Shown: piece after piece, positions 1 through 47,412 of the stretch
Layout of the letters: every line of letters begins with the position of its first letter
How positions within the stretch are numbered: position 1 is the first letter of the stretch
Source: a virus
DNA: 47,412 nt
Strand: one strand, 5' to 3'
Virus record (IMG/VR): IMGVR_UViG_3300017727_000021
Span: 1-47,412 of that record
Notes under the pieces: model-generated
What the model saw: only the letters and a program-made list of their open reading frames with translations
Databases searched by the model: none
Told to the model about the DNA's origin: nothing
Translations under genes and position numbers: made by a program

Positions 1-1002
1 TCTGCCATTAATGAGATTGAGGCCGTCTTTGATGCGTCTACTCATGAGATCTCTGCGGGAACAAATCAGTTTGATGTAACGACAGGTGACCTCAACTTTG
101 CGGTTACTGGTGCGGTCAGTGTAGATGCGAGTGGTGACATCTCTCTTGATGCCGATGGTGGAGACGTATTCTTCAAAGATGCGGGAACTACCTACGGTTC
201 TTTGACAAACACCAGTGGTAATCTGATTGTTAAATCAGGTACAACCACAAACTTAACAATGTCAGGTGCAAACCTTACAACTGCTGGTACATTAACTACT
301 GGTAGTAGTATCACCGTTGGTGGCCCAAAGATTAATAGAACAGGTACATTGACACTTGACGTATCTACGAATCTTATCTTAGATGCTGACACCGCTATTC
401 AGTTGAAAGATGATGGAACACTATATGGTCGTTTCATTAAGAGTGGTTCTGACTTACGTATCCAATCGGGTGCGAGTAATGCTACCGCACTGACGTTCAG
501 TGGTGCAAACGCAACCTTTGCTGGTACAATAACGGGTGGCACATTAAATACTGCTGCAAGTGATATTGTTGCTGCAATCAACGAACACGAAGCAGACTTG
601 GGTACTATGTCCCTTGACACCAGTGCTTCTAACGTTACCGCTGCTATTAATGAACTACATACTAGTGTTGGTGCTGCAATTGGTTCGACCCATAACACAA
701 CAACAAATAATATCGGTGCGTCTCTTAATTCTCTAGACAGTGCAGTAGGTAATTTAGGAATACTAAATACTGATGGTTCTATCGCAAATAGAACTGACCT
801 TGTAAGAGCTATCAACTCACTTGCAGATGACATCACTAATCTAGATTCAAATAGTACAGTACAGAACACAAGATTGGGTTCACTGGTAGACTTAAACGCT
901 GCATTTGTGAATGCAGAGAGAAATAACTTTGTTGCTGCACTGAATGCATTAAGGGTAGACGTACCACTGATCTATGATGAGAATGGAACACAACTTAACT
1001 AG
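1..1002 (+). CDS. Tail fibre protein, C-terminal part (5' end outside window)
   Basis: The frame is open from the first base of the window to TAG at 1000-1002, so this is the last 333 residues of a longer protein. The sequence is rich in Gly, Ser, Thr, Asn and Asp, with beta-type phrases such as DISLDADGGDVFFKD and LTMSGANLTTAGTLTTGSSI, then helical phrases AINEHEADLG and AINELHTSVG. This alternation of beta-prism and coiled stretches is typical of marine T4-like phage fibres that bind host surface receptors. No enzymatic motif is visible. The next gene starts 12 nt downstream. The role rests on composition and on its place among other fibre-like genes. Confidence 0.75.
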   Translation, partial: SAINEIEAVFDASTHEISAGTNQFDVTTGDLNFAVTGAVSVDASGDISLDADGGDVFFKDAGTTYGSLTNTSGNLIVKSGTTTNLTMSGANLTTAGTLTTGSSITVGGPKINRTGTLTLDVSTNLILDADTAIQLKDDGTLYGRFIKSGSDLRIQSGASNATALTFSGANATFAGTITGGTLNTAASDIVAAINEHEADLGTMSLDTSASNVTAAINELHTSVGAAIGSTHNTTTNNIGASLNSLDSAVGNLGILNTDGSIANRTDLVRAINSLADDITNLDSNSTVQNTRLGSLVDLNAAFVNAERNNFVAALNALRVDVPLIYDENGTQLN

Positions 1003-1013
1003 GTGGAGAGAAC

Positions 1014-2951
1014 GTGACTGTTCCTGTAAAACTAAAAGACAGTGCTGCACCGTCTGAACTTCAGACCTTTACCTCTACGGAAGAGAATTATCTTGCGTAT
1101 CAGGCTGGACTGCAACTAAGTGCAAGTGCCAATAGCGGCCTTCAGCTGACTGATACAGGTACGAACTATATTATCGGCACCTTTACCGACACATCATATG
1201 ATGATGCTGTTGGCACGAGCGCGGAAGCGGGTCTGGCAACTACCACAGTAACAACTACTGTCCGACAACGTGGGTCAACTGCTACTACAAGTGGTAGTGA
1301 CTATCGTGTGCCAGTAAAGAATCTGACAGAAAGTGGTCAGCAAGTTATTCGCGAGATGAATGCCTCGGATCTCAACACGTTACTTGATCGTTTGATTTCT
1401 CGTATCTTTACCTCAGACTATCCGGGCTCTTTCCAACTTGCAACGTCTGCCCCTAGTGCTGATTACCAAGAATATGTATCAAATGTAATGACTGACACCA
1501 GATCTGATGGTGCGTCATTACAGTATAACATCTACCGTAGGAATGCGATGACAGCACCTACGAAAGTACTGCCATTTGCCATCAAACGATCTAGCGGAAG
1601 AACTGGTACCTATCAAGGTCTTCAGTTGATGAGTGATGCTCAAGTAAAGTACTCTTTGGGTCAACTAGCAAAGACTCGTATTGCATCGTCACAGACTGGT
1701 GTAGGTAACTACAGAATATTCAGTTCTGCTCAAGGTAACCCAGCGGCAAATAGTTTGTCCGGTACATGGGTTTCCAAAGGAACGGCTACAGACACTCGAC
1801 AAGCAATCGTCTCTGCCAACTATACTAGAGGTCGTGTATCAAACTTCAACCGAACACGTTCATCAAACTATCAACGAACTTCTACTAGAACCTCCAATAG
1901 AAACTTCTCGGCTGCTTATACAAGGATTCGATCAAGCGCATATGCCCGAATAAGAACCAGCAACTACACTGGTAACTTTATAGGCAACTTCTTAGGGGAT
2001 TATCAACGAACAAGTACACGAACTAGCAACAGAGAGTATCAACGAACAAGCACACGAACACGAGCATCCAACTACACTGGAACGGTATCTTATACAGGTG
2101 ACTACTCTCGAAACTTTGCTGGTAACTTCTCAACGACTTATGTTGGAAACTATTCCCGTGCTACCAATTTTACCGGAAACTTTGTGGGAAGTGCTATTGG
2201 TGGTGGCTCTGGAGGATTTTACTCAGTAACTGCGGGTAATGAATATTATTTTGACGTTCACGAGGAGTTTGGTGATGCCGGTGAGGGAGCTGCCTTTAAT
2301 TTTTACCGAACTACGATTGTGTGGAAGGGAACAACTCTTTACGCTCAGAATGCGCCTGGCAGCGCCGCCGGCTATGTTGGCGAAACGAATACATATCAAG
2401 TTATCGGTGGCGCTAGATTCGATAGAGGATCTCTGGTAAGCACAACAACAATCGATGCTTTTACGACGAGGTACCGTTATGGGATTATTGGTCTGAATCA
2501 AAACTCCAACAATGTTAGTTTCACAAGAAGTAGTGTCGGATCAACAAGTTATACACGAAACAGTATCGTAACTTCTACAAGAACCAGTAATAGAGTCTAT
2601 CAACGTGTTAGTACGAGGGAGGTTAATTATTCTAGAAACTTTGCTGGTAACTTTATTGGTAATTATTCTAGAAACTTTGTAGGTGACTTTTTAGGTGATT
2701 ATCAGAGGTTAAGAATTAATGATTCAACAGCGGACTTCAGTAGAAACTTCGTAGGAAACTACTCTAGAAACTTCACAGGCAACTATACTGGTAACTATGC
2801 TAGAAACTATGCTGGCAACTTCGTAGGGGATTATGCACGTAACTTTGCGGGTAACTATGCTCGAACCTTTACGGGTAACTATGCTGGTAGTCAGATTGGG
2901 TCTGGTAATACAAACATTGAGACTTATACTCTCTATGTAAGAACAGCATAA
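1014..2951 (+). CDS. Tetrapeptide-repeat virion protein A (fibre-like)
   Basis: 645 residues from a GTG start with a GGTGGAGA ribosome binding site at 1002-1009. Three parts are visible. Residues 1-275 form a non-repetitive N-terminal domain (ENYLAYQAGLQLS, AIKRSSGRTGTYQGLQ) shared with the next gene. Residues about 276-391 and 503-628 consist of four-residue units such as SRNF, AGNF, IGNY, VGDF and QRTS. Between them, at about 392-502, lies a non-repetitive island rich in Gly and aromatic residues. The C-terminus ends in YTLYVRTA, nearly the same as in its neighbour. It is probably a phage appendage or fibre protein whose conserved ends anchor it. I know no enzymatic function for such a sequence. 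Confidence 0.7.
   Translation: MTVPVKLKDSAAPSELQTFTSTEENYLAYQAGLQLSASANSGLQLTDTGTNYIIGTFTDTSYDDAVGTSAEAGLATTTVTTTVRQRGSTATTSGSDYRVPVKNLTESGQQVIREMNASDLNTLLDRLISRIFTSDYPGSFQLATSAPSADYQEYVSNVMTDTRSDGASLQYNIYRRNAMTAPTKVLPFAIKRSSGRTGTYQGLQLMSDAQVKYSLGQLAKTRIASSQTGVGNYRIFSSAQGNPAANSLSGTWVSKGTATDTRQAIVSANYTRGRVSNFNRTRSSNYQRTSTRTSNRNFSAAYTRIRSSAYARIRTSNYTGNFIGNFLGDYQRTSTRTSNREYQRTSTRTRASNYTGTVSYTGDYSRNFAGNFSTTYVGNYSRATNFTGNFVGSAIGGGSGGFYSVTAGNEYYFDVHEEFGDAGEGAAFNFYRTTIVWKGTTLYAQNAPGSAAGYVGETNTYQVIGGARFDRGSLVSTTTIDAFTTRYRYGIIGLNQNSNNVSFTRSSVGSTSYTRNSIVTSTRTSNRVYQRVSTREVNYSRNFAGNFIGNYSRNFVGDFLGDYQRLRINDSTADFSRNFVGNYSRNFTGNYTGNYARNYAGNFVGDYARNFAGNYARTFTGNYAGSQIGSGNTNIETYTLYVRTA
1818..2895 (+). repeat. 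12-nt periodic coding repeat (tetrapeptide x-G/R-N/D-F/Y), interrupted
   Basis: Within gene 1014-2951 the reading frame repeats with a period of 12 nt, encoding x-[GR]-[ND]-[FY] and x-R-T-[SR] units. The run is broken at about 2188-2520 by a stretch with no periodicity. Third codon positions vary between copies, so selection appears to act on the peptide. Confidence 0.85.
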
Positions 2952-2954
2952 ATA
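2947..2954 (+). promoter_or_regulatory. Possible T4-type late promoter (CATAAATA, one mismatch)
   Basis: CATAAATA differs from the T4 late consensus TATAAATA at one base. It overlaps the stop of gene 1014-2951 and lies six bases before the ATG at 2961. With the T4 late-promoter spacing, the RNA would start about one base before that ATG. The mismatch makes this a weak call. Confidence 0.35.
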
Positions 2955-2960
2955 GGTTGT

Positions 2961-5255
2961 ATGGGTAGTACTACACTAAAACTTGAGGGGACAAATGGTG
3001 ACCTCAAGGAGATAACAACCACAGAAGAGAACTATCTTGCTTATCAAGCGGGACTACATCTTGCTGCTTTGGATTCTAGTGACGTTAGTAAGATTACTGC
3101 CGTCAGTACTAATAATACACTAGTTGGTCAGTTTGTCAACACCGCCTTTGATGATGGTGTTGGTACACATGGATTCTCTGGTGGTAATGTACCCGTTATA
3201 CAAACAACAACCTCTTTGTATCAAAGAGAGGGTGTTGCAGACTTTGCGGGTGACTCGGATGCATTCAGATACCCTATTGAGTTTGTTGATAACAGTGGAA
3301 CCGCTGAGATACATGAGTTAGATTCCTCTGAAACGGATACTTTAGGTGACCGTCTTCTTTCTCGTATAGCAACATCTGAATACCCAGGCGTATTCAAGAT
3401 TGGATCATCTGCTCCTGATGGAACATACTCTACCTATAAGGCAGGGGTCTTTGATGATACCGTAGAGACCGGAGCCTCAGGAACAACATATAATGTATAT
3501 GTGAAATCCTCAATGTCTGCGCCGACAACAATTCGTCCAGTATCAATCAAACGAGCCAGTGGTCTGACCGGAACCTTCCAAGGTCTCCAAGAGATGACTG
3601 ATGCTCAAATCCGGTATACCTTTGGGTCGCGTGTTCAGACTCGTATGATGAATGGAAATGCTGGTATTGGCACTTACCAGTTGCGTAACAATACACAAGG
3701 TGCTCCAACTGACACGGGAACATGGGCAACACGAGGCACTGCTACAGACACTCGCCGTAATCTAGTAAACACTGATTATTCTTCTGATTATCTAAGAGAC
3801 TCTACAACAAACTCCACCCAAGATTTCGCACGAAATGTTAATTATGTCGGCAACTACTCTCGAAACTTTGCGGGTAACTTCATTGGGGATTATACCGGAG
3901 ATTTTACTGGTAACTTCATAGGTGACTTCACGGGAAACTATTCTAGAAGTTTCCTTGGTGACTATGTTGGGGACTACTCAAGGAACTTCATTGGTGACTA
4001 TGTCGGAGACTACTCAAGGAACTTCCTTGGAAACTATGTGGGCAACTATGCCCGTGCTTACTCGGATACATATTCAAGAACACGAGTAACCACATATACG
4101 GGTGACTTCCTTGGAAACTATGTGGGCAACTATGCTCGTAACTTTTCTGCGGTGTACCAAAGAACTCGGGCCACGAGTTTTATTGGCAACTTTGTAGGTG
4201 ACTATACTGGTAACTATGCTCGTGCCTTTGCTGCAAACTACCAGAGAACATCAACTCGAACAAGTATCGCAATATCAACACGAATAAGTCTGGCAAACTT
4301 TGCCCGTGCCTTTACTCGTTTACGGATTGCTATATCCAACCGACAGTATACTCGTTTACGGATTGCTATATCCAACCGAGCTTACTTGCGGAACTTCACG
4401 GGCAACTATACCGGAAACTATACTGGCAACTTTGCTGGGGCAAGAACTTCTACACGAATTTCTACTAGATCAAGTAGTGTCTATGGTTATATTGGTAACT
4501 TCACGGGCAACTTTGCTGGGTCAAGGATCTCGACACGAATTTCTACTCGTTTACGGATTGCTATATCTAACCGACAGTACCTTCGTAACTTTACAGGTAA
4601 CTATACCGGAAACTATTTAAGAAACTTTACTGGTAACTATACGGGCAACTACGCACGTAACTACCTTGGAAACTTCACGGGTAACTTCACGGGCAACTAT
4701 ATTGGTAACTTTTTAGGTGACTATACGGGTAACTATGCTCGTAACTATTCTGCGGTGTACCAAAGAACTCGTGCGACAGATTTTGTTGGCAACTTTGTAG
4801 GGGATTACACAGGCAACTATGCTAGAAACTTTGAGGCTGATTATACTCGTAACAGCACTGTCGACTTCATAGGGGACTTTGCGGGAGAATATGTCGGTAA
4901 CTATACTAGAAACTTTGAGGCTGATTACCAAAGGACTCGTGTATCCAGTTATTCTGCGACTTATCAACGAACCCGAACATCAGTATACTCGGCTACATAT
5001 CAAAGAACACGTATAAGTACTTACACCAGAACCTCTACACGAGACTCTCTTAACAACTTTACACAAGTGTTTCAACGAGATAGTATTGTGGTTCGTTCTA
5101 GTGCTTACAGTAGAACACGTGTAAGTAATACAACTTTCACAGGTGACTTTACAGGTAACTTTATCGGTGACTATACAGGCAACTTTATTGGTACAACGAT
5201 TGACTCTGGCACCTCTACTATAACAACATATACTTTATACCAGAGAACCGCATAA
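2961..5255 (+). CDS. Tetrapeptide-repeat virion protein B (paralogue of protein A)
   Basis: 764 residues. The N-terminal ~270 residues are clearly homologous to the preceding protein (ENYLAYQAGLHLAA, SIKRASGLTGTFQGLQ, TATDTRRNLV). Residues about 273-740 are almost pure tetrapeptides: TGNY, SRNF, VGDY, ARNF, alternating with Arg/Ser/Thr blocks such as QRTSTRTS and TRLRIAISNRQY. The C-terminus ends in TYTLYQRTA, as in its neighbour. Aromatic residues recur every fourth position and Arg is abundant, so a solenoid or rod-like fibre with a cationic surface is plausible. The pair arose by duplication. Function is inferred from position among fibre genes; I do not recognise a named family. Confidence 0.7.
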   Translation: MGSTTLKLEGTNGDLKEITTTEENYLAYQAGLHLAALDSSDVSKITAVSTNNTLVGQFVNTAFDDGVGTHGFSGGNVPVIQTTTSLYQREGVADFAGDSDAFRYPIEFVDNSGTAEIHELDSSETDTLGDRLLSRIATSEYPGVFKIGSSAPDGTYSTYKAGVFDDTVETGASGTTYNVYVKSSMSAPTTIRPVSIKRASGLTGTFQGLQEMTDAQIRYTFGSRVQTRMMNGNAGIGTYQLRNNTQGAPTDTGTWATRGTATDTRRNLVNTDYSSDYLRDSTTNSTQDFARNVNYVGNYSRNFAGNFIGDYTGDFTGNFIGDFTGNYSRSFLGDYVGDYSRNFIGDYVGDYSRNFLGNYVGNYARAYSDTYSRTRVTTYTGDFLGNYVGNYARNFSAVYQRTRATSFIGNFVGDYTGNYARAFAANYQRTSTRTSIAISTRISLANFARAFTRLRIAISNRQYTRLRIAISNRAYLRNFTGNYTGNYTGNFAGARTSTRISTRSSSVYGYIGNFTGNFAGSRISTRISTRLRIAISNRQYLRNFTGNYTGNYLRNFTGNYTGNYARNYLGNFTGNFTGNYIGNFLGDYTGNYARNYSAVYQRTRATDFVGNFVGDYTGNYARNFEADYTRNSTVDFIGDFAGEYVGNYTRNFEADYQRTRVSSYSATYQRTRTSVYSATYQRTRISTYTRTSTRDSLNNFTQVFQRDSIVVRSSAYSRTRVSNTTFTGDFTGNFIGDYTGNFIGTTIDSGTSTITTYTLYQRTA
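3776..5190 (+). repeat. 12-nt periodic coding repeat, long uninterrupted array
   Basis: About 1.4 kb of gene 2961-5255 has a 12-nt period encoding x-[GR]-[ND]-[FY] and x-R-x-[ST] tetrapeptides. Aromatic residues fall every fourth position through most of it. The number and order of unit types differ from protein A. Confidence 0.85.
4313..4379 (+). repeat. Tandem 36-nt direct repeat (two near-perfect copies, third copy at ~4543)
   Basis: The 31-nt stretch at 4313-4343 (beginning tactcgtttacggattg) recurs exactly at 4349-4379, a shift of 36 nt or 12 residues. A copy with a changed base lies at about 4543-4573. This near-identity at the DNA level implies recent unit duplication within the fibre gene. 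Confidence 0.85.
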
Positions 5256-5294
5256 CCCTGATATATATAATATTGAATGTCGATGGAGAATATA

Positions 5295-5747
5295 ATGGCA
5301 GATAGAAAATGGTTAAATAATGCATTCTGGGAGACCCCCCAGAAACTAATCTTGAATGCAATCAGTGAACATACTGAGGGTAACAAGAGTATTCGTCAAG
5401 TTCACAAGATCACCAAATTCAACGATGATGAAACAGAAAACGAAATTTTCAATGAGGTAGTTGAATTTCTTGGTGAAGACCTAATTGATGAATCAAGCAA
5501 GAAACGTCTGGAAAAGAAACAGGCCGAAGCTGAGATGGAGAAGGAGAAACAACTAGAACAGGAACGAGCAAAGAAACTCGAAAAACTGTTTGAATATAAG
5601 TTGGAAACCTTTGAAATCTCAGAGATCAAAGAGTCAAAGAATCGTCTGCTCAAGTCCAAACTAAGGCGCTCTAAGTCTATTCCTGAAGTGAACCTATATG
5701 CCATGATGATTGTGAAGGATGCCATTGACAATGCAGAATCCAAGTAA
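5295..5747 (+). CDS. Conserved-looking helical protein, function unknown
   Basis: 150 residues from the ATG at 5295, chosen because GGAG at 5284-5287 is well spaced for it; an in-frame ATG at 5277 has no such site. The protein begins MADRKWLNNAFWETPQ. Residues about 65-100 are a highly charged Lys/Glu helix (EKKQAEAEMEKEKQLEQ), probably a coiled coil, followed by a basic stretch LLKSKLRRSKS. It sits directly after the repeat fibre genes, so a role in fibre assembly or as a minor structural component is possible, but that is only positional. The next gene starts inside its 3' end. Confidence 0.7.
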   Translation: MADRKWLNNAFWETPQKLILNAISEHTEGNKSIRQVHKITKFNDDETENEIFNEVVEFLGEDLIDESSKKRLEKKQAEAEMEKEKQLEQERAKKLEKLFEYKLETFEISEIKESKNRLLKSKLRRSKSIPEVNLYAMMIVKDAIDNAESK

Positions 5748-6477
5748 AGGATTTGTAATAGTTGCATCTAATAATGTAAACTTTTATGTCTATGCAGTAA
5801 ATCTCATAGAGTCCATCAGAGACTGGTATCCAGAAGCACAGATCACTCTCGTAACCGAAGAACGCTTCATCGATGATCGTGCCGATGAGGCTGATAACAT
5901 CATCTTCTGTGACAATCACTATCGTGCCAAACTCTGGGGTATGTCACAATCTCCGTATGACATTACGATGTATGTTGATGCTGATATGGATTGTGAACAC
6001 GAAGACATTGCCAAGGTCTGGGATGAACTAGGTGATCATGATATGGTCTTTCATGAGTTGACACCTGAACGCGAAAAGTTCTATGCTATCCGTAAGTTCC
6101 GGTATAAGGGCCGCGACGAAAAATACACCTTGTGTGGTGGTGTCTGTCTGTATCGTAGTAGTAATCCTCTAGTCATGGAGTTTATGGCAGAGTGGTTTGA
6201 GTTATTTAATAAGCAGCAAAACAACATATGGCAACCAGAGGGATTTGATAAACGACAATGGAACGATGATCTGAAACACTTTGATCAAACTACATTGTGG
6301 TGGTTGACCGAAAGGGTGGACAAGTACAAGGATCTCAAGATTGGAATCTTTCATGATGATATTCGGTGGAACTACTTCACTCAATACCAATACGAGAACC
6401 TACATTCCATAGAGGGTAAGCCTCCGATCCTTAGACACTACTCTGGTTCATTACACAAGGATAGACTCCTAGTATGA
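5731..6477 (+). CDS. Putative GT-A-fold glycosyltransferase
   Basis: 248 residues from ATG 5731 (AAGGA at 5715-5719); an in-frame ATG at 5719 is the alternative. The N-terminus GFVIVASNNVNFYVYAVNLI is like the first beta-alpha unit of GT-A enzymes. YVDADMDCEHED carries a DxD-like metal site at D83-A84-D85, preceded by a region (AKLWGMSQSPYDITMYVDAD) typical of enzymes tracking nucleotide-sugar donors. It probably transfers a sugar, either to a virion protein or to host surface glycans. It overlaps the preceding gene by 17 nt and the following oxygenase-like gene by ATGA, suggesting a co-translated pair. The acceptor cannot be told from sequence. Confidence 0.65.
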   Translation: MQNPSKGFVIVASNNVNFYVYAVNLIESIRDWYPEAQITLVTEERFIDDRADEADNIIFCDNHYRAKLWGMSQSPYDITMYVDADMDCEHEDIAKVWDELGDHDMVFHELTPEREKFYAIRKFRYKGRDEKYTLCGGVCLYRSSNPLVMEFMAEWFELFNKQQNNIWQPEGFDKRQWNDDLKHFDQTTLWWLTERVDKYKDLKIGIFHDDIRWNYFTQYQYENLHSIEGKPPILRHYSGSLHKDRLLV

Positions 6478-7145
6478 AAGATGTCCCGATAGTAAACAAG
6501 GATGTCCTTGCTGCACTAGACAACTTTCTTTGGTATTATGATAACAAGGATTTAGTAGCGAAGACTCTAAGACTCCACGGAGAGGCAAAGGATCGTGAAC
6601 ACTATGTTAGTACGAAACATCGTGATACTATTGTCAAAGAGGATGAAAAACATGAGGGGTTTCCAGAAGAGTCTCACGCCTATGCATTGAAGGCAGAAAG
6701 ATTACACTTCAATGATGATCATGACAAGATCGAGGCCGCACAGTTCTATTCAAACTACAGTAAGTTCAATCAAGAACTCTGCACCTTGTTATCAACTCGT
6801 AACAATGCACTGACGCAATTGTATCCACCCAATGGATACATATCTTGGCACAACAACGCAAACGCATCTGCATATAACATCATCTTCTCTTGGTCTGAGA
6901 CTGGTGAGGGATGTTTTAGATATATTGATGGTCATACAGGTAAGGAAGTGGTCATTCCCGATAAGAAAGGATGGCAGTGCAAGGCAGGATACTTTGGTGC
7001 CTACGGGGAACCTTGGTACAATAGAGTCTATCATGCTGCGGAAACTGACTGCTGGAGGATCACTGTATCCTATATGTTTGACCGTAGTGATATGGGACTT
7101 GGTCTACAAGATGACATTGTAGAGGAAATAATGTCTGATTTCTAG
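6474..7145 (+). CDS. Putative 2OG-Fe(II) oxygenase-like protein
   Basis: 223 residues. The C-terminal half looks like a double-stranded beta-helix oxygenase: YISWHNNANASAY with H126 and N128 in the place of the usual HxD pair, a distal His H187 in RVYHAAE, and R195 in CWRITVSY at the spacing expected for 2-oxoglutarate binding. Asn instead of Asp/Glu as iron ligand is unusual and could weaken or alter activity. ATGA overlap with the glycosyltransferase-like gene suggests the two act together, for example in modifying a virion or surface component. The N-terminal ~100 residues have no recognisable domain. Confidence 0.55.
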   Translation: MKDVPIVNKDVLAALDNFLWYYDNKDLVAKTLRLHGEAKDREHYVSTKHRDTIVKEDEKHEGFPEESHAYALKAERLHFNDDHDKIEAAQFYSNYSKFNQELCTLLSTRNNALTQLYPPNGYISWHNNANASAYNIIFSWSETGEGCFRYIDGHTGKEVVIPDKKGWQCKAGYFGAYGEPWYNRVYHAAETDCWRITVSYMFDRSDMGLGLQDDIVEEIMSDF

Positions 7146-7166
7146 TTCTTTAGACGGTTGAATCCT

Positions 7167-7174
7167 TATAAATA
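7167..7174 (+). promoter_or_regulatory. T4-type late promoter TATAAATA
   Basis: Exact match to the T4 late -10 element, in the 65-nt gap before the ATG at 7211. With the T4 spacing the transcript would start near 7180. It should drive the small gene 7211-7576 and the large fibre gene behind it. Confidence 0.8.
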
Positions 7175-7199
7175 AACAAAGAAAATATTGTTTTTTATA
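7167..7199 (+). promoter_or_regulatory. Inverted repeat embedding the late promoter, upstream of the RBS
   Basis: TATAAA (7167-7172) pairs with TTTATA (7194-7199) and AAACAA (7174-7179) with TTGTTT (7188-7193), with one bulged base and an 8-nt loop. The right arm ends just before GGGTAAAGAG, the region upstream of ATG 7211. RNA starting at about 7180 would lack the left arm. See also 16066-16122 and 24590-24620. Confidence 0.55.
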
Positions 7200-7210
7200 C
7201 GGGTAAAGAG

Positions 7211-7576
7211 ATGCAACCGAATTACGAAGACATCACTATTCAGCAAGGTACCGATGTATCGGTAGAAGTACATCTAATCACTGATAGTGACGGAGCATTC
7301 GATCTGACCAATAGGTCTGTCGCTGCGAAGATGAAAAGAAACTACGCTGATTCTGCTGCCGATCCTGACACAGTGTCATTTAATGCTATAGTAGCAACTC
7401 CTCCTACTGATGGTATTATCACCCTCGCTCTGACCAACGCACAAACCGATGTGTTAAAAACCCGTGGTCGTTATGTTTATGATGTAGAACTATCGTTTAC
7501 TGATAGTGATGGCAATTCCATCATTCAACGAGTCCTTGAAGGACAGATTGAAGTTTCACCGTCTGTCACGAAATAA
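7211..7576 (+). CDS. Small beta-rich virion protein, possibly baseplate/fibre connector
   Basis: 121 residues. The sequence reads as a compact all-beta fold: DITIQQGTDVSVEVHL, FDLTNRSVAAKMKRN, GIITLALTNAQTDVL, GRYVYDVELSFTDSDG, RVLEGQIEVSPSV. This pattern resembles the N-terminal domain of BppU-type baseplate proteins that attach receptor-binding fibres, though the match is by eye. It lies behind a late promoter and 12 nt before the large fibre gene, consistent with a connector or adaptor role. Start chosen at ATG 7211 with AAAGAG directly upstream. Confidence 0.6.
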   Translation: MQPNYEDITIQQGTDVSVEVHLITDSDGAFDLTNRSVAAKMKRNYADSAADPDTVSFNAIVATPPTDGIITLALTNAQTDVLKTRGRYVYDVELSFTDSDGNSIIQRVLEGQIEVSPSVTK

Positions 7577-7588
7577 AGGGAAGATCTA

Positions 7589-10500
7589 ATGGCCGAGAAG
7601 ATCATTGTAAAAAAAGTATTAGTTGGGACACCCCTAAGACGGGTAACGGCAGGTGCTTTTGCTATTACAAACTTGGGTGGTGTTGATGTAAGTGCTACGG
7701 AATCTGATGGTTCTATACTCGCGTATAATAAAATAACCCAAAAGTACGAAGTAACCAATCTAAAAACTGACGCAAACCTCACCTCTTTATTCGATAGTGA
7801 ACTAAACAAATATACTTTTGGGTTGACAAATACTGCATTTACTGGTAGTATTATTCCCGACAGCAATGAGGCATATGATCTAGGTAGTTCTACAAAGAAA
7901 TGGCGTGATCTTTATCTGAGTGGCAATACGATCACTCTAGGAACCCTATCTCTGAAAGATAGTGGTGGTAGTTTAACAGTAGTTGATGCCTCTGGTAACA
8001 AGATAGACCTAGACCTATCATTAAGCACAAACAATGCTTCGGTATTGTCTCTTGACAGTGAATCTGGAACATTTATATTTAATGATTCAGACCTTGCAAG
8101 AACAAACGTCAATGAGATTTTCCATACTGGGCTCACTGTAAATGGTGGGTTATCTGTAACTGGTGGTGCGACTATTGATAGTGCAACCATCGCTAATCTT
8201 GCGGGTACCAATTTTACTGGTTCACAGGCAACTCTTGATTCAGCAACTATTGGTGGTATTCATTTAACAACTAATGATATTACTACAACTGGAAAGTTAT
8301 ATTACAGTAATGTATTCTCTGCACTATCAGACCTTCCAGACGCATCAACATATCATGGTATGTTTGCACATGTTCACGCAACAGGTAAAGGTTACTTTGC
8401 TCATGGTGGCGCGTGGCATCAATTATTAGATAAGTCTAGTGCAAATGATAGTGCGACTATTACCAATCTAGCAACGGCTCAACTGGATGCTGGTCAGGCA
8501 ACTATCGACTCGGCAAACATCACTAGTATTAGTTTCTCTAGTATCGATGCAACAACAACTTCTACGATCAGAAACATATTCAGTGCGGCGGGAGACCTCT
8601 CATATAATAGTGGAACTGGTGAATTTACCTTTGATGTAGAGAGTGTCTACACCAAAGCAAACTTTGATTCTGACCTCGGACTTGCAAACACTGGTCAATT
8701 ACCAGAAGGCACGAACCTCTACTATACCACTGCACGATTTGATGCTGCACTTGCTACTAAAACAACAGCGGATCTTGCAGAACACAATACTAATCTATAC
8801 TATACTACTGCACGAGCAGACAGTGACGCAAAGGCATCATTACTTGTAAATGATACGGGCGGTGATGGATCTCTGACCTATGACAGTGCATCAGGTGTCT
8901 TTACCTATACTGGGCCAAGTGCGGCAGAGGTAAGGGCGCATCTCACTGCAAACAAGGGTTTATCTGTATCTTCAGGTGAATTCAATATTGACTCTGCTAA
9001 TGTTAAGGGAATGTTTAGTGCAGGGGGCGATTTACTCTATAACAGTAGTACTGGTGAGTTTTCCCTAGAACGACCAGAGATTGATTCTGCTGGAGTAAGA
9101 GCATTAGTATCTGTTACCGATGCTGGTGGTGATGGATCACTCTCATACAATAATGGTACTGGAGTATTCACATACACAGGCCCATCAGCAAGTGAAGTAA
9201 GAGCACACCTGACTGCGAACAAAGGTCTTGCAGTTAGTAACGGTGAGTTCAATATAGACTCCGCTAATGTACGTGCGATGGTATCGGTAACTGACGCAGG
9301 AGGAGATGGTTCTCTTTCATATAATGCCAGTACAGGTGTTCTAACCTACACAGGGCCTAGTGCATCTGAAGCACAATCACACTTAACCGCAAATAAAGGT
9401 CTGAGTGTATCATCTGGCGAGTTTAACATAGACTCTGATAATGTCAAGGGGATGTTCTCTGCTACGGATGCAGGGGGAGACGGAAGTTTCTCATATAGTA
9501 ATGGGGTCTACACATATACGGGCCCGAGTGCAGCGGAAGTAAGAGCACATCTTACCGCCAACAAAGGACTCTCAGTATCAAGTGGAGTGTTTAACATTGA
9601 CTCCGCTAATGTTAGAGGTATGTTTAGTGTTAGTGGAGACCTTGCGTACAATAGTGGTACAGGTGCATTTTCATTCACAGAAAGAACGGATGCGGAGGTC
9701 AGAGGATTAGTATCCGCAACTGACGCTGGTGGTGATGGTTCTTTCTCTTATAACAGCAGTACGGGTGTATATACCTACACGGGCCCTAGTGCATCTGAGG
9801 TAAGAGCACACCTGACTGCAAACAAAGGACTTTCGGTATCAAGTGGTGAGTTCAATATTGACTCTTCAAATGTCAGAGGAATGTTCTCTGCTACGGATGC
9901 TGGCGGTGACGGTTCATTTGCATATAACAGTTCAAACGGGACATACACTTATACTGGCCCCAGTGCAACCGAAGTCAGAGCGCATTTAACCGCAAATAAA
10001 GGTTTATCTGTATCCAGCGGTGAGTTCAATATTGACTCTGCTAATGTAAAAGCAATGTTCTCAGGTAGTACTGGTGTAACATACAGTAATGGTGCGATCA
10101 GTATTGGTCAGGCAGTTGCGACCTCAGATGATGTAACTTTCGCAGATATCGCCGCAACTGGTAATGTAGTCATCAGTGGTAATCTACAGATATTAGGTTC
10201 ACAGACTGATGTTGCGACAACAACCCTAACAGTGACAGATAAGAACATCACTATTGCTGATAGTTCAACATCAAGTGCACTAACAGACGGTGCGGGATTG
10301 ACATTCGGGGCGTGGTCTTCAGGTACTATACCGACATTCACTTGGAATCATGCGAACACAAGATTCGCTTCAAACTATCCTATCGCTGCAAATATTGTCG
10401 GTAATGTTACGGGTACAACCTCTGACATATCTAACCATACAACCGCAGACTTAACTGAAAACACTAATCTTTATCATACCACTGCACGTGCAAGGGGTGC

Positions 10501-11647
10501 CGTATCGGTAACCGATGCGGGTGGAGATGGAAGTGCATCATACAATAGTTCAACAGGTGTTATTACCTACACAGGGCCTAGTGCATCTGAGGTAAGAGCA
10601 CATCTGACTGCGAACAAAGGTCTAAGTGTATCCTCTGGTGAGTTCAATATAGACTCTGATAATGTCAAGGGAATGTTTGCCGGTAACAAGGGTCTATCAT
10701 ATTCAGATGGAACCTTTAATATTGACTCTGCCAATGTTAGAGCAATGTTATCGGGTGGTACTGGTATTACCTATAACAGCGGTACTGGTGCCATCACAAC
10801 AACTGATGGTGACATTGTCCACGATAACTTGAGTGGATTTGTTGCTAACGAACACATCGATCACACTTCAGTCTCCGTGACTGCGGGAAGAGGTTTGACT
10901 GGCGGAGGTACTATTGCTGCTACAAGAACTGTAGCAATTGACTCGGCTGAACTCTTAGCATATTTTGAATCTAGTCTAAGACACGATAACCTATCAGGAT
11001 TTGTTGCTAACGAACATATCGATCACACTGGAGTGACACTTACTGCGGGTGATGGTCTTACAGGTGGTGGTACTATTGCCGCAAGTAGAACCTTTACTGT
11101 GGTTGGTGGTAAGGGTATTATTGCAAACGCAGATGATATCCAAGTTGACTCAGCAAACATCAAAGGTATGTTTAGTGGTGGTACAGGTATTACATATAGT
11201 AATGGCGCAATATCAACCACAGACGGAGACATTGTCCACGATAACTTATCAGGATTCGTTGCGAACGAACACATTGACCATAGTGCGGTATCTGTCCTTG
11301 CTGGTACTGGTTTAAGTGGTGGTGGCACGATTGCAGCAGATAGAACTGTAGCAATTGACTCAGCTGAACTCTTAGCATATTTTGAACCGAGTCTGAGACA
11401 TGACAACTTATCAGGATTTGTCGCTAACGAACACATAGATCACTCTGGTGTGAGTATTACTGCTGGAACGGGTCTGACAGGCGGTGGTACAATCGCAGCA
11501 ACAAGAACTGTAGCAATCGACTCTTCTGGCCTTAATTCATATTTTGGTGGAACAGGTAAGGGTTTTGATGCAGATAAACTTGATGGTCAACACGGGACTC
11601 ATTACAGAATCAATGTATATAACAATTCAGGCACATTGTTAAACTAA
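7589..11647 (+). CDS. Large modular tail fibre protein
   Basis: 1352 residues, start ATG 7589 after GGGAAG. An N-terminal fibre domain includes YDLGSSTKKWRDLYLSG at about 94-110, a signature common in marine T4-like fibres. A middle region carries seven copies of a module containing GPSA-x-EVRAHLTANKGL followed by SSGEFNIDSANV and DAGGDGSFSYN. A C-terminal region has four copies of HDNLSGFVANEHIDH at residues 1078, 1132, 1217 and 1271, three of them followed by AG-x-GL-(T/S)GGGTIAA. It ends DADKLDGQHGTHYRINVYN, a common fibre C-terminal element. It probably forms a trimeric long fibre carrying host specificity. The repeats are good substrates for recombination. Confidence 0.85.
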   Translation: MAEKIIVKKVLVGTPLRRVTAGAFAITNLGGVDVSATESDGSILAYNKITQKYEVTNLKTDANLTSLFDSELNKYTFGLTNTAFTGSIIPDSNEAYDLGSSTKKWRDLYLSGNTITLGTLSLKDSGGSLTVVDASGNKIDLDLSLSTNNASVLSLDSESGTFIFNDSDLARTNVNEIFHTGLTVNGGLSVTGGATIDSATIANLAGTNFTGSQATLDSATIGGIHLTTNDITTTGKLYYSNVFSALSDLPDASTYHGMFAHVHATGKGYFAHGGAWHQLLDKSSANDSATITNLATAQLDAGQATIDSANITSISFSSIDATTTSTIRNIFSAAGDLSYNSGTGEFTFDVESVYTKANFDSDLGLANTGQLPEGTNLYYTTARFDAALATKTTADLAEHNTNLYYTTARADSDAKASLLVNDTGGDGSLTYDSASGVFTYTGPSAAEVRAHLTANKGLSVSSGEFNIDSANVKGMFSAGGDLLYNSSTGEFSLERPEIDSAGVRALVSVTDAGGDGSLSYNNGTGVFTYTGPSASEVRAHLTANKGLAVSNGEFNIDSANVRAMVSVTDAGGDGSLSYNASTGVLTYTGPSASEAQSHLTANKGLSVSSGEFNIDSDNVKGMFSATDAGGDGSFSYSNGVYTYTGPSAAEVRAHLTANKGLSVSSGVFNIDSANVRGMFSVSGDLAYNSGTGAFSFTERTDAEVRGLVSATDAGGDGSFSYNSSTGVYTYTGPSASEVRAHLTANKGLSVSSGEFNIDSSNVRGMFSATDAGGDGSFAYNSSNGTYTYTGPSATEVRAHLTANKGLSVSSGEFNIDSANVKAMFSGSTGVTYSNGAISIGQAVATSDDVTFADIAATGNVVISGNLQILGSQTDVATTTLTVTDKNITIADSSTSSALTDGAGLTFGAWSSGTIPTFTWNHANTRFASNYPIAANIVGNVTGTTSDISNHTTADLTENTNLYHTTARARGAVSVTDAGGDGSASYNSSTGVITYTGPSASEVRAHLTANKGLSVSSGEFNIDSDNVKGMFAGNKGLSYSDGTFNIDSANVRAMLSGGTGITYNSGTGAITTTDGDIVHDNLSGFVANEHIDHTSVSVTAGRGLTGGGTIAATRTVAIDSAELLAYFESSLRHDNLSGFVANEHIDHTGVTLTAGDGLTGGGTIAASRTFTVVGGKGIIANADDIQVDSANIKGMFSGGTGITYSNGAISTTDGDIVHDNLSGFVANEHIDHSAVSVLAGTGLSGGGTIAADRTVAIDSAELLAYFEPSLRHDNLSGFVANEHIDHSGVSITAGTGLTGGGTIAATRTVAIDSSGLNSYFGGTGKGFDADKLDGQHGTHYRINVYNNSGTLLN
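8914..10660 (+). repeat. Seven dispersed copies of a fibre module
   Basis: Modules beginning with GPSA-x-E-(V/A) start near 8914, 9180, 9355, 9523, 9783, 9957 and 10572. Spacings of about 170 or 260 nt show two module lengths. DNA copies differ mainly at third positions. Confidence 0.8.
10820..11525 (+). repeat. Four copies of the HDNLSGFVANEHIDH module
   Basis: Copies start at 10820, 10982, 11237 and 11399. Three are followed by the Thr/Gly-rich AG-x-GL-(T/S)GGGTIAA and RTVAID; the second ends RTFTV. They alternate with SAELLAYFE linkers. Confidence 0.8.
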
Positions 11648-11648
11648 G

Positions 11649-11656
11649 GATAAATA
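11649..11656 (+). promoter_or_regulatory. Probable T4-type late promoter (GATAAATA, one mismatch)
   Basis: GATAAATA lies between the fibre stop (TAA 11645-11647) and the gp13 ATG at 11662. With T4 late spacing, transcription would begin at the A of that ATG. An AAGGA at 11646-11650 could serve as ribosome site for read-through RNA. Confidence 0.45.
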
Positions 11657-11661
11657 GTTAG

Positions 11662-12459
11662 ATGTCAAGTTATCAAAGAATCACAAGTAGATCCCAGTTT
11701 ATCGAATATTGTCTCCGTAGACTAGGGGCCCCTGTTATTGAAATTAATGTGGACGATGAACAGATCGAAGATCGTGTCAACGATGCACTACAACTATTCA
11801 ATGAGTATGACGGAGAAGGTAGTTCTCGTACATTTGCTATCATAACAATAACTCAGGCCATCCTTGATCGTGGGTTTATTGACTTTGATTTAGATACCTT
11901 ACCTAGTGGACTAAATGCTGATGACATACTTAGTGTGGTCAGAGTATATCCAATTGATGACCAAACGGGAAGTGTTAATTTCTTTGATATCAAGTATCAG
12001 ATGCGTCTGAATGATATGTGGGACTTGAATACTGGTATCGGTGATCTGGCATATTATGAACAGATGCAACAGTATCTGTCTACTATTGATTTGAAACTAA
12101 CGGGTCATCCACAGATCCAGTACCAGAGAGCCAATAATAAACTACACATCTTTGGTGATATAGCAGGGGCGCATGGTGACCTTCAGGTAAATGATAAGGT
12201 TCTTATTGAAATGTATGTTACTACTGATCCGAACACCAATGGTAAAGTATATAACAACATATTCGTAAAAGAGTATACTACTGCACTAATCAAAGAACAG
12301 TGGGGTTCCAACCTAATTAAGTTTGAGGGGATGGTGTTGCCGGGCGGTGTCCAGTTGAATGGTCGCCAGATATACGAAGATGCCAAACAAGAAATCGAAG
12401 TAATTCGTCAACGAATATACAACGAGTATGACACACCACCAGACTTCTTCATAGGATGA
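11662..12459 (+). CDS. 13: Neck protein gp13
   Basis: 265 residues (T4 gp13 is 309). The opening SRSQFIEYCLRRLGAPVIEINVDD, the acidic DRVNDALQLFNEYDGEG, and the C-terminal QWGSNLIKFEGMVLPGGVQLNG are the T4 gp13 neck-protein pattern. It helps form the connector between the filled head (portal gp20) and the tail, together with gp14. The order gp13-14-15-16-17 is exactly that of T4, which supports the assignment. The next gene starts 5 nt after its stop. Confidence 0.9.
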   Translation: MSSYQRITSRSQFIEYCLRRLGAPVIEINVDDEQIEDRVNDALQLFNEYDGEGSSRTFAIITITQAILDRGFIDFDLDTLPSGLNADDILSVVRVYPIDDQTGSVNFFDIKYQMRLNDMWDLNTGIGDLAYYEQMQQYLSTIDLKLTGHPQIQYQRANNKLHIFGDIAGAHGDLQVNDKVLIEMYVTTDPNTNGKVYNNIFVKEYTTALIKEQWGSNLIKFEGMVLPGGVQLNGRQIYEDAKQEIEVIRQRIYNEYDTPPDFFIG

Positions 12460-12463
12460 TATA

Positions 12464-13336
12464 ATGGCAACGAACCCGTATTTCAAACAGGGTGTTCGTT
12501 CTGAACAAAATGTCTATGAGGATATCATCATTGAAGCCCTCAAGATGTATGGTCAGGATGTATATTACCTCCCACGCGAAATAGTCAACAAGGACAAGAT
12601 CTTTGGAGACGATGTGCCATCACGATTTGGTTCTTCGTATAAGGTGGAGATGTACATTGAGAATACCGAAGCATTTGATGGAGAGGGTGATCTGTTCACC
12701 AAGTTTGGTATCGAACTAAGAGACCAAGCAAACTTTATTGTTTCCAGAAAAAGATGGAAGCAACTAGTAGGTGCTCGTCTTACCGAAAACAACTTCCGTC
12801 CCCGTGAAGGTGACCTAATCTACCTGACCCTGTCCAACTCTATGTTTGAGATACGACGAGTTGAGACCGAAGCCCCATTCTATCAGTTGAGTCAACTACC
12901 CACATTCCGTATGCAGTGTGAACTGTTTGAATACAATGATGAGGACTTTGATACTGGCATCGAAACAATACAACTTATAGAGGAAGAGAATGCATTCCAG
13001 TATGCCGTAACACTAGACTCTGCCAGTGTTGGTTATACGATAGGTGAAACGGTTGAACAAGAACTTTCCACATATACAATGAGAGGTGAGGTTACCGACT
13101 GGTCTGATTCGGATAAGATATTACAATTGGCGCATGTAGGTGCATCGGATGGTAAGTTCCACACTTGGGTTACAAATGCACAAGTCAAGGGTCTGACAAG
13201 TCTTGCTGTTGCAACTCCATCTTTAGTTGCACAACTACAGAATATTCAGGCTGATGCCCAGAACACATTCTTTGATGATTTTGAGAGTGACTTCTTAGAT
13301 TTCTCTGAGAGTAATCCATTTGGAGATATCCAGTAA
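12464..13336 (+). CDS. 14: Neck protein gp14
   Basis: 290 residues (T4 gp14 is 256). The start MATNPYFKQGVRSEQNVYEDIIIEALKMYG is highly characteristic of gp14, as is DVYYLPREIVNKDKIFGDD. It joins gp13 in the head-tail neck. An AGGAT-type ribosome site precedes ATG 12464. The acidic C-terminal tail FFDDFESDFLDFSESNPFGD is a common feature in this family. TAATG overlap with gp15 suggests coupled translation. Confidence 0.92.
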   Translation: MATNPYFKQGVRSEQNVYEDIIIEALKMYGQDVYYLPREIVNKDKIFGDDVPSRFGSSYKVEMYIENTEAFDGEGDLFTKFGIELRDQANFIVSRKRWKQLVGARLTENNFRPREGDLIYLTLSNSMFEIRRVETEAPFYQLSQLPTFRMQCELFEYNDEDFDTGIETIQLIEEENAFQYAVTLDSASVGYTIGETVEQELSTYTMRGEVTDWSDSDKILQLAHVGASDGKFHTWVTNAQVKGLTSLAVATPSLVAQLQNIQADAQNTFFDDFESDFLDFSESNPFGDIQ

Positions 13337-14115
13337 TGTTTGGAACATGGTTTTATCATAAGAGAGTGAGGACAGCGGTATCCGTATTCGGATCTATGTT
13401 CAACAACCTCTATGTCTTACGGGAGAACTCTGCTGGTGAGATTATCTCACAGGTTAAAGTACCTCTGTCCTACGCACCCAAAAGAAACTTCATCGCACGA
13501 TTAGATCAGATGAGTAATGGCGAAGAGTCAGAACGTAGGGTAGCGATCAAGTTGCCTCGTATGTCGTTTGAGATTACTAACATGCAGTATGATGCAACAC
13601 GACAGTTACCCAAGACCAATGCAATCTCTAAAGCAGTGGCTAATACTGTAACTAACAGACGCAAACTCTATACGTCTACTCCATATACAATCTCGTTTCA
13701 GTTGAATGTATATGCCAAGTCACAGGACGATGCACTACAGATCGTAGAACAGATCCTACCGTACTTTACTCCACAATATACCTTGACAATCAAACCATTT
13801 GCTGATATAAACACTCTGACCGAAGATGTGCCTGTCACATTATCTGGGGTTAGTTTCTCGGATGACTTTGAGGGTGCACTGGAACAGCGTAGGACAATCA
13901 TATATACATTAGACTTTGAAATGAAGATTGCTCTGTACGGGCCTGAATCTAATAAGGCAGTTATTCGCGATGTACGCAACAACTTGTTCTTACAAGAAGC
14001 AGGACTCAATGACAGCGATGTGTATATCAAGACACTGAAGATCACTCCTAATCCAAGCTCAGTGAATGCTGATAGTGATTATGGGTTTATTGATACTGAT
14101 TTGGATAGTGCATAA
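13336..14115 (+). CDS. 15: Tail sheath stabiliser / tail completion protein gp15
   Basis: 259 residues (T4 gp15 is 272). MFGTWFYHKRVRTAVSVFGSMFNNLYV is a strong gp15 signature, followed by KVPLSYAPKRNFIARLDQM and a beta-rich core. In T4 a gp15 hexamer caps the tail tube and sheath and docks to the neck. It overlaps both neighbours by one base (TAATG junctions), so the 14-15-16 block is tightly coupled. Confidence 0.92.
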   Translation: MFGTWFYHKRVRTAVSVFGSMFNNLYVLRENSAGEIISQVKVPLSYAPKRNFIARLDQMSNGEESERRVAIKLPRMSFEITNMQYDATRQLPKTNAISKAVANTVTNRRKLYTSTPYTISFQLNVYAKSQDDALQIVEQILPYFTPQYTLTIKPFADINTLTEDVPVTLSGVSFSDDFEGALEQRRTIIYTLDFEMKIALYGPESNKAVIRDVRNNLFLQEAGLNDSDVYIKTLKITPNPSSVNADSDYGFIDTDLDSA

Positions 14116-14468
14116 TGAGTGATAAAAGTAACGACAAGAATATAAGAGATGACTATACCACCTCCCGTGACACCTATCACGATATAATTGAAAAAGGCAG
14201 GGAGAGTATGGATTTGATGATTGAAGTCGCACGAGAGAGTGAACACCCTCGGGCCTTTGAGGTCTTATCTGGCATGATGAAAAACATGGCAGATGTTACT
14301 GATAAGTTGATGGACTTGAATAAGAAACACAAAGAAATCAATAAAGATGATGAAATTAAACAAGTAGGCAACACGACAAACAACCTTTTCGTAGGAACTA
14401 CTACAGACTTACAGCGACTTATAAATAATGAGAAGAATGTCATAGATGTTGAACCCAAAACAGAATGA
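14115..14468 (+). CDS. 16: Small terminase subunit gp16
   Basis: 117 residues, shorter than T4 gp16 (164). It is highly charged and helical: DIIEKGRESMDLMIEVARESEHPRAFEVLSGMMKNMADVTDKLMDLNKKHKEI, a predicted coiled-coil oligomerisation core typical of small terminases. It ends with the acidic DVEPKTE. It would recognise DNA and stimulate the gp17 ATPase. Its 3' end overlaps gp17 by 23 nt and contains a perfect late promoter. Confidence 0.85.
   Translation: MSDKSNDKNIRDDYTTSRDTYHDIIEKGRESMDLMIEVARESEHPRAFEVLSGMMKNMADVTDKLMDLNKKHKEINKDDEIKQVGNTTNNLFVGTTTDLQRLINNEKNVIDVEPKTE
14420..14427 (+). promoter_or_regulatory. Late promoter TATAAATA inside gp16, before gp17
   Basis: Exact late element within the gp16 coding sequence. 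Predicted start near 14433, 13 nt before the gp17 ATG at 14446. It could give extra gp17 message, but being intragenic it may be chance. Confidence 0.45.
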
Positions 14469-16065
14469 GTCTTATCTTGGCAACATTAATGTCAAGAGAG
14501 ATGGTGTTCAGCATCAGTTCACAGAATCAGAAGTAAAGGAATACATCAAGTGTTCCAACAATCCGATATACTTCTGTAAGACCTATCTAAAAGTCATATC
14601 CCTTGACTACGGCCTAGTGCCATTTGACCTATACCCATATCAGGAGAAGATGTTTGATCACTTCAACAACAACCGATTTAGCATTGTCCTTGCATGTAGA
14701 CAGTCTGGTAAGTCTATATCTTCTGTCGGGTATCTTATTTGGTTTGCTTGTTTTCATAGTGAAAAAACTATTGCAATCCTAGCAAACAAGGGTGCGACTG
14801 CGAGAGAGATGTTGTCTCGCGTCACCTTGATGTTAGAGAACCTACCCTTCTTCCTACAACCCGGCTGCAAGGCACTCAACAAGGGTTCTATTGAGTTCAG
14901 TAACAACTCACGCATTATTGCTGCCGCAACCTCTGGTAGTTCTATCCGTGGTATGTCAGTGAACTTACTGTTCCTAGATGAGTTTGCTTTTGTGGAACGG
15001 GCAAATGAGTTCTATACATCTACCTATCCGGTAATCTCTGCGGGTAAAGATACTAAGGTAATCATCACTTCTACCGCGAATGGTATCGGTAATACTTTTC
15101 ACAAGATATGGGAAGGCGCAGTCCAAAAAGTGAATGAGTTTGTCCCGTTCACTGTGAACTGGTATGATGTGCCTGGCCGTGACTCAGAGTGGAAGAGACA
15201 AACAATCTCCAACACTTCTCAGTTACAGTTTGACCAAGAGTTTGGCAATACCTTTTTTGGTACAGGTGATACTCTGATCAATGCCGAGACACTGCTATCA
15301 TTTAGGGCAAAACCGCCACAACAAGCGCTTGAAGGGGCGGATCTACTTGTCTACGATACCCCACAGAAAGACCATGAATATGTCATGACTGTGGACGTAT
15401 CAAAAGGAAGAGGACAGGATTATTCTACGTTTAACGTTATCGACATTAGCATGAGACCCTTTAAGCAGGTTGCTGTTTATCGCAATAATACTATATCTCC
15501 AATACTCTTTCCTAATGTTATATATAAGTACGCAAAACTCTGGAATGAAGCATATGTGGTCATAGAGTCAAATGACCAAGGCACTCTAGTGTGTCAAGGA
15601 CTATATCAAGATCTAGAGTACGAGAACATCCATATGGAGTCGGCAATCAAGGCAGACCGTATTGGTATTGAGATGAATCGTAAGGTGAAACGTCTTGGGT
15701 GTTCAGCAATCAAAGATATCTTAGAAGAGAATAAACTAGATATCGTAGACGAAAATACTATCCTAGAGATATCTACCTTTGTATCCAAGGGACAATCCTT
15801 CGAGGCCTCGGACGGTAACCACGATGACTTGATGATGAATCTGGTCATGTTTGGTTACTTCGTATCGTCTCAGTTCTTTGCTGATCTGACTGACATCAAC
15901 CTCAAGGAGATTATGTTTGCCAAGAAGATGAAAGAGATAGAGGACGATGTTCCACCTGTCGGTTTCATTGATGATGGTCTCCATGATGTTCGCGTAGAAG
16001 AAGAACAGAGAGAAATGGGATGGCATACCTTTGAGGGCACTGGTATAGGTGTTGAAGAATGGTAA
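14446..16065 (+). CDS. 17: Large terminase subunit gp17 (packaging ATPase-nuclease)
   Basis: 539 residues (T4 gp17 is 610). The N-terminal ATPase has Walker A CRQSGKS at 84-90 and Walker B LLFLDEF at 174-180 with the catalytic Glu, plus coupling motif TSTAN. The C-terminal RNase H-like nuclease begins at MTVDVSKGRGQDYSTF, where the Asp binds metal, and contains IESNDQG. It translocates concatemeric DNA through the portal and cuts at headful. Start is ATG 14446 inside gp16. A late promoter lies 19 nt upstream. Confidence 0.95.
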   Translation: MLNPKQNESYLGNINVKRDGVQHQFTESEVKEYIKCSNNPIYFCKTYLKVISLDYGLVPFDLYPYQEKMFDHFNNNRFSIVLACRQSGKSISSVGYLIWFACFHSEKTIAILANKGATAREMLSRVTLMLENLPFFLQPGCKALNKGSIEFSNNSRIIAAATSGSSIRGMSVNLLFLDEFAFVERANEFYTSTYPVISAGKDTKVIITSTANGIGNTFHKIWEGAVQKVNEFVPFTVNWYDVPGRDSEWKRQTISNTSQLQFDQEFGNTFFGTGDTLINAETLLSFRAKPPQQALEGADLLVYDTPQKDHEYVMTVDVSKGRGQDYSTFNVIDISMRPFKQVAVYRNNTISPILFPNVIYKYAKLWNEAYVVIESNDQGTLVCQGLYQDLEYENIHMESAIKADRIGIEMNRKVKRLGCSAIKDILEENKLDIVDENTILEISTFVSKGQSFEASDGNHDDLMMNLVMFGYFVSSQFFADLTDINLKEIMFAKKMKEIEDDVPPVGFIDDGLHDVRVEEEQREMGWHTFEGTGIGVEEW

Positions 16066-16122
16066 TTGTATAAATAAAGGTATTGAATATAACCGTATTA
16101 TGATCACTTATAATAGATACAA
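16066..16122 (+). promoter_or_regulatory. Short inverted repeat linking the late promoter and the gp18 RBS
   Basis: TTGTAT (16066-16071), overlapping TATAAATA, is complementary to ATACAA (16117-16122), which directly precedes and overlaps the AAAGGA ribosome site of gp18. Only six base pairs, so weak alone. It matches the layout seen at 7167 and 24590. Confidence 0.35.
16069..16076 (+). promoter_or_regulatory. T4-type late promoter TATAAATA upstream of gp18
   Basis: Exact late element just after the gp17 stop. The predicted start, near 16082, gives a leader of about 53 nt before ATG 16135. It would drive gp18 and gp19, ending at the hairpin at 18788. Confidence 0.85.
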
Positions 16123-16134
16123 AGGATAAAAGTT

Positions 16135-18234
16135 ATGGCACTTTTTACACCCTCTGCTTCTCCTGCTGTAACAGTTAAAGAGATTGATCTTACAGGCGTA
16201 GTGCCTAACGTTCAGACTTCAACTGGTGCATTTGTGGGGAACTTTGGTTGGGGGCCTGTCGGCGTAGCAACTTTAGTCTCAGATGAGACTGGGTTGGTAA
16301 GTACGTTCTCAGCACCAACCGACGATACTTCAGTAGATTTCCATTCTGCTGCGTACTTTCTACGTTACTCGAACTCTATGTTTGTTGTACGCGAACAGGA
16401 TTCTGACGCAAGAAACTCTGTTGCAAACCACACCGGCCTCGGTAGTTTGACTGCACAAACAGTCAACAACTTGGACGCATTTGAGAACCTAACTCTTGAT
16501 AGTTCCGATGGTGCATTCATTGCAAAATATCCAGGCGAACTGGGTAACTCACTAAAGGTCTCTATCTTGGGTTCTGACTCCGATAACGGTGGAGTGACGA
16601 ACTTCAATGCATGGACATACAAAGACCAGTTTGATGGTGCGCCTGGCTCATCACCTTATGTTACTGCTCTCGGCGGTAAGAACGATGAGATCCACGTTGC
16701 GGTCATTGACGAAGACGGTGAGATTACTGGTACTGCTGGAACAGTTCTTGAAACATTCCCATTCTTGTCTGTTGCCAAAAACGCAAAGGCAGCTGACGGA
16801 ACTTCAAACTACTACTACGATGTTCTGAAGATTCGTTCTAACTGGTTGTATGCAACTAATGCATGGACTACTGGTACGACTTCAACCACTCCTGCTGTTG
16901 CTGGTATTTATAGTGCACCGATGGGAACTGCCAGTGTGACAACTGTATTAACAGTCACGGACGGAACTACGACAGTAACTATTGGTAGTGCGGCTTACAC
17001 CTCTCATGCTGATATGATTACTGCTATTCAAGGTGGGACAAATTATGGTTCCCTACTTTATACGGTAAGTCTTTCTGGTACAAACATCGTATTTACCTTC
17101 AAGAGTGCTGGTGCAGTCGCGGCCGCTCCGACTTTCACTAAAGAATCGTCTTCAGTCACAGTAACAGAAACTACGGCTGGTGCTAATGCGGTTACTTCAG
17201 TCTCCGGTAATAACGATTTTAGTGGAGCACTGTGGGGTAGTAACGCAACAACTGCTGGACAAGATTTCAAGGCGGATGTTAAGTGGGGTGCTAGTCAAAT
17301 TGAAAACGAGTGGTCATTCACTTCTGGTGTAACTTCAAGTTCACTGGGAACTGATGACATGCTACGTGGATTTGACAAGTTTGAGGACAAAGAGAATATC
17401 GAAGTAGACTTCTTGATTGCCCCCGAATCACTCGCAGACGCAAGCGCAACTACGATTGTAAATGACCTTGTATCTATTGCTGGTACTACTCGTAAGGACT
17501 GTGTGGCAGTTGCCTCACCTTCTCGTAACGCTGTAGTAGTCACTGGTACTAACACCGCTATCTTAGCGTGTAACAATACCTACACTAAGTCATCCTACTT
17601 AGTACAAGACAACAACTACTTGAAAGTCTTTGATAAGTACAACGACAAATACATCAAGATTCCTGCTGCATCATCCACTGCGGGACTCATGGCTGCTACC
17701 GACTTAGTCGCTGCACCGTGGTTCTCCCCTGCTGGTTCAAGACGAGGACGATATCAAGGTATTACCGATATCATCGTGTCTCCGACTAAGGCAGAACGAG
17801 ATGCATTATATAAAGTAGGCATCAACCCGATTGCTAACATCCCAGGCGAGGGTATCATGCTCTTTGGTGATAAGACCAACGAGTCACGACCATCCGCATT
17901 CGACAGAATCAATGTTCGTCGTTTGTTCTTGGGTGTTGAGAGAGCAATCGCAATTGCAGGACGCAACGTAATGTTTGAGTTCAACGACGAGTTTACTCGT
18001 GCGGAGTTCGTGAACATCGTTGAACCATTCCTTCGTGAGATTCAGGGACGCCGTGGTATCACGGACTTCCGTGTACAATGTGACGAAACGAATAACACCC
18101 CTGCTGTTGTTGATCGCAACGAATTCATCGCAAGCATCTTCATCAAACCTGCTCGTTCTATCAACTATGTGACATTGAACTTTGTCGCTGTTAGAACTGG
18201 TGTCGAGTTTGAAGAAGTCGTTGGCACAGTATAA
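16135..18234 (+). CDS. 18: Tail sheath protein gp18
   Basis: 699 residues (T4 gp18 is 659). The start SPAVTVKEIDLTGVVPNVQTSTGAFVG and the C-terminal NVRRLFLGVERAIAIAGRNVMFEFND followed by FLREIQGRRGITDF are the conserved sheath core shared by all contractile tails. The middle (about 240-380) is Thr/Ser/Ala-rich and probably forms the variable outward domain. It polymerises around the gp19 tube and contracts on infection. AAAGGA precedes ATG 16135, and its own late promoter lies 60 nt upstream. Confidence 0.96.
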   Translation: MALFTPSASPAVTVKEIDLTGVVPNVQTSTGAFVGNFGWGPVGVATLVSDETGLVSTFSAPTDDTSVDFHSAAYFLRYSNSMFVVREQDSDARNSVANHTGLGSLTAQTVNNLDAFENLTLDSSDGAFIAKYPGELGNSLKVSILGSDSDNGGVTNFNAWTYKDQFDGAPGSSPYVTALGGKNDEIHVAVIDEDGEITGTAGTVLETFPFLSVAKNAKAADGTSNYYYDVLKIRSNWLYATNAWTTGTTSTTPAVAGIYSAPMGTASVTTVLTVTDGTTTVTIGSAAYTSHADMITAIQGGTNYGSLLYTVSLSGTNIVFTFKSAGAVAAAPTFTKESSSVTVTETTAGANAVTSVSGNNDFSGALWGSNATTAGQDFKADVKWGASQIENEWSFTSGVTSSSLGTDDMLRGFDKFEDKENIEVDFLIAPESLADASATTIVNDLVSIAGTTRKDCVAVASPSRNAVVVTGTNTAILACNNTYTKSSYLVQDNNYLKVFDKYNDKYIKIPAASSTAGLMAATDLVAAPWFSPAGSRRGRYQGITDIIVSPTKAERDALYKVGINPIANIPGEGIMLFGDKTNESRPSAFDRINVRRLFLGVERAIAIAGRNVMFEFNDEFTRAEFVNIVEPFLREIQGRRGITDFRVQCDETNNTPAVVDRNEFIASIFIKPARSINYVTLNFVAVRTGVEFEEVVGTV

Positions 18235-18244
18235 GGAGTAGGAA

Positions 18245-18772
18245 ATGGCAATTTTAGGTGTAGACGATTTCAAATCGAAACTCAGAGGGGGCGGTGCTCG
18301 TCCTAATCTGTTCAAGGCAACAGTCAACTTTCCTGGCTATGCGGGAGGAGATGTCGAACTGACATCCTTCCTGTGTAAGACAGCTCAGTTACCTGCCTCA
18401 GTCATGAATGTTATTGAAATACCATTCCGTGGTAGACAACTCAAGATTGCGGGTGACCGCACATTTGAGACATGGTCTGTCACTGTCCTGAACGATACGG
18501 ACTTCAATGTTCGTAACGCAATGGAACGATGGATGAATGGTATCAATAGTCACAGTGCAAACACTGGTTTGACTAACCCTATTGACTATCAGGCAGACTT
18601 GATTGTTGAACAACTAGATCGTGACGAAAGTGTGATCAAGAAGTACAACTTCCGTGGTTGTTTCCCAGTGAACGTCAGTGCTATTGACGTAAGCTATGAG
18701 ACAGTAGATACCGTGGAAGAGTTCACAGTAGAGTTCCAAGTACAATACTGGGAATCTGACACAACTAGTTAA
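18245..18772 (+). CDS. 19: Tail tube protein gp19
   Basis: 175 residues (T4 gp19 is 163). GGGARPNLFKATVNFPGY, IEIPFRGRQLKIAGDRTFETWSVTV and the C-terminal EEFTVEFQVQYWES match the T4 tube protein closely. Hexamer rings stack to form the DNA conduit. An AAGGAG ribosome site precedes the ATG, 10 nt after the gp18 stop. A hairpin terminator follows at 18788-18815, so gp18-gp19 form one transcription unit. Confidence 0.96.
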   Translation: MAILGVDDFKSKLRGGGARPNLFKATVNFPGYAGGDVELTSFLCKTAQLPASVMNVIEIPFRGRQLKIAGDRTFETWSVTVLNDTDFNVRNAMERWMNGINSHSANTGLTNPIDYQADLIVEQLDRDESVIKKYNFRGCFPVNVSAIDVSYETVDTVEEFTVEFQVQYWESDTTS

Positions 18773-18787
18773 TCTAGTTATAAGTAG

Positions 18788-18815
18788 AGGGGTAGGGTAG
18801 TCCTACCCCTTTATT
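18788..18815 (+). terminator. Rho-independent terminator between gp19 and gp20
   Basis: AGGGGTAGG (18788-18796), loop GTAGT, CCTACCCCT (18802-18810): a perfect 9-bp stem followed by TTATT. It ends 13 nt before the chosen gp20 start, so gp20 message arises only by read-through or another promoter. Confidence 0.85.
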
Positions 18816-18827
18816 ATGAGGAAAGTA

Positions 18828-20342
18828 ATGGCAGAACAAGACAATAGTATTCTCAAACTCTTTGGTTTTGAAATCAAGAGACAGGATAAACCTGAGAAAG
18901 AGAAAGACAAGTTAAAGTCGATTGTTGCCCCCACCGATGAAGATGGTGCGGGTTATGTCACTGCGTCTGGTAGCCACTATGGTCAATATATTGACATGGA
19001 AGGTAGTCAGGCAAAGGACAACCAACAACTCATAGTCAAGTACCGTGGAGTTGCGACTCATCCAGAAGTAGATGCTGCAATCGAAGACATTGTCAATGAA
19101 TCTATTGTGGGTTCCGAGATGGATGTCTCGTGTGAAATTAATCTGGACAAGGTAGAGGCTCCAGACAGTATCAAGAAACAAATGACCGAAGAGTTCAACA
19201 ACATCTATTCAATGTTGAAATTCACCGATCTGGGTCATGATATATTCCGTTCATTCTATGTAGATGGTCGTATTTACCACCACCTTGTAGCGAATGAATC
19301 AAATCTGAAAGCAGGTATCCAAGAGATCAGAACGATTGATGCTGCTAAGATTCGTAAAGTAAAAGAAGTAAAACACAAGAAAGACCCTGTAACGGGTGCA
19401 AAAGTTGTAGAGAAAGTTTCTGAGTTCTATATCTATCAAGAGAAGGCAGGAACCAACCAAGGGGTAAGGTTATCCCCCGATTCAGTATCATATGTGTCGA
19501 GTGGTCTACTAGACCCCAGCAAGAAGCAGGTAGTATCCTATCTCCACAAGGCACTAAAACCAATCAACCAGTTACGCATGATGGAAGACTCCTTGGTCAT
19601 CTATCGTTTGGCCCGTGCACCAGAACGTCGAATCTTCTATATCGATGTGGGTAACATGCCACGTAACAAATCTGAAGCGTATATGCGTGACATCATGTCT
19701 CGGTATCGCAACAAGATTGTATATGATTCCAGTACAGGTCAACTAAAAGATGACCGCAAGCACATGTCAATGCTCGAAGACTTCTGGTTGCCTCGTAGAG
19801 AAGGTGGTCGTGGCACAGAGATAAGTACATTACCAGGCGGTGAGAACCTTGGTCAGATTGATGACATCCTGTACTTCCAGAAGAGACTGTACCGTTCATT
19901 GAATGTACCTGTCAATCGTCTGGAGCAAGAAGCACAGTTTACACTAGGACGATCAACCGAGATCTCTAGGGACGAAGTAAAGTTCCAGAAGTTTATTGAC
20001 CGTCTGCGTAGAAGATTCTCAATGTTGTTTACTGGGATACTCAAGAAACAACTTATCCTCAAAGGTGTTATTACCGAACAGGATTGGGAAGAGTGGAAGT
20101 CTGCTATTACGGTTGACTTCCAACGCGACAATCACTTTACTGAACTGAAGAATGCAGAACTGTTACAGAACAGACTACAGACTTTGGATTCAGTATCACA
20201 GTATGTGGGTGAGTACTTCTCCCGTGAGTGGGCTATGAAGAATGTCATGATGATGTCTGATGAGGACATCGAAGAAATGAAGCAACAGGTCGAAGCAGAG
20301 AACTCTGTGGTAGACGAAGATGAGGAAACTAATGATGAGTGA
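18828..20342 (+). CDS. 20: Portal protein gp20
   Basis: 504 residues from ATG 18828 (T4 gp20 is 524); GAGGAAAG at 18818-18825 favours this over the in-frame ATG at 18816. Portal hallmarks include KYRGVATHPEVDAAIEDIVNE, the stem region IEDSLVIYR-like MMEDSLVIYRLARAPERRIFYIDVG, and GRGTEISTLPGGENLGQIDDILYFQKRLYRSLNVP. It is the dodecameric head vertex on which the prohead assembles and through which gp17 packages DNA. The acidic C-terminus overlaps the start of the gp67-like gene. Confidence 0.95.
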   Translation: MAEQDNSILKLFGFEIKRQDKPEKEKDKLKSIVAPTDEDGAGYVTASGSHYGQYIDMEGSQAKDNQQLIVKYRGVATHPEVDAAIEDIVNESIVGSEMDVSCEINLDKVEAPDSIKKQMTEEFNNIYSMLKFTDLGHDIFRSFYVDGRIYHHLVANESNLKAGIQEIRTIDAAKIRKVKEVKHKKDPVTGAKVVEKVSEFYIYQEKAGTNQGVRLSPDSVSYVSSGLLDPSKKQVVSYLHKALKPINQLRMMEDSLVIYRLARAPERRIFYIDVGNMPRNKSEAYMRDIMSRYRNKIVYDSSTGQLKDDRKHMSMLEDFWLPRREGGRGTEISTLPGGENLGQIDDILYFQKRLYRSLNVPVNRLEQEAQFTLGRSTEISRDEVKFQKFIDRLRRRFSMLFTGILKKQLILKGVITEQDWEEWKSAITVDFQRDNHFTELKNAELLQNRLQTLDSVSQYVGEYFSREWAMKNVMMMSDEDIEEMKQQVEAENSVVDEDEETNDE

Positions 20343-20640
20343 AGTAGAAGAGTTGGAACAGGAAGTTGAGATTTCTGCTGTCGAACAGATGATTAATCAG
20401 ATCAGTGCTGGAGACTTAAATAAAGCAGAGGGATCATTTCATAGTATTATTCAAGATAAGATGGCTGATGCACTAGAAGCACAACGCATTGCAACAGCAC
20501 AGGCAATCTTCAATGGTCAGGATGATGACATTGAGGATGGTGATGAAGATCTAGAAGTCGAAGACGAAACGGATGATTTTCTTGAAATAGAGGATGAAGA
20601 AGACGATGAAATCGTAGAGGATGAGGTTGAAGAAGATTAG
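20335..20640 (+). CDS. 67: Acidic prohead core protein, gp67-like
   Basis: 101 residues from ATG 20335 (GATGAGGAA upstream; in-frame ATGs at 20332 and 20320 are alternatives). The last third is almost wholly Glu/Asp (VEDETDDFLEIEDEEDDEIVEDEVEED). T4 gp67 (pip) is likewise small and very acidic and lies directly after gp20; it is part of the scaffold core that is degraded by gp21. The central SIIQDKMADALEAQRIATAQAIF is helical. The identification relies on position and composition. Confidence 0.75.
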   Translation: MSEVEELEQEVEISAVEQMINQISAGDLNKAEGSFHSIIQDKMADALEAQRIATAQAIFNGQDDDIEDGDEDLEVEDETDDFLEIEDEEDDEIVEDEVEED

Positions 20641-20707
20641 TATTCAACCCTCCCCGTAACGCTGAGCTATTTTATCATAAAAAACATCGTTTGTCAAGAA
20701 CTTTATT
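20638..20707 (+). repeat. Intergenic element, copy 1 (copy 2 at 33544-33613)
   Basis: Starting at the TAG stop of the gp67-like gene, 67 bases after the stop match the segment after the TAG at 33544 at 43 positions without gaps. Shared blocks are AACCCTCCC, TTTTA, AAAACAT and TGTCAAG. Copy 1 ends in the late promoter of the next gene. Function unknown. Confidence 0.7.
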
Positions 20708-20709
20708 CT

Positions 20710-20717
20710 TATAAATA
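20710..20717 (+). promoter_or_regulatory. T4-type late promoter TATAAATA for the head gene block
   Basis: Exact late element five bases before ATG 20723. With T4 spacing the RNA starts on that A. Downstream lie the gp68-position gene, gp21, gp22 and gp23 with no other late promoter seen, so this may drive the whole capsid block to the terminator at 24018. Confidence 0.8.
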
Positions 20718-20722
20718 ATACT

Positions 20723-20941
20723 ATGAAATCTTTCAAAGACATTATGGTAGAAGTCAAGGGCAAGAAACCCAAGGGTGAGGTTGTCTTTGACAAAAAAATA
20801 AAACGTATCCCCGTTCTTATTGTAAAGGACAAGGGGACTTTGCCTTTTGTGGTATACATTGATGGTGACAAACTAGACGCCTTCAAGACACAAAAGGATG
20901 CAGAAAAGTCTGCTATGAAGGTAATACAGGAATTGACTTAA
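20723..20941 (+). CDS. Small basic protein in the gp68 (prohead core) position
   Basis: 72 residues, rich in Lys (MKSFKDIMVEVKGKKPKGEVVFDKKIKRIPVLIVKDKG), then YIDGDKLDAFKTQKDAEKSAMKVIQEL. It stands between the gp67-like gene and gp21, where T4 has gene 68, a minor prohead core protein. I cannot confirm homology by sequence alone. It follows a late promoter with almost no leader and shows no clear ribosome site. Its stop overlaps the gp21 start (TAATG). Confidence 0.7.
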   Translation: MKSFKDIMVEVKGKKPKGEVVFDKKIKRIPVLIVKDKGTLPFVVYIDGDKLDAFKTQKDAEKSAMKVIQELT

Positions 20942-21603
20942 TGAAACTTATTACTGAGTTTACCGAGAACGACACTCTACAATGTATCGTAGAGAAGAAA
21001 GAGAATGGCGAGAAGAACTACGTCATCGAAGGCGTTTTCGCACAGGCAGACAAAAAGAATCGAAACGGGCGTGTTTATCCCAAGGCAATCATGGAGAATG
21101 CCGTAAATAAATACGTGACCGAACAGGTTAGCAAGAAACGTGCAGTAGGGGAACTAAACCACCCTGAAGGCCCGACTGTTAACTTGGATAAAGTTTCACA
21201 CCTCATCACCGATCTCAAATTTGAGGGAAATGATGTGGTTGGAAAGGCACAAATATTGGAAACCCCAATGGGTAAGATTGTAAAAGGTCTCCTTGATGGT
21301 GGTGTACAACTAGGTGTGTCAACTCGTGGTATGGGTAGCCTTGAGCAACGAAACGGCGCAATGGTCGTTAAAGACGACTTTATTCTTAGTACTGTTGACA
21401 TAGTACAAGACCCTAGCGCACCTGAAGCATTTGTTAATGGTATCATGGAAGGTGTAGACTGGGTTTGGAATAACGGTGTTTTGACTGCACAGGTAATTGA
21501 AAAAATGGAGACTGAAATTAAAACTGCTCCGAAACCTGTCTTGTATGAGACAAGTGTTCGAGAGTTTAAGAATTTCCTCTCGTTACTAAAGTCTAGAACG
21601 TAA
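20941..21603 (+). CDS. 21: Prohead core protein protease gp21
   Basis: 220 residues (T4 gp21 is 212). The serine-protease fold of the T4 prohead protease family is shown by GELNHP with the catalytic His (H74) and GVSTRG with the nucleophile Ser (S127), and by the early NRNGRVYPKAIM. It is embedded in the prohead core, activates itself, and cleaves core and capsid proteins after L-x-E or I-x-E. It is followed by gp22 and gp23, its main substrates. Confidence 0.95.
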   Translation: MKLITEFTENDTLQCIVEKKENGEKNYVIEGVFAQADKKNRNGRVYPKAIMENAVNKYVTEQVSKKRAVGELNHPEGPTVNLDKVSHLITDLKFEGNDVVGKAQILETPMGKIVKGLLDGGVQLGVSTRGMGSLEQRNGAMVVKDDFILSTVDIVQDPSAPEAFVNGIMEGVDWVWNNGVLTAQVIEKMETEIKTAPKPVLYETSVREFKNFLSLLKSRT

Positions 21604-21613
21604 GGAGTCTAAA

Positions 21614-22651
21614 ATGACTGAAGAAGTAAATCAAGAGGTCGAACTCCACGATGAGGTAACAGACGAAATCGTGGAAGAAACTCTCGAAGAAGCAGCACCT
21701 GCTCCTAAAGGGAAAGCCGATGCAAAAGCAGCTGACGAAGAAGAGTCAATTGCTACTGTGGACAAGGCAGGCGATGCAACAAGCAAAGCTCCTGTTCCAA
21801 AGACAAAGGCGGGTATGATTAATGCTATGAGCATGAAGTTACATTCTATGAAGAAGAGTGACCTCGCAGCCTCATACGGTAAAATGATGGGCGAAGAAGT
21901 GGAAGTAGAAGATTCAATCGTGGAAACACAGGTTGATACCTCTGCTGAACTGGACGCATTAGTCGAGTCTGAAGCTACACTCAGTGATGAGTTCAAAGCA
22001 AAAACCGCAGTAATCTTTGAAGCAGCTGTGAAGTCAAAACTATCAGAAGAAGTTGATAGAATTGAAGCACAGTACAAGGAAGAGTTGGCAGAAGAAATTT
22101 CTTCTACTAAGTCAGAACTTGTAGAAAAAGTAGACAGCTACCTAAACTATGTAGTTGAAACTTGGATGGAAGAGAACCAAATTGCAATCCAAAACGGTCT
22201 TCGTACCGAGATTGCTGAGACCTTCATGGACAAGATGAAAGATCTGTTCGTAGAGTCTTACATTGAAGTACCTGAATCCAAGGTTGATCTGGTTGACGAA
22301 CTGGCTGAGTCAGTAGAAGAGTTGGAAACGCGACTCAACGAAACTACTCAGAAAGTTATTGACACTACAGAGGAACTGGAAGTATACAAGCGTGACACGA
22401 TCATTCGTGAAGCGTCACGTGACCTTGCAGAAACTCAGGTTGAAAAACTGAAGTCACTCGTAGAGAGTGTTGACTTTGATGACGAAGATTCTTTCGCATC
22501 TAAGGTCAAGACGATCAAAGAGTCATACTTCAAAAAAGAAATTATTGATGGTGAAGAAGTTGAACAAGTAATGGAAGATGCTGACCAAGAAGTTGAAGTA
22601 TCATCTGTTATGGAACACTATCTTGCAACTATCAACAAGACAGCAAAATAA
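21614..22651 (+). CDS. 22: Prohead scaffold protein gp22
   Basis: 345 residues (T4 gp22 is 269). The sequence is acidic and helical throughout with long coiled-coil stretches (SAELDALVESEATLSDEFKAK, VDLVDELAESVEELETRLNE). The first ~65 residues are Glu/Ala/Lys-rich and probably disordered. Such a protein forms the internal scaffold removed by gp21. Several L-x-E sites suitable for gp21 are visible. AAGGAG precedes the start, and the gene is 10 nt from gp23, consistent with co-transcription. Confidence 0.92.
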   Translation: MTEEVNQEVELHDEVTDEIVEETLEEAAPAPKGKADAKAADEEESIATVDKAGDATSKAPVPKTKAGMINAMSMKLHSMKKSDLAASYGKMMGEEVEVEDSIVETQVDTSAELDALVESEATLSDEFKAKTAVIFEAAVKSKLSEEVDRIEAQYKEELAEEISSTKSELVEKVDSYLNYVVETWMEENQIAIQNGLRTEIAETFMDKMKDLFVESYIEVPESKVDLVDELAESVEELETRLNETTQKVIDTTEELEVYKRDTIIREASRDLAETQVEKLKSLVESVDFDDEDSFASKVKTIKESYFKKEIIDGEEVEQVMEDADQEVEVSSVMEHYLATINKTAK

Positions 22652-22661
22652 GGAATAAAAA

Positions 22662-23975
22662 ATGCAATCTTACGATACTTTAATCGAAAAGTGGGCCCCC
22701 GTCCTTGACGCCCCCGCTGCTGGTGAGATCACTGATCCTCACCGCCGTGCAGTTACTGCTGCAATCCTCGAAAACCAAGAAAAGGCAATCGCTGAAGAGC
22801 GTTCTGCTTCTGCTGGTTTCTTGTCAGAAAACGCTGCTGCTGGTGCGAACAACACTGGTTCAGTAAACAACTTTGACCCCGTACTGATCTCACTGGTTCG
22901 TCGTGCAATGCCTAACCTTATGGCATACGACATCTGTGGTGTACAGCCAATGAATGGCCCAACGGGTCTTATCTTCGCAATGAAGTCACGCTACCAAGGT
23001 GGTTCAACTTCAAACCGTGAAGCATTGTTCAACGAAGCCGAGACTCGTTTCTCTGGTGATTCTAGTGGTACTCATGACTCAGATAATGCTTCTGGTTGGA
23101 ATGGTATTGACTCTCAAGGCGCACGTTTGACTGCACTTGCTGCAGGCGGAATGCCTACTGCTGATGCTGAAGCATTGGGTCGCACTGGTGGTTCATCTTT
23201 CAACGAGATGGGATTCACCATTGAACGTCAGACGGTTACTGCTGAAAGTCGTGCACTGAAGGCGGAATACACGCTGGAACTGGCACAAGACCTCAAGGCA
23301 ATCCACGGTTTGGATGCAGAGACTGAGTTGGCAAACATTTTGTCTACTGAGATTCTTGCTGAAATCAACCGCGAAGTAGTTCGTACTGTAAACAGCCAGG
23401 CGAAGACTGGTGCACAACAGGGCAACGTAACTGCCAAGGGTGTTTTCAACTTGTCATCTGATGCAGATGGTCGTTGGAGTGCTGAGAAGTTCAAGGGTCT
23501 GACTGTACAGATTGACCGCGAAGCAAACGTCATTGCTAAAGAAACTCGTCGTGGAAAGGGTAACGTAGTTATCTGTTCTTCAGATGTTGCTACTGCTTTG
23601 GCTGCCGCTGGTTCTTTGGACTACGCTCCTGCCATTGCTAACAACCTTCAGGTTGATGACACTGGTAACACTTTTGCAGGTGTATTGAACGGACGTATCC
23701 GTGTATACATCGATCCCTATGCTAACACTGATTACGTCACTGTTGGATACAAGGGTCAGAACCCATATGACAGTGGTGTATTCTACTGCCCATACGTTCC
23801 TCTGCAAATGGTTAAGGCCGTTGGCGAAAATGACTTCCAACCACGTATCGGGTTTAAGACTCGTTATGGTATGGCGTCTAACCCATTCGTAGGTGCTACG
23901 CCTGCCAATGGTCTCGCTACGGTTAAGACCAACCAATACTACCGTATCTTCAAGGTAACAAACATCTTGGATTAA
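22662..23975 (+). CDS. 23: Major capsid protein gp23
   Basis: 437 residues (T4 gp23 is 521). LISLVRRAMPNLMAYDICGVQPMNGPTGLIFAMKSRY is the diagnostic gp23 segment. The C-terminal GFKTRYGMASNPF is also conserved. The leader (residues 1-56) ends FLSE, and cleavage after E56 by gp21 would produce the mature protein starting NAAAGANN. Codons are strongly biased to a few favoured triplets, as expected for the most abundant virion protein. The gene is followed by a very strong terminator. Confidence 0.97.
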   Translation: MQSYDTLIEKWAPVLDAPAAGEITDPHRRAVTAAILENQEKAIAEERSASAGFLSENAAAGANNTGSVNNFDPVLISLVRRAMPNLMAYDICGVQPMNGPTGLIFAMKSRYQGGSTSNREALFNEAETRFSGDSSGTHDSDNASGWNGIDSQGARLTALAAGGMPTADAEALGRTGGSSFNEMGFTIERQTVTAESRALKAEYTLELAQDLKAIHGLDAETELANILSTEILAEINREVVRTVNSQAKTGAQQGNVTAKGVFNLSSDADGRWSAEKFKGLTVQIDREANVIAKETRRGKGNVVICSSDVATALAAAGSLDYAPAIANNLQVDDTGNTFAGVLNGRIRVYIDPYANTDYVTVGYKGQNPYDSGVFYCPYVPLQMVKAVGENDFQPRIGFKTRYGMASNPFVGATPANGLATVKTNQYYRIFKVTNILD

Positions 23976-24017
23976 GATTGGTATAAAAATAAGAGTGAGG
24001 TCTACTCACCATTTTAT

Positions 24018-24043
24018 AGGGGTACTTCGGTACCCCTTTTTTT
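24018..24043 (+). terminator. Strong rho-independent terminator after gp23
   Basis: AGGGGTAC (24018-24025), loop TTCG, GTACCCCT (24030-24037), then TTTTTT: an 8-bp GC-rich stem with a C(UUCG)G tetraloop and a U tract. A weaker stem GTGAG/CTCAC (23995-24009) precedes it. It should end capsid transcription completely. Confidence 0.95.
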
Positions 24044-24057
24044 ATGCAAAAAAAGTG

Positions 24058-24086
24058 TTGACAAACCTTGCCAGATCCTCTATAAT
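24058..24086 (+). promoter_or_regulatory. Consensus sigma70 promoter TTGACA-17-TATAAT
   Basis: Perfect -35 (24058-24063) and -10 (24081-24086) with a 17-nt spacer, directly behind the gp23 terminator. It would drive the small early genes from 24119. Confidence 0.92.
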
Positions 24087-24118
24087 ACTCGTATTGAAAC
24101 TAAGAAAGGATCTAGGTA

Positions 24119-24394
24119 ATGGATCATATCGATATCTTTATGGATCAGGCATTCGTCCAAGTGGACGGAAAAATGGTTCTTGGAGTGGATAAGTATCAGT
24201 TCCGTGAGGCACTGAAAGCATTAATGCTTGCGGGTGGTGACGCGATGTATAACTATACGCGAGACCTTCAGGGTAACCTTGGAAATGGTCTGGAGTCTCT
24301 GAATGCTTCCACATATGGCACTCCATACTTCAATACCGAAGAGGACGCACAGTCCTATATCGATGGACTACGAACTGAACTGGTGGGACGATAG
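24119..24394 (+). CDS. Small early protein, function unknown
   Basis: 91 residues starting MDHIDIFMDQAFVQVDGKMVLGVDKYQ, ATG 24119 behind AGAAAGGA. The body is helical (FREALKALMLAGGDAMYNYTRDL) and ends NTEEDAQSYIDGLRTELVG. No motif that I recognise. It is first behind a perfect sigma70 promoter, so strong early expression and a role in host takeover are plausible. Two further tiny genes follow within 60 nt. Confidence 0.65.
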   Translation: MDHIDIFMDQAFVQVDGKMVLGVDKYQFREALKALMLAGGDAMYNYTRDLQGNLGNGLESLNASTYGTPYFNTEEDAQSYIDGLRTELVGR

Positions 24395-24395
24395 A

Positions 24396-24455
24396 ATGGA
24401 AATAGTGTTTGTAATAGGGTTTATAGTGGGGTTTCTCATAGGGAGGATTAGATAA
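24396..24455 (+). CDS. Micro-membrane peptide (19 aa)
   Basis: ATG 24396 to TAA 24453-24455 encodes MEIVFVIGFIVGFLIGRIR, a single hydrophobic helix with a basic end, just long enough to cross a membrane. The stop overlaps the next start (TAATG). A convincing ribosome site is not obvious, but coupling to the gene upstream, whose stop is two bases before, is possible. Confidence 0.45.
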   Translation: MEIVFVIGFIVGFLIGRIR

Positions 24456-24598
24456 TGGAATATGATTATAAACGGTTGATCACGAATGCTTACAACGCAA
24501 AGAAGCGATGTAAGTCCGAGTGGGGTCAGAAATACTGGGCTCGTGTAATGACTGAGTTAGTTGATAACATGCAGAAACAACCGCCGAATCTCTTATAA
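24455..24598 (+). CDS. Small basic protein (47 aa), function unknown
   Basis: ATG 24455 follows a strong GGGAGG ribosome site at 24441-24446. The product begins MEYDYKRLITNAYNAKKRCK and continues SEWGQKYWARVMTELVDNM, a helical, basic small protein. Its stop codon lies inside the late promoter TATAAATA of the next gene, so early and late units abut here. No family recognised. Confidence 0.6.
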   Translation: MEYDYKRLITNAYNAKKRCKSEWGQKYWARVMTELVDNMQKQPPNLL

Positions 24599-24620
24599 AT
24601 AGAAGTATATTCTATAAGAG
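24590..24620 (+). promoter_or_regulatory. Perfect 8-bp inverted repeat: late promoter in left arm, RBS in right arm
   Basis: CTCTTATA (24590-24597) pairs with TATAAGAG (24613-24620) across 15 nt. The right arm holds most of the AAGAGG ribosome site of the tube paralogue. Early read-through RNA contains both arms; late RNA starting near 24607 has only the right arm. Confidence 0.65.
24594..24601 (+). promoter_or_regulatory. T4-type late promoter TATAAATA
   Basis: Exact late element overlapping the stop of the gene before. Predicted start near 24607, giving a 20-nt leader for ATG 24627. Confidence 0.85.
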
Positions 24621-24626
24621 GTTCTC

Positions 24627-25154
24627 ATGCCAGTAGATTCTAAAGTTCAGTTACTCGATGAAGAACTGACAACCAATCTAAACTACCTCCAACCTACGGG
24701 GTTTCGTGTGATCATTGATAGAACGCGATACCCCAACTTGGAGTACTTTGCACAGACTGTGTCACACCCAGGCGCTACTCTGAGTCCGTTGGAGTTGCCT
24801 ACTCGTAGGATAACTTCTGTGCCATTGGCGGGTGACAAGATCACCTACTCTGAGGTGTCCTTTGACATCTTACTTGACGAGAACATGACATCCTATCGTG
24901 AGATGTACGACTGGATGATTCGTATCACTAATGAGGGTCAGGTGTCTGCTGGACAACGAGACACCAAGAAACCCACATATGCTGACATAACCTTGGCAGT
25001 ATTGACTAGTCATAACAACACGGCTCAGAAGATCCGATACAAGGACTGTGTACCCACTGGACTGGGTGCCATTGAGTTTCAATCCACTACGGGTGACACT
25101 CAGTACTTGACCTTCAACGCATCATTTAGGTTCGCCCAGTTTGAAATAGTCTAA
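24627..25154 (+). CDS. Tail-tube-like protein (gp19 paralogue, possibly baseplate tube component)
   Basis: 175 residues. TGFRVIIDRTRYPNLEYFAQTVSHPGATLSPLELPTRR, followed by LAGDKITYSEVSFDILLDENMTSYREMYDWM and the C-terminal TGDTQYLTFNASFRFAQFEIV, follows the tail-tube fold order seen in gp19 at 18245, although identity is low. T4 uses tube-fold paralogues (gp48, gp54, gp3) at the ends of the tail tube. The T4-like late promoter is consistent with a virion role. It is isolated from the other tail genes, inside an early-type region. Confidence 0.65.
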   Translation: MPVDSKVQLLDEELTTNLNYLQPTGFRVIIDRTRYPNLEYFAQTVSHPGATLSPLELPTRRITSVPLAGDKITYSEVSFDILLDENMTSYREMYDWMIRITNEGQVSAGQRDTKKPTYADITLAVLTSHNNTAQKIRYKDCVPTGLGAIEFQSTTGDTQYLTFNASFRFAQFEIV

Positions 25155-25162
25155 AAAATGAC

Positions 25163-25191
25163 TTGACTTTCTACGCTATATACTGTATAGT
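25163..25191 (+). promoter_or_regulatory. Sigma70 promoter TTGACT-17-TATAGT for the methyltransferase operon
   Basis: -35 at 25163-25168 and -10 at 25186-25191, predicted start about 25198, 17 nt before ATG 25215. It suggests early or middle expression of the methyltransferase and the CmoA-like gene. Confidence 0.85.
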
Positions 25192-25214
25192 ATTAGAAAC
25201 AATTTGGTAATTAT

Positions 25215-26360
25215 ATGTTCAAACCCTACACCATGAAAGATGTGATGGACGCATCTGCTCAGAAAAAATTCAAAGTCATATCTACTTTTGCTGGTGGTGG
25301 TGGTTCATCTACTGGTTATCGTCTTGCTGGTGGCGAAGTGTTATGCGTCAACGAGTTCGTTGAAGAAGCGTGTAATACCTACCGCGAAAACTATCCGATG
25401 ACACACATAATCCCTGATGATATCAAGACACTGACTGGCAAGGACTTCCTTGATGCTACGGGTCTTGAGGTGGGTGAGTTGGATATCCTTGATGGTTCCC
25501 CTCCATGCTCTGCATTCTCTGTGTCCGGTTCTGCCTTCACTGATAAGGGTAATCACTTTGATGGGTTTGGTAAGACCAAGAACTACTCTGACGGTAAGAT
25601 TGTTGATAACATAGAAGACCTATTCTTTGAGTTTCTGCGTGTCGCAGATGAGATCAGACCAAAGGTCATCATTGCCGAGAATGTCAAGGGTCTGACCATT
25701 GCCGAAGCAAAGAAGTATATGAACAAGATACTCAATACCTTCGAGGCCATTGATTACAGTGTAACCTATGAGATCCTAGATTCTCGTTACTACGGTGTCG
25801 CGCAGACTCGTGCACGGGTATTCTTTGTCGCAGTCCGTAATGACATCTGTGACAACATTGGTATCAACTTCCTCAACCTACACAGTATGGTATATCCAGA
25901 CAAACTGAAAGAACAACTACCACTAGGTGATGCACTTGAAGGTCTGGAGTATGATGAAGAAGAACGTCAGTGGTTGATTGACCAATGGAAAGAAACCTCA
26001 TACTATAAGATGACCAGTATCAATATGCCAGATGATCCTGAGAAGAACCTTGACGGATATGACTATCATCCTACAGGTAAGTCACACTTCAATGTCAAAC
26101 GATCATCACGTTTCAAACCTGCACCGACACAGACTGCTATGGGTAATCAAGCAAAGACCGCAGGCGCAGTACACTTTTCTGAACAAAGAAAGTTGACAAT
26201 TGGTGAATTAAAGCGTATAATGGCTCTACCCGATGACTATAAACTGACGGGTACTTGGAATCAGAAAGCAGAACGCATTGGTCGTATGGTCACACCGTGG
26301 GTTCTCAAACAGATTGCTGAAACAGTAAACGAAAATATCTTGGAGAAAATAAGTGCCTGA
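25215..26360 (+). CDS. C5-cytosine DNA methyltransferase with atypical motif X
   Basis: 381 residues. Motif I FAGGGGSSTGYRLAGG (25-40) binds the SAM-type cofactor. Motif IV SPPCSAFS has the catalytic Cys C98. Motif VI is ENV (155-157), motif VIII QTRARVF (197-203), and motif IX is LTIGELKRIMALPDDYKLTG. Motif X, normally GN-x-V, reads G356-R357-M358-V359. The Asn is near-invariant in this family and faces the cofactor's transferable group, so Arg is striking. The target-recognition region (about 210-310) does not reveal the target. It overlaps the CmoA-like gene by 8 nt. A ribosome site is weak. The enzyme may transfer carboxymethyl rather than methyl. Confidence 0.9.
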   Translation: MFKPYTMKDVMDASAQKKFKVISTFAGGGGSSTGYRLAGGEVLCVNEFVEEACNTYRENYPMTHIIPDDIKTLTGKDFLDATGLEVGELDILDGSPPCSAFSVSGSAFTDKGNHFDGFGKTKNYSDGKIVDNIEDLFFEFLRVADEIRPKVIIAENVKGLTIAEAKKYMNKILNTFEAIDYSVTYEILDSRYYGVAQTRARVFFVAVRNDICDNIGINFLNLHSMVYPDKLKEQLPLGDALEGLEYDEEERQWLIDQWKETSYYKMTSINMPDDPEKNLDGYDYHPTGKSHFNVKRSSRFKPAPTQTAMGNQAKTAGAVHFSEQRKLTIGELKRIMALPDDYKLTGTWNQKAERIGRMVTPWVLKQIAETVNENILEKISA

Positions 26361-27030
26361 TTTTACATTCGCTCATCGTGCAGAGGGGTTTGATACCCAC
26401 ATTGAGCAGTCTATCCGTAACTACGGATCACTACATGACGATGTGGTTAACATGTCGCGTTACTTTGTTGAGAACGATACAAATGTCTATGATATCGGTT
26501 GCTCAACAGGTAAGACCCTGAAGGCAATGGCAGAACAGAACAATGAGTTTGCCCCCAGTGCCTCCTATGTTGGTATAGAGATTGCTGATGGGTTTGTCAA
26601 CGAGATGCGTGAAACTGAGGCATCTATGGAAAACCTATCTCTGCTTCATGAGGATATTCGTAACTTTGACATGGTCAATGCCTCTCTGGTCACATCACTG
26701 TTCACTCTTCAGTTCATGCCGATGAGTGATCGACAGTATGTTATTGAGAACATATATAATGCACTCCGTGAAGGTGGTGCATTCATCTTCGGAGAGAAGA
26801 CCTATGCTAGTGATGCAAAGACCCAAGATATCATGACATTTATGTTTTATGACCATAAACGTAAATATTTTGATGAGAAGGATATTATGGAGAAGGAAGT
26901 AACTCTTCGTAATATGCTAAAACCAAACACATGGGGCGAGATTCAATCTATGCTCTATGATGCTGGTTTCAGGACAATACAGCCATTCTGGCAAAACTTC
27001 CAATTTGTTGGTGCAGTCGCCATCAAATAA
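26353..27030 (+). CDS. CmoA-like carboxy-SAM synthase family protein
   Basis: 225 residues from GTG 26353 (GGAGAAAA upstream). By recollection of E. coli CmoA, colinear matches include VYDIGCSTG (45-53), IEIADGFVNEMRE, FTLQFMPMSDRQYV (117-130), IYNALREGGAFIFGEK, DHKR (167-170) and F-x-NFQFVGAVAIK at the end. CmoA converts SAM and prephenate to carboxy-SAM, used by CmoB on tRNA. The hallmark SVPGY of CmoA is SIRNY here, and the Arg I recall as contacting the Cx-SAM carboxylate (R199) aligns with E182. So family membership is good, but activity is unproven. Overlap with the DNA methyltransferase suggests it supplies that enzyme's cofactor. Alternative: an ordinary methyltransferase. Confidence 0.7.
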   Translation: MPDFTFAHRAEGFDTHIEQSIRNYGSLHDDVVNMSRYFVENDTNVYDIGCSTGKTLKAMAEQNNEFAPSASYVGIEIADGFVNEMRETEASMENLSLLHEDIRNFDMVNASLVTSLFTLQFMPMSDRQYVIENIYNALREGGAFIFGEKTYASDAKTQDIMTFMFYDHKRKYFDEKDIMEKEVTLRNMLKPNTWGEIQSMLYDAGFRTIQPFWQNFQFVGAVAIK

Positions 27031-27050
27031 CTTAACTAATCACGACTATA

Positions 27051-27092
27051 TATAATAACGTAATCAGAATTTACTTAGTATAAGTTGATTAC
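27051..27092 (+). promoter_or_regulatory. Possible promoter -10 with nested palindromic operator
   Basis: TATAAT at 27051-27056 has no convincing -35. Right after it GTAATCA (27060-27066) is the exact inverse of TGATTAC (27086-27092), enclosing ACTTA-gta-TAAGT (27073-27085). The position over the transcription start suits an operator or a 5' leader hairpin for gene 27129. Confidence 0.45.
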
Positions 27093-27128
27093 ACAAACTG
27101 TATTAAATACGAAAAAAAGGAGGACATT

Positions 27129-28181
27129 ATGTCCATTAAAACTAGAACGGTGCTAGGCCGTAAATTATCTCTCAGTGACTACGAACAAAACTTTATCGTT
27201 AAAGGTTCAGGAGAATGTACTAAGCAAATCCCTAATGCAACATTTATTGGGTTTGATTGGGTACGAACCGCAGACCACATCGACGATGATGACAATCTAG
27301 GTGTTCGTGCAGGAGGAACACCTAACGCAGACGAGACTTTAGGTTCTGATCTCAAGGCCAAAGGGTTTCTCACTGAGATATTCCCGCCTATAGAAAATGT
27401 AGATATAGCAAGTCTTGCTGATGGTCGAACTCGTGCAAAAACCATGTATAACTTGGGTGAAGAGTGGATGCCTGTTGCGAAATTTGCTTTTCACAACCCT
27501 GATAACCTGGCGGAACAACGACAGGCTGCAATGGGTGAGAATACTCGTCACCTCTATTCTAAACGGGCGGATTCAAACGACTTCACCGTTGCTCTAGTCG
27601 AAGATATTTTACAAGGATATGTTCCTCGTGATATTGATGATGTCTTACAATGGTCGATTAAGCAGTATTCGCTTAATGACTATTACTCAAATAGTAATGG
27701 TATGCTTACTCGCATTTGTCAAAATGCTATCAGATTGAGTTCAACTCCAGACTCTCTCGTCCGTGTCAAAGAGCGTGATGAGTGGATTAAATGGTTGCTA
27801 GTAGCAACTAAGTTGGCTTATGATATTGAAGGTGATAAAATTCCATTGCTTATGTGTGGTGGTAATCGTGATGAGCAGTTCTTTACTCGTTGGCACATAC
27901 CAGCACTAGCATCTGGTCGCCCATCGCAAGTAATTCTTTATGTCAATGATTCTCATAAAGATAAGGCGCGTGAAAAAGTCAAAGAGTTTGTAAAAGGCGT
28001 GAACAAATTACATATAGATATGTTCTCTGCCGTTGGAAATTCCGTTGGTGGTATCACAATCACCCCGACTAAACCAGCGTTTGAAATCATTGGTATCATT
28101 CCACAACTTCAGACTGATTTTCAGAAGGCTAAGTATGAGTATGGTGAACTTGTATCATATGAAGAATACATGAATGATTGA
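27129..28181 (+). CDS. ParB/sulfiredoxin-like domain protein
   Basis: 350 residues; ATG 27129 behind AAAGGAGGA. Residues about 75-120 resemble a ParB/Srx N-terminal domain: KGFLTEIFPPIENV followed by LADGRTRAKTMYNLG (96-110, with DGRTR at 98-102) and EEWMPVAKF. Phage ParB-like proteins are often DNA-binding, CTP-binding or nuclease-type enzymes acting near DNA modification. The C-terminal half (DYYSNSNGMLTRICQNAIR, MLCGGNRDEQF-like LLMCGGNRDEQFFTRWHIP) is not recognised. It follows the methyltransferase pair, with its own palindromic leader, and overlaps uvsY by 8 nt. Confidence 0.6.
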   Translation: MSIKTRTVLGRKLSLSDYEQNFIVKGSGECTKQIPNATFIGFDWVRTADHIDDDDNLGVRAGGTPNADETLGSDLKAKGFLTEIFPPIENVDIASLADGRTRAKTMYNLGEEWMPVAKFAFHNPDNLAEQRQAAMGENTRHLYSKRADSNDFTVALVEDILQGYVPRDIDDVLQWSIKQYSLNDYYSNSNGMLTRICQNAIRLSSTPDSLVRVKERDEWIKWLLVATKLAYDIEGDKIPLLMCGGNRDEQFFTRWHIPALASGRPSQVILYVNDSHKDKAREKVKEFVKGVNKLHIDMFSAVGNSVGGITITPTKPAFEIIGIIPQLQTDFQKAKYEYGELVSYEEYMND

Positions 28182-28623
28182 TTTAGAATCAATTCTTGCT
28201 GAATGGAAAGATGATTCGCAGATCGCGAAACATCAACTTGACGAGACTTCGCGTGTGACCCCTGCGTTACACTCGAAGTATCTCGAATACCTTTCTCTGA
28301 CCAAGCTCCGTCTCAAGAAGGCGGAGTTTGACCAGAAGACTCTACTCAAGGATAAGTACCTCTACTACGAAGGCAAGATGTCTCAGGCAGACATTGAGTC
28401 TCGTGGGTGGGCATATGATCCATATGATGGACTGAGTGCCACCACCAAGAACTTCAAAGAGTACTACTACGACTCTGATAAGGATATTCAGGACTCCGAG
28501 ATGCGGGTACAATATCTGAAGACCACGGTAGAAACTCTCACCGAGATCGTGAACAATCTAAACTGGAGACACCAGACGATTGGTAACATGATCAGATGGA
28601 GGCAGTTTGAGGCTGGTGCGTAG
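28174..28623 (+). CDS. uvsY: Recombination mediator UvsY
   Basis: 149 residues (T4 UvsY is 137). The layout is that of UvsY: an N-terminal acidic helix, the basic middle KYLEYLSLTKLRLKKAEFDQKTLLKDKYLYYEG, and the C-terminal IRWRQFEAG, which matches the T4 ending FEAG. It loads the UvsX recombinase onto gp32-coated ssDNA. uvsX is not in this window. It is immediately followed by uvsW, as these genes neighbour each other in T4. Confidence 0.9.
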   Translation: MIDLESILAEWKDDSQIAKHQLDETSRVTPALHSKYLEYLSLTKLRLKKAEFDQKTLLKDKYLYYEGKMSQADIESRGWAYDPYDGLSATTKNFKEYYYDSDKDIQDSEMRVQYLKTTVETLTEIVNNLNWRHQTIGNMIRWRQFEAGA

Positions 28624-28638
28624 AGCATATATACATGC

Positions 28639-30141
28639 ATGAGTCTACCTAATACCATAACAGTCGGTCTGAAAGACCATTCGATGATGCTGGTTGATTG
28701 TAACCAGCACCAACTCCAAGAACTGAGAGACTACTTCTCGTTCTTTGTGCCTGGCCATAAGTTCATGCCTGCTTTCAAATCAAGAAAGTGGGACGGTAAA
28801 ATCAAACTGTTCAATCAGATCACACGTGAACTAAACACTGGTCTGTACGAACACCTCAAGAAGTTCTGCTCTGATCGTATGTACCCTCTCCAGTTACAGG
28901 AGACTGATTACGGACACCCCGCACAGACTAACCATGTCGCACATCAGAATCTAGTCAAGTTCCAGAGTGAACTGGATCTACCCTTTGATCTACGCGACTA
29001 CCAGTACGATGCTGTCACCCACGGTATAGAGAAGAAACGGGCTGTCCTGTTGTCCCCTACAGGTAGCGGTAAGTCGTTTATCATCTATAACCTACTACGA
29101 TGGTATCTTGACTGCGTAACAAACTTTGTGGACAACTTCGATAAACAGGTTCTGATTGTTGTTCCGACAACAAGTCTGGTAGAACAGATGTACAAAGACT
29201 TCGAGGATTATGGGTATGATGTAAAGGAAAATGTTCATCGTATCTACAGTGGTAAAGACAAGACCACCGACAAACCTATCATCATATCTACATGGCAGTC
29301 CATCTACAAGTTTCCGAAGGAATGGTTCGAGACTATGGGTTGTGTATTTGGAGATGAAGTCCATTTATTCAAGGCAAAGTCTCTGTCAGGTATCATGAAC
29401 AAGTGTGTCAATGCTGAGTATCGTTTCGGTACTACGGGTACACTAGATGGCACCGAGACGAACAAACTGGTACTGGAGGGACTCTTCGGGCCTGTACGAC
29501 GAGTGACCATGACCAAGGACTTGCAGGAGAAGGGCACCCTTGCAAAGATAGACATCTCCATCCTACTACTGCGTTACCACAACGATATATGTCATATGCT
29601 GAAGGACGCAACCTATCAGGAAGAGATAGACTACATTGTGACCAACGAGAAACGCAACAGACTTATAAGTAACCTTGCGTTAGACCAGACAGGCAACTCT
29701 CTGGTCTTGTTTCAGTTTGTAGAGAAACACGGCAAACCCCTGTTTGATATGATCAAGGACAAGGCGGGTGACCGTCCGGTATATTATGTGTCAGGAGAAG
29801 TAGAGGCATCAGACCGCGAACAGATTCGTGGTATCGTAGAGGGACAGAAGAATGCAATCATTGTTGCTTCATTGGGAACATTTTCTACTGGGATTAATAT
29901 TAGGAACTTGCATAACATTGTTTTTGCTAGCCCTTCCAAGTCTCAAGTCAAGGTTCTCCAATCAATCGGACGAGGACTGAGAAAGTCTGACGATGGATCA
30001 GTAACCAAACTGTATGACATTGCGGATGATCTGCACATACGGAAGCATAAGAACTTCACGCTGCGACACAGTGCTGAACGAATCAAGATATATACTAAGG
30101 AGCAGTTTCCCTACAAGATACATCAAATTGATTTGAAATGA
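28639..30141 (+). CDS. uvsW: DNA/RNA-DNA helicase UvsW
   Basis: 500 residues (T4 UvsW is 503). Residues 1-90 form the substrate-binding domain (QLQELRDYFSFFVPGHKFMPAFKSRKWDG). Superfamily 2 helicase motifs follow: SPTGSGKS (139-146), DEVH (239-242), TGTLDG (266-271) and SIGRGLRK (442-449). In T4 it unwinds R-loops and branched DNA, shutting down origin replication and promoting recombination-dependent replication. Codon use matches its neighbours. It overlaps the next gene's ATG by 4 nt. Confidence 0.95.
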   Translation: MSLPNTITVGLKDHSMMLVDCNQHQLQELRDYFSFFVPGHKFMPAFKSRKWDGKIKLFNQITRELNTGLYEHLKKFCSDRMYPLQLQETDYGHPAQTNHVAHQNLVKFQSELDLPFDLRDYQYDAVTHGIEKKRAVLLSPTGSGKSFIIYNLLRWYLDCVTNFVDNFDKQVLIVVPTTSLVEQMYKDFEDYGYDVKENVHRIYSGKDKTTDKPIIISTWQSIYKFPKEWFETMGCVFGDEVHLFKAKSLSGIMNKCVNAEYRFGTTGTLDGTETNKLVLEGLFGPVRRVTMTKDLQEKGTLAKIDISILLLRYHNDICHMLKDATYQEEIDYIVTNEKRNRLISNLALDQTGNSLVLFQFVEKHGKPLFDMIKDKAGDRPVYYVSGEVEASDREQIRGIVEGQKNAIIVASLGTFSTGINIRNLHNIVFASPSKSQVKVLQSIGRGLRKSDDGSVTKLYDIADDLHIRKHKNFTLRHSAERIKIYTKEQFPYKIHQIDLK

Positions 30142-31823
30142 ATATATCATTAACGGAGAAGAAACCGCACGGACTGTTGCTGGGTGGTTTTACTTGTCCG
30201 ACAGAAAATACATCAAATGAAAATGTCAATAAAGAGATCCATTGGTCGGAACGATATGCGGCAGCATTAAATCGTGAGGGATACCATAAGACTCTAATCC
30301 AAGGTATCTTCTATGGACTAGAAACCTACCGTAGTTTTGGTAACCATAGAATCGCAACGCACATCCGTAAGCGTGGATGGGATGTCGAGTGTATTGATTA
30401 CGGCATATTATTTACGCACGACGAACTCATATATCTGATAGATCAAAGAATAACCGAAGACACCCTGTTTGTCGGTTTCAGTATGATGTTTTCTACTATG
30501 GCAACCGACAGGTTGTTGTGGATTACTGATCACATCAGAGAAAACTATCCTTGGGTCACTATCGTGGCTGGTGGTCAAAAGACATGGGTCGTGACTTGTG
30601 TTGAGGCAGACTACTACATTACGGGAAATGGGGAGTATGCTATGGACGCACTACTCGACCATCTCTATCGTGGTGCCGCCGAACCCATATCACATAAGAC
30701 TCTCAGTAACGGCGGTAAACTTATCACCGCACATAATAGTTATCCCTGTTTTCCTAAGAGAGATGCCAGTATCTCGTTTGAAGAACGAGACTTTATCAGA
30801 CCCAACGAGACGATCAATATTGAGTTTGCTCGTGGATGTATCTTTGCCTGTAAATATTGTTCATTCCCACTAGTTGGTATGAAGGAAGACACCACCCGTG
30901 ATGAGGACAGCATACACCAAGAGATGTTGGAACACTATGAGAAGTGGGGAACAACCAACTACTATGTCACCGACGATACTATAAACGATTCCAAGGACAA
31001 GATCGCAACGATTGCTAGAGCCTGTCGTAGATTACCATTCCAGACTCAGTTCGCAGGGTATGTCAGGGCAGACCTTCTGATCACGCACGGTAAAGAGACT
31101 TGGCAAGACATGTGTGACATGGGACTGACCATACACCACTATGGTGTGGAGACCTTTAACCACAAGGCTGGCAAGACTGTGGGTAAGGGTTTCAAACCTG
31201 AGATACAGAAGAAGGGTCTATTAGAAGTAAAGGAGTTCTTCAACGAACACTCTCCCAACTTCTACGCCGGGTCAATCAGCATGATTGCGGGTCTACCCTT
31301 TGAGACCTTTGAGTCACTGGATGCGTCCAAGAAGTGGATGAACGAGAACTGGTCAGAACACATAGTCCACTTCTTACCTCTAGCATTAGGTAAACCTGAC
31401 GATGAACAGGCGGACGAAATCGACTGGAAAGTCTATAATAACTTTATGAACTATGGGTATACATACTCATATGATGTTCCGTATATTGAGAATGATGATG
31501 TCCGCCGACAGGTAGATACTATGATAGCTGAGAAGGCCAGTAATAAGAATCGCGAGAATAATAAGTGGAACTTCTGGGTTCATCCGAGTGGTGATTACGA
31601 CTTTATAGATATGATAGATTGGGTACGTGAGTATTCTGTTGGACGAGCTGAGAATAAGATGATGCCGGCTGGGTGTTGGCAAACCAACTTTGTTCATGCG
31701 GAGACTTGGGAAGATCCCAAACAAGGTTCTCTATATTACAAAACAGGTTACAAAGATATGCCCTATAAAGGCATGATAAATATCATACGAGAGTATAAAC
31801 AAAAGAAGTTGAGACATGGCTAA
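30138..31823 (+). CDS. B12-binding-like radical SAM protein
   Basis: 561 residues. The N-terminal ~200 residues look like a Rossmann-type cobalamin-binding domain (HIRKRGWDVECIDYG, LFVGFSMMFSTMATDRLLWI, VTIVAGGQKTW, ADYYITGNGEYA), though I do not see the DxHxxG cobalamin His motif. The radical SAM core has the CxxxCxxC cluster in ARGCIFACKYCSFP (C234, C238, C241), then YVTDDTIN, RADLL and HYGVETFNHKAGKTVGKG. Such enzymes methylate unactivated carbons or make other radical modifications. It is an accessory gene in a metabolic-looking block between uvsW and gp55. The substrate cannot be told. Confidence 0.85.
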   Translation: MNISLTEKKPHGLLLGGFTCPTENTSNENVNKEIHWSERYAAALNREGYHKTLIQGIFYGLETYRSFGNHRIATHIRKRGWDVECIDYGILFTHDELIYLIDQRITEDTLFVGFSMMFSTMATDRLLWITDHIRENYPWVTIVAGGQKTWVVTCVEADYYITGNGEYAMDALLDHLYRGAAEPISHKTLSNGGKLITAHNSYPCFPKRDASISFEERDFIRPNETINIEFARGCIFACKYCSFPLVGMKEDTTRDEDSIHQEMLEHYEKWGTTNYYVTDDTINDSKDKIATIARACRRLPFQTQFAGYVRADLLITHGKETWQDMCDMGLTIHHYGVETFNHKAGKTVGKGFKPEIQKKGLLEVKEFFNEHSPNFYAGSISMIAGLPFETFESLDASKKWMNENWSEHIVHFLPLALGKPDDEQADEIDWKVYNNFMNYGYTYSYDVPYIENDDVRRQVDTMIAEKASNKNRENNKWNFWVHPSGDYDFIDMIDWVREYSVGRAENKMMPAGCWQTNFVHAETWEDPKQGSLYYKTGYKDMPYKGMINIIREYKQKKLRHG

Positions 31824-32262
31824 AGAGTTGGAGTACAGGCAGTTTAAGTTATCTTCCGGCGAAGAGATTGTTTGTGAGGTTCTGGAATGGAACGATGAAG
31901 CGGAAGTAGAGATCTTGGTACGAAAAGCAATGCGTCTCATACTAGTAGAGCAGGGCGATGGTGTCAAGTTTTATTCATTCAGACCGTGGATGGTGTATCA
32001 AGAGAATCCTGATGATATTCTAATTCTCAATGTGAATATGGTGGTGGGTATTGGATTTCCACCCGACACTCTGCTGAAACAGTATCTGGAGGCTGTTACT
32101 GAAATGGGTAAGATGAATGATGTAAGAGAGCAGGAGTTTGCTGAGAGTGTAGCAGAAGAAATTGCTCTTACTCAGAACGCTGATAAGATTGAACGTTACT
32201 TGGATACTATGGACAGCGGGAGTAATGTGATCGACATGTTTGATCCCAAGAAACTACATTAG
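31816..32262 (+). CDS. Conserved-looking protein with Sm-like N-terminus
   Basis: 148 residues. The N-terminal stretch YRQFKLSSGEEIVCEVLEWN, followed by VEILVRKAMRLILVE, has the strand pattern of Sm/Hfq-like folds that bind RNA. The remainder (LLKQYLEAVTEMGKMNDVREQEFAESVAEEIALTQNADKI) is helical and acidic. An RNA-binding or regulatory role is possible but rests on pattern only. It overlaps the radical SAM gene by 8 nt and ends TAGTG, with the next small gene's GTG. Confidence 0.6.
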   Translation: MAKELEYRQFKLSSGEEIVCEVLEWNDEAEVEILVRKAMRLILVEQGDGVKFYSFRPWMVYQENPDDILILNVNMVVGIGFPPDTLLKQYLEAVTEMGKMNDVREQEFAESVAEEIALTQNADKIERYLDTMDSGSNVIDMFDPKKLH

Positions 32263-32390
32263 TGAAAAAAGCATTACCTTTCATTCCTTTGCCTAAAAAT
32301 AAACCAGAGTTTGTCCTTTGTTGGTGGCAAAAAAAGATCAAGGAAAATAAAGCAGCACCCTTTATTTGGCATAACATACCGCAAGATTGA
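32262..32390 (+). CDS. Small basic protein (42 aa)
   Basis: Starts at GTG 32262, overlapping the stop before it by one base (TAGTG), and ends TGA 32388-32390. The product begins VKKALPFIPLPKNKPEF and continues VLCWWQKKIKENKAA, ending FIWHNIPQD. It is Lys/Trp-rich with a single hydrophobic spot. It fills the gap neatly between two genes, which supports it. No family recognised. Confidence 0.5.
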   Translation: MKKALPFIPLPKNKPEFVLCWWQKKIKENKAAPFIWHNIPQD

Positions 32391-32393
32391 TTT

Positions 32394-32987
32394 ATGAAAA
32401 CGATGAACGCGAAAGACTATGTCTTTTCTACCACATTAGATATTGAAGCATTGAACATCAGGATGATTGATCGTATTGATGGTTTGTTGGATAATCAAGA
32501 CTATGCTATGAAGTTCAACCTAGATGGTGAGGTGACAAACCCCAATCTATTGAACTATCCTGAGTTTCAGGAGTTCTCGGTTTATGTGGAAGAGTTCGCC
32601 CGAGAGTCTTCGGTAAAGAGAAACTATGATCATCCCCATCATTCGCGACGAGTAGAATATGATGTCTGGTATGACATGTACATCAAATCGCAGAAAGTCG
32701 GTGGCCTCTGGGCAGCACGATATAAAAGTGGCCAAGGTGGTGGAGAACATGATCATTGGCCTTGTACTTGGGCATTCACCTACTACATCGACCCACCCGA
32801 AGGTGCATCAGGTTTATACTTTACAGACATAGACGATGAACTACCTGTCGATCATGGTAGGTTACATCTATTTGGTGGGAACATGTTGCATAGAGTCAAG
32901 CCATCAACTTTTGAGGGTTATAGATATTGTATTGCAGGTACAATAAGTACACACCCACCAACAAGTGCTTCTCGATTTAATGATTAG
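32394..32987 (+). CDS. Putative 2OG-Fe(II) oxygenase family protein, copy 1
   Basis: 197 residues; ATG 32394 without a clear ribosome site (in-frame ATG at 32403 is an alternative). The C-terminal half is a beta-helix-like core with GEHDHWPCTWAFTYYIDPPEG (H119, H121), then H166 in MLHRVKP and R177 in YRYCIAGT. An HxH motif with SGxYY-like strand resembles the family of putative 2OG-Fe(II) oxygenases with H-x-H ligands common in marine phages. Next gene is a paralogue with the key residues at identical positions. Substrate unknown. Confidence 0.7.
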   Translation: MKTMNAKDYVFSTTLDIEALNIRMIDRIDGLLDNQDYAMKFNLDGEVTNPNLLNYPEFQEFSVYVEEFARESSVKRNYDHPHHSRRVEYDVWYDMYIKSQKVGGLWAARYKSGQGGGEHDHWPCTWAFTYYIDPPEGASGLYFTDIDDELPVDHGRLHLFGGNMLHRVKPSTFEGYRYCIAGTISTHPPTSASRFND

Positions 32988-33546
32988 ACGCGAGAACATC
33001 CACCCTGAACTTATCTTCACTAAGATATTAGATGATGAGGATATGAATAACCGTATCATCAATCGTATCGATGAGGTTGGTGATGAACAAAACTTAGGTA
33101 CAAATAATCAATGTTTGTGTACCAACTTCGGTATGCACAAGCAATACCCTGAGTTTGCACAACTAGCAGACGAAGCACTAGATTTCTGTCAACTATCTTC
33201 GGACGATGTATGTAATGATTTTGAGAATCATAAGATCCGTCTTACTCAGCCGGGATATAACTACTTTATTCAAACTCTAAGTAATACACTAGTATGGGGA
33301 ACAAGGGCAGAGAGTGGTGAGATCGTCCGTGCACATGATCACTGGCCTTCAGTCTGGGGTTGGACATATTACATCGATCCACCAGAAGGGTGTTCTAATT
33401 TATACTTCCCGACACTAGACTATGAACTGGAGATTGAACACGGTATGTTGGTTGCCTTTAGGGGACATATTATACACGAAACTAGATCGCAACAATTTGA
33501 CGGATATCGATATTGTGTTGCGGGTACACTGAGTCATCTGAAGTAG
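32980..33546 (+). CDS. Putative 2OG-Fe(II) oxygenase family protein, copy 2
   Basis: 188 residues from ATG 32980 (8-nt overlap ATGATTAG with copy 1); an in-frame GTG at 32965 is less likely. AHDHWPSVWGWTYYIDPPEG (H119, H121), H166 in HIIHETRS and R177 in YRYCVAGT match copy 1 position for position, while the N-terminal ~100 residues are strongly diverged. This is a tandem duplication with changed substrate-facing parts. Together with the radical SAM and cytidylyltransferase genes it suggests a small-molecule or surface-modification pathway. Confidence 0.7.
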   Translation: MIRRENIHPELIFTKILDDEDMNNRIINRIDEVGDEQNLGTNNQCLCTNFGMHKQYPEFAQLADEALDFCQLSSDDVCNDFENHKIRLTQPGYNYFIQTLSNTLVWGTRAESGEIVRAHDHWPSVWGWTYYIDPPEGCSNLYFPTLDYELEIEHGMLVAFRGHIIHETRSQQFDGYRYCVAGTLSHLK

Positions 33547-33613
33547 TATTTAACCCTCCCTGACCGCAAAGCTAATTTTAACATGGAAAACATGAAATGT
33601 CAAGCACTAAATT
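33544..33613 (+). repeat. Intergenic element, copy 2 (copy 1 at 20638-20707)
   Basis: Begins at the TAG stop of copy-2 oxygenase. The shared TGTCAAG block here includes the start codon of gene 33597 (ATGTCAAGC), whereas in copy 1 the same position reads TTGTCAAGA. Confidence 0.7.
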
Positions 33614-34049
33614 AAAAAATATCGGATTCACTGCGTCTGCCTTTGATCTGCTTCATGCGGGTCATATCGCAATGCTCAAGGAGGCAAAGACTCAGTGTGA
33701 CTACCTTATCGTGGGTCTACAGACTGATCCATCCTTGGACAGGCCTGAAAAGAACGCGCCTATCCAGTCTATGGTAGAACGGTACATCCAACTGTCAGCC
33801 ATCTCTATGATCGATGAGATCATCCCCTATCGTACCGAGACTGATCTGATGGATATCCTCAAGGTCTATCCTATCAATGTGCGTATCATTGGTGAGGAGT
33901 ATAAGGACAAAGATTTTACAGGGAAGCAATATTGTATTGACAATGGCATCGAAATGTATTATAATAACCGCCAACATGACTTCTCTACGAGTAGTCTGCG
34001 TGAGCGTATCAGTGTCTCGACTAATGGTCAACACCCACTATTCAATTAG
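33597..34049 (+). CDS. Cytidylyltransferase-like protein (TagD-like)
   Basis: 150 residues. GFTASAFDLLHAGHIAMLKEA has the HxGH nucleotidyltransferase signature (H20-A-G-H23), and FSTSSLRERI is the ST-x-x-LRxRI motif near the end. These define the glycerol-3-phosphate/phosphocholine cytidylyltransferase group, which joins CMP to a phosphorylated alcohol. Middle RIIGEEYKDKDFTGK is also family-like. It may activate a small molecule for surface or nucleotide modification with the neighbouring genes. The start lies inside a repeated intergenic element. Confidence 0.85.
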   Translation: MSSTKLKNIGFTASAFDLLHAGHIAMLKEAKTQCDYLIVGLQTDPSLDRPEKNAPIQSMVERYIQLSAISMIDEIIPYRTETDLMDILKVYPINVRIIGEEYKDKDFTGKQYCIDNGIEMYYNNRQHDFSTSSLRERISVSTNGQHPLFN

Positions 34050-34052
34050 TAC

Positions 34053-34081
34053 TTGACAAACAGTGACTGAACCTGTATAAT
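34053..34081 (+). promoter_or_regulatory. Consensus sigma70 promoter TTGACA-17-TATAAT before gp55
   Basis: -35 at 34053-34058, -10 at 34076-34081. It shares the run ATTAGTACTTGACAAACA, including the upstream gene's TAG, with the gp46 promoter at 36657. Confidence 0.92.
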
Positions 34082-34092
34082 GGTTCAAAATT

Positions 34093-34707
34093 ATGGTAAA
34101 TCCTATGACAACACCAAAAGTAAAACCTAAAGATAAACCGCATTATGTCAATAATGCACAGTTCTCTCAGGCAGTAGTAGACCACTGCACTAAAACACAA
34201 CAAGCGAAAGCAGATGGAATGCCGGTTCCTGTTATACCGGACTATATTGCAACATGCTTCCTGAAGATCTGTGAGGGTCTGTCACACAAGGCAAACTTCG
34301 TCCGGTATACCTACCGCGAAGAGATGGTGATGGATGCGGTGGAGAACTGTCTCAAGGCAATTGAGAACTATAACATTGAGGCTGCGACTCGTACAGGTAA
34401 ACCCAATGCATTTGCATACTTTACTCAGATCTCGTGGTTTGCATTCTTGCGTAGGATTGAGAAAGAGAAGAAGCAACAGGAAATCAAGACCAAGTACATG
34501 GGACAGATGGGCATCGATGTGCTTTTAGACAATGATTTGGCAGATGATACCTCTATGCAAGTAGCACAGGCATATGTGGATACTCTCCGAATGCGTATTG
34601 ACGAGGTCAAGTCCAAGGATGCTGAGTGGAAAGAGATCGTCAAGAAGGAACGCAAGAGACGCACCGTCAAGGTAGACTCTGACTTGGGAGACTTTATAAG
34701 CGAATGA
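34093..34707 (+). CDS. 55: Late transcription sigma factor gp55
   Basis: 204 residues (T4 gp55 is 185); a start at ATG 34105 is also possible. The sigma region-2-like core reads YTYREEMVMDAVENCLKAIENYN and NAFAYFTQISWFAFLRRIEKEKKQ, clearly the gp55 pattern. The C-terminus should hold the sliding-clamp-binding tail. gp55 directs host RNA polymerase to TATAAATA promoters, several of which are in this window, and needs gp45 (encoded here) as coactivator. It overlaps gp47 by 4 nt. Confidence 0.94.
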   Translation: MVNPMTTPKVKPKDKPHYVNNAQFSQAVVDHCTKTQQAKADGMPVPVIPDYIATCFLKICEGLSHKANFVRYTYREEMVMDAVENCLKAIENYNIEAATRTGKPNAFAYFTQISWFAFLRRIEKEKKQQEIKTKYMGQMGIDVLLDNDLADDTSMQVAQAYVDTLRMRIDEVKSKDAEWKEIVKKERKRRTVKVDSDLGDFISE

Positions 34708-35759
34708 AGGTTGCTATTCTGAATGATACTCATGCGGGTATCCGTAACTCGTCAGACATCTTTATGGCATACCAAGAACGCTTCTATAGTGAGGTGTTCT
34801 TTCCGTACCTATTAGAGAATGACATCAAGCATATCATACACTTGGGTGACTACTACGACAATCGTAAGACGATCAACTTCAAGGCTCTGAATCACAATCG
34901 TAAGATATTCTTAGAACCCATGCGTAAGCATGGTATCACTATGGATATCATCTGTGGTAACCATGATGTGTACTACAAGAACACCAACGAGTTGAACGCA
35001 CTGAAGGAACTACAGGGTCACTACATGAACGAAGTGAACCTTCTCATGAAACCAACAGTGATGAACTACGATGGTACAGAGATAGCATTGATACCTTGGA
35101 TCAACCCTGAGAATGAGAAAGACACTCTAGAGTTTCTTGCAAACACCAAAGCAACACTTGTGGGTGCACACCTTGAGGTAACAGGGTTTGATATGCAGAA
35201 GGGTATGCCGTGTATGGATGGTATGGATCGGAAGATCTTCGGACGATTCGATATGGTGATGTCGGGTCACTTCCATGCTAAGTCATCGCAGGACAACATA
35301 CACTTCCTTGGGTCACAGATGGAGTTCTTCTGGAACGACTGTGACGATCCTAAACACTTCCATGTACTTGATACAGAAACAAGAGAACTGGAAGCGATTC
35401 GTAACCCAGTAACGATCTTCGAGAAGATCTACTATGATCACGAGAACATGAACAAGTTCAAGGACTTGTCCTATCTTGATAACAAGTTCGTCAAACTGAT
35501 CGTCGTAAACAAGGGTGACGCATATGAGTTTGAACGGTTTGTGGATCGGATTCAGGCACAGAAGATACATGAACTCAAGATCGCAGAGGACTTTGCTGAG
35601 TTCACTGGTGCGAATGTAGATGATGAGGTGTCGGTAGAGGATACCGAGACTCTGATCTATAACTACATTGATGCAGTAAGTACTGACCTAGATAAAGGAC
35701 GAATCAAGAAGGAGGTCTCACACTTGATGAAAGAGGCCCAGAGTATGGAGATTGTCTAG
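34704..35759 (+). CDS. 47: Recombination nuclease subunit gp47 (Mre11/SbcD-like)
   Basis: 351 residues (T4 gp47 is 339). Calcineurin-type phosphoesterase motifs are clear: ILNDTHAG (D8, H10), LGDYYDN (D49), CGNHD (84-88) and SGHFHAK. With gp46 it resects DNA ends for recombination-dependent replication. ATGA overlap with gp55; the stop TAG shares a base with the next GTG. gp46 follows after two intervening small genes, whereas in T4 the spacing is shorter. Confidence 0.95.
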   Translation: MKVAILNDTHAGIRNSSDIFMAYQERFYSEVFFPYLLENDIKHIIHLGDYYDNRKTINFKALNHNRKIFLEPMRKHGITMDIICGNHDVYYKNTNELNALKELQGHYMNEVNLLMKPTVMNYDGTEIALIPWINPENEKDTLEFLANTKATLVGAHLEVTGFDMQKGMPCMDGMDRKIFGRFDMVMSGHFHAKSSQDNIHFLGSQMEFFWNDCDDPKHFHVLDTETRELEAIRNPVTIFEKIYYDHENMNKFKDLSYLDNKFVKLIVVNKGDAYEFERFVDRIQAQKIHELKIAEDFAEFTGANVDDEVSVEDTETLIYNYIDAVSTDLDKGRIKKEVSHLMKEAQSMEIV

Positions 35760-36049
35760 TGCCTACTAAGAACGATGTAACCGGAGATAGTATCCAGAGC
35801 AAGACCGCTTCGGACAACTACCGTGACAACTATGATCGAATCTTTAGAAAAGATTTACCCAGCAACGCATTCTATCAGCAAGATGAGGAGAAAGATATGG
35901 GACTAGGGTTCAACGATGGATTCCCGACTCAGTTGGAGTTCTGGGATCACTACTGTATAGTAGAACAAACGGACATTGGAACCGAGAAAGGTTACCCTTG
36001 TAATTGGTGTGGATTAACGGAAGAAGATCTTGCCGAGTCAAACATCTAA
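35759..36049 (+). CDS. Small protein with C-x-x-C, function unknown
   Basis: 96 residues from GTG 35759 (TAGTG junction with gp47); ATG 35899 is an alternative start. The start MPTKNDVTGDSIQSKTASDNYRDNYDRIF is polar and the end has KGYPCNWCGLTEED with a CxxC pair that could bind metal. LGFNDGFPTQLEFWDHYC precedes it. No family recognised. It lies between gp47 and the cell wall hydrolase, overlapping the latter by 20 nt. Confidence 0.55.
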   Translation: MPTKNDVTGDSIQSKTASDNYRDNYDRIFRKDLPSNAFYQQDEEKDMGLGFNDGFPTQLEFWDHYCIVEQTDIGTEKGYPCNWCGLTEEDLAESNI

Positions 36050-36653
36050 GGATATCATAGAGGCCATCGTAGGTGGCATCATTGCTGTTGGTCTCACTGT
36101 AGGTTCTCTCATGCTCATCTTCCAACCTGATGAGGAAGAGGTTCCCGTTGTGGAAGAGACGGAAACATCTGAAATAGATGTTGTCCCATATTGGCCTGAG
36201 GTTCCATATACATATGACAATCCACAATTGCAGTGTCTTGCATTGAACATCTATCATGAGGCCCGTAGTGATAACTATGCTGGTCGTATGGCAGTTGCGG
36301 ATGTGACCCTCAATCGTGTGGAGCACTCCAGATTCCCAGATACCGTTTGTGATGTAGTACAACAGGCAAAACTATCTCAGTGGCATCTAGATCATGGACG
36401 GGAAGTCCCATTGCGACATAAGTGTCAGTTTAGTTGGTTCTGTGATGGTCGAGGGGATGAACCCCGCGACGAGGACTGCTGGCAAGAGGCACAACTACTC
36501 GCATACAATGTACTGGTCAACAACGAACTCCGTGGTATTACCGAGGGTGCGACTCACTACCATGCTACATATGTACTACCTAAATGGAGTAAAGACCGCA
36601 ACATGAGACTGATCGGTAGGATCGGGGCACATATATTTTATCGTCAAGATTAG
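36030..36653 (+). CDS. SleB-type cell wall hydrolase with N-terminal membrane anchor
   Basis: 207 residues from TTG 36030 (GGAAGAAG upstream). Residues 10-31 are a hydrophobic helix (IIEAIVGGIIAVGLTVGSL), followed by an acidic linker. The catalytic domain begins LALNIYHEAR with the family Glu (E77), followed by YAGRMAVADVTLNRV, CQFSWFCDG and GATHYHATYV, the hallmarks of SleB/CwlJ-type peptidoglycan hydrolases. It probably degrades the cell wall at lysis, the N-terminus acting as signal-anchor. The gp46 promoter begins directly behind its stop. Confidence 0.85.
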   Translation: MPSQTSKDIIEAIVGGIIAVGLTVGSLMLIFQPDEEEVPVVEETETSEIDVVPYWPEVPYTYDNPQLQCLALNIYHEARSDNYAGRMAVADVTLNRVEHSRFPDTVCDVVQQAKLSQWHLDHGREVPLRHKCQFSWFCDGRGDEPRDEDCWQEAQLLAYNVLVNNELRGITEGATHYHATYVLPKWSKDRNMRLIGRIGAHIFYRQD

Positions 36654-36656
36654 TAC

Positions 36657-36685
36657 TTGACAAACACTGAAGGGTATGTTACAAT
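36657..36685 (+). promoter_or_regulatory. Sigma70 promoter TTGACA-17-TACAAT before gp46
   Basis: -35 at 36657-36662, -10 at 36680-36685, starting behind the hydrolase stop. The run ATTAGTACTTGACAAACA is identical to that before gp55. Confidence 0.85.
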
Positions 36686-36691
36686 TACGCA

Positions 36692-38410
36692 ATGATTAAC
36701 TTTGAAAAACTAAGGTTCAAGAACTTTCTATCGACTGGTAATAACTTTACTGAGATTGATTTCAGTAAGACCCCTACTACTCTGGTGGTAGGTCATAACG
36801 GTGCGGGTAAGTCCACTATGCTGGATGCCCTGTCGTTTGGTCTGTTTGGTAAGCCACATCGGAAGATCTCCAAACCACAACTCATCAACTCTATCAATGG
36901 CAAGGGTACGCTTGTTGAGGTGGAGTTCTCTATTGGTACACAACAGTACAAGATCATCCGTGGCATCAAACCTAATAAGTTTGAGATCTGGGTGAACGGC
37001 AACATGATCAACCAGAGTTCTCATGCGAAAGAATACCAGTCTATTCTTGAGAAGAACATCATCAAGTTGAATCACAAATCCTTTCACCAGATCGTGGTGT
37101 TGGGGTCATCGTCGTTTGTGCCGTTCATGCAACTTGCTAGTGGTTCTCGTCGTGAGGTAATCGAAGATCTATTGGACATCAACATGTTCAGTAAGATGAA
37201 CGGTATCCTCAAAGAGAAGATGGCCCAGTTGAAGGATCAGATAAACGAGAACACTCACCAACTGAACATCGTAGATACCAAGATCAATGCACAGAAGAAG
37301 TATCTGCGTGACCTGAGTGAGATCTCTGCACAACAGAAGAAAGAGAAACAGACATCTATTCAGTCTCTACAGGAAGAGATTCGGGTGTTGAATGATAAGA
37401 ATGTACAACTCTCTGAAGATGTGGCAGATAAGTCACCTGACATCGAATCCCAGATCAGTACATCCACCACCGAAGATAAGAAACTGGATGAGTATGCAGC
37501 AGGGTTCAAGAGTCAGCAGAAGGAAGTGGTAAAACAAGCCAAGTTCTTTGAGAAGCATGATATCTGTCCTACGTGTAGTCAGGACATTGACGCAGAGACC
37601 AAGAAGAGTCACCTTGATAAGTGTAGGTCTACCGCGACTACTATCTCAGAAGCACTTGATATGTACGATGTCAAGAAGAAAGAACTTGACGGTAGACTAG
37701 AGGCCCTGTATACTCAACAGAATATTTTGCGTGAGTGGCAGGGACAGGTGAATGCAAACAACCAGAGTATTGCCACGATCAACCGGAACATCGATACACT
37801 GAATACTGAGTTGTCTCGTATTGATAATGAGACTGGTGATCTGTCTGAGGCCAACTCCGAGTTAGAGACCCTGCGTTGTGGTAAAGAAAAGTTACAGGAC
37901 TGTAAGTACAAACTGAACGAACAACACTCGTACAATCAGGTGTATGCCGAGTTACTGAAAGATACAGGCATCAAGACCAAGATCATTAAGCAGTACCTAC
38001 CCGTCATCAATCAGTTGACCAACAAGTACTTGCAGATTCTAGATTTCTTCGTACACTTTGATCTGGATGAGTCTTTCCAAGAGACTATCAGATCCAGACA
38101 TCGTGATGCGTTTTCGTATGACTCATTCTCTGAGGGTGAGAAGCAACGTATTGACCTGTCCCTACTATTCACGTGGAGACAGATCGCGAAGATGAAGAAT
38201 AGTGTCGCAACCAATCTACTAATCCTTGATGAGACTTTTGACTCGTCTCTGGATGAAGAGGGTATTGAAAACCTCATGAAGATTATTGAGACGCTTGGTG
38301 AGGATACCAATGTGTTTGTTATCTCTCACAAGAGTGAACTTGAGGATGCAGCCTTCCAGCGCAAAATTGAGTTCGTAAAAGAAAAGAACTTTAGTAAAAT
38401 AAAGTCTTGA
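36692..38410 (+). CDS. 46: Recombination nuclease subunit gp46 (Rad50/SbcC-like)
   Basis: 572 residues (T4 gp46 is 560). Walker A GHNGAGKST (34-42), long coiled coils on both sides of a zinc hook C292-P-T-C295 (DICPTCSQDID), and a C-terminal signature FSEGEKQRIDLSLLF with Walker B NLLILDETFDSSLDEEG. It is the ATPase partner of gp47. It starts seven bases after its promoter's -10 element, so the message is nearly leaderless. Confidence 0.96.
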   Translation: MINFEKLRFKNFLSTGNNFTEIDFSKTPTTLVVGHNGAGKSTMLDALSFGLFGKPHRKISKPQLINSINGKGTLVEVEFSIGTQQYKIIRGIKPNKFEIWVNGNMINQSSHAKEYQSILEKNIIKLNHKSFHQIVVLGSSSFVPFMQLASGSRREVIEDLLDINMFSKMNGILKEKMAQLKDQINENTHQLNIVDTKINAQKKYLRDLSEISAQQKKEKQTSIQSLQEEIRVLNDKNVQLSEDVADKSPDIESQISTSTTEDKKLDEYAAGFKSQQKEVVKQAKFFEKHDICPTCSQDIDAETKKSHLDKCRSTATTISEALDMYDVKKKELDGRLEALYTQQNILREWQGQVNANNQSIATINRNIDTLNTELSRIDNETGDLSEANSELETLRCGKEKLQDCKYKLNEQHSYNQVYAELLKDTGIKTKIIKQYLPVINQLTNKYLQILDFFVHFDLDESFQETIRSRHRDAFSYDSFSEGEKQRIDLSLLFTWRQIAKMKNSVATNLLILDETFDSSLDEEGIENLMKIIETLGEDTNVFVISHKSELEDAAFQRKIEFVKEKNFSKIKS

Positions 38411-38435
38411 CATTTGTAACCCCATGTGGTATTAT
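38407..38435 (+). promoter_or_regulatory. Sigma70 promoter TTGACA-17-TATTAT before gp45
   Basis: -35 at 38407-38412 overlapping the gp46 stop, -10 at 38430-38435. A TATAGT at 38433 gives a less favourable 20-nt spacer. Confidence 0.8.
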
Positions 38436-38466
38436 AGTATCCACAAAATCGTAAAGGAAATATATT

Positions 38467-39144
38467 ATGGAACTGACCGACAATACAATGCAGGTTCTCA
38501 AGAACTATGCAACGATCAATCCAAACATTGTTATCACTGAAGGTAACACCCTTAAAACTATCTCGGTGGCACGTAATGTGTTGTCCACCGCTGAGTTGAG
38601 TGAGGCATTCCCTCAGTCATTTGGCATCTATGATCTCCCTGAGTTCTTGAATGTCCTATCCCTAGTGGACTCACCCCGTCTCAAGTTTGAGAAGGATTAT
38701 GTTGTAGTTGGTGATTCTACTGGTCGTTCATCTGTGAAGTACTTCTTCTCTGACCCTGACATGCTGACCTCGCCTGGCAAGAACATTACCATGCCAGATG
38801 CCGAAGTTAAATTTACCCTAGATACTGACACGTTGGGTAAAGTAAAACGTGCTGCGGCAGCATTGGGTCATGAGGAGATCTCTATTACGCCCGTCACTGG
38901 TGCGGTACGTCTATCTGTCATTGACAGTAAAGACGCAACGAGTAACGCATTCTCTATCGATGTAGAGGGTGAGTACCCTGAAGGAGTTGATTTCAACTTC
39001 ATCATGAATGTTGGTAACCTGAAGGTTGTCAACGAAGACTTTGAAGTGGGTATAAGTTCTAAACTTATTTCCCAGTTCTCTAGTAAACAATCAACGATTG
39101 AATACTTTATCGCACTTGAAAAATCATCGACTTACGGAGCATAA
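38467..39144 (+). CDS. 45: Sliding clamp gp45
   Basis: 225 residues (T4 gp45 is 228). NTMQVLKNYATINPNIVITEGNTLKTISVARNVL and GIYDLPEFLNVLSLVDSPRLKFEKDY match the T4 clamp. The trimeric ring tethers gp43 to DNA and, bound by gp55 and gp33, activates late transcription. AAAGGAAAT-type ribosome site precedes ATG 38467. Confidence 0.96.
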   Translation: MELTDNTMQVLKNYATINPNIVITEGNTLKTISVARNVLSTAELSEAFPQSFGIYDLPEFLNVLSLVDSPRLKFEKDYVVVGDSTGRSSVKYFFSDPDMLTSPGKNITMPDAEVKFTLDTDTLGKVKRAAAALGHEEISITPVTGAVRLSVIDSKDATSNAFSIDVEGEYPEGVDFNFIMNVGNLKVVNEDFEVGISSKLISQFSSKQSTIEYFIALEKSSTYGA

Positions 39145-39149
39145 TAACG

Positions 39150-39362
39150 ATGGCAAAAGCACAAACTGAAAAAGATCATACGGCAATCTATGAACTTGGT
39201 AACCGAGTCTCGCGTTCTACTGTAGCAGTAATTGATACTGTGGTACAACGAGGTGGGTTCAAAGGAGAGGAACTGTCCACTATCGGACAACTACGTGACC
39301 AAGCCGTACAGATCATCCAACTCTGTGAAGAACACCAATCTGAACAAGGAGTTGAAGAATAA
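39150..39362 (+). CDS. Small helical protein between clamp and clamp loader
   Basis: 70 residues: MAKAQTEKDHTAIYELGNRVSRSTVAVIDTV then GQLRDQAVQIIQLCEEHQSEQGVEE. It is mostly helical and acidic at the end. It is 5 nt behind gp45 and followed by a terminator, so it is cotranscribed with the clamp. No family recognised. Confidence 0.65.
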   Translation: MAKAQTEKDHTAIYELGNRVSRSTVAVIDTVVQRGGFKGEELSTIGQLRDQAVQIIQLCEEHQSEQGVEE

Positions 39363-39380
39363 CGGCGGGTCTTCTGTCGT

Positions 39381-39422
39381 GGGGGTGGGGGGTCTCCTTT
39401 CCTCTCCGCCCCCGAACTTTTT
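39381..39422 (+). terminator. Rho-independent terminator after the gp45 unit
   Basis: A G-rich arm (39381-39392) pairs with CCTCTCCGCCCCC (39401-39413), with some G-U pairs, and is followed by GAAC and a T5 run (39418-39422). It directly precedes the gp44 promoter. Confidence 0.85.
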
Positions 39423-39424
39423 AC

Positions 39425-39453
39425 TTGACAATTTGTTTCATATAATGTACAAT
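39425..39453 (+). promoter_or_regulatory. Sigma70 promoter TTGACA-17-TACAAT before gp44
   Basis: -35 at 39425-39430, -10 at 39448-39453, just past the terminator. A TATAAT at 39441 is too close to the -35 to pair with it. Confidence 0.8.
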
Positions 39454-39493
39454 GTACAACTTATGAAACATTTTTTAATATTATGGAGACTTT

Positions 39494-40432
39494 ATGTCCA
39501 ATCAGTTCTTATGGGTCGAGAAGTATCGCCCATCCACCGTAAAAGATACAATACTACCTCAAGACCTGAAAGATACCTTTCAGAGTGTTGTAGACTCCGG
39601 TGAGATTCCGAACATGTTATTCACTGGTACTGCGGGTCTAGGTAAGACTACAGTTGCACGTGCCATCTGTGATGAACTAGGACTTGACTACATTGTCATC
39701 AACGGTTCCGAAGAAGGTAACATTGATACCCTTCGTGGTAAGATCAAGCAGTTCGCTTCTTCGGTCTCTCTGTCTGGTGGTTACAAGGTTGTGATCCTAG
39801 ACGAGGCTGACTACCTTAACGCACAATCAACCCAACCCGCACTGCGTGGGTTCATCGAAGAGTTCTCTCAGAACTGTCGATTCATTCTGACCTGTAACTT
39901 CAAGAACAAGGTCATCGAACCTCTACACTCCCGATGCGGTGTATATGAGTTCAACACCTCTAAGAAAAGTATGGTGGAACTATGTGGTCAGTTCATGAAA
40001 CGACTACAAATGATTCTAGACCAAGAGGGAGTCACATACAACAAAGAAGTGATTGCCCAGTTGATTACCAAGTATGCCCCCGACTGGAGGCGTGTACTCA
40101 ACGAGTGCCAACGTCACTCCATCTCTGGTAAACTTGAAACTACAGTAATCATTAATGATCTGAATGCCAACTACACTGGTCTGTTCAAGTCCCTCAAAGC
40201 CAAGGACTTCAAGAAGATGCGTAGTTGGGTGGTCAACAACATGGATGTTGAACCAGCAGCACTTTTCCGTGGTATCTATGATGCTATGGATGGTAACGTA
40301 GTTCCTGCGTCTGTCCCACAGTTAGTACTCATTCTTGCTGATTATCAGTACAAGAATGCGTTTGTGGCAGATCATGAACTTAACTTAGTCGCCTGCCTCA
40401 CTGAGTGTATGGCAAATGTGGAGTATGTGTAA
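39494..40432 (+). CDS. 44: Clamp loader large subunit gp44
   Basis: 312 residues (T4 gp44 is 319). LWVEKYRPSTVKDTILP, Walker A GTAGLGKTT (45-53), Walker B LDEADYL with DEAD (103-106) and the SRC motif (146-148) in EPLHSRCG define an AAA+ clamp loader ATPase. With gp62 it opens gp45 and loads it on primed DNA. Its stop overlaps the next ATG (TAATG). In T4 gp62 comes directly after; here it is 1.8 kb downstream. Confidence 0.96.
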   Translation: MSNQFLWVEKYRPSTVKDTILPQDLKDTFQSVVDSGEIPNMLFTGTAGLGKTTVARAICDELGLDYIVINGSEEGNIDTLRGKIKQFASSVSLSGGYKVVILDEADYLNAQSTQPALRGFIEEFSQNCRFILTCNFKNKVIEPLHSRCGVYEFNTSKKSMVELCGQFMKRLQMILDQEGVTYNKEVIAQLITKYAPDWRRVLNECQRHSISGKLETTVIINDLNANYTGLFKSLKAKDFKKMRSWVVNNMDVEPAALFRGIYDAMDGNVVPASVPQLVLILADYQYKNAFVADHELNLVACLTECMANVEYV

Positions 40433-40686
40433 TGCATAAAGATAACGAAGATAACGTAATTCAGTTCCCTTTGATTGATGGTGATTTCCGTGGATTTGAA
40501 ATTGAAAACCCTGAGACTTGGACTTGGTTTAGTAACAAGGATAATCAAGAGATTGTCGATGCTATTGCTGAACAGTCTATTGAGGTAGCAGAACAAGCAA
40601 TGGAGCTGGAGAAACAGTCTCAGCAACTTCTGACTCAGTCCCTGAAGATCTTGGAAGCAATGAAAAAATTGGAGATTGATGAATGA
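40432..40686 (+). CDS. Small acidic protein, function unknown
   Basis: 84 residues from ATG 40432 (TAATG overlap with gp44). MHKDNEDNVIQFPLIDGDFRGFEIENPETW, then a long helix EIVDAIAEQSIEVAEQAMELEKQSQQLL that may form a coiled coil. No family recognised. ATGA overlap with the next gene points to translation as one unit. Confidence 0.65.
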   Translation: MHKDNEDNVIQFPLIDGDFRGFEIENPETWTWFSNKDNQEIVDAIAEQSIEVAEQAMELEKQSQQLLTQSLKILEAMKKLEIDE

Positions 40687-40949
40687 CATATCAACCTCCA
40701 ATGCAGAAACTGGAAGATGATATCATGCGAGTATGGGGTATTACTGATGACCTCTCGCTTATACTACAGATGATTGGAGATGATGAGTTCTTCGGTGATC
40801 TTCCTGCCAAACATGCTGATAAACTCATGAATATACTGATCGGTGTCAAAGAGATGTCCGATTATAAACTTAACCTTCTATGGGACAATTACGAGTTATC
40901 GTTGCGCGATTATTATAAATATAAACGCACTCATGATAACAAGGAATAG
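40683..40949 (+). CDS. Small conserved-looking helical protein
   Basis: 88 residues: MQKLEDDIMRVWGITDDLSLILQMIGD then LPAKHADKLMNILIGVKEMSDYKLNLLWDNYELSL. The pattern (short acidic start, VWG/IT-DDL, ending LWDNYE) resembles a family I associate with marine T4-like phages, without known function. It starts at ATGA. The frame contains TATAAATA at 40914-40921, probably by chance. Confidence 0.65.
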   Translation: MTYQPPMQKLEDDIMRVWGITDDLSLILQMIGDDEFFGDLPAKHADKLMNILIGVKEMSDYKLNLLWDNYELSLRDYYKYKRTHDNKE

Positions 40950-40953
40950 TTCA

Positions 40954-41124
40954 GTGGAACAACAGACACGAAACTTTAAGCATATTCAACAGGATCTTAC
41001 CGAACTAAATAGTGATGGTAACAGAACCCGTGGACGATATGGTGAAGACTATGAACCAGAAGAAGAGAAGCGTTTGGTGGACACTCTGGGCGAGATCGCT
41101 CGGGGAGAAAGTCGGGGAAACTGA
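40954..41124 (+). CDS. Small charged protein (56 aa)
   Basis: GTG 40954 lies behind AAGGAA at 40941-40946, well spaced, 4 nt past the preceding stop. The product VEQQTRNFKHIQQDLTELNS then RTRGRYGEDYEPEEEKRLVDTLGEIARGE is charged and probably helical or disordered. It overlaps the membrane protein gene from 41051 by 74 nt in another frame, so one might be spurious, although both have their own ribosome sites. Confidence 0.5.
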   Translation: MEQQTRNFKHIQQDLTELNSDGNRTRGRYGEDYEPEEEKRLVDTLGEIARGESRGN

Positions 41125-41245
41125 CCGACAAGCAGACACCATTGCAGGAATTAGAACTGTATGGTGGGTGACACACATGGCAACATGTTGGTTTATTATA
41201 TTGAATGCCGTGGCTAATCACGGGTGGGGATTGATTGGATTATGA
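41051..41245 (+). CDS. Small membrane protein (64 aa)
   Basis: ATG 41051 is preceded by GGTGAAG. MNQKKRSVWWTLWARSLGEKVGETDRQADTI is followed by the hydrophobic helix VWWVTHMATCWFIILNAVANHGWG. It should be an inner-membrane protein with the basic N-terminus inside. The sequence reminds me of small membrane proteins of marine T4-like phages. ATGA overlap with the MazG-like gene supports this frame over its neighbour in the overlap. Confidence 0.65.
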   Translation: MNQKKRSVWWTLWARSLGEKVGETDRQADTIAGIRTVWWVTHMATCWFIILNAVANHGWGLIGL

Positions 41246-41610
41246 GTGGATTTTATCAGGAACAAGTAGAACAGTTCATGATGACGGGGGAACAAAAGTT
41301 CCCCCAAGATATCAAGTCAGACATGGCAGATCTGTACATGTCTTTAATTACGGAAGAGTACAACGAGACCTTAGAAGCATTCCATAAACAAGACATCGTA
41401 GAAGTTGCGGATGGTCTTGCTGATATGGTGTGGGTGATCATGGGAATGGCTGCGGTATTGGATATTCCATTCGATGCCGTCTGGGAAGAAGTCCGTGCTT
41501 CTAATATGTCTAAGTTTGTTGATGGGAAAGTCATCAAGGATGAGAACGGTAAGATCCAGAAACCGGACTCTTACTTCAGACCAAACATTCAGATGGTGCT
41601 AGACCTATGA
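41242..41610 (+). CDS. MazG-like / phosphoribosyl-ATP-type nucleotide pyrophosphohydrolase
   Basis: 122 residues from ATG 41242 (ATGA overlap). SLITEEYNETLEAFHKQDIVEVADGLADMVWVIMG has the EExxE...ExxDxxxD metal pattern of the all-alpha NTP pyrophosphatase superfamily, followed by AVLDIPFDAVWEEVRASNMSKFVDG and a KPxSYFRPN tail. Such enzymes hydrolyse nucleoside triphosphates or related compounds and may adjust host nucleotide or alarmone pools. It lies in the early gene block near dCMP deaminase. Confidence 0.85.
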   Translation: MSGFYQEQVEQFMMTGEQKFPQDIKSDMADLYMSLITEEYNETLEAFHKQDIVEVADGLADMVWVIMGMAAVLDIPFDAVWEEVRASNMSKFVDGKVIKDENGKIQKPDSYFRPNIQMVLDL

Positions 41611-41810
41611 GTGTGAAATATATACTCGACACCGAGTCGAGAGAAAATCTGGAACAAGATTCTTACGGAAACACTATTGATAAATACTCTGGTGATTATG
41701 TAATCATTGTTCCTAAACTCCAAGAGAAATTACCACATCAACCTGCAACCTTGACAAAGGTGGATGGTAAGTGGGTGCCAAAGCAGATGGAACTTTGGGC
41801 AATTGAATAA
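41607..41810 (+). CDS. Small protein, function unknown
   Basis: 67 residues, ATGA overlap. MSVKYILDTESRENLEQDSYGNTIDKYSGDYVIIVPKLQEK continues to KVDGKWVPKQMELWAIE. It looks like a small mixed fold. No family recognised. The TTG start of dCMP deaminase lies inside its last codons. Confidence 0.6.
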   Translation: MSVKYILDTESRENLEQDSYGNTIDKYSGDYVIIVPKLQEKLPHQPATLTKVDGKWVPKQMELWAIE

Positions 41811-42264
41811 GTGGGATAGAGCGCACCTTGAGGTCGCAGAAACCTACGCGCAGTTATCTACTGCGAAACGGAGAAAGGTCGGTTGTGTTATAGTAAAGGA
41901 CAACCGTATCATTTCTATTGGATATAATGGTATGCCTAGCGGTTGGGACAATGAATGTGAATATGAGGGGGACTATACCTCTCGTGCACCTGTACCCAAT
42001 CTAATCACTAAGAAGGAAGTTCTACATGCGGAAGCGAATGCACTCACGAAAGTTGCAAGGTCAACGGAATCGTCGGAGGGTGCAGTTCTCTACTGTACCT
42101 GTGCCCCTTGTATCGACTGCTCCAAACTCATCTACCAAGCCGGAATCGCAAGGGTAGTATATAAAGACAACTATCACACGGACGAGGGATTGACATTCCT
42201 AGAGAAGTGTGGTATAATCGTCCAAGACGGTACCGAAATGAAAACCAACTGGGTAAAGTGTTAA
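41803..42264 (+). CDS. cd: dCMP deaminase
   Basis: 153 residues from TTG 41803, giving LNKWDRAHLEVAETYAQLST at the expected family start; an in-frame ATG at 41764 would add 13 unlikely residues. Zinc and catalytic residues are H75-A-E77 (VLHAEANAL) and C103-x-x-C106 (CAPCIDCSKLI). It converts dCMP to dUMP to feed dTMP synthesis. It is interesting beside a phage cytosine DNA methyltransferase because it influences the dC pool. TAATG overlap with gp62. Confidence 0.93.
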   Translation: MNKWDRAHLEVAETYAQLSTAKRRKVGCVIVKDNRIISIGYNGMPSGWDNECEYEGDYTSRAPVPNLITKKEVLHAEANALTKVARSTESSEGAVLYCTCAPCIDCSKLIYQAGIARVVYKDNYHTDEGLTFLEKCGIIVQDGTEMKTNWVKC

Positions 42265-42641
42265 TGAACCCCTTTAATTATGTAAACAGTATCAACCTAT
42301 CCAAGAAAGATATCATGCAGACTCCTGAAGATGAGAAGGCATACAACTCTTTCATGGTTAATCGATCCCTATCTTACTTTGCTGACACTGCCGTGATTGC
42401 AAATGAGATGAATATATACCACCAACTGGACTCGCGTCTGCAATATCAATTTCTTATAAATATGGTCAGGAAACGAAAACGTTTCTCAAAGTGGGTAAAA
42501 CCTGAAATAGAAAATGACCTTGAGTCGGTGAAAGAATACTATGGATATAGCAATGAAAAAGCACGCCAGATCCTGCCTCTCCTCTCTCCTTCTCAGATAA
42601 AAGAAATAAAAGATAAGGTGAGTAAAGGTGGAAGAAAATAA
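42264..42641 (+). CDS. 62: Clamp loader small subunit gp62
   Basis: 125 residues, shorter than T4 gp62 (187). NPFNYVNSINLSKKDIMQTPEDEKAYNSFMVNRSLSYFADTAVIANEMN matches the gp62 pattern in marine T4-likes (VNRxLSYF-x-D-T and ANEMN), and the C-terminal basic tail fits. It joins four gp44 subunits in the loader. It is separated from gp44 by seven small genes. It ends inside the region before regA, whose start is downstream. Confidence 0.88.
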   Translation: MNPFNYVNSINLSKKDIMQTPEDEKAYNSFMVNRSLSYFADTAVIANEMNIYHQLDSRLQYQFLINMVRKRKRFSKWVKPEIENDLESVKEYYGYSNEKARQILPLLSPSQIKEIKDKVSKGGRK

Positions 42642-42666
42642 TTTAGTTTCATGGAGTCCAGTGAAT

Positions 42667-43038
42667 ATGCTAGAGATCACTCTGGCAGAGCCCGATGACT
42701 TCCTCAAAGTTCGTGAGACCCTGACCCGTATTGGTGTCGCATCTCGTAAAGAACAAAAACTGTTCCAGTCATGTCATATCCTACATAAGCAGGGACGATA
42801 CTACATTGTCCATTTCAAAGAACTGTTTATGCTTGATGGTAAGAAAGCAAACCTAGAAGAGAGTGATGTGCAGCGTAGGAATACGATTGCCACACTGCTG
42901 TCTGACTGGGGATTGGTTGAGATTCAGAATAAAGAAGTAGCGCAAGATTGTGCACCTTTACGACAGATCAAAATCATAGGGTTCAAAGATAAAAGTGAGT
43001 GGGAGTTATGTCCCAAGTATAATATCGGAAACAAATGA
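42667..43038 (+). CDS. regA: Translational repressor RegA
   Basis: 123 residues from ATG 42667 (T4 RegA is 122), chosen because MLEITLAEPDDFLKVRETLTRIG aligns with the T4 start and GGAG at 42653-42656 precedes it; the GTG at 42628 adds 13 residues. SCHILHKQGRYYIVHFKELF and LLSDWGLVEI are diagnostic. RegA binds start regions of early mRNAs and blocks ribosome loading. It is followed by a cupin gene with ATGA overlap. Confidence 0.95.
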   Translation: MLEITLAEPDDFLKVRETLTRIGVASRKEQKLFQSCHILHKQGRYYIVHFKELFMLDGKKANLEESDVQRRNTIATLLSDWGLVEIQNKEVAQDCAPLRQIKIIGFKDKSEWELCPKYNIGNK

Positions 43039-43598
43039 TTGGATTTGCTGAACACCTAGATGAGATCAGATCAAAGAATCATTGGTGGACTAAGGCTGAT
43101 TTTGATATCACTTGGGAGCAAATGATTCATCTGATTGATACTCATCCAGAACGGTTATATGACTGGAATCGTGAGAAACAACGATTGGGGTTGAATGAGT
43201 TTCATACGAGACCTTCTGCCCCTCAGTTCGCAAAGGATGTTGTTGCAGAGATGCACGATCTGTTTGCGGAACCTGCGCCCAAGAAAGAAGAATATGATAA
43301 AGGACATCCCCATGTTACGAACATTGCTTTCTGCGGATTCGGACAGTACTCTGGATCTTACCCTAGACATGCGGATAATATGGATGTTTTTCTAGTCCAG
43401 ATATTGAATGAATGTAAGATTACTATCGGATATACCGAAGAACCTAAAAATGCGGATGAGTCCCGCATGATGAAGCCAGGCGATGCGGTCTGGTTGCCAA
43501 GGGGTACATGGCATCAACTTGAACCCAGCGTATCACGGGTAACATTCTCATTTGGATTTGAGAGTGACCCTGATTGCGATCCTGCGTATTTCGTCTAG
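43035..43598 (+). CDS. JmjC/cupin-type oxygenase-like protein
   Basis: 187 residues. PRHADNMDVFLVQILNECKITIG has H112-A-D114 in the style of cupin-4/JmjC oxygenases, and MKPGDAVWLPRGTWHQL has the distal His H160. R168 follows in VSRVTFSFGF. Such proteins hydroxylate ribosomal or other proteins using Fe(II) and 2-oxoglutarate. The N-terminal part (HWWTKADFDITWEQMIHLI) is helical. It is translated with RegA (ATGA). The substrate is unknown. Confidence 0.65.
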   Translation: MIGFAEHLDEIRSKNHWWTKADFDITWEQMIHLIDTHPERLYDWNREKQRLGLNEFHTRPSAPQFAKDVVAEMHDLFAEPAPKKEEYDKGHPHVTNIAFCGFGQYSGSYPRHADNMDVFLVQILNECKITIGYTEEPKNADESRMMKPGDAVWLPRGTWHQLEPSVSRVTFSFGFESDPDCDPAYFV

Positions 43599-43686
43599 AG
43601 ATATTGGATCGTATATATAGAGGTGAATATGCCGAATCAAATCGGGTATTCATATCATCTTGCTAAACAATAGGAGATAAAGCGAC

Positions 43687-44103
43687 ATGACAAATCTAAA
43701 AGTCGGGAAACAACTTTTCCCCAAATCTGCGTTTATTGGTTTCGACCATCTGTTCAATGAACTGGAATACGCTACGAAACATGCTAATGACAATTATCCG
43801 CCTCATAATATTATAAAAGAGTCGGACGATGAGTTTGTCATTGAAGTGGCTGTAGCCGGATTCAAACAAGAGAACATTCACGTAGAACAAAAGGAGCGTT
43901 CACTCACGATCAAGGGCGAATCTGATAATGAAGACAGGGAGGTTATCCACCGTGGAATATCTACCCGTAACTTCAAACGTCATTTTCGATTATCGGAGTA
44001 TGTCCAAGTAACCGGAGCATCTCTACAGGACGGTATTCTTGCAGTAACCCTGAAGTTAGAAATCCCCGAAGAGAAGCAGCCTCGTAAAATAAAAATTGTT
44101 TAA
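43687..44103 (+). CDS. Small heat shock protein (Hsp20 family)
   Basis: 138 residues, AGGAG upstream. The alpha-crystallin domain runs from about 38 to 130: YPPHNIIKESDDEFVIEVAVAGFKQENIHVEQKERSLTIKGE, ending DGILAVTLKLEIPEEKQPRKI. The A-x-x-G-F and (L/V)-T-L-K motifs are clear. N-terminal FDHLFNELEY is IbpA-like. It holds unfolding proteins and probably helps phage protein folding. Widespread in marine T4-likes. The 88-nt gap before it shows no clear promoter beyond an AT-rich stretch (43608-43619). Confidence 0.93.
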   Translation: MTNLKVGKQLFPKSAFIGFDHLFNELEYATKHANDNYPPHNIIKESDDEFVIEVAVAGFKQENIHVEQKERSLTIKGESDNEDREVIHRGISTRNFKRHFRLSEYVQVTGASLQDGILAVTLKLEIPEEKQPRKIKIV

Positions 44104-44113
44104 CGAGGATAAA

Positions 44114-44200
44114 ATGAAAGTGATCTCAAAGTCTGAACTGACGTTGTGTGCAGTAGTAATGGGTGCTATGGTATTAGCATTCCAACCACTAATCGTCTAA
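44114..44200 (+). CDS. Micro-membrane protein (28 aa)
   Basis: ATG 44114 with GAGG at 44104-44107 right after the Hsp20 stop. The product starts MKVISKSELTLCAVVMGAMV and ends LAFQPLIV, one hydrophobic helix with a positive N-terminus. It is followed by a hairpin. Too short for family recognition, but ribosome site and amphipathic makeup suggest a real gene. Confidence 0.55.
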   Translation: MKVISKSELTLCAVVMGAMVLAFQPLIV

Positions 44201-44204
44201 AACC

Positions 44205-44231
44205 AAAAAAGGGGGGGTAGGTAACTACCCC
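44205..44231 (+). terminator. Hairpin with A-tract upstream (terminator-like, possibly bidirectional)
   Basis: GGGGTAG (44214-44220), loop GTAA, CTACCCC (44225-44231), a 7-bp GC-rich stem. The downstream tract TTCATC is weak in U on the + strand, while six A (44205-44210) upstream would give a good U tract on the minus strand. The ATG of the next gene is 12 nt past the stem. Confidence 0.6.
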
Positions 44232-44242
44232 TTCATCTCGTT

Positions 44243-44986
44243 ATGAAAGCATACATGTTAGCAAATCTAGATGATCCTATATCTGTGAGATATACGGAAA
44301 CAGCACTAGAATCTTGGGCAAAGCAATATATCCTTGACATTGAGGTGATTCAATGTTACACTCCTGATACGATTGCTGATCTTGAACCTCTATACAACTG
44401 GAAACCCCTTCGACACAAACTACAAAAGGGATCTATGAGTAGTCCTAGTGAGAGGGCTGGAGATATATCACACTGGCAACTCTTACATAAACGAGCAGAA
44501 GGTGGTTCACGGTTCTATGTGTTAGAACATGACTCATTTCTACTTGATGCTGATGAATTTGAACGACAGTTTGATTTCACTATGGAACACAATCTGGCAT
44601 ATGCTAATCATGGACTGTTCATGTCCTGTTACTCGGTGTCCGAAGATGCTGCAAAGTATATGTCGGACTTGTTATTGAAACTAAATTTTCCACTGAACGG
44701 TGGCCCTTTTGGGTGCATGGAGAGACTGGTCAAGACCTATATGTCTGACAATCCCTCAAATAATCCATTTCGATGGATGTGTCATCACCCCAATGCACAG
44801 TATGTTGACGTAGGTGATTCATCCGAATCACTAAGAGACTGTTACAACGGTTGGTCAATTCCCAGTACTCCGTTCACTCTTGCGTCTACTCAGGTGATCT
44901 CTAAGTCTATGGGTATCACACAGAACCACGATGGCATGACAAAATTGCCTTGGGAGAGAAGCGACCATTTCAAAATTATTGATTGA
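44243..44986 (+). CDS. Putative glycosyltransferase (family 25-like)
   Basis: 247 residues. AGDISHWQLLHKRAEGGSRFYVLEHDSFLLDADEF has the SH-x-x-x-W...LEHD order of LPS glycosyltransferase family 25 (usual LSH...LEDD). The start MKAYMLANLDDPISVRYTETALESWA is also GT-A-like. It might modify host surface polysaccharide or a virion component. The site is D/H-altered (LEHD at 94-97), so activity is uncertain. It precedes the polymerase promoter. Confidence 0.6.
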   Translation: MKAYMLANLDDPISVRYTETALESWAKQYILDIEVIQCYTPDTIADLEPLYNWKPLRHKLQKGSMSSPSERAGDISHWQLLHKRAEGGSRFYVLEHDSFLLDADEFERQFDFTMEHNLAYANHGLFMSCYSVSEDAAKYMSDLLLKLNFPLNGGPFGCMERLVKTYMSDNPSNNPFRWMCHHPNAQYVDVGDSSESLRDCYNGWSIPSTPFTLASTQVISKSMGITQNHDGMTKLPWERSDHFKIID

Positions 44987-45011
44987 CAATACCCGCACAA
45001 TCGTGTATAAT
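44983..45011 (+). promoter_or_regulatory. Consensus sigma70 promoter TTGACA-17-TATAAT before gp43
   Basis: -35 at 44983-44988, overlapping the upstream stop; -10 at 45006-45011. Predicted start near 45018 gives a short leader with TGAGGT before the ATG. Confidence 0.92.
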
Positions 45012-45034
45012 GTCCACTTAATCATGAGGTAATA

Positions 45035-47412
45035 ATGAATTTCTATACATCTGTACAAAGATACGGCAACACACTCCTCTATCGTGGATATGAGGACGGT
45101 CAACGTGTCAAGAGACGCATACCCTTCAGACCTACCATGTATGTGTCTGGCAAGTCCGAGTGGTCAACCCTAGACGGCAAGCAAGTCGCACCCATGTACT
45201 TTGACTCCATGCGGGATGCCACCGACTTCATCAAGCAATACGAGCACGTTCCTACCATGAAGGTCTATGGTATGAACAACTTCATCAACCAATACATTAC
45301 CCAAGAGTTCCCCAAAGACATCACCTTTGATCGTGACCAGATCGTCGTATCTACTATCGATATTGAGGTACAGTCCGACGAGGGATTCCCCGAACCTGAC
45401 CAAGCAAACTATCCCATCATCTCTATCTGTACCAAGGCCAGTAACGAGGAGTTCTTCCGTGTCTGGGGTCTGGGTGAATACAATCCTAAAGAGAATACAA
45501 TCTATAACCAATGCGACACAGAGTTGCAACTGATTGATTCCTTCCTGAGTTACTGGCAGAATCATGGTTCCCCTGATGTGGTGACTGGTTGGAACACCAA
45601 GGGATTTGACATCCCCTATCTTGTAAACAGAACAAGAAAGGTCATCGGTGAGGAGTCGGTCAAACGATTCTCTCCGTGGGGTGTGGTCAGTCCTCGTAAA
45701 GTTCGTGGTAATAACTTTGGTATGCAAGATACCAACACCTATGACATCATGGGTATTGCTCAGTTAGATTACTATGATCTATTTCGCAAGTTCACCCTCA
45801 ACACTCTGGGTCAACAAGAGTCCTATCGATTGGATCACATTGCTCATGTGGTGTTGGGTGAACGCAAACTGTCCTATGAGGAACACGGTAACCTGTACAC
45901 TCTGTACAAGGAAGACCACCAGAAGTTCATTGACTACAACATCAAGGACGTTGAACTCGTAGACAAACTCGAAGAGAAGTTAGGCATCCTGACCCTTGCA
46001 ATGACTATGGCATATCGTGGTGGTGTGAACTATGAGGATGTGCTGGGTACGACTGCGATCTGGGACAGTATCCTCTATCGACTCTTGCACAACAAGAAGG
46101 TAGTCGTACCACCCAAGATTGAGAAGCCCAAGGGTGACTATGCTGGTGGTTATGTGAAGGAACCCCAAGTAGGTTCACATGACTGGGTGACCTCCTTTGA
46201 CTTGAACTCTCTATATCCTAACATCATTGTTCAATACAATATGTCACCTGAGACCGTGGTAGATGGTCTGGTGCACACCAGTGTAGAACATATGCTGCGT
46301 GGTATGACTGAGCACGATGGTAAGTATGCCTTGGCACCCAGTGGTGTCAGGTTCTCTCGTGAGAAAGAGGGTGTGATCCCCAGTATCATTCGTCAGTACT
46401 ACAGTGAACGACGAACCATCAAAGATGAGATGTTGAAGGCGCAACAAGAGTATGAACAGAATCCCAGTAAGACTCTGTCCAATAAGATTGCGACTCTTGA
46501 CAATCAACAGATGTCGATCAAGATTCTGATGAACAGTCTCTATGGTGCGTTGGGTAATCGGTGGTTCCGATACTTCGATCAACGTGTCGCAGAGTCAATC
46601 ACTCTGGCTGGTCAACTGTCTATCAAGTGGGCAGAACGTGCGGTCAACCGTGAGATGAACAAACTACTATCTACCGATGACGATGATTACGTGATTGCGA
46701 TTGACACCGACTCTCTGTACATCAACATGGGTGAGTTGGTCAAGAAGTTTGATCCCAAAGATCCGGTCAAGTTCCTAGACAAGATCAGTGCTGATCACTT
46801 CGAGAAGGTACTGAAGAACACCTACCAAGAACTTGCAGACTATACCAGTGCGTATGTCAACCGCATGGAGATGGGACGCGAGGTGATTGCTGACCGTGGT
46901 ATCTGGGTGGCAAAGAAACGGTACATCCTGAATGTCCACAACTCTGAGGGTGTGCAGTATGCAGAACCCAAACTCAAGATGATGGGTATCGAGGCCATCA
47001 AGTCATCTACCCCGATGGTGGTGCGTGACAAGATGAAAGAGATGTTCCGCATACTGGTTGATGGATCTGAGTCCAAGACCCAGAACTTCATCACCAAGTT
47101 CCGCAACGAGTTCTCTGCACTACCTGCCGAGGATATCTCGTTTCCCCGTGGAGTGAGTGATGTGGATAAGTGGTTGGATCGTAAGGCGATATACAAGAAG
47201 GGTACACCCATCCACGTGCGTGGTGCTCTGTTGTACAATCACCACACCAAGGGTATGTCTCGTTATGAAACTGTGAAGAATGGTGAGAAGGTCAAGTTCG
47301 TCTATCTCAAGACACCTAACCCTATCAAGGAGAATGTCATCTCCTATCCAGTCAACCTGCCTCGTGAACTAGCACTTGATAAGTATATTGACTATGACAA
47401 GATGTTCGAGAA
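45035..47412 (+). CDS. 43: DNA polymerase gp43 (family B), 3' end outside window
   Basis: 792 complete codons from ATG 45035 with TGAGGT at 45025-45030; open to the window end. The exonuclease domain has the STIDIE motif (D109, E111; T4 D112, E114). The polymerase core shows motif [13 protein letters not shown] (D389), motif [21 protein letters not shown] and motif [13 protein letters not shown] (D557, D559). It replicates the phage genome with gp45 and gp44/62. Promoter directly upstream. About 100 residues are missing compared with T4 gp43 (898). Confidence 0.97.

Follow-up and report, generated by a model that had tools for sequence, protein, structure and literature searches.

A natural pathway that places carboxymethyl groups in DNA was described for Synechococcus phage S-B43 by Yang et al. 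(Nat Commun, 7 Dec 2025; PMC12783734) and is a CmoX-CmoA-CmoY system. As reported there, SpCmoA is an active synthase that makes carboxy-SAM (Cx-SAM), with a kcat reportedly about 10-fold that of its E. coli counterpart, and SpCmoX puts 5-carboxymethylcytosine (5cxmC) in DNA at GC sites in vitro and blocks HhaI. Arg350 of SpCmoX contacts the carboxymethyl group of Cx-SAM, the only cofactor accepted by the wild-type enzyme. The ligase CmoY attaches glycine, and S-B43 virion DNA contains the glycine amide, 5gcxmC, with 5cxmC undetectable. The same article reports a ParB_N domain partner and 5,615 candidate CmoX sequences, with IMG/VR among the sources. In E. coli CmoA, Arg199 forms a salt bridge with the carboxylate (PMC3663124). 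The initial annotation of the DNA studied here had regarded CmoB as the only established consumer of Cx-SAM, a view made outdated by the use of Cx-SAM by SpCmoX, and had left it to a literature search whether such a natural system was already described, which the S-B43 report answers.

The window, that is, the whole stretch of DNA analysed, is a virus record of 47,412 nt, of T4-like type and a fragment of its genome. It encodes the T4-like Gp23 capsid, portal, tail sheath and tail tube proteins, UvsW and UvsY, together with a gp55-like late sigma factor, a clamp and a DNA polymerase. Comparison of portal proteins places it nearest, among named phages, to C48C1 (71%), the Melnitz phages (53%) and the pelagiphages (51%). 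Between the tail-tube gene and a gene of 350 aa, after which comes uvsY, lie a complete C5-cytosine methyltransferase gene and a CmoA-family gene, both intact and overlapping by 8 nt, as the initial annotation had it. The features of the locus are the following.

24058-24086, 26193-26221, 33937-33965, 34053-34081, 42190-42218 and 44983-45011, + strand: six perfect sigma70 sites
25163..25191, + strand: possible sigma70-type promoter of the pair, TTGACT-17-TATAGT, 10/12 matches, not above chance for the region
25215..26360, + strand: cmoX, predicted DNA cytosine C5-carboxymethyltransferase of C5-MTase fold, 381 aa, ATG start, intact ORF
25500..25508, + strand: PPC of the SPPC motif, with the catalytic Cys98, by alignment to SpCmoX Cys98
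26193..26221, + strand: perfect sigma70 consensus inside cmoX, TTGACA-17-TATAAT, 12/12 matches, candidate cmoA promoter 131 nt before the cmoA start
26283..26285, + strand: codon of Arg357, equivalent by alignment to SpCmoX Arg350 (Asn304 in HhaI), with the function of Arg350 taken from the main text of PMC12783734
26353..26360, + strand: 8-nt overlap of the cmoX and cmoA reading frames, from both ORFs
26353..27030, + strand: cmoA, predicted carboxy-SAM synthase, 225 aa, GTG start, from family match, identity and AlphaFold2 model
26896..26910, + strand: CmoA Glu182...Arg186, by alignment the reciprocal swap of E. coli Arg199...Glu203

In C48C1, a single hypothetical gene separates the tail-tube paralogue from UvsY downstream. 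The tail-tube gene of the window is homologous to that of C48C1 (46% identity), and similarity between the 350-aa gene and the C48C1 hypothetical gene was not detectable. Given these two neighbourhoods, the CmoX-CmoA pair looks like an inserted cassette. Elsewhere in the window, a B12-binding/radical SAM protein is encoded at 30138-31823, directly after uvsW and overlapping it by 4 nt; it was considered as a hypermodification partner and set aside, with matches only in ten closely similar viral contigs and none in named phages. No ParB_N domain partner was found in the 13 records searched, the window included. Inspection of the window's predicted proteins showed none that resembles CmoB, which agrees with what had been noted for the immediate neighbourhood.

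The methyltransferase of the window matches Pfam PF00145 (E 2e-56) and NCBIfam dcm TIGR00675 (164 bits, cut-off 100.65), and its best sequence match among solved structures is 8YF3, SpCmoX with Cx-SAM (phmmer E 7.9e-133, residues 3-379). It is 56% identical to SpCmoX, and its AlphaFold2 model (pLDDT 88.5) has 8yf3 as top PDB match, with TM 0.83/0.94, ahead of HhaI. In the alignment, all nine SpCmoX residues checked are kept: F25, E47, F48, D69, S95-P96-P97-C98 and R350. The HhaI sequence behind the Asn304 column served only to confirm the column named in the S-B43 report. Judged by its sequence, the enzyme is an orthologue of SpCmoX, and carboxymethyl transfer by it is predicted from this orthology and the conserved residues. 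The target-recognition region is 39% identical to that of SpCmoX, so the target motif of the window enzyme may differ.

The best model for the downstream protein is CmoA TIGR00740 (120.6 bits, E 8e-35, below the equivalog cut-off of 193.3), and it scores 213.7 bits against PHROG phrog_4752. It is about 51% identical to SpCmoA and 54% to the CmoA of Synechococcus phage S-CRM01, and the PDB entry that its AlphaFold2 model (pLDDT 81.5) matches best is 4iwn, a structure of E. coli CmoA carrying the Cx-SAM cofactor (TM 0.84). In both this protein and SpCmoA, Arg199 (E. coli numbering) is absent, with Glu in its place and Arg at 203, one helix turn later. This E/R pattern occurs in 99/109 CmoA sequences with letters in both columns, and the CmoA of Erwinia phage Yoloswag retains R199/E203. 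Since SpCmoA is active despite the swap, the swap is no argument against activity of the window protein, and Arg199 neither defines the phage members of the family nor validly excludes them; the E199/R203 signature would escape any search built on E. coli Arg199. We infer that the relocated Arg at 203 binds the Cx-SAM carboxylate. In the main text of PMC12783734, we found no discussion of the swap. Formation of Cx-SAM by the window CmoA is predicted from family, fold and orthology.

The association of the two genes was followed across 142 loci: a CmoA gene is present in the locus of 118 methyltransferases with Arg at the column of SpCmoX residue 350, although, as the loci were mostly fetched by similarity and include near-duplicates, these counts show consistency and not frequency. 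In the same set, methyltransferases with Met (3), Leu (1) or Lys (1) at this column have CmoA in none of their loci. Eight Arg methyltransferases lack CmoA in the locus; they include genes close to a contig end and the one of Yoloswag, which has its CmoA in another part of the genome. The Melnitz methyltransferase, 42% identical to that of the window, has Leu at the 350 column, and no CmoA match was found in the whole Melnitz genome. The one exception is a distant methyltransferase from Staphylococcus phage SPbeta-like: it is preceded by a CmoA gene yet lacks the Arg; at this locus (L007:3965-5673) the motif X Asn aligns with Gly and not with Arg, and the CmoA has Ser/Arg at 199/203. The −8 overlap seen in the window recurs in L009, L011, L015, L021, L023, L024, L026, L032 and L038-L041. 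Some unusual members were also observed: two Endozoicomonas bacterial contigs (L058, L059) carry CmoX with Arg adjoining a divergent CmoA-like gene, the CmoX frame being split into two ORFs in L059, and a 200-kb viral contig (L114, G011:C1:150305-151492) has one in-frame TGA in the CmoX reading frame.

We consider it very probable that the pair makes carboxy-SAM and carboxymethylates cytosines of its own phage DNA. The present analysis contributes gene anatomy, orthology, conserved residues and genomic linkage to this reading, while both enzyme activities, the GC specificity in vitro and the HhaI protection come from the S-B43 orthologues; from these, the activity and target motif of the window pair and its protective role in its host are predicted. 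CmoA would convert SAM and host prephenate to carboxy-SAM, which CmoX, with the motif X Asn replaced by Arg, would bind instead of SAM; Cys98 of CmoX would attack C6 of the target cytosine, and the carboxymethyl group would go to C5. The phage DNA would then carry 5cxmC and gain protection from host restriction; should the phage encode a CmoY-type ligase in another part of its genome, an amine could be joined to the DNA at 5cxmC. Supply of Cx-SAM by CmoA to the methyltransferase, and carboxymethylation of DNA against restriction, had been proposed in the initial annotation and are shown for the S-B43 orthologues in the main text of PMC12783734, with the same cofactor-selecting residues present here. 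The 5cxmC product proposed with them is what SpCmoX makes, but the final base of S-B43 is 5gcxmC. With this reading, the natural pathway, itself recently described, would reach a T4-like phage that is closest, by portal protein, to phage C48C1 and to the Melnitz and pelagiphage group.

A refinement of this reading concerns the product and leaves the enzymes as they are: 5cxmC may be only an intermediate, with CmoY or another ligase elsewhere in the genome capping it with glycine, ammonia or another amine, and we see the case for and against this as evenly poised. A CmoY-like gene is present in about 59/132 loci with any of the genes, on either side, placed upstream of CmoX, in the middle of the pair or downstream of CmoA, and these genes include a glutamine-hydrolysing type of about 470 aa. 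The S-B43 virion DNA, as reported, contains 5gcxmC without detectable 5cxmC (PMC12783734), and the 47-kb record that forms the window is incomplete. Against capping, searches with Asn_synthase and CmoY profiles for an AMP-forming amide ligase found no match in the 47-kb window, in complete S-CRM01 or in complete RN05-S, with the S-B43 positive control matched, and no alternative ligase was found in the window. Since no CmoY was detected in these three, 5cxmC may stay unligated in them. We put forward tentatively, as the less probable outcome, that uncapped 5cxmC is the final base in the window phage, S-CRM01 and RN05-S, and that their CmoA binds the carboxylate via the relocated Arg. If true, 5cxmC would be a negatively charged natural base so far unseen as an end product. 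In RN05-S (L008), CmoA and CmoX adjoin, and in its close relative S-B43 (L002) CmoY intervenes; the two phages form a natural pair in which to compare what glycine capping does.

It is highly improbable that the first gene encodes an ordinary SAM-dependent cytosine methyltransferase beside a CmoA-like gene that is a passenger or acts in tRNA modification (cmo5U). PHROGs and some phage records do label the CmoA family 'tRNA methyltransferase', and extra Cx-SAM could in principle be used by host CmoB, but homologues linked to CmoA nearly always have Arg at the Cx-SAM position while the CmoA-less Melnitz enzyme has Leu, wild-type SpCmoX reportedly accepts only Cx-SAM (PMC12783734), and the genes, with their 8-nt overlap here, are adjacent in many contigs.

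For the carboxymethylation pathway, which we prefer, the transcription of the pair was also considered. The initial annotation had placed both genes behind one sigma70 promoter; the site at 25163-25191 does exist, with 10/12 matches, but promoter-like sites in the surrounding stretch are not above chance (7 found vs 8.0 +/- 3.1 in shuffles), and a perfect site lies inside cmoX. Perfect TTGACA-17-TATAAT sites number six in the window against 0.03 expected, all on the + strand and all with 17-nt spacers. The one at 26193-26221 is also perfect in L010 and, with differing flanking bases, in L085, and is absent in the other relatives. Because it overlies codons of the conserved motif KLTxxELKRIM, the match is partly forced by the protein. 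Its position 131 nt before cmoA means that cmoA may also have its own promoter inside cmoX, with a possible separate transcript.

The target motif was approached through codon-boundary dinucleotides, as observed/expected ratios against synonymous-codon shuffles. GpC is the most depleted of them in the window (0.51), S-B43 (0.36), S-CRM01 (0.63) and RN05-S (0.34), a pattern that hints at GC as the target of the window CmoX. As a test of the motif, this depletion does not separate CmoX phages from others and is suggestive at most: the medians were 0.68 vs 0.80 for 11 CmoX-positive and 13 CmoX-negative T4-like records (p = 0.056, exploratory), phages without CmoX ranged from 0.55 to 1.09, and among CmoX contigs G010 is strongly depleted, like the window, S-B43 and RN05-S (0.34-0.51 for the four), while G012 and G014 show little or no depletion. 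Two specificities may coexist in some phages. Seven loci (L016-L020, L022, L025) have two adjacent CmoX genes belonging to two clades that share about 53% identity, with Arg in both copies wherever both are complete. The target-recognition region differs most between the clades, with identity to the window of 22-36% in clade B and 34-49% in clade A, and the tandem paralogues possibly have different target sites. These loci have one CmoA, and some also have CmoY. In contig G002 (L182, L183), which carries clade B CmoX, the dinucleotide strongly depleted at codon boundaries is CpC (0.52) rather than GpC; clade B possibly has a different target motif.

Compared with known systems, the window pair shares with the E. 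coli CmoA/CmoB tRNA cmo5U pathway the CmoA fold and the predicted synthesis of Cx-SAM, and differs from it in the lack of CmoB, in DNA cytosine as the predicted substrate, and in the change of Arg199 to Glu with Arg one helix turn on. The engineered M.MpeI N374K resembles CmoX in that a C5-MTase becomes able to use Cx-SAM through a basic residue at the equivalent position, according to PMC12783734, but its target is CG and it is not a natural system. S-CRM01 likewise has a two-gene cassette in a complete genome without a CmoY match, annotated as methyltransferase and DNA-cytosine methyltransferase; there, CmoA precedes CmoX and the pair lies beside clamp-loader genes. The S-B43 system has orthologous CmoX (56%) and CmoA (about 51%), with the Arg, the SPPC motif, the cofactor residues and the CmoA E/R swap in common. 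It differs in its order, CmoA-CmoY-CmoX against CmoX-CmoA in the window, where CmoY is missing, the target-recognition region has diverged and the cassette sits among late T4-like genes. Points that we did not find in the main text of PMC12783734 are the E/R swap, the CmoY-less genomes, the tandem CmoX genes and the sigma70 consensus inside cmoX. The gains are small but testable, and consist of two complete CmoY-less genomes, the CmoA E199/R203 signature and the tandem CmoX paralogues. The mechanism in the window is not new, since the system had been reported for a related cyanophage in December 2025, and the pair is another member of that published system, with small variations.
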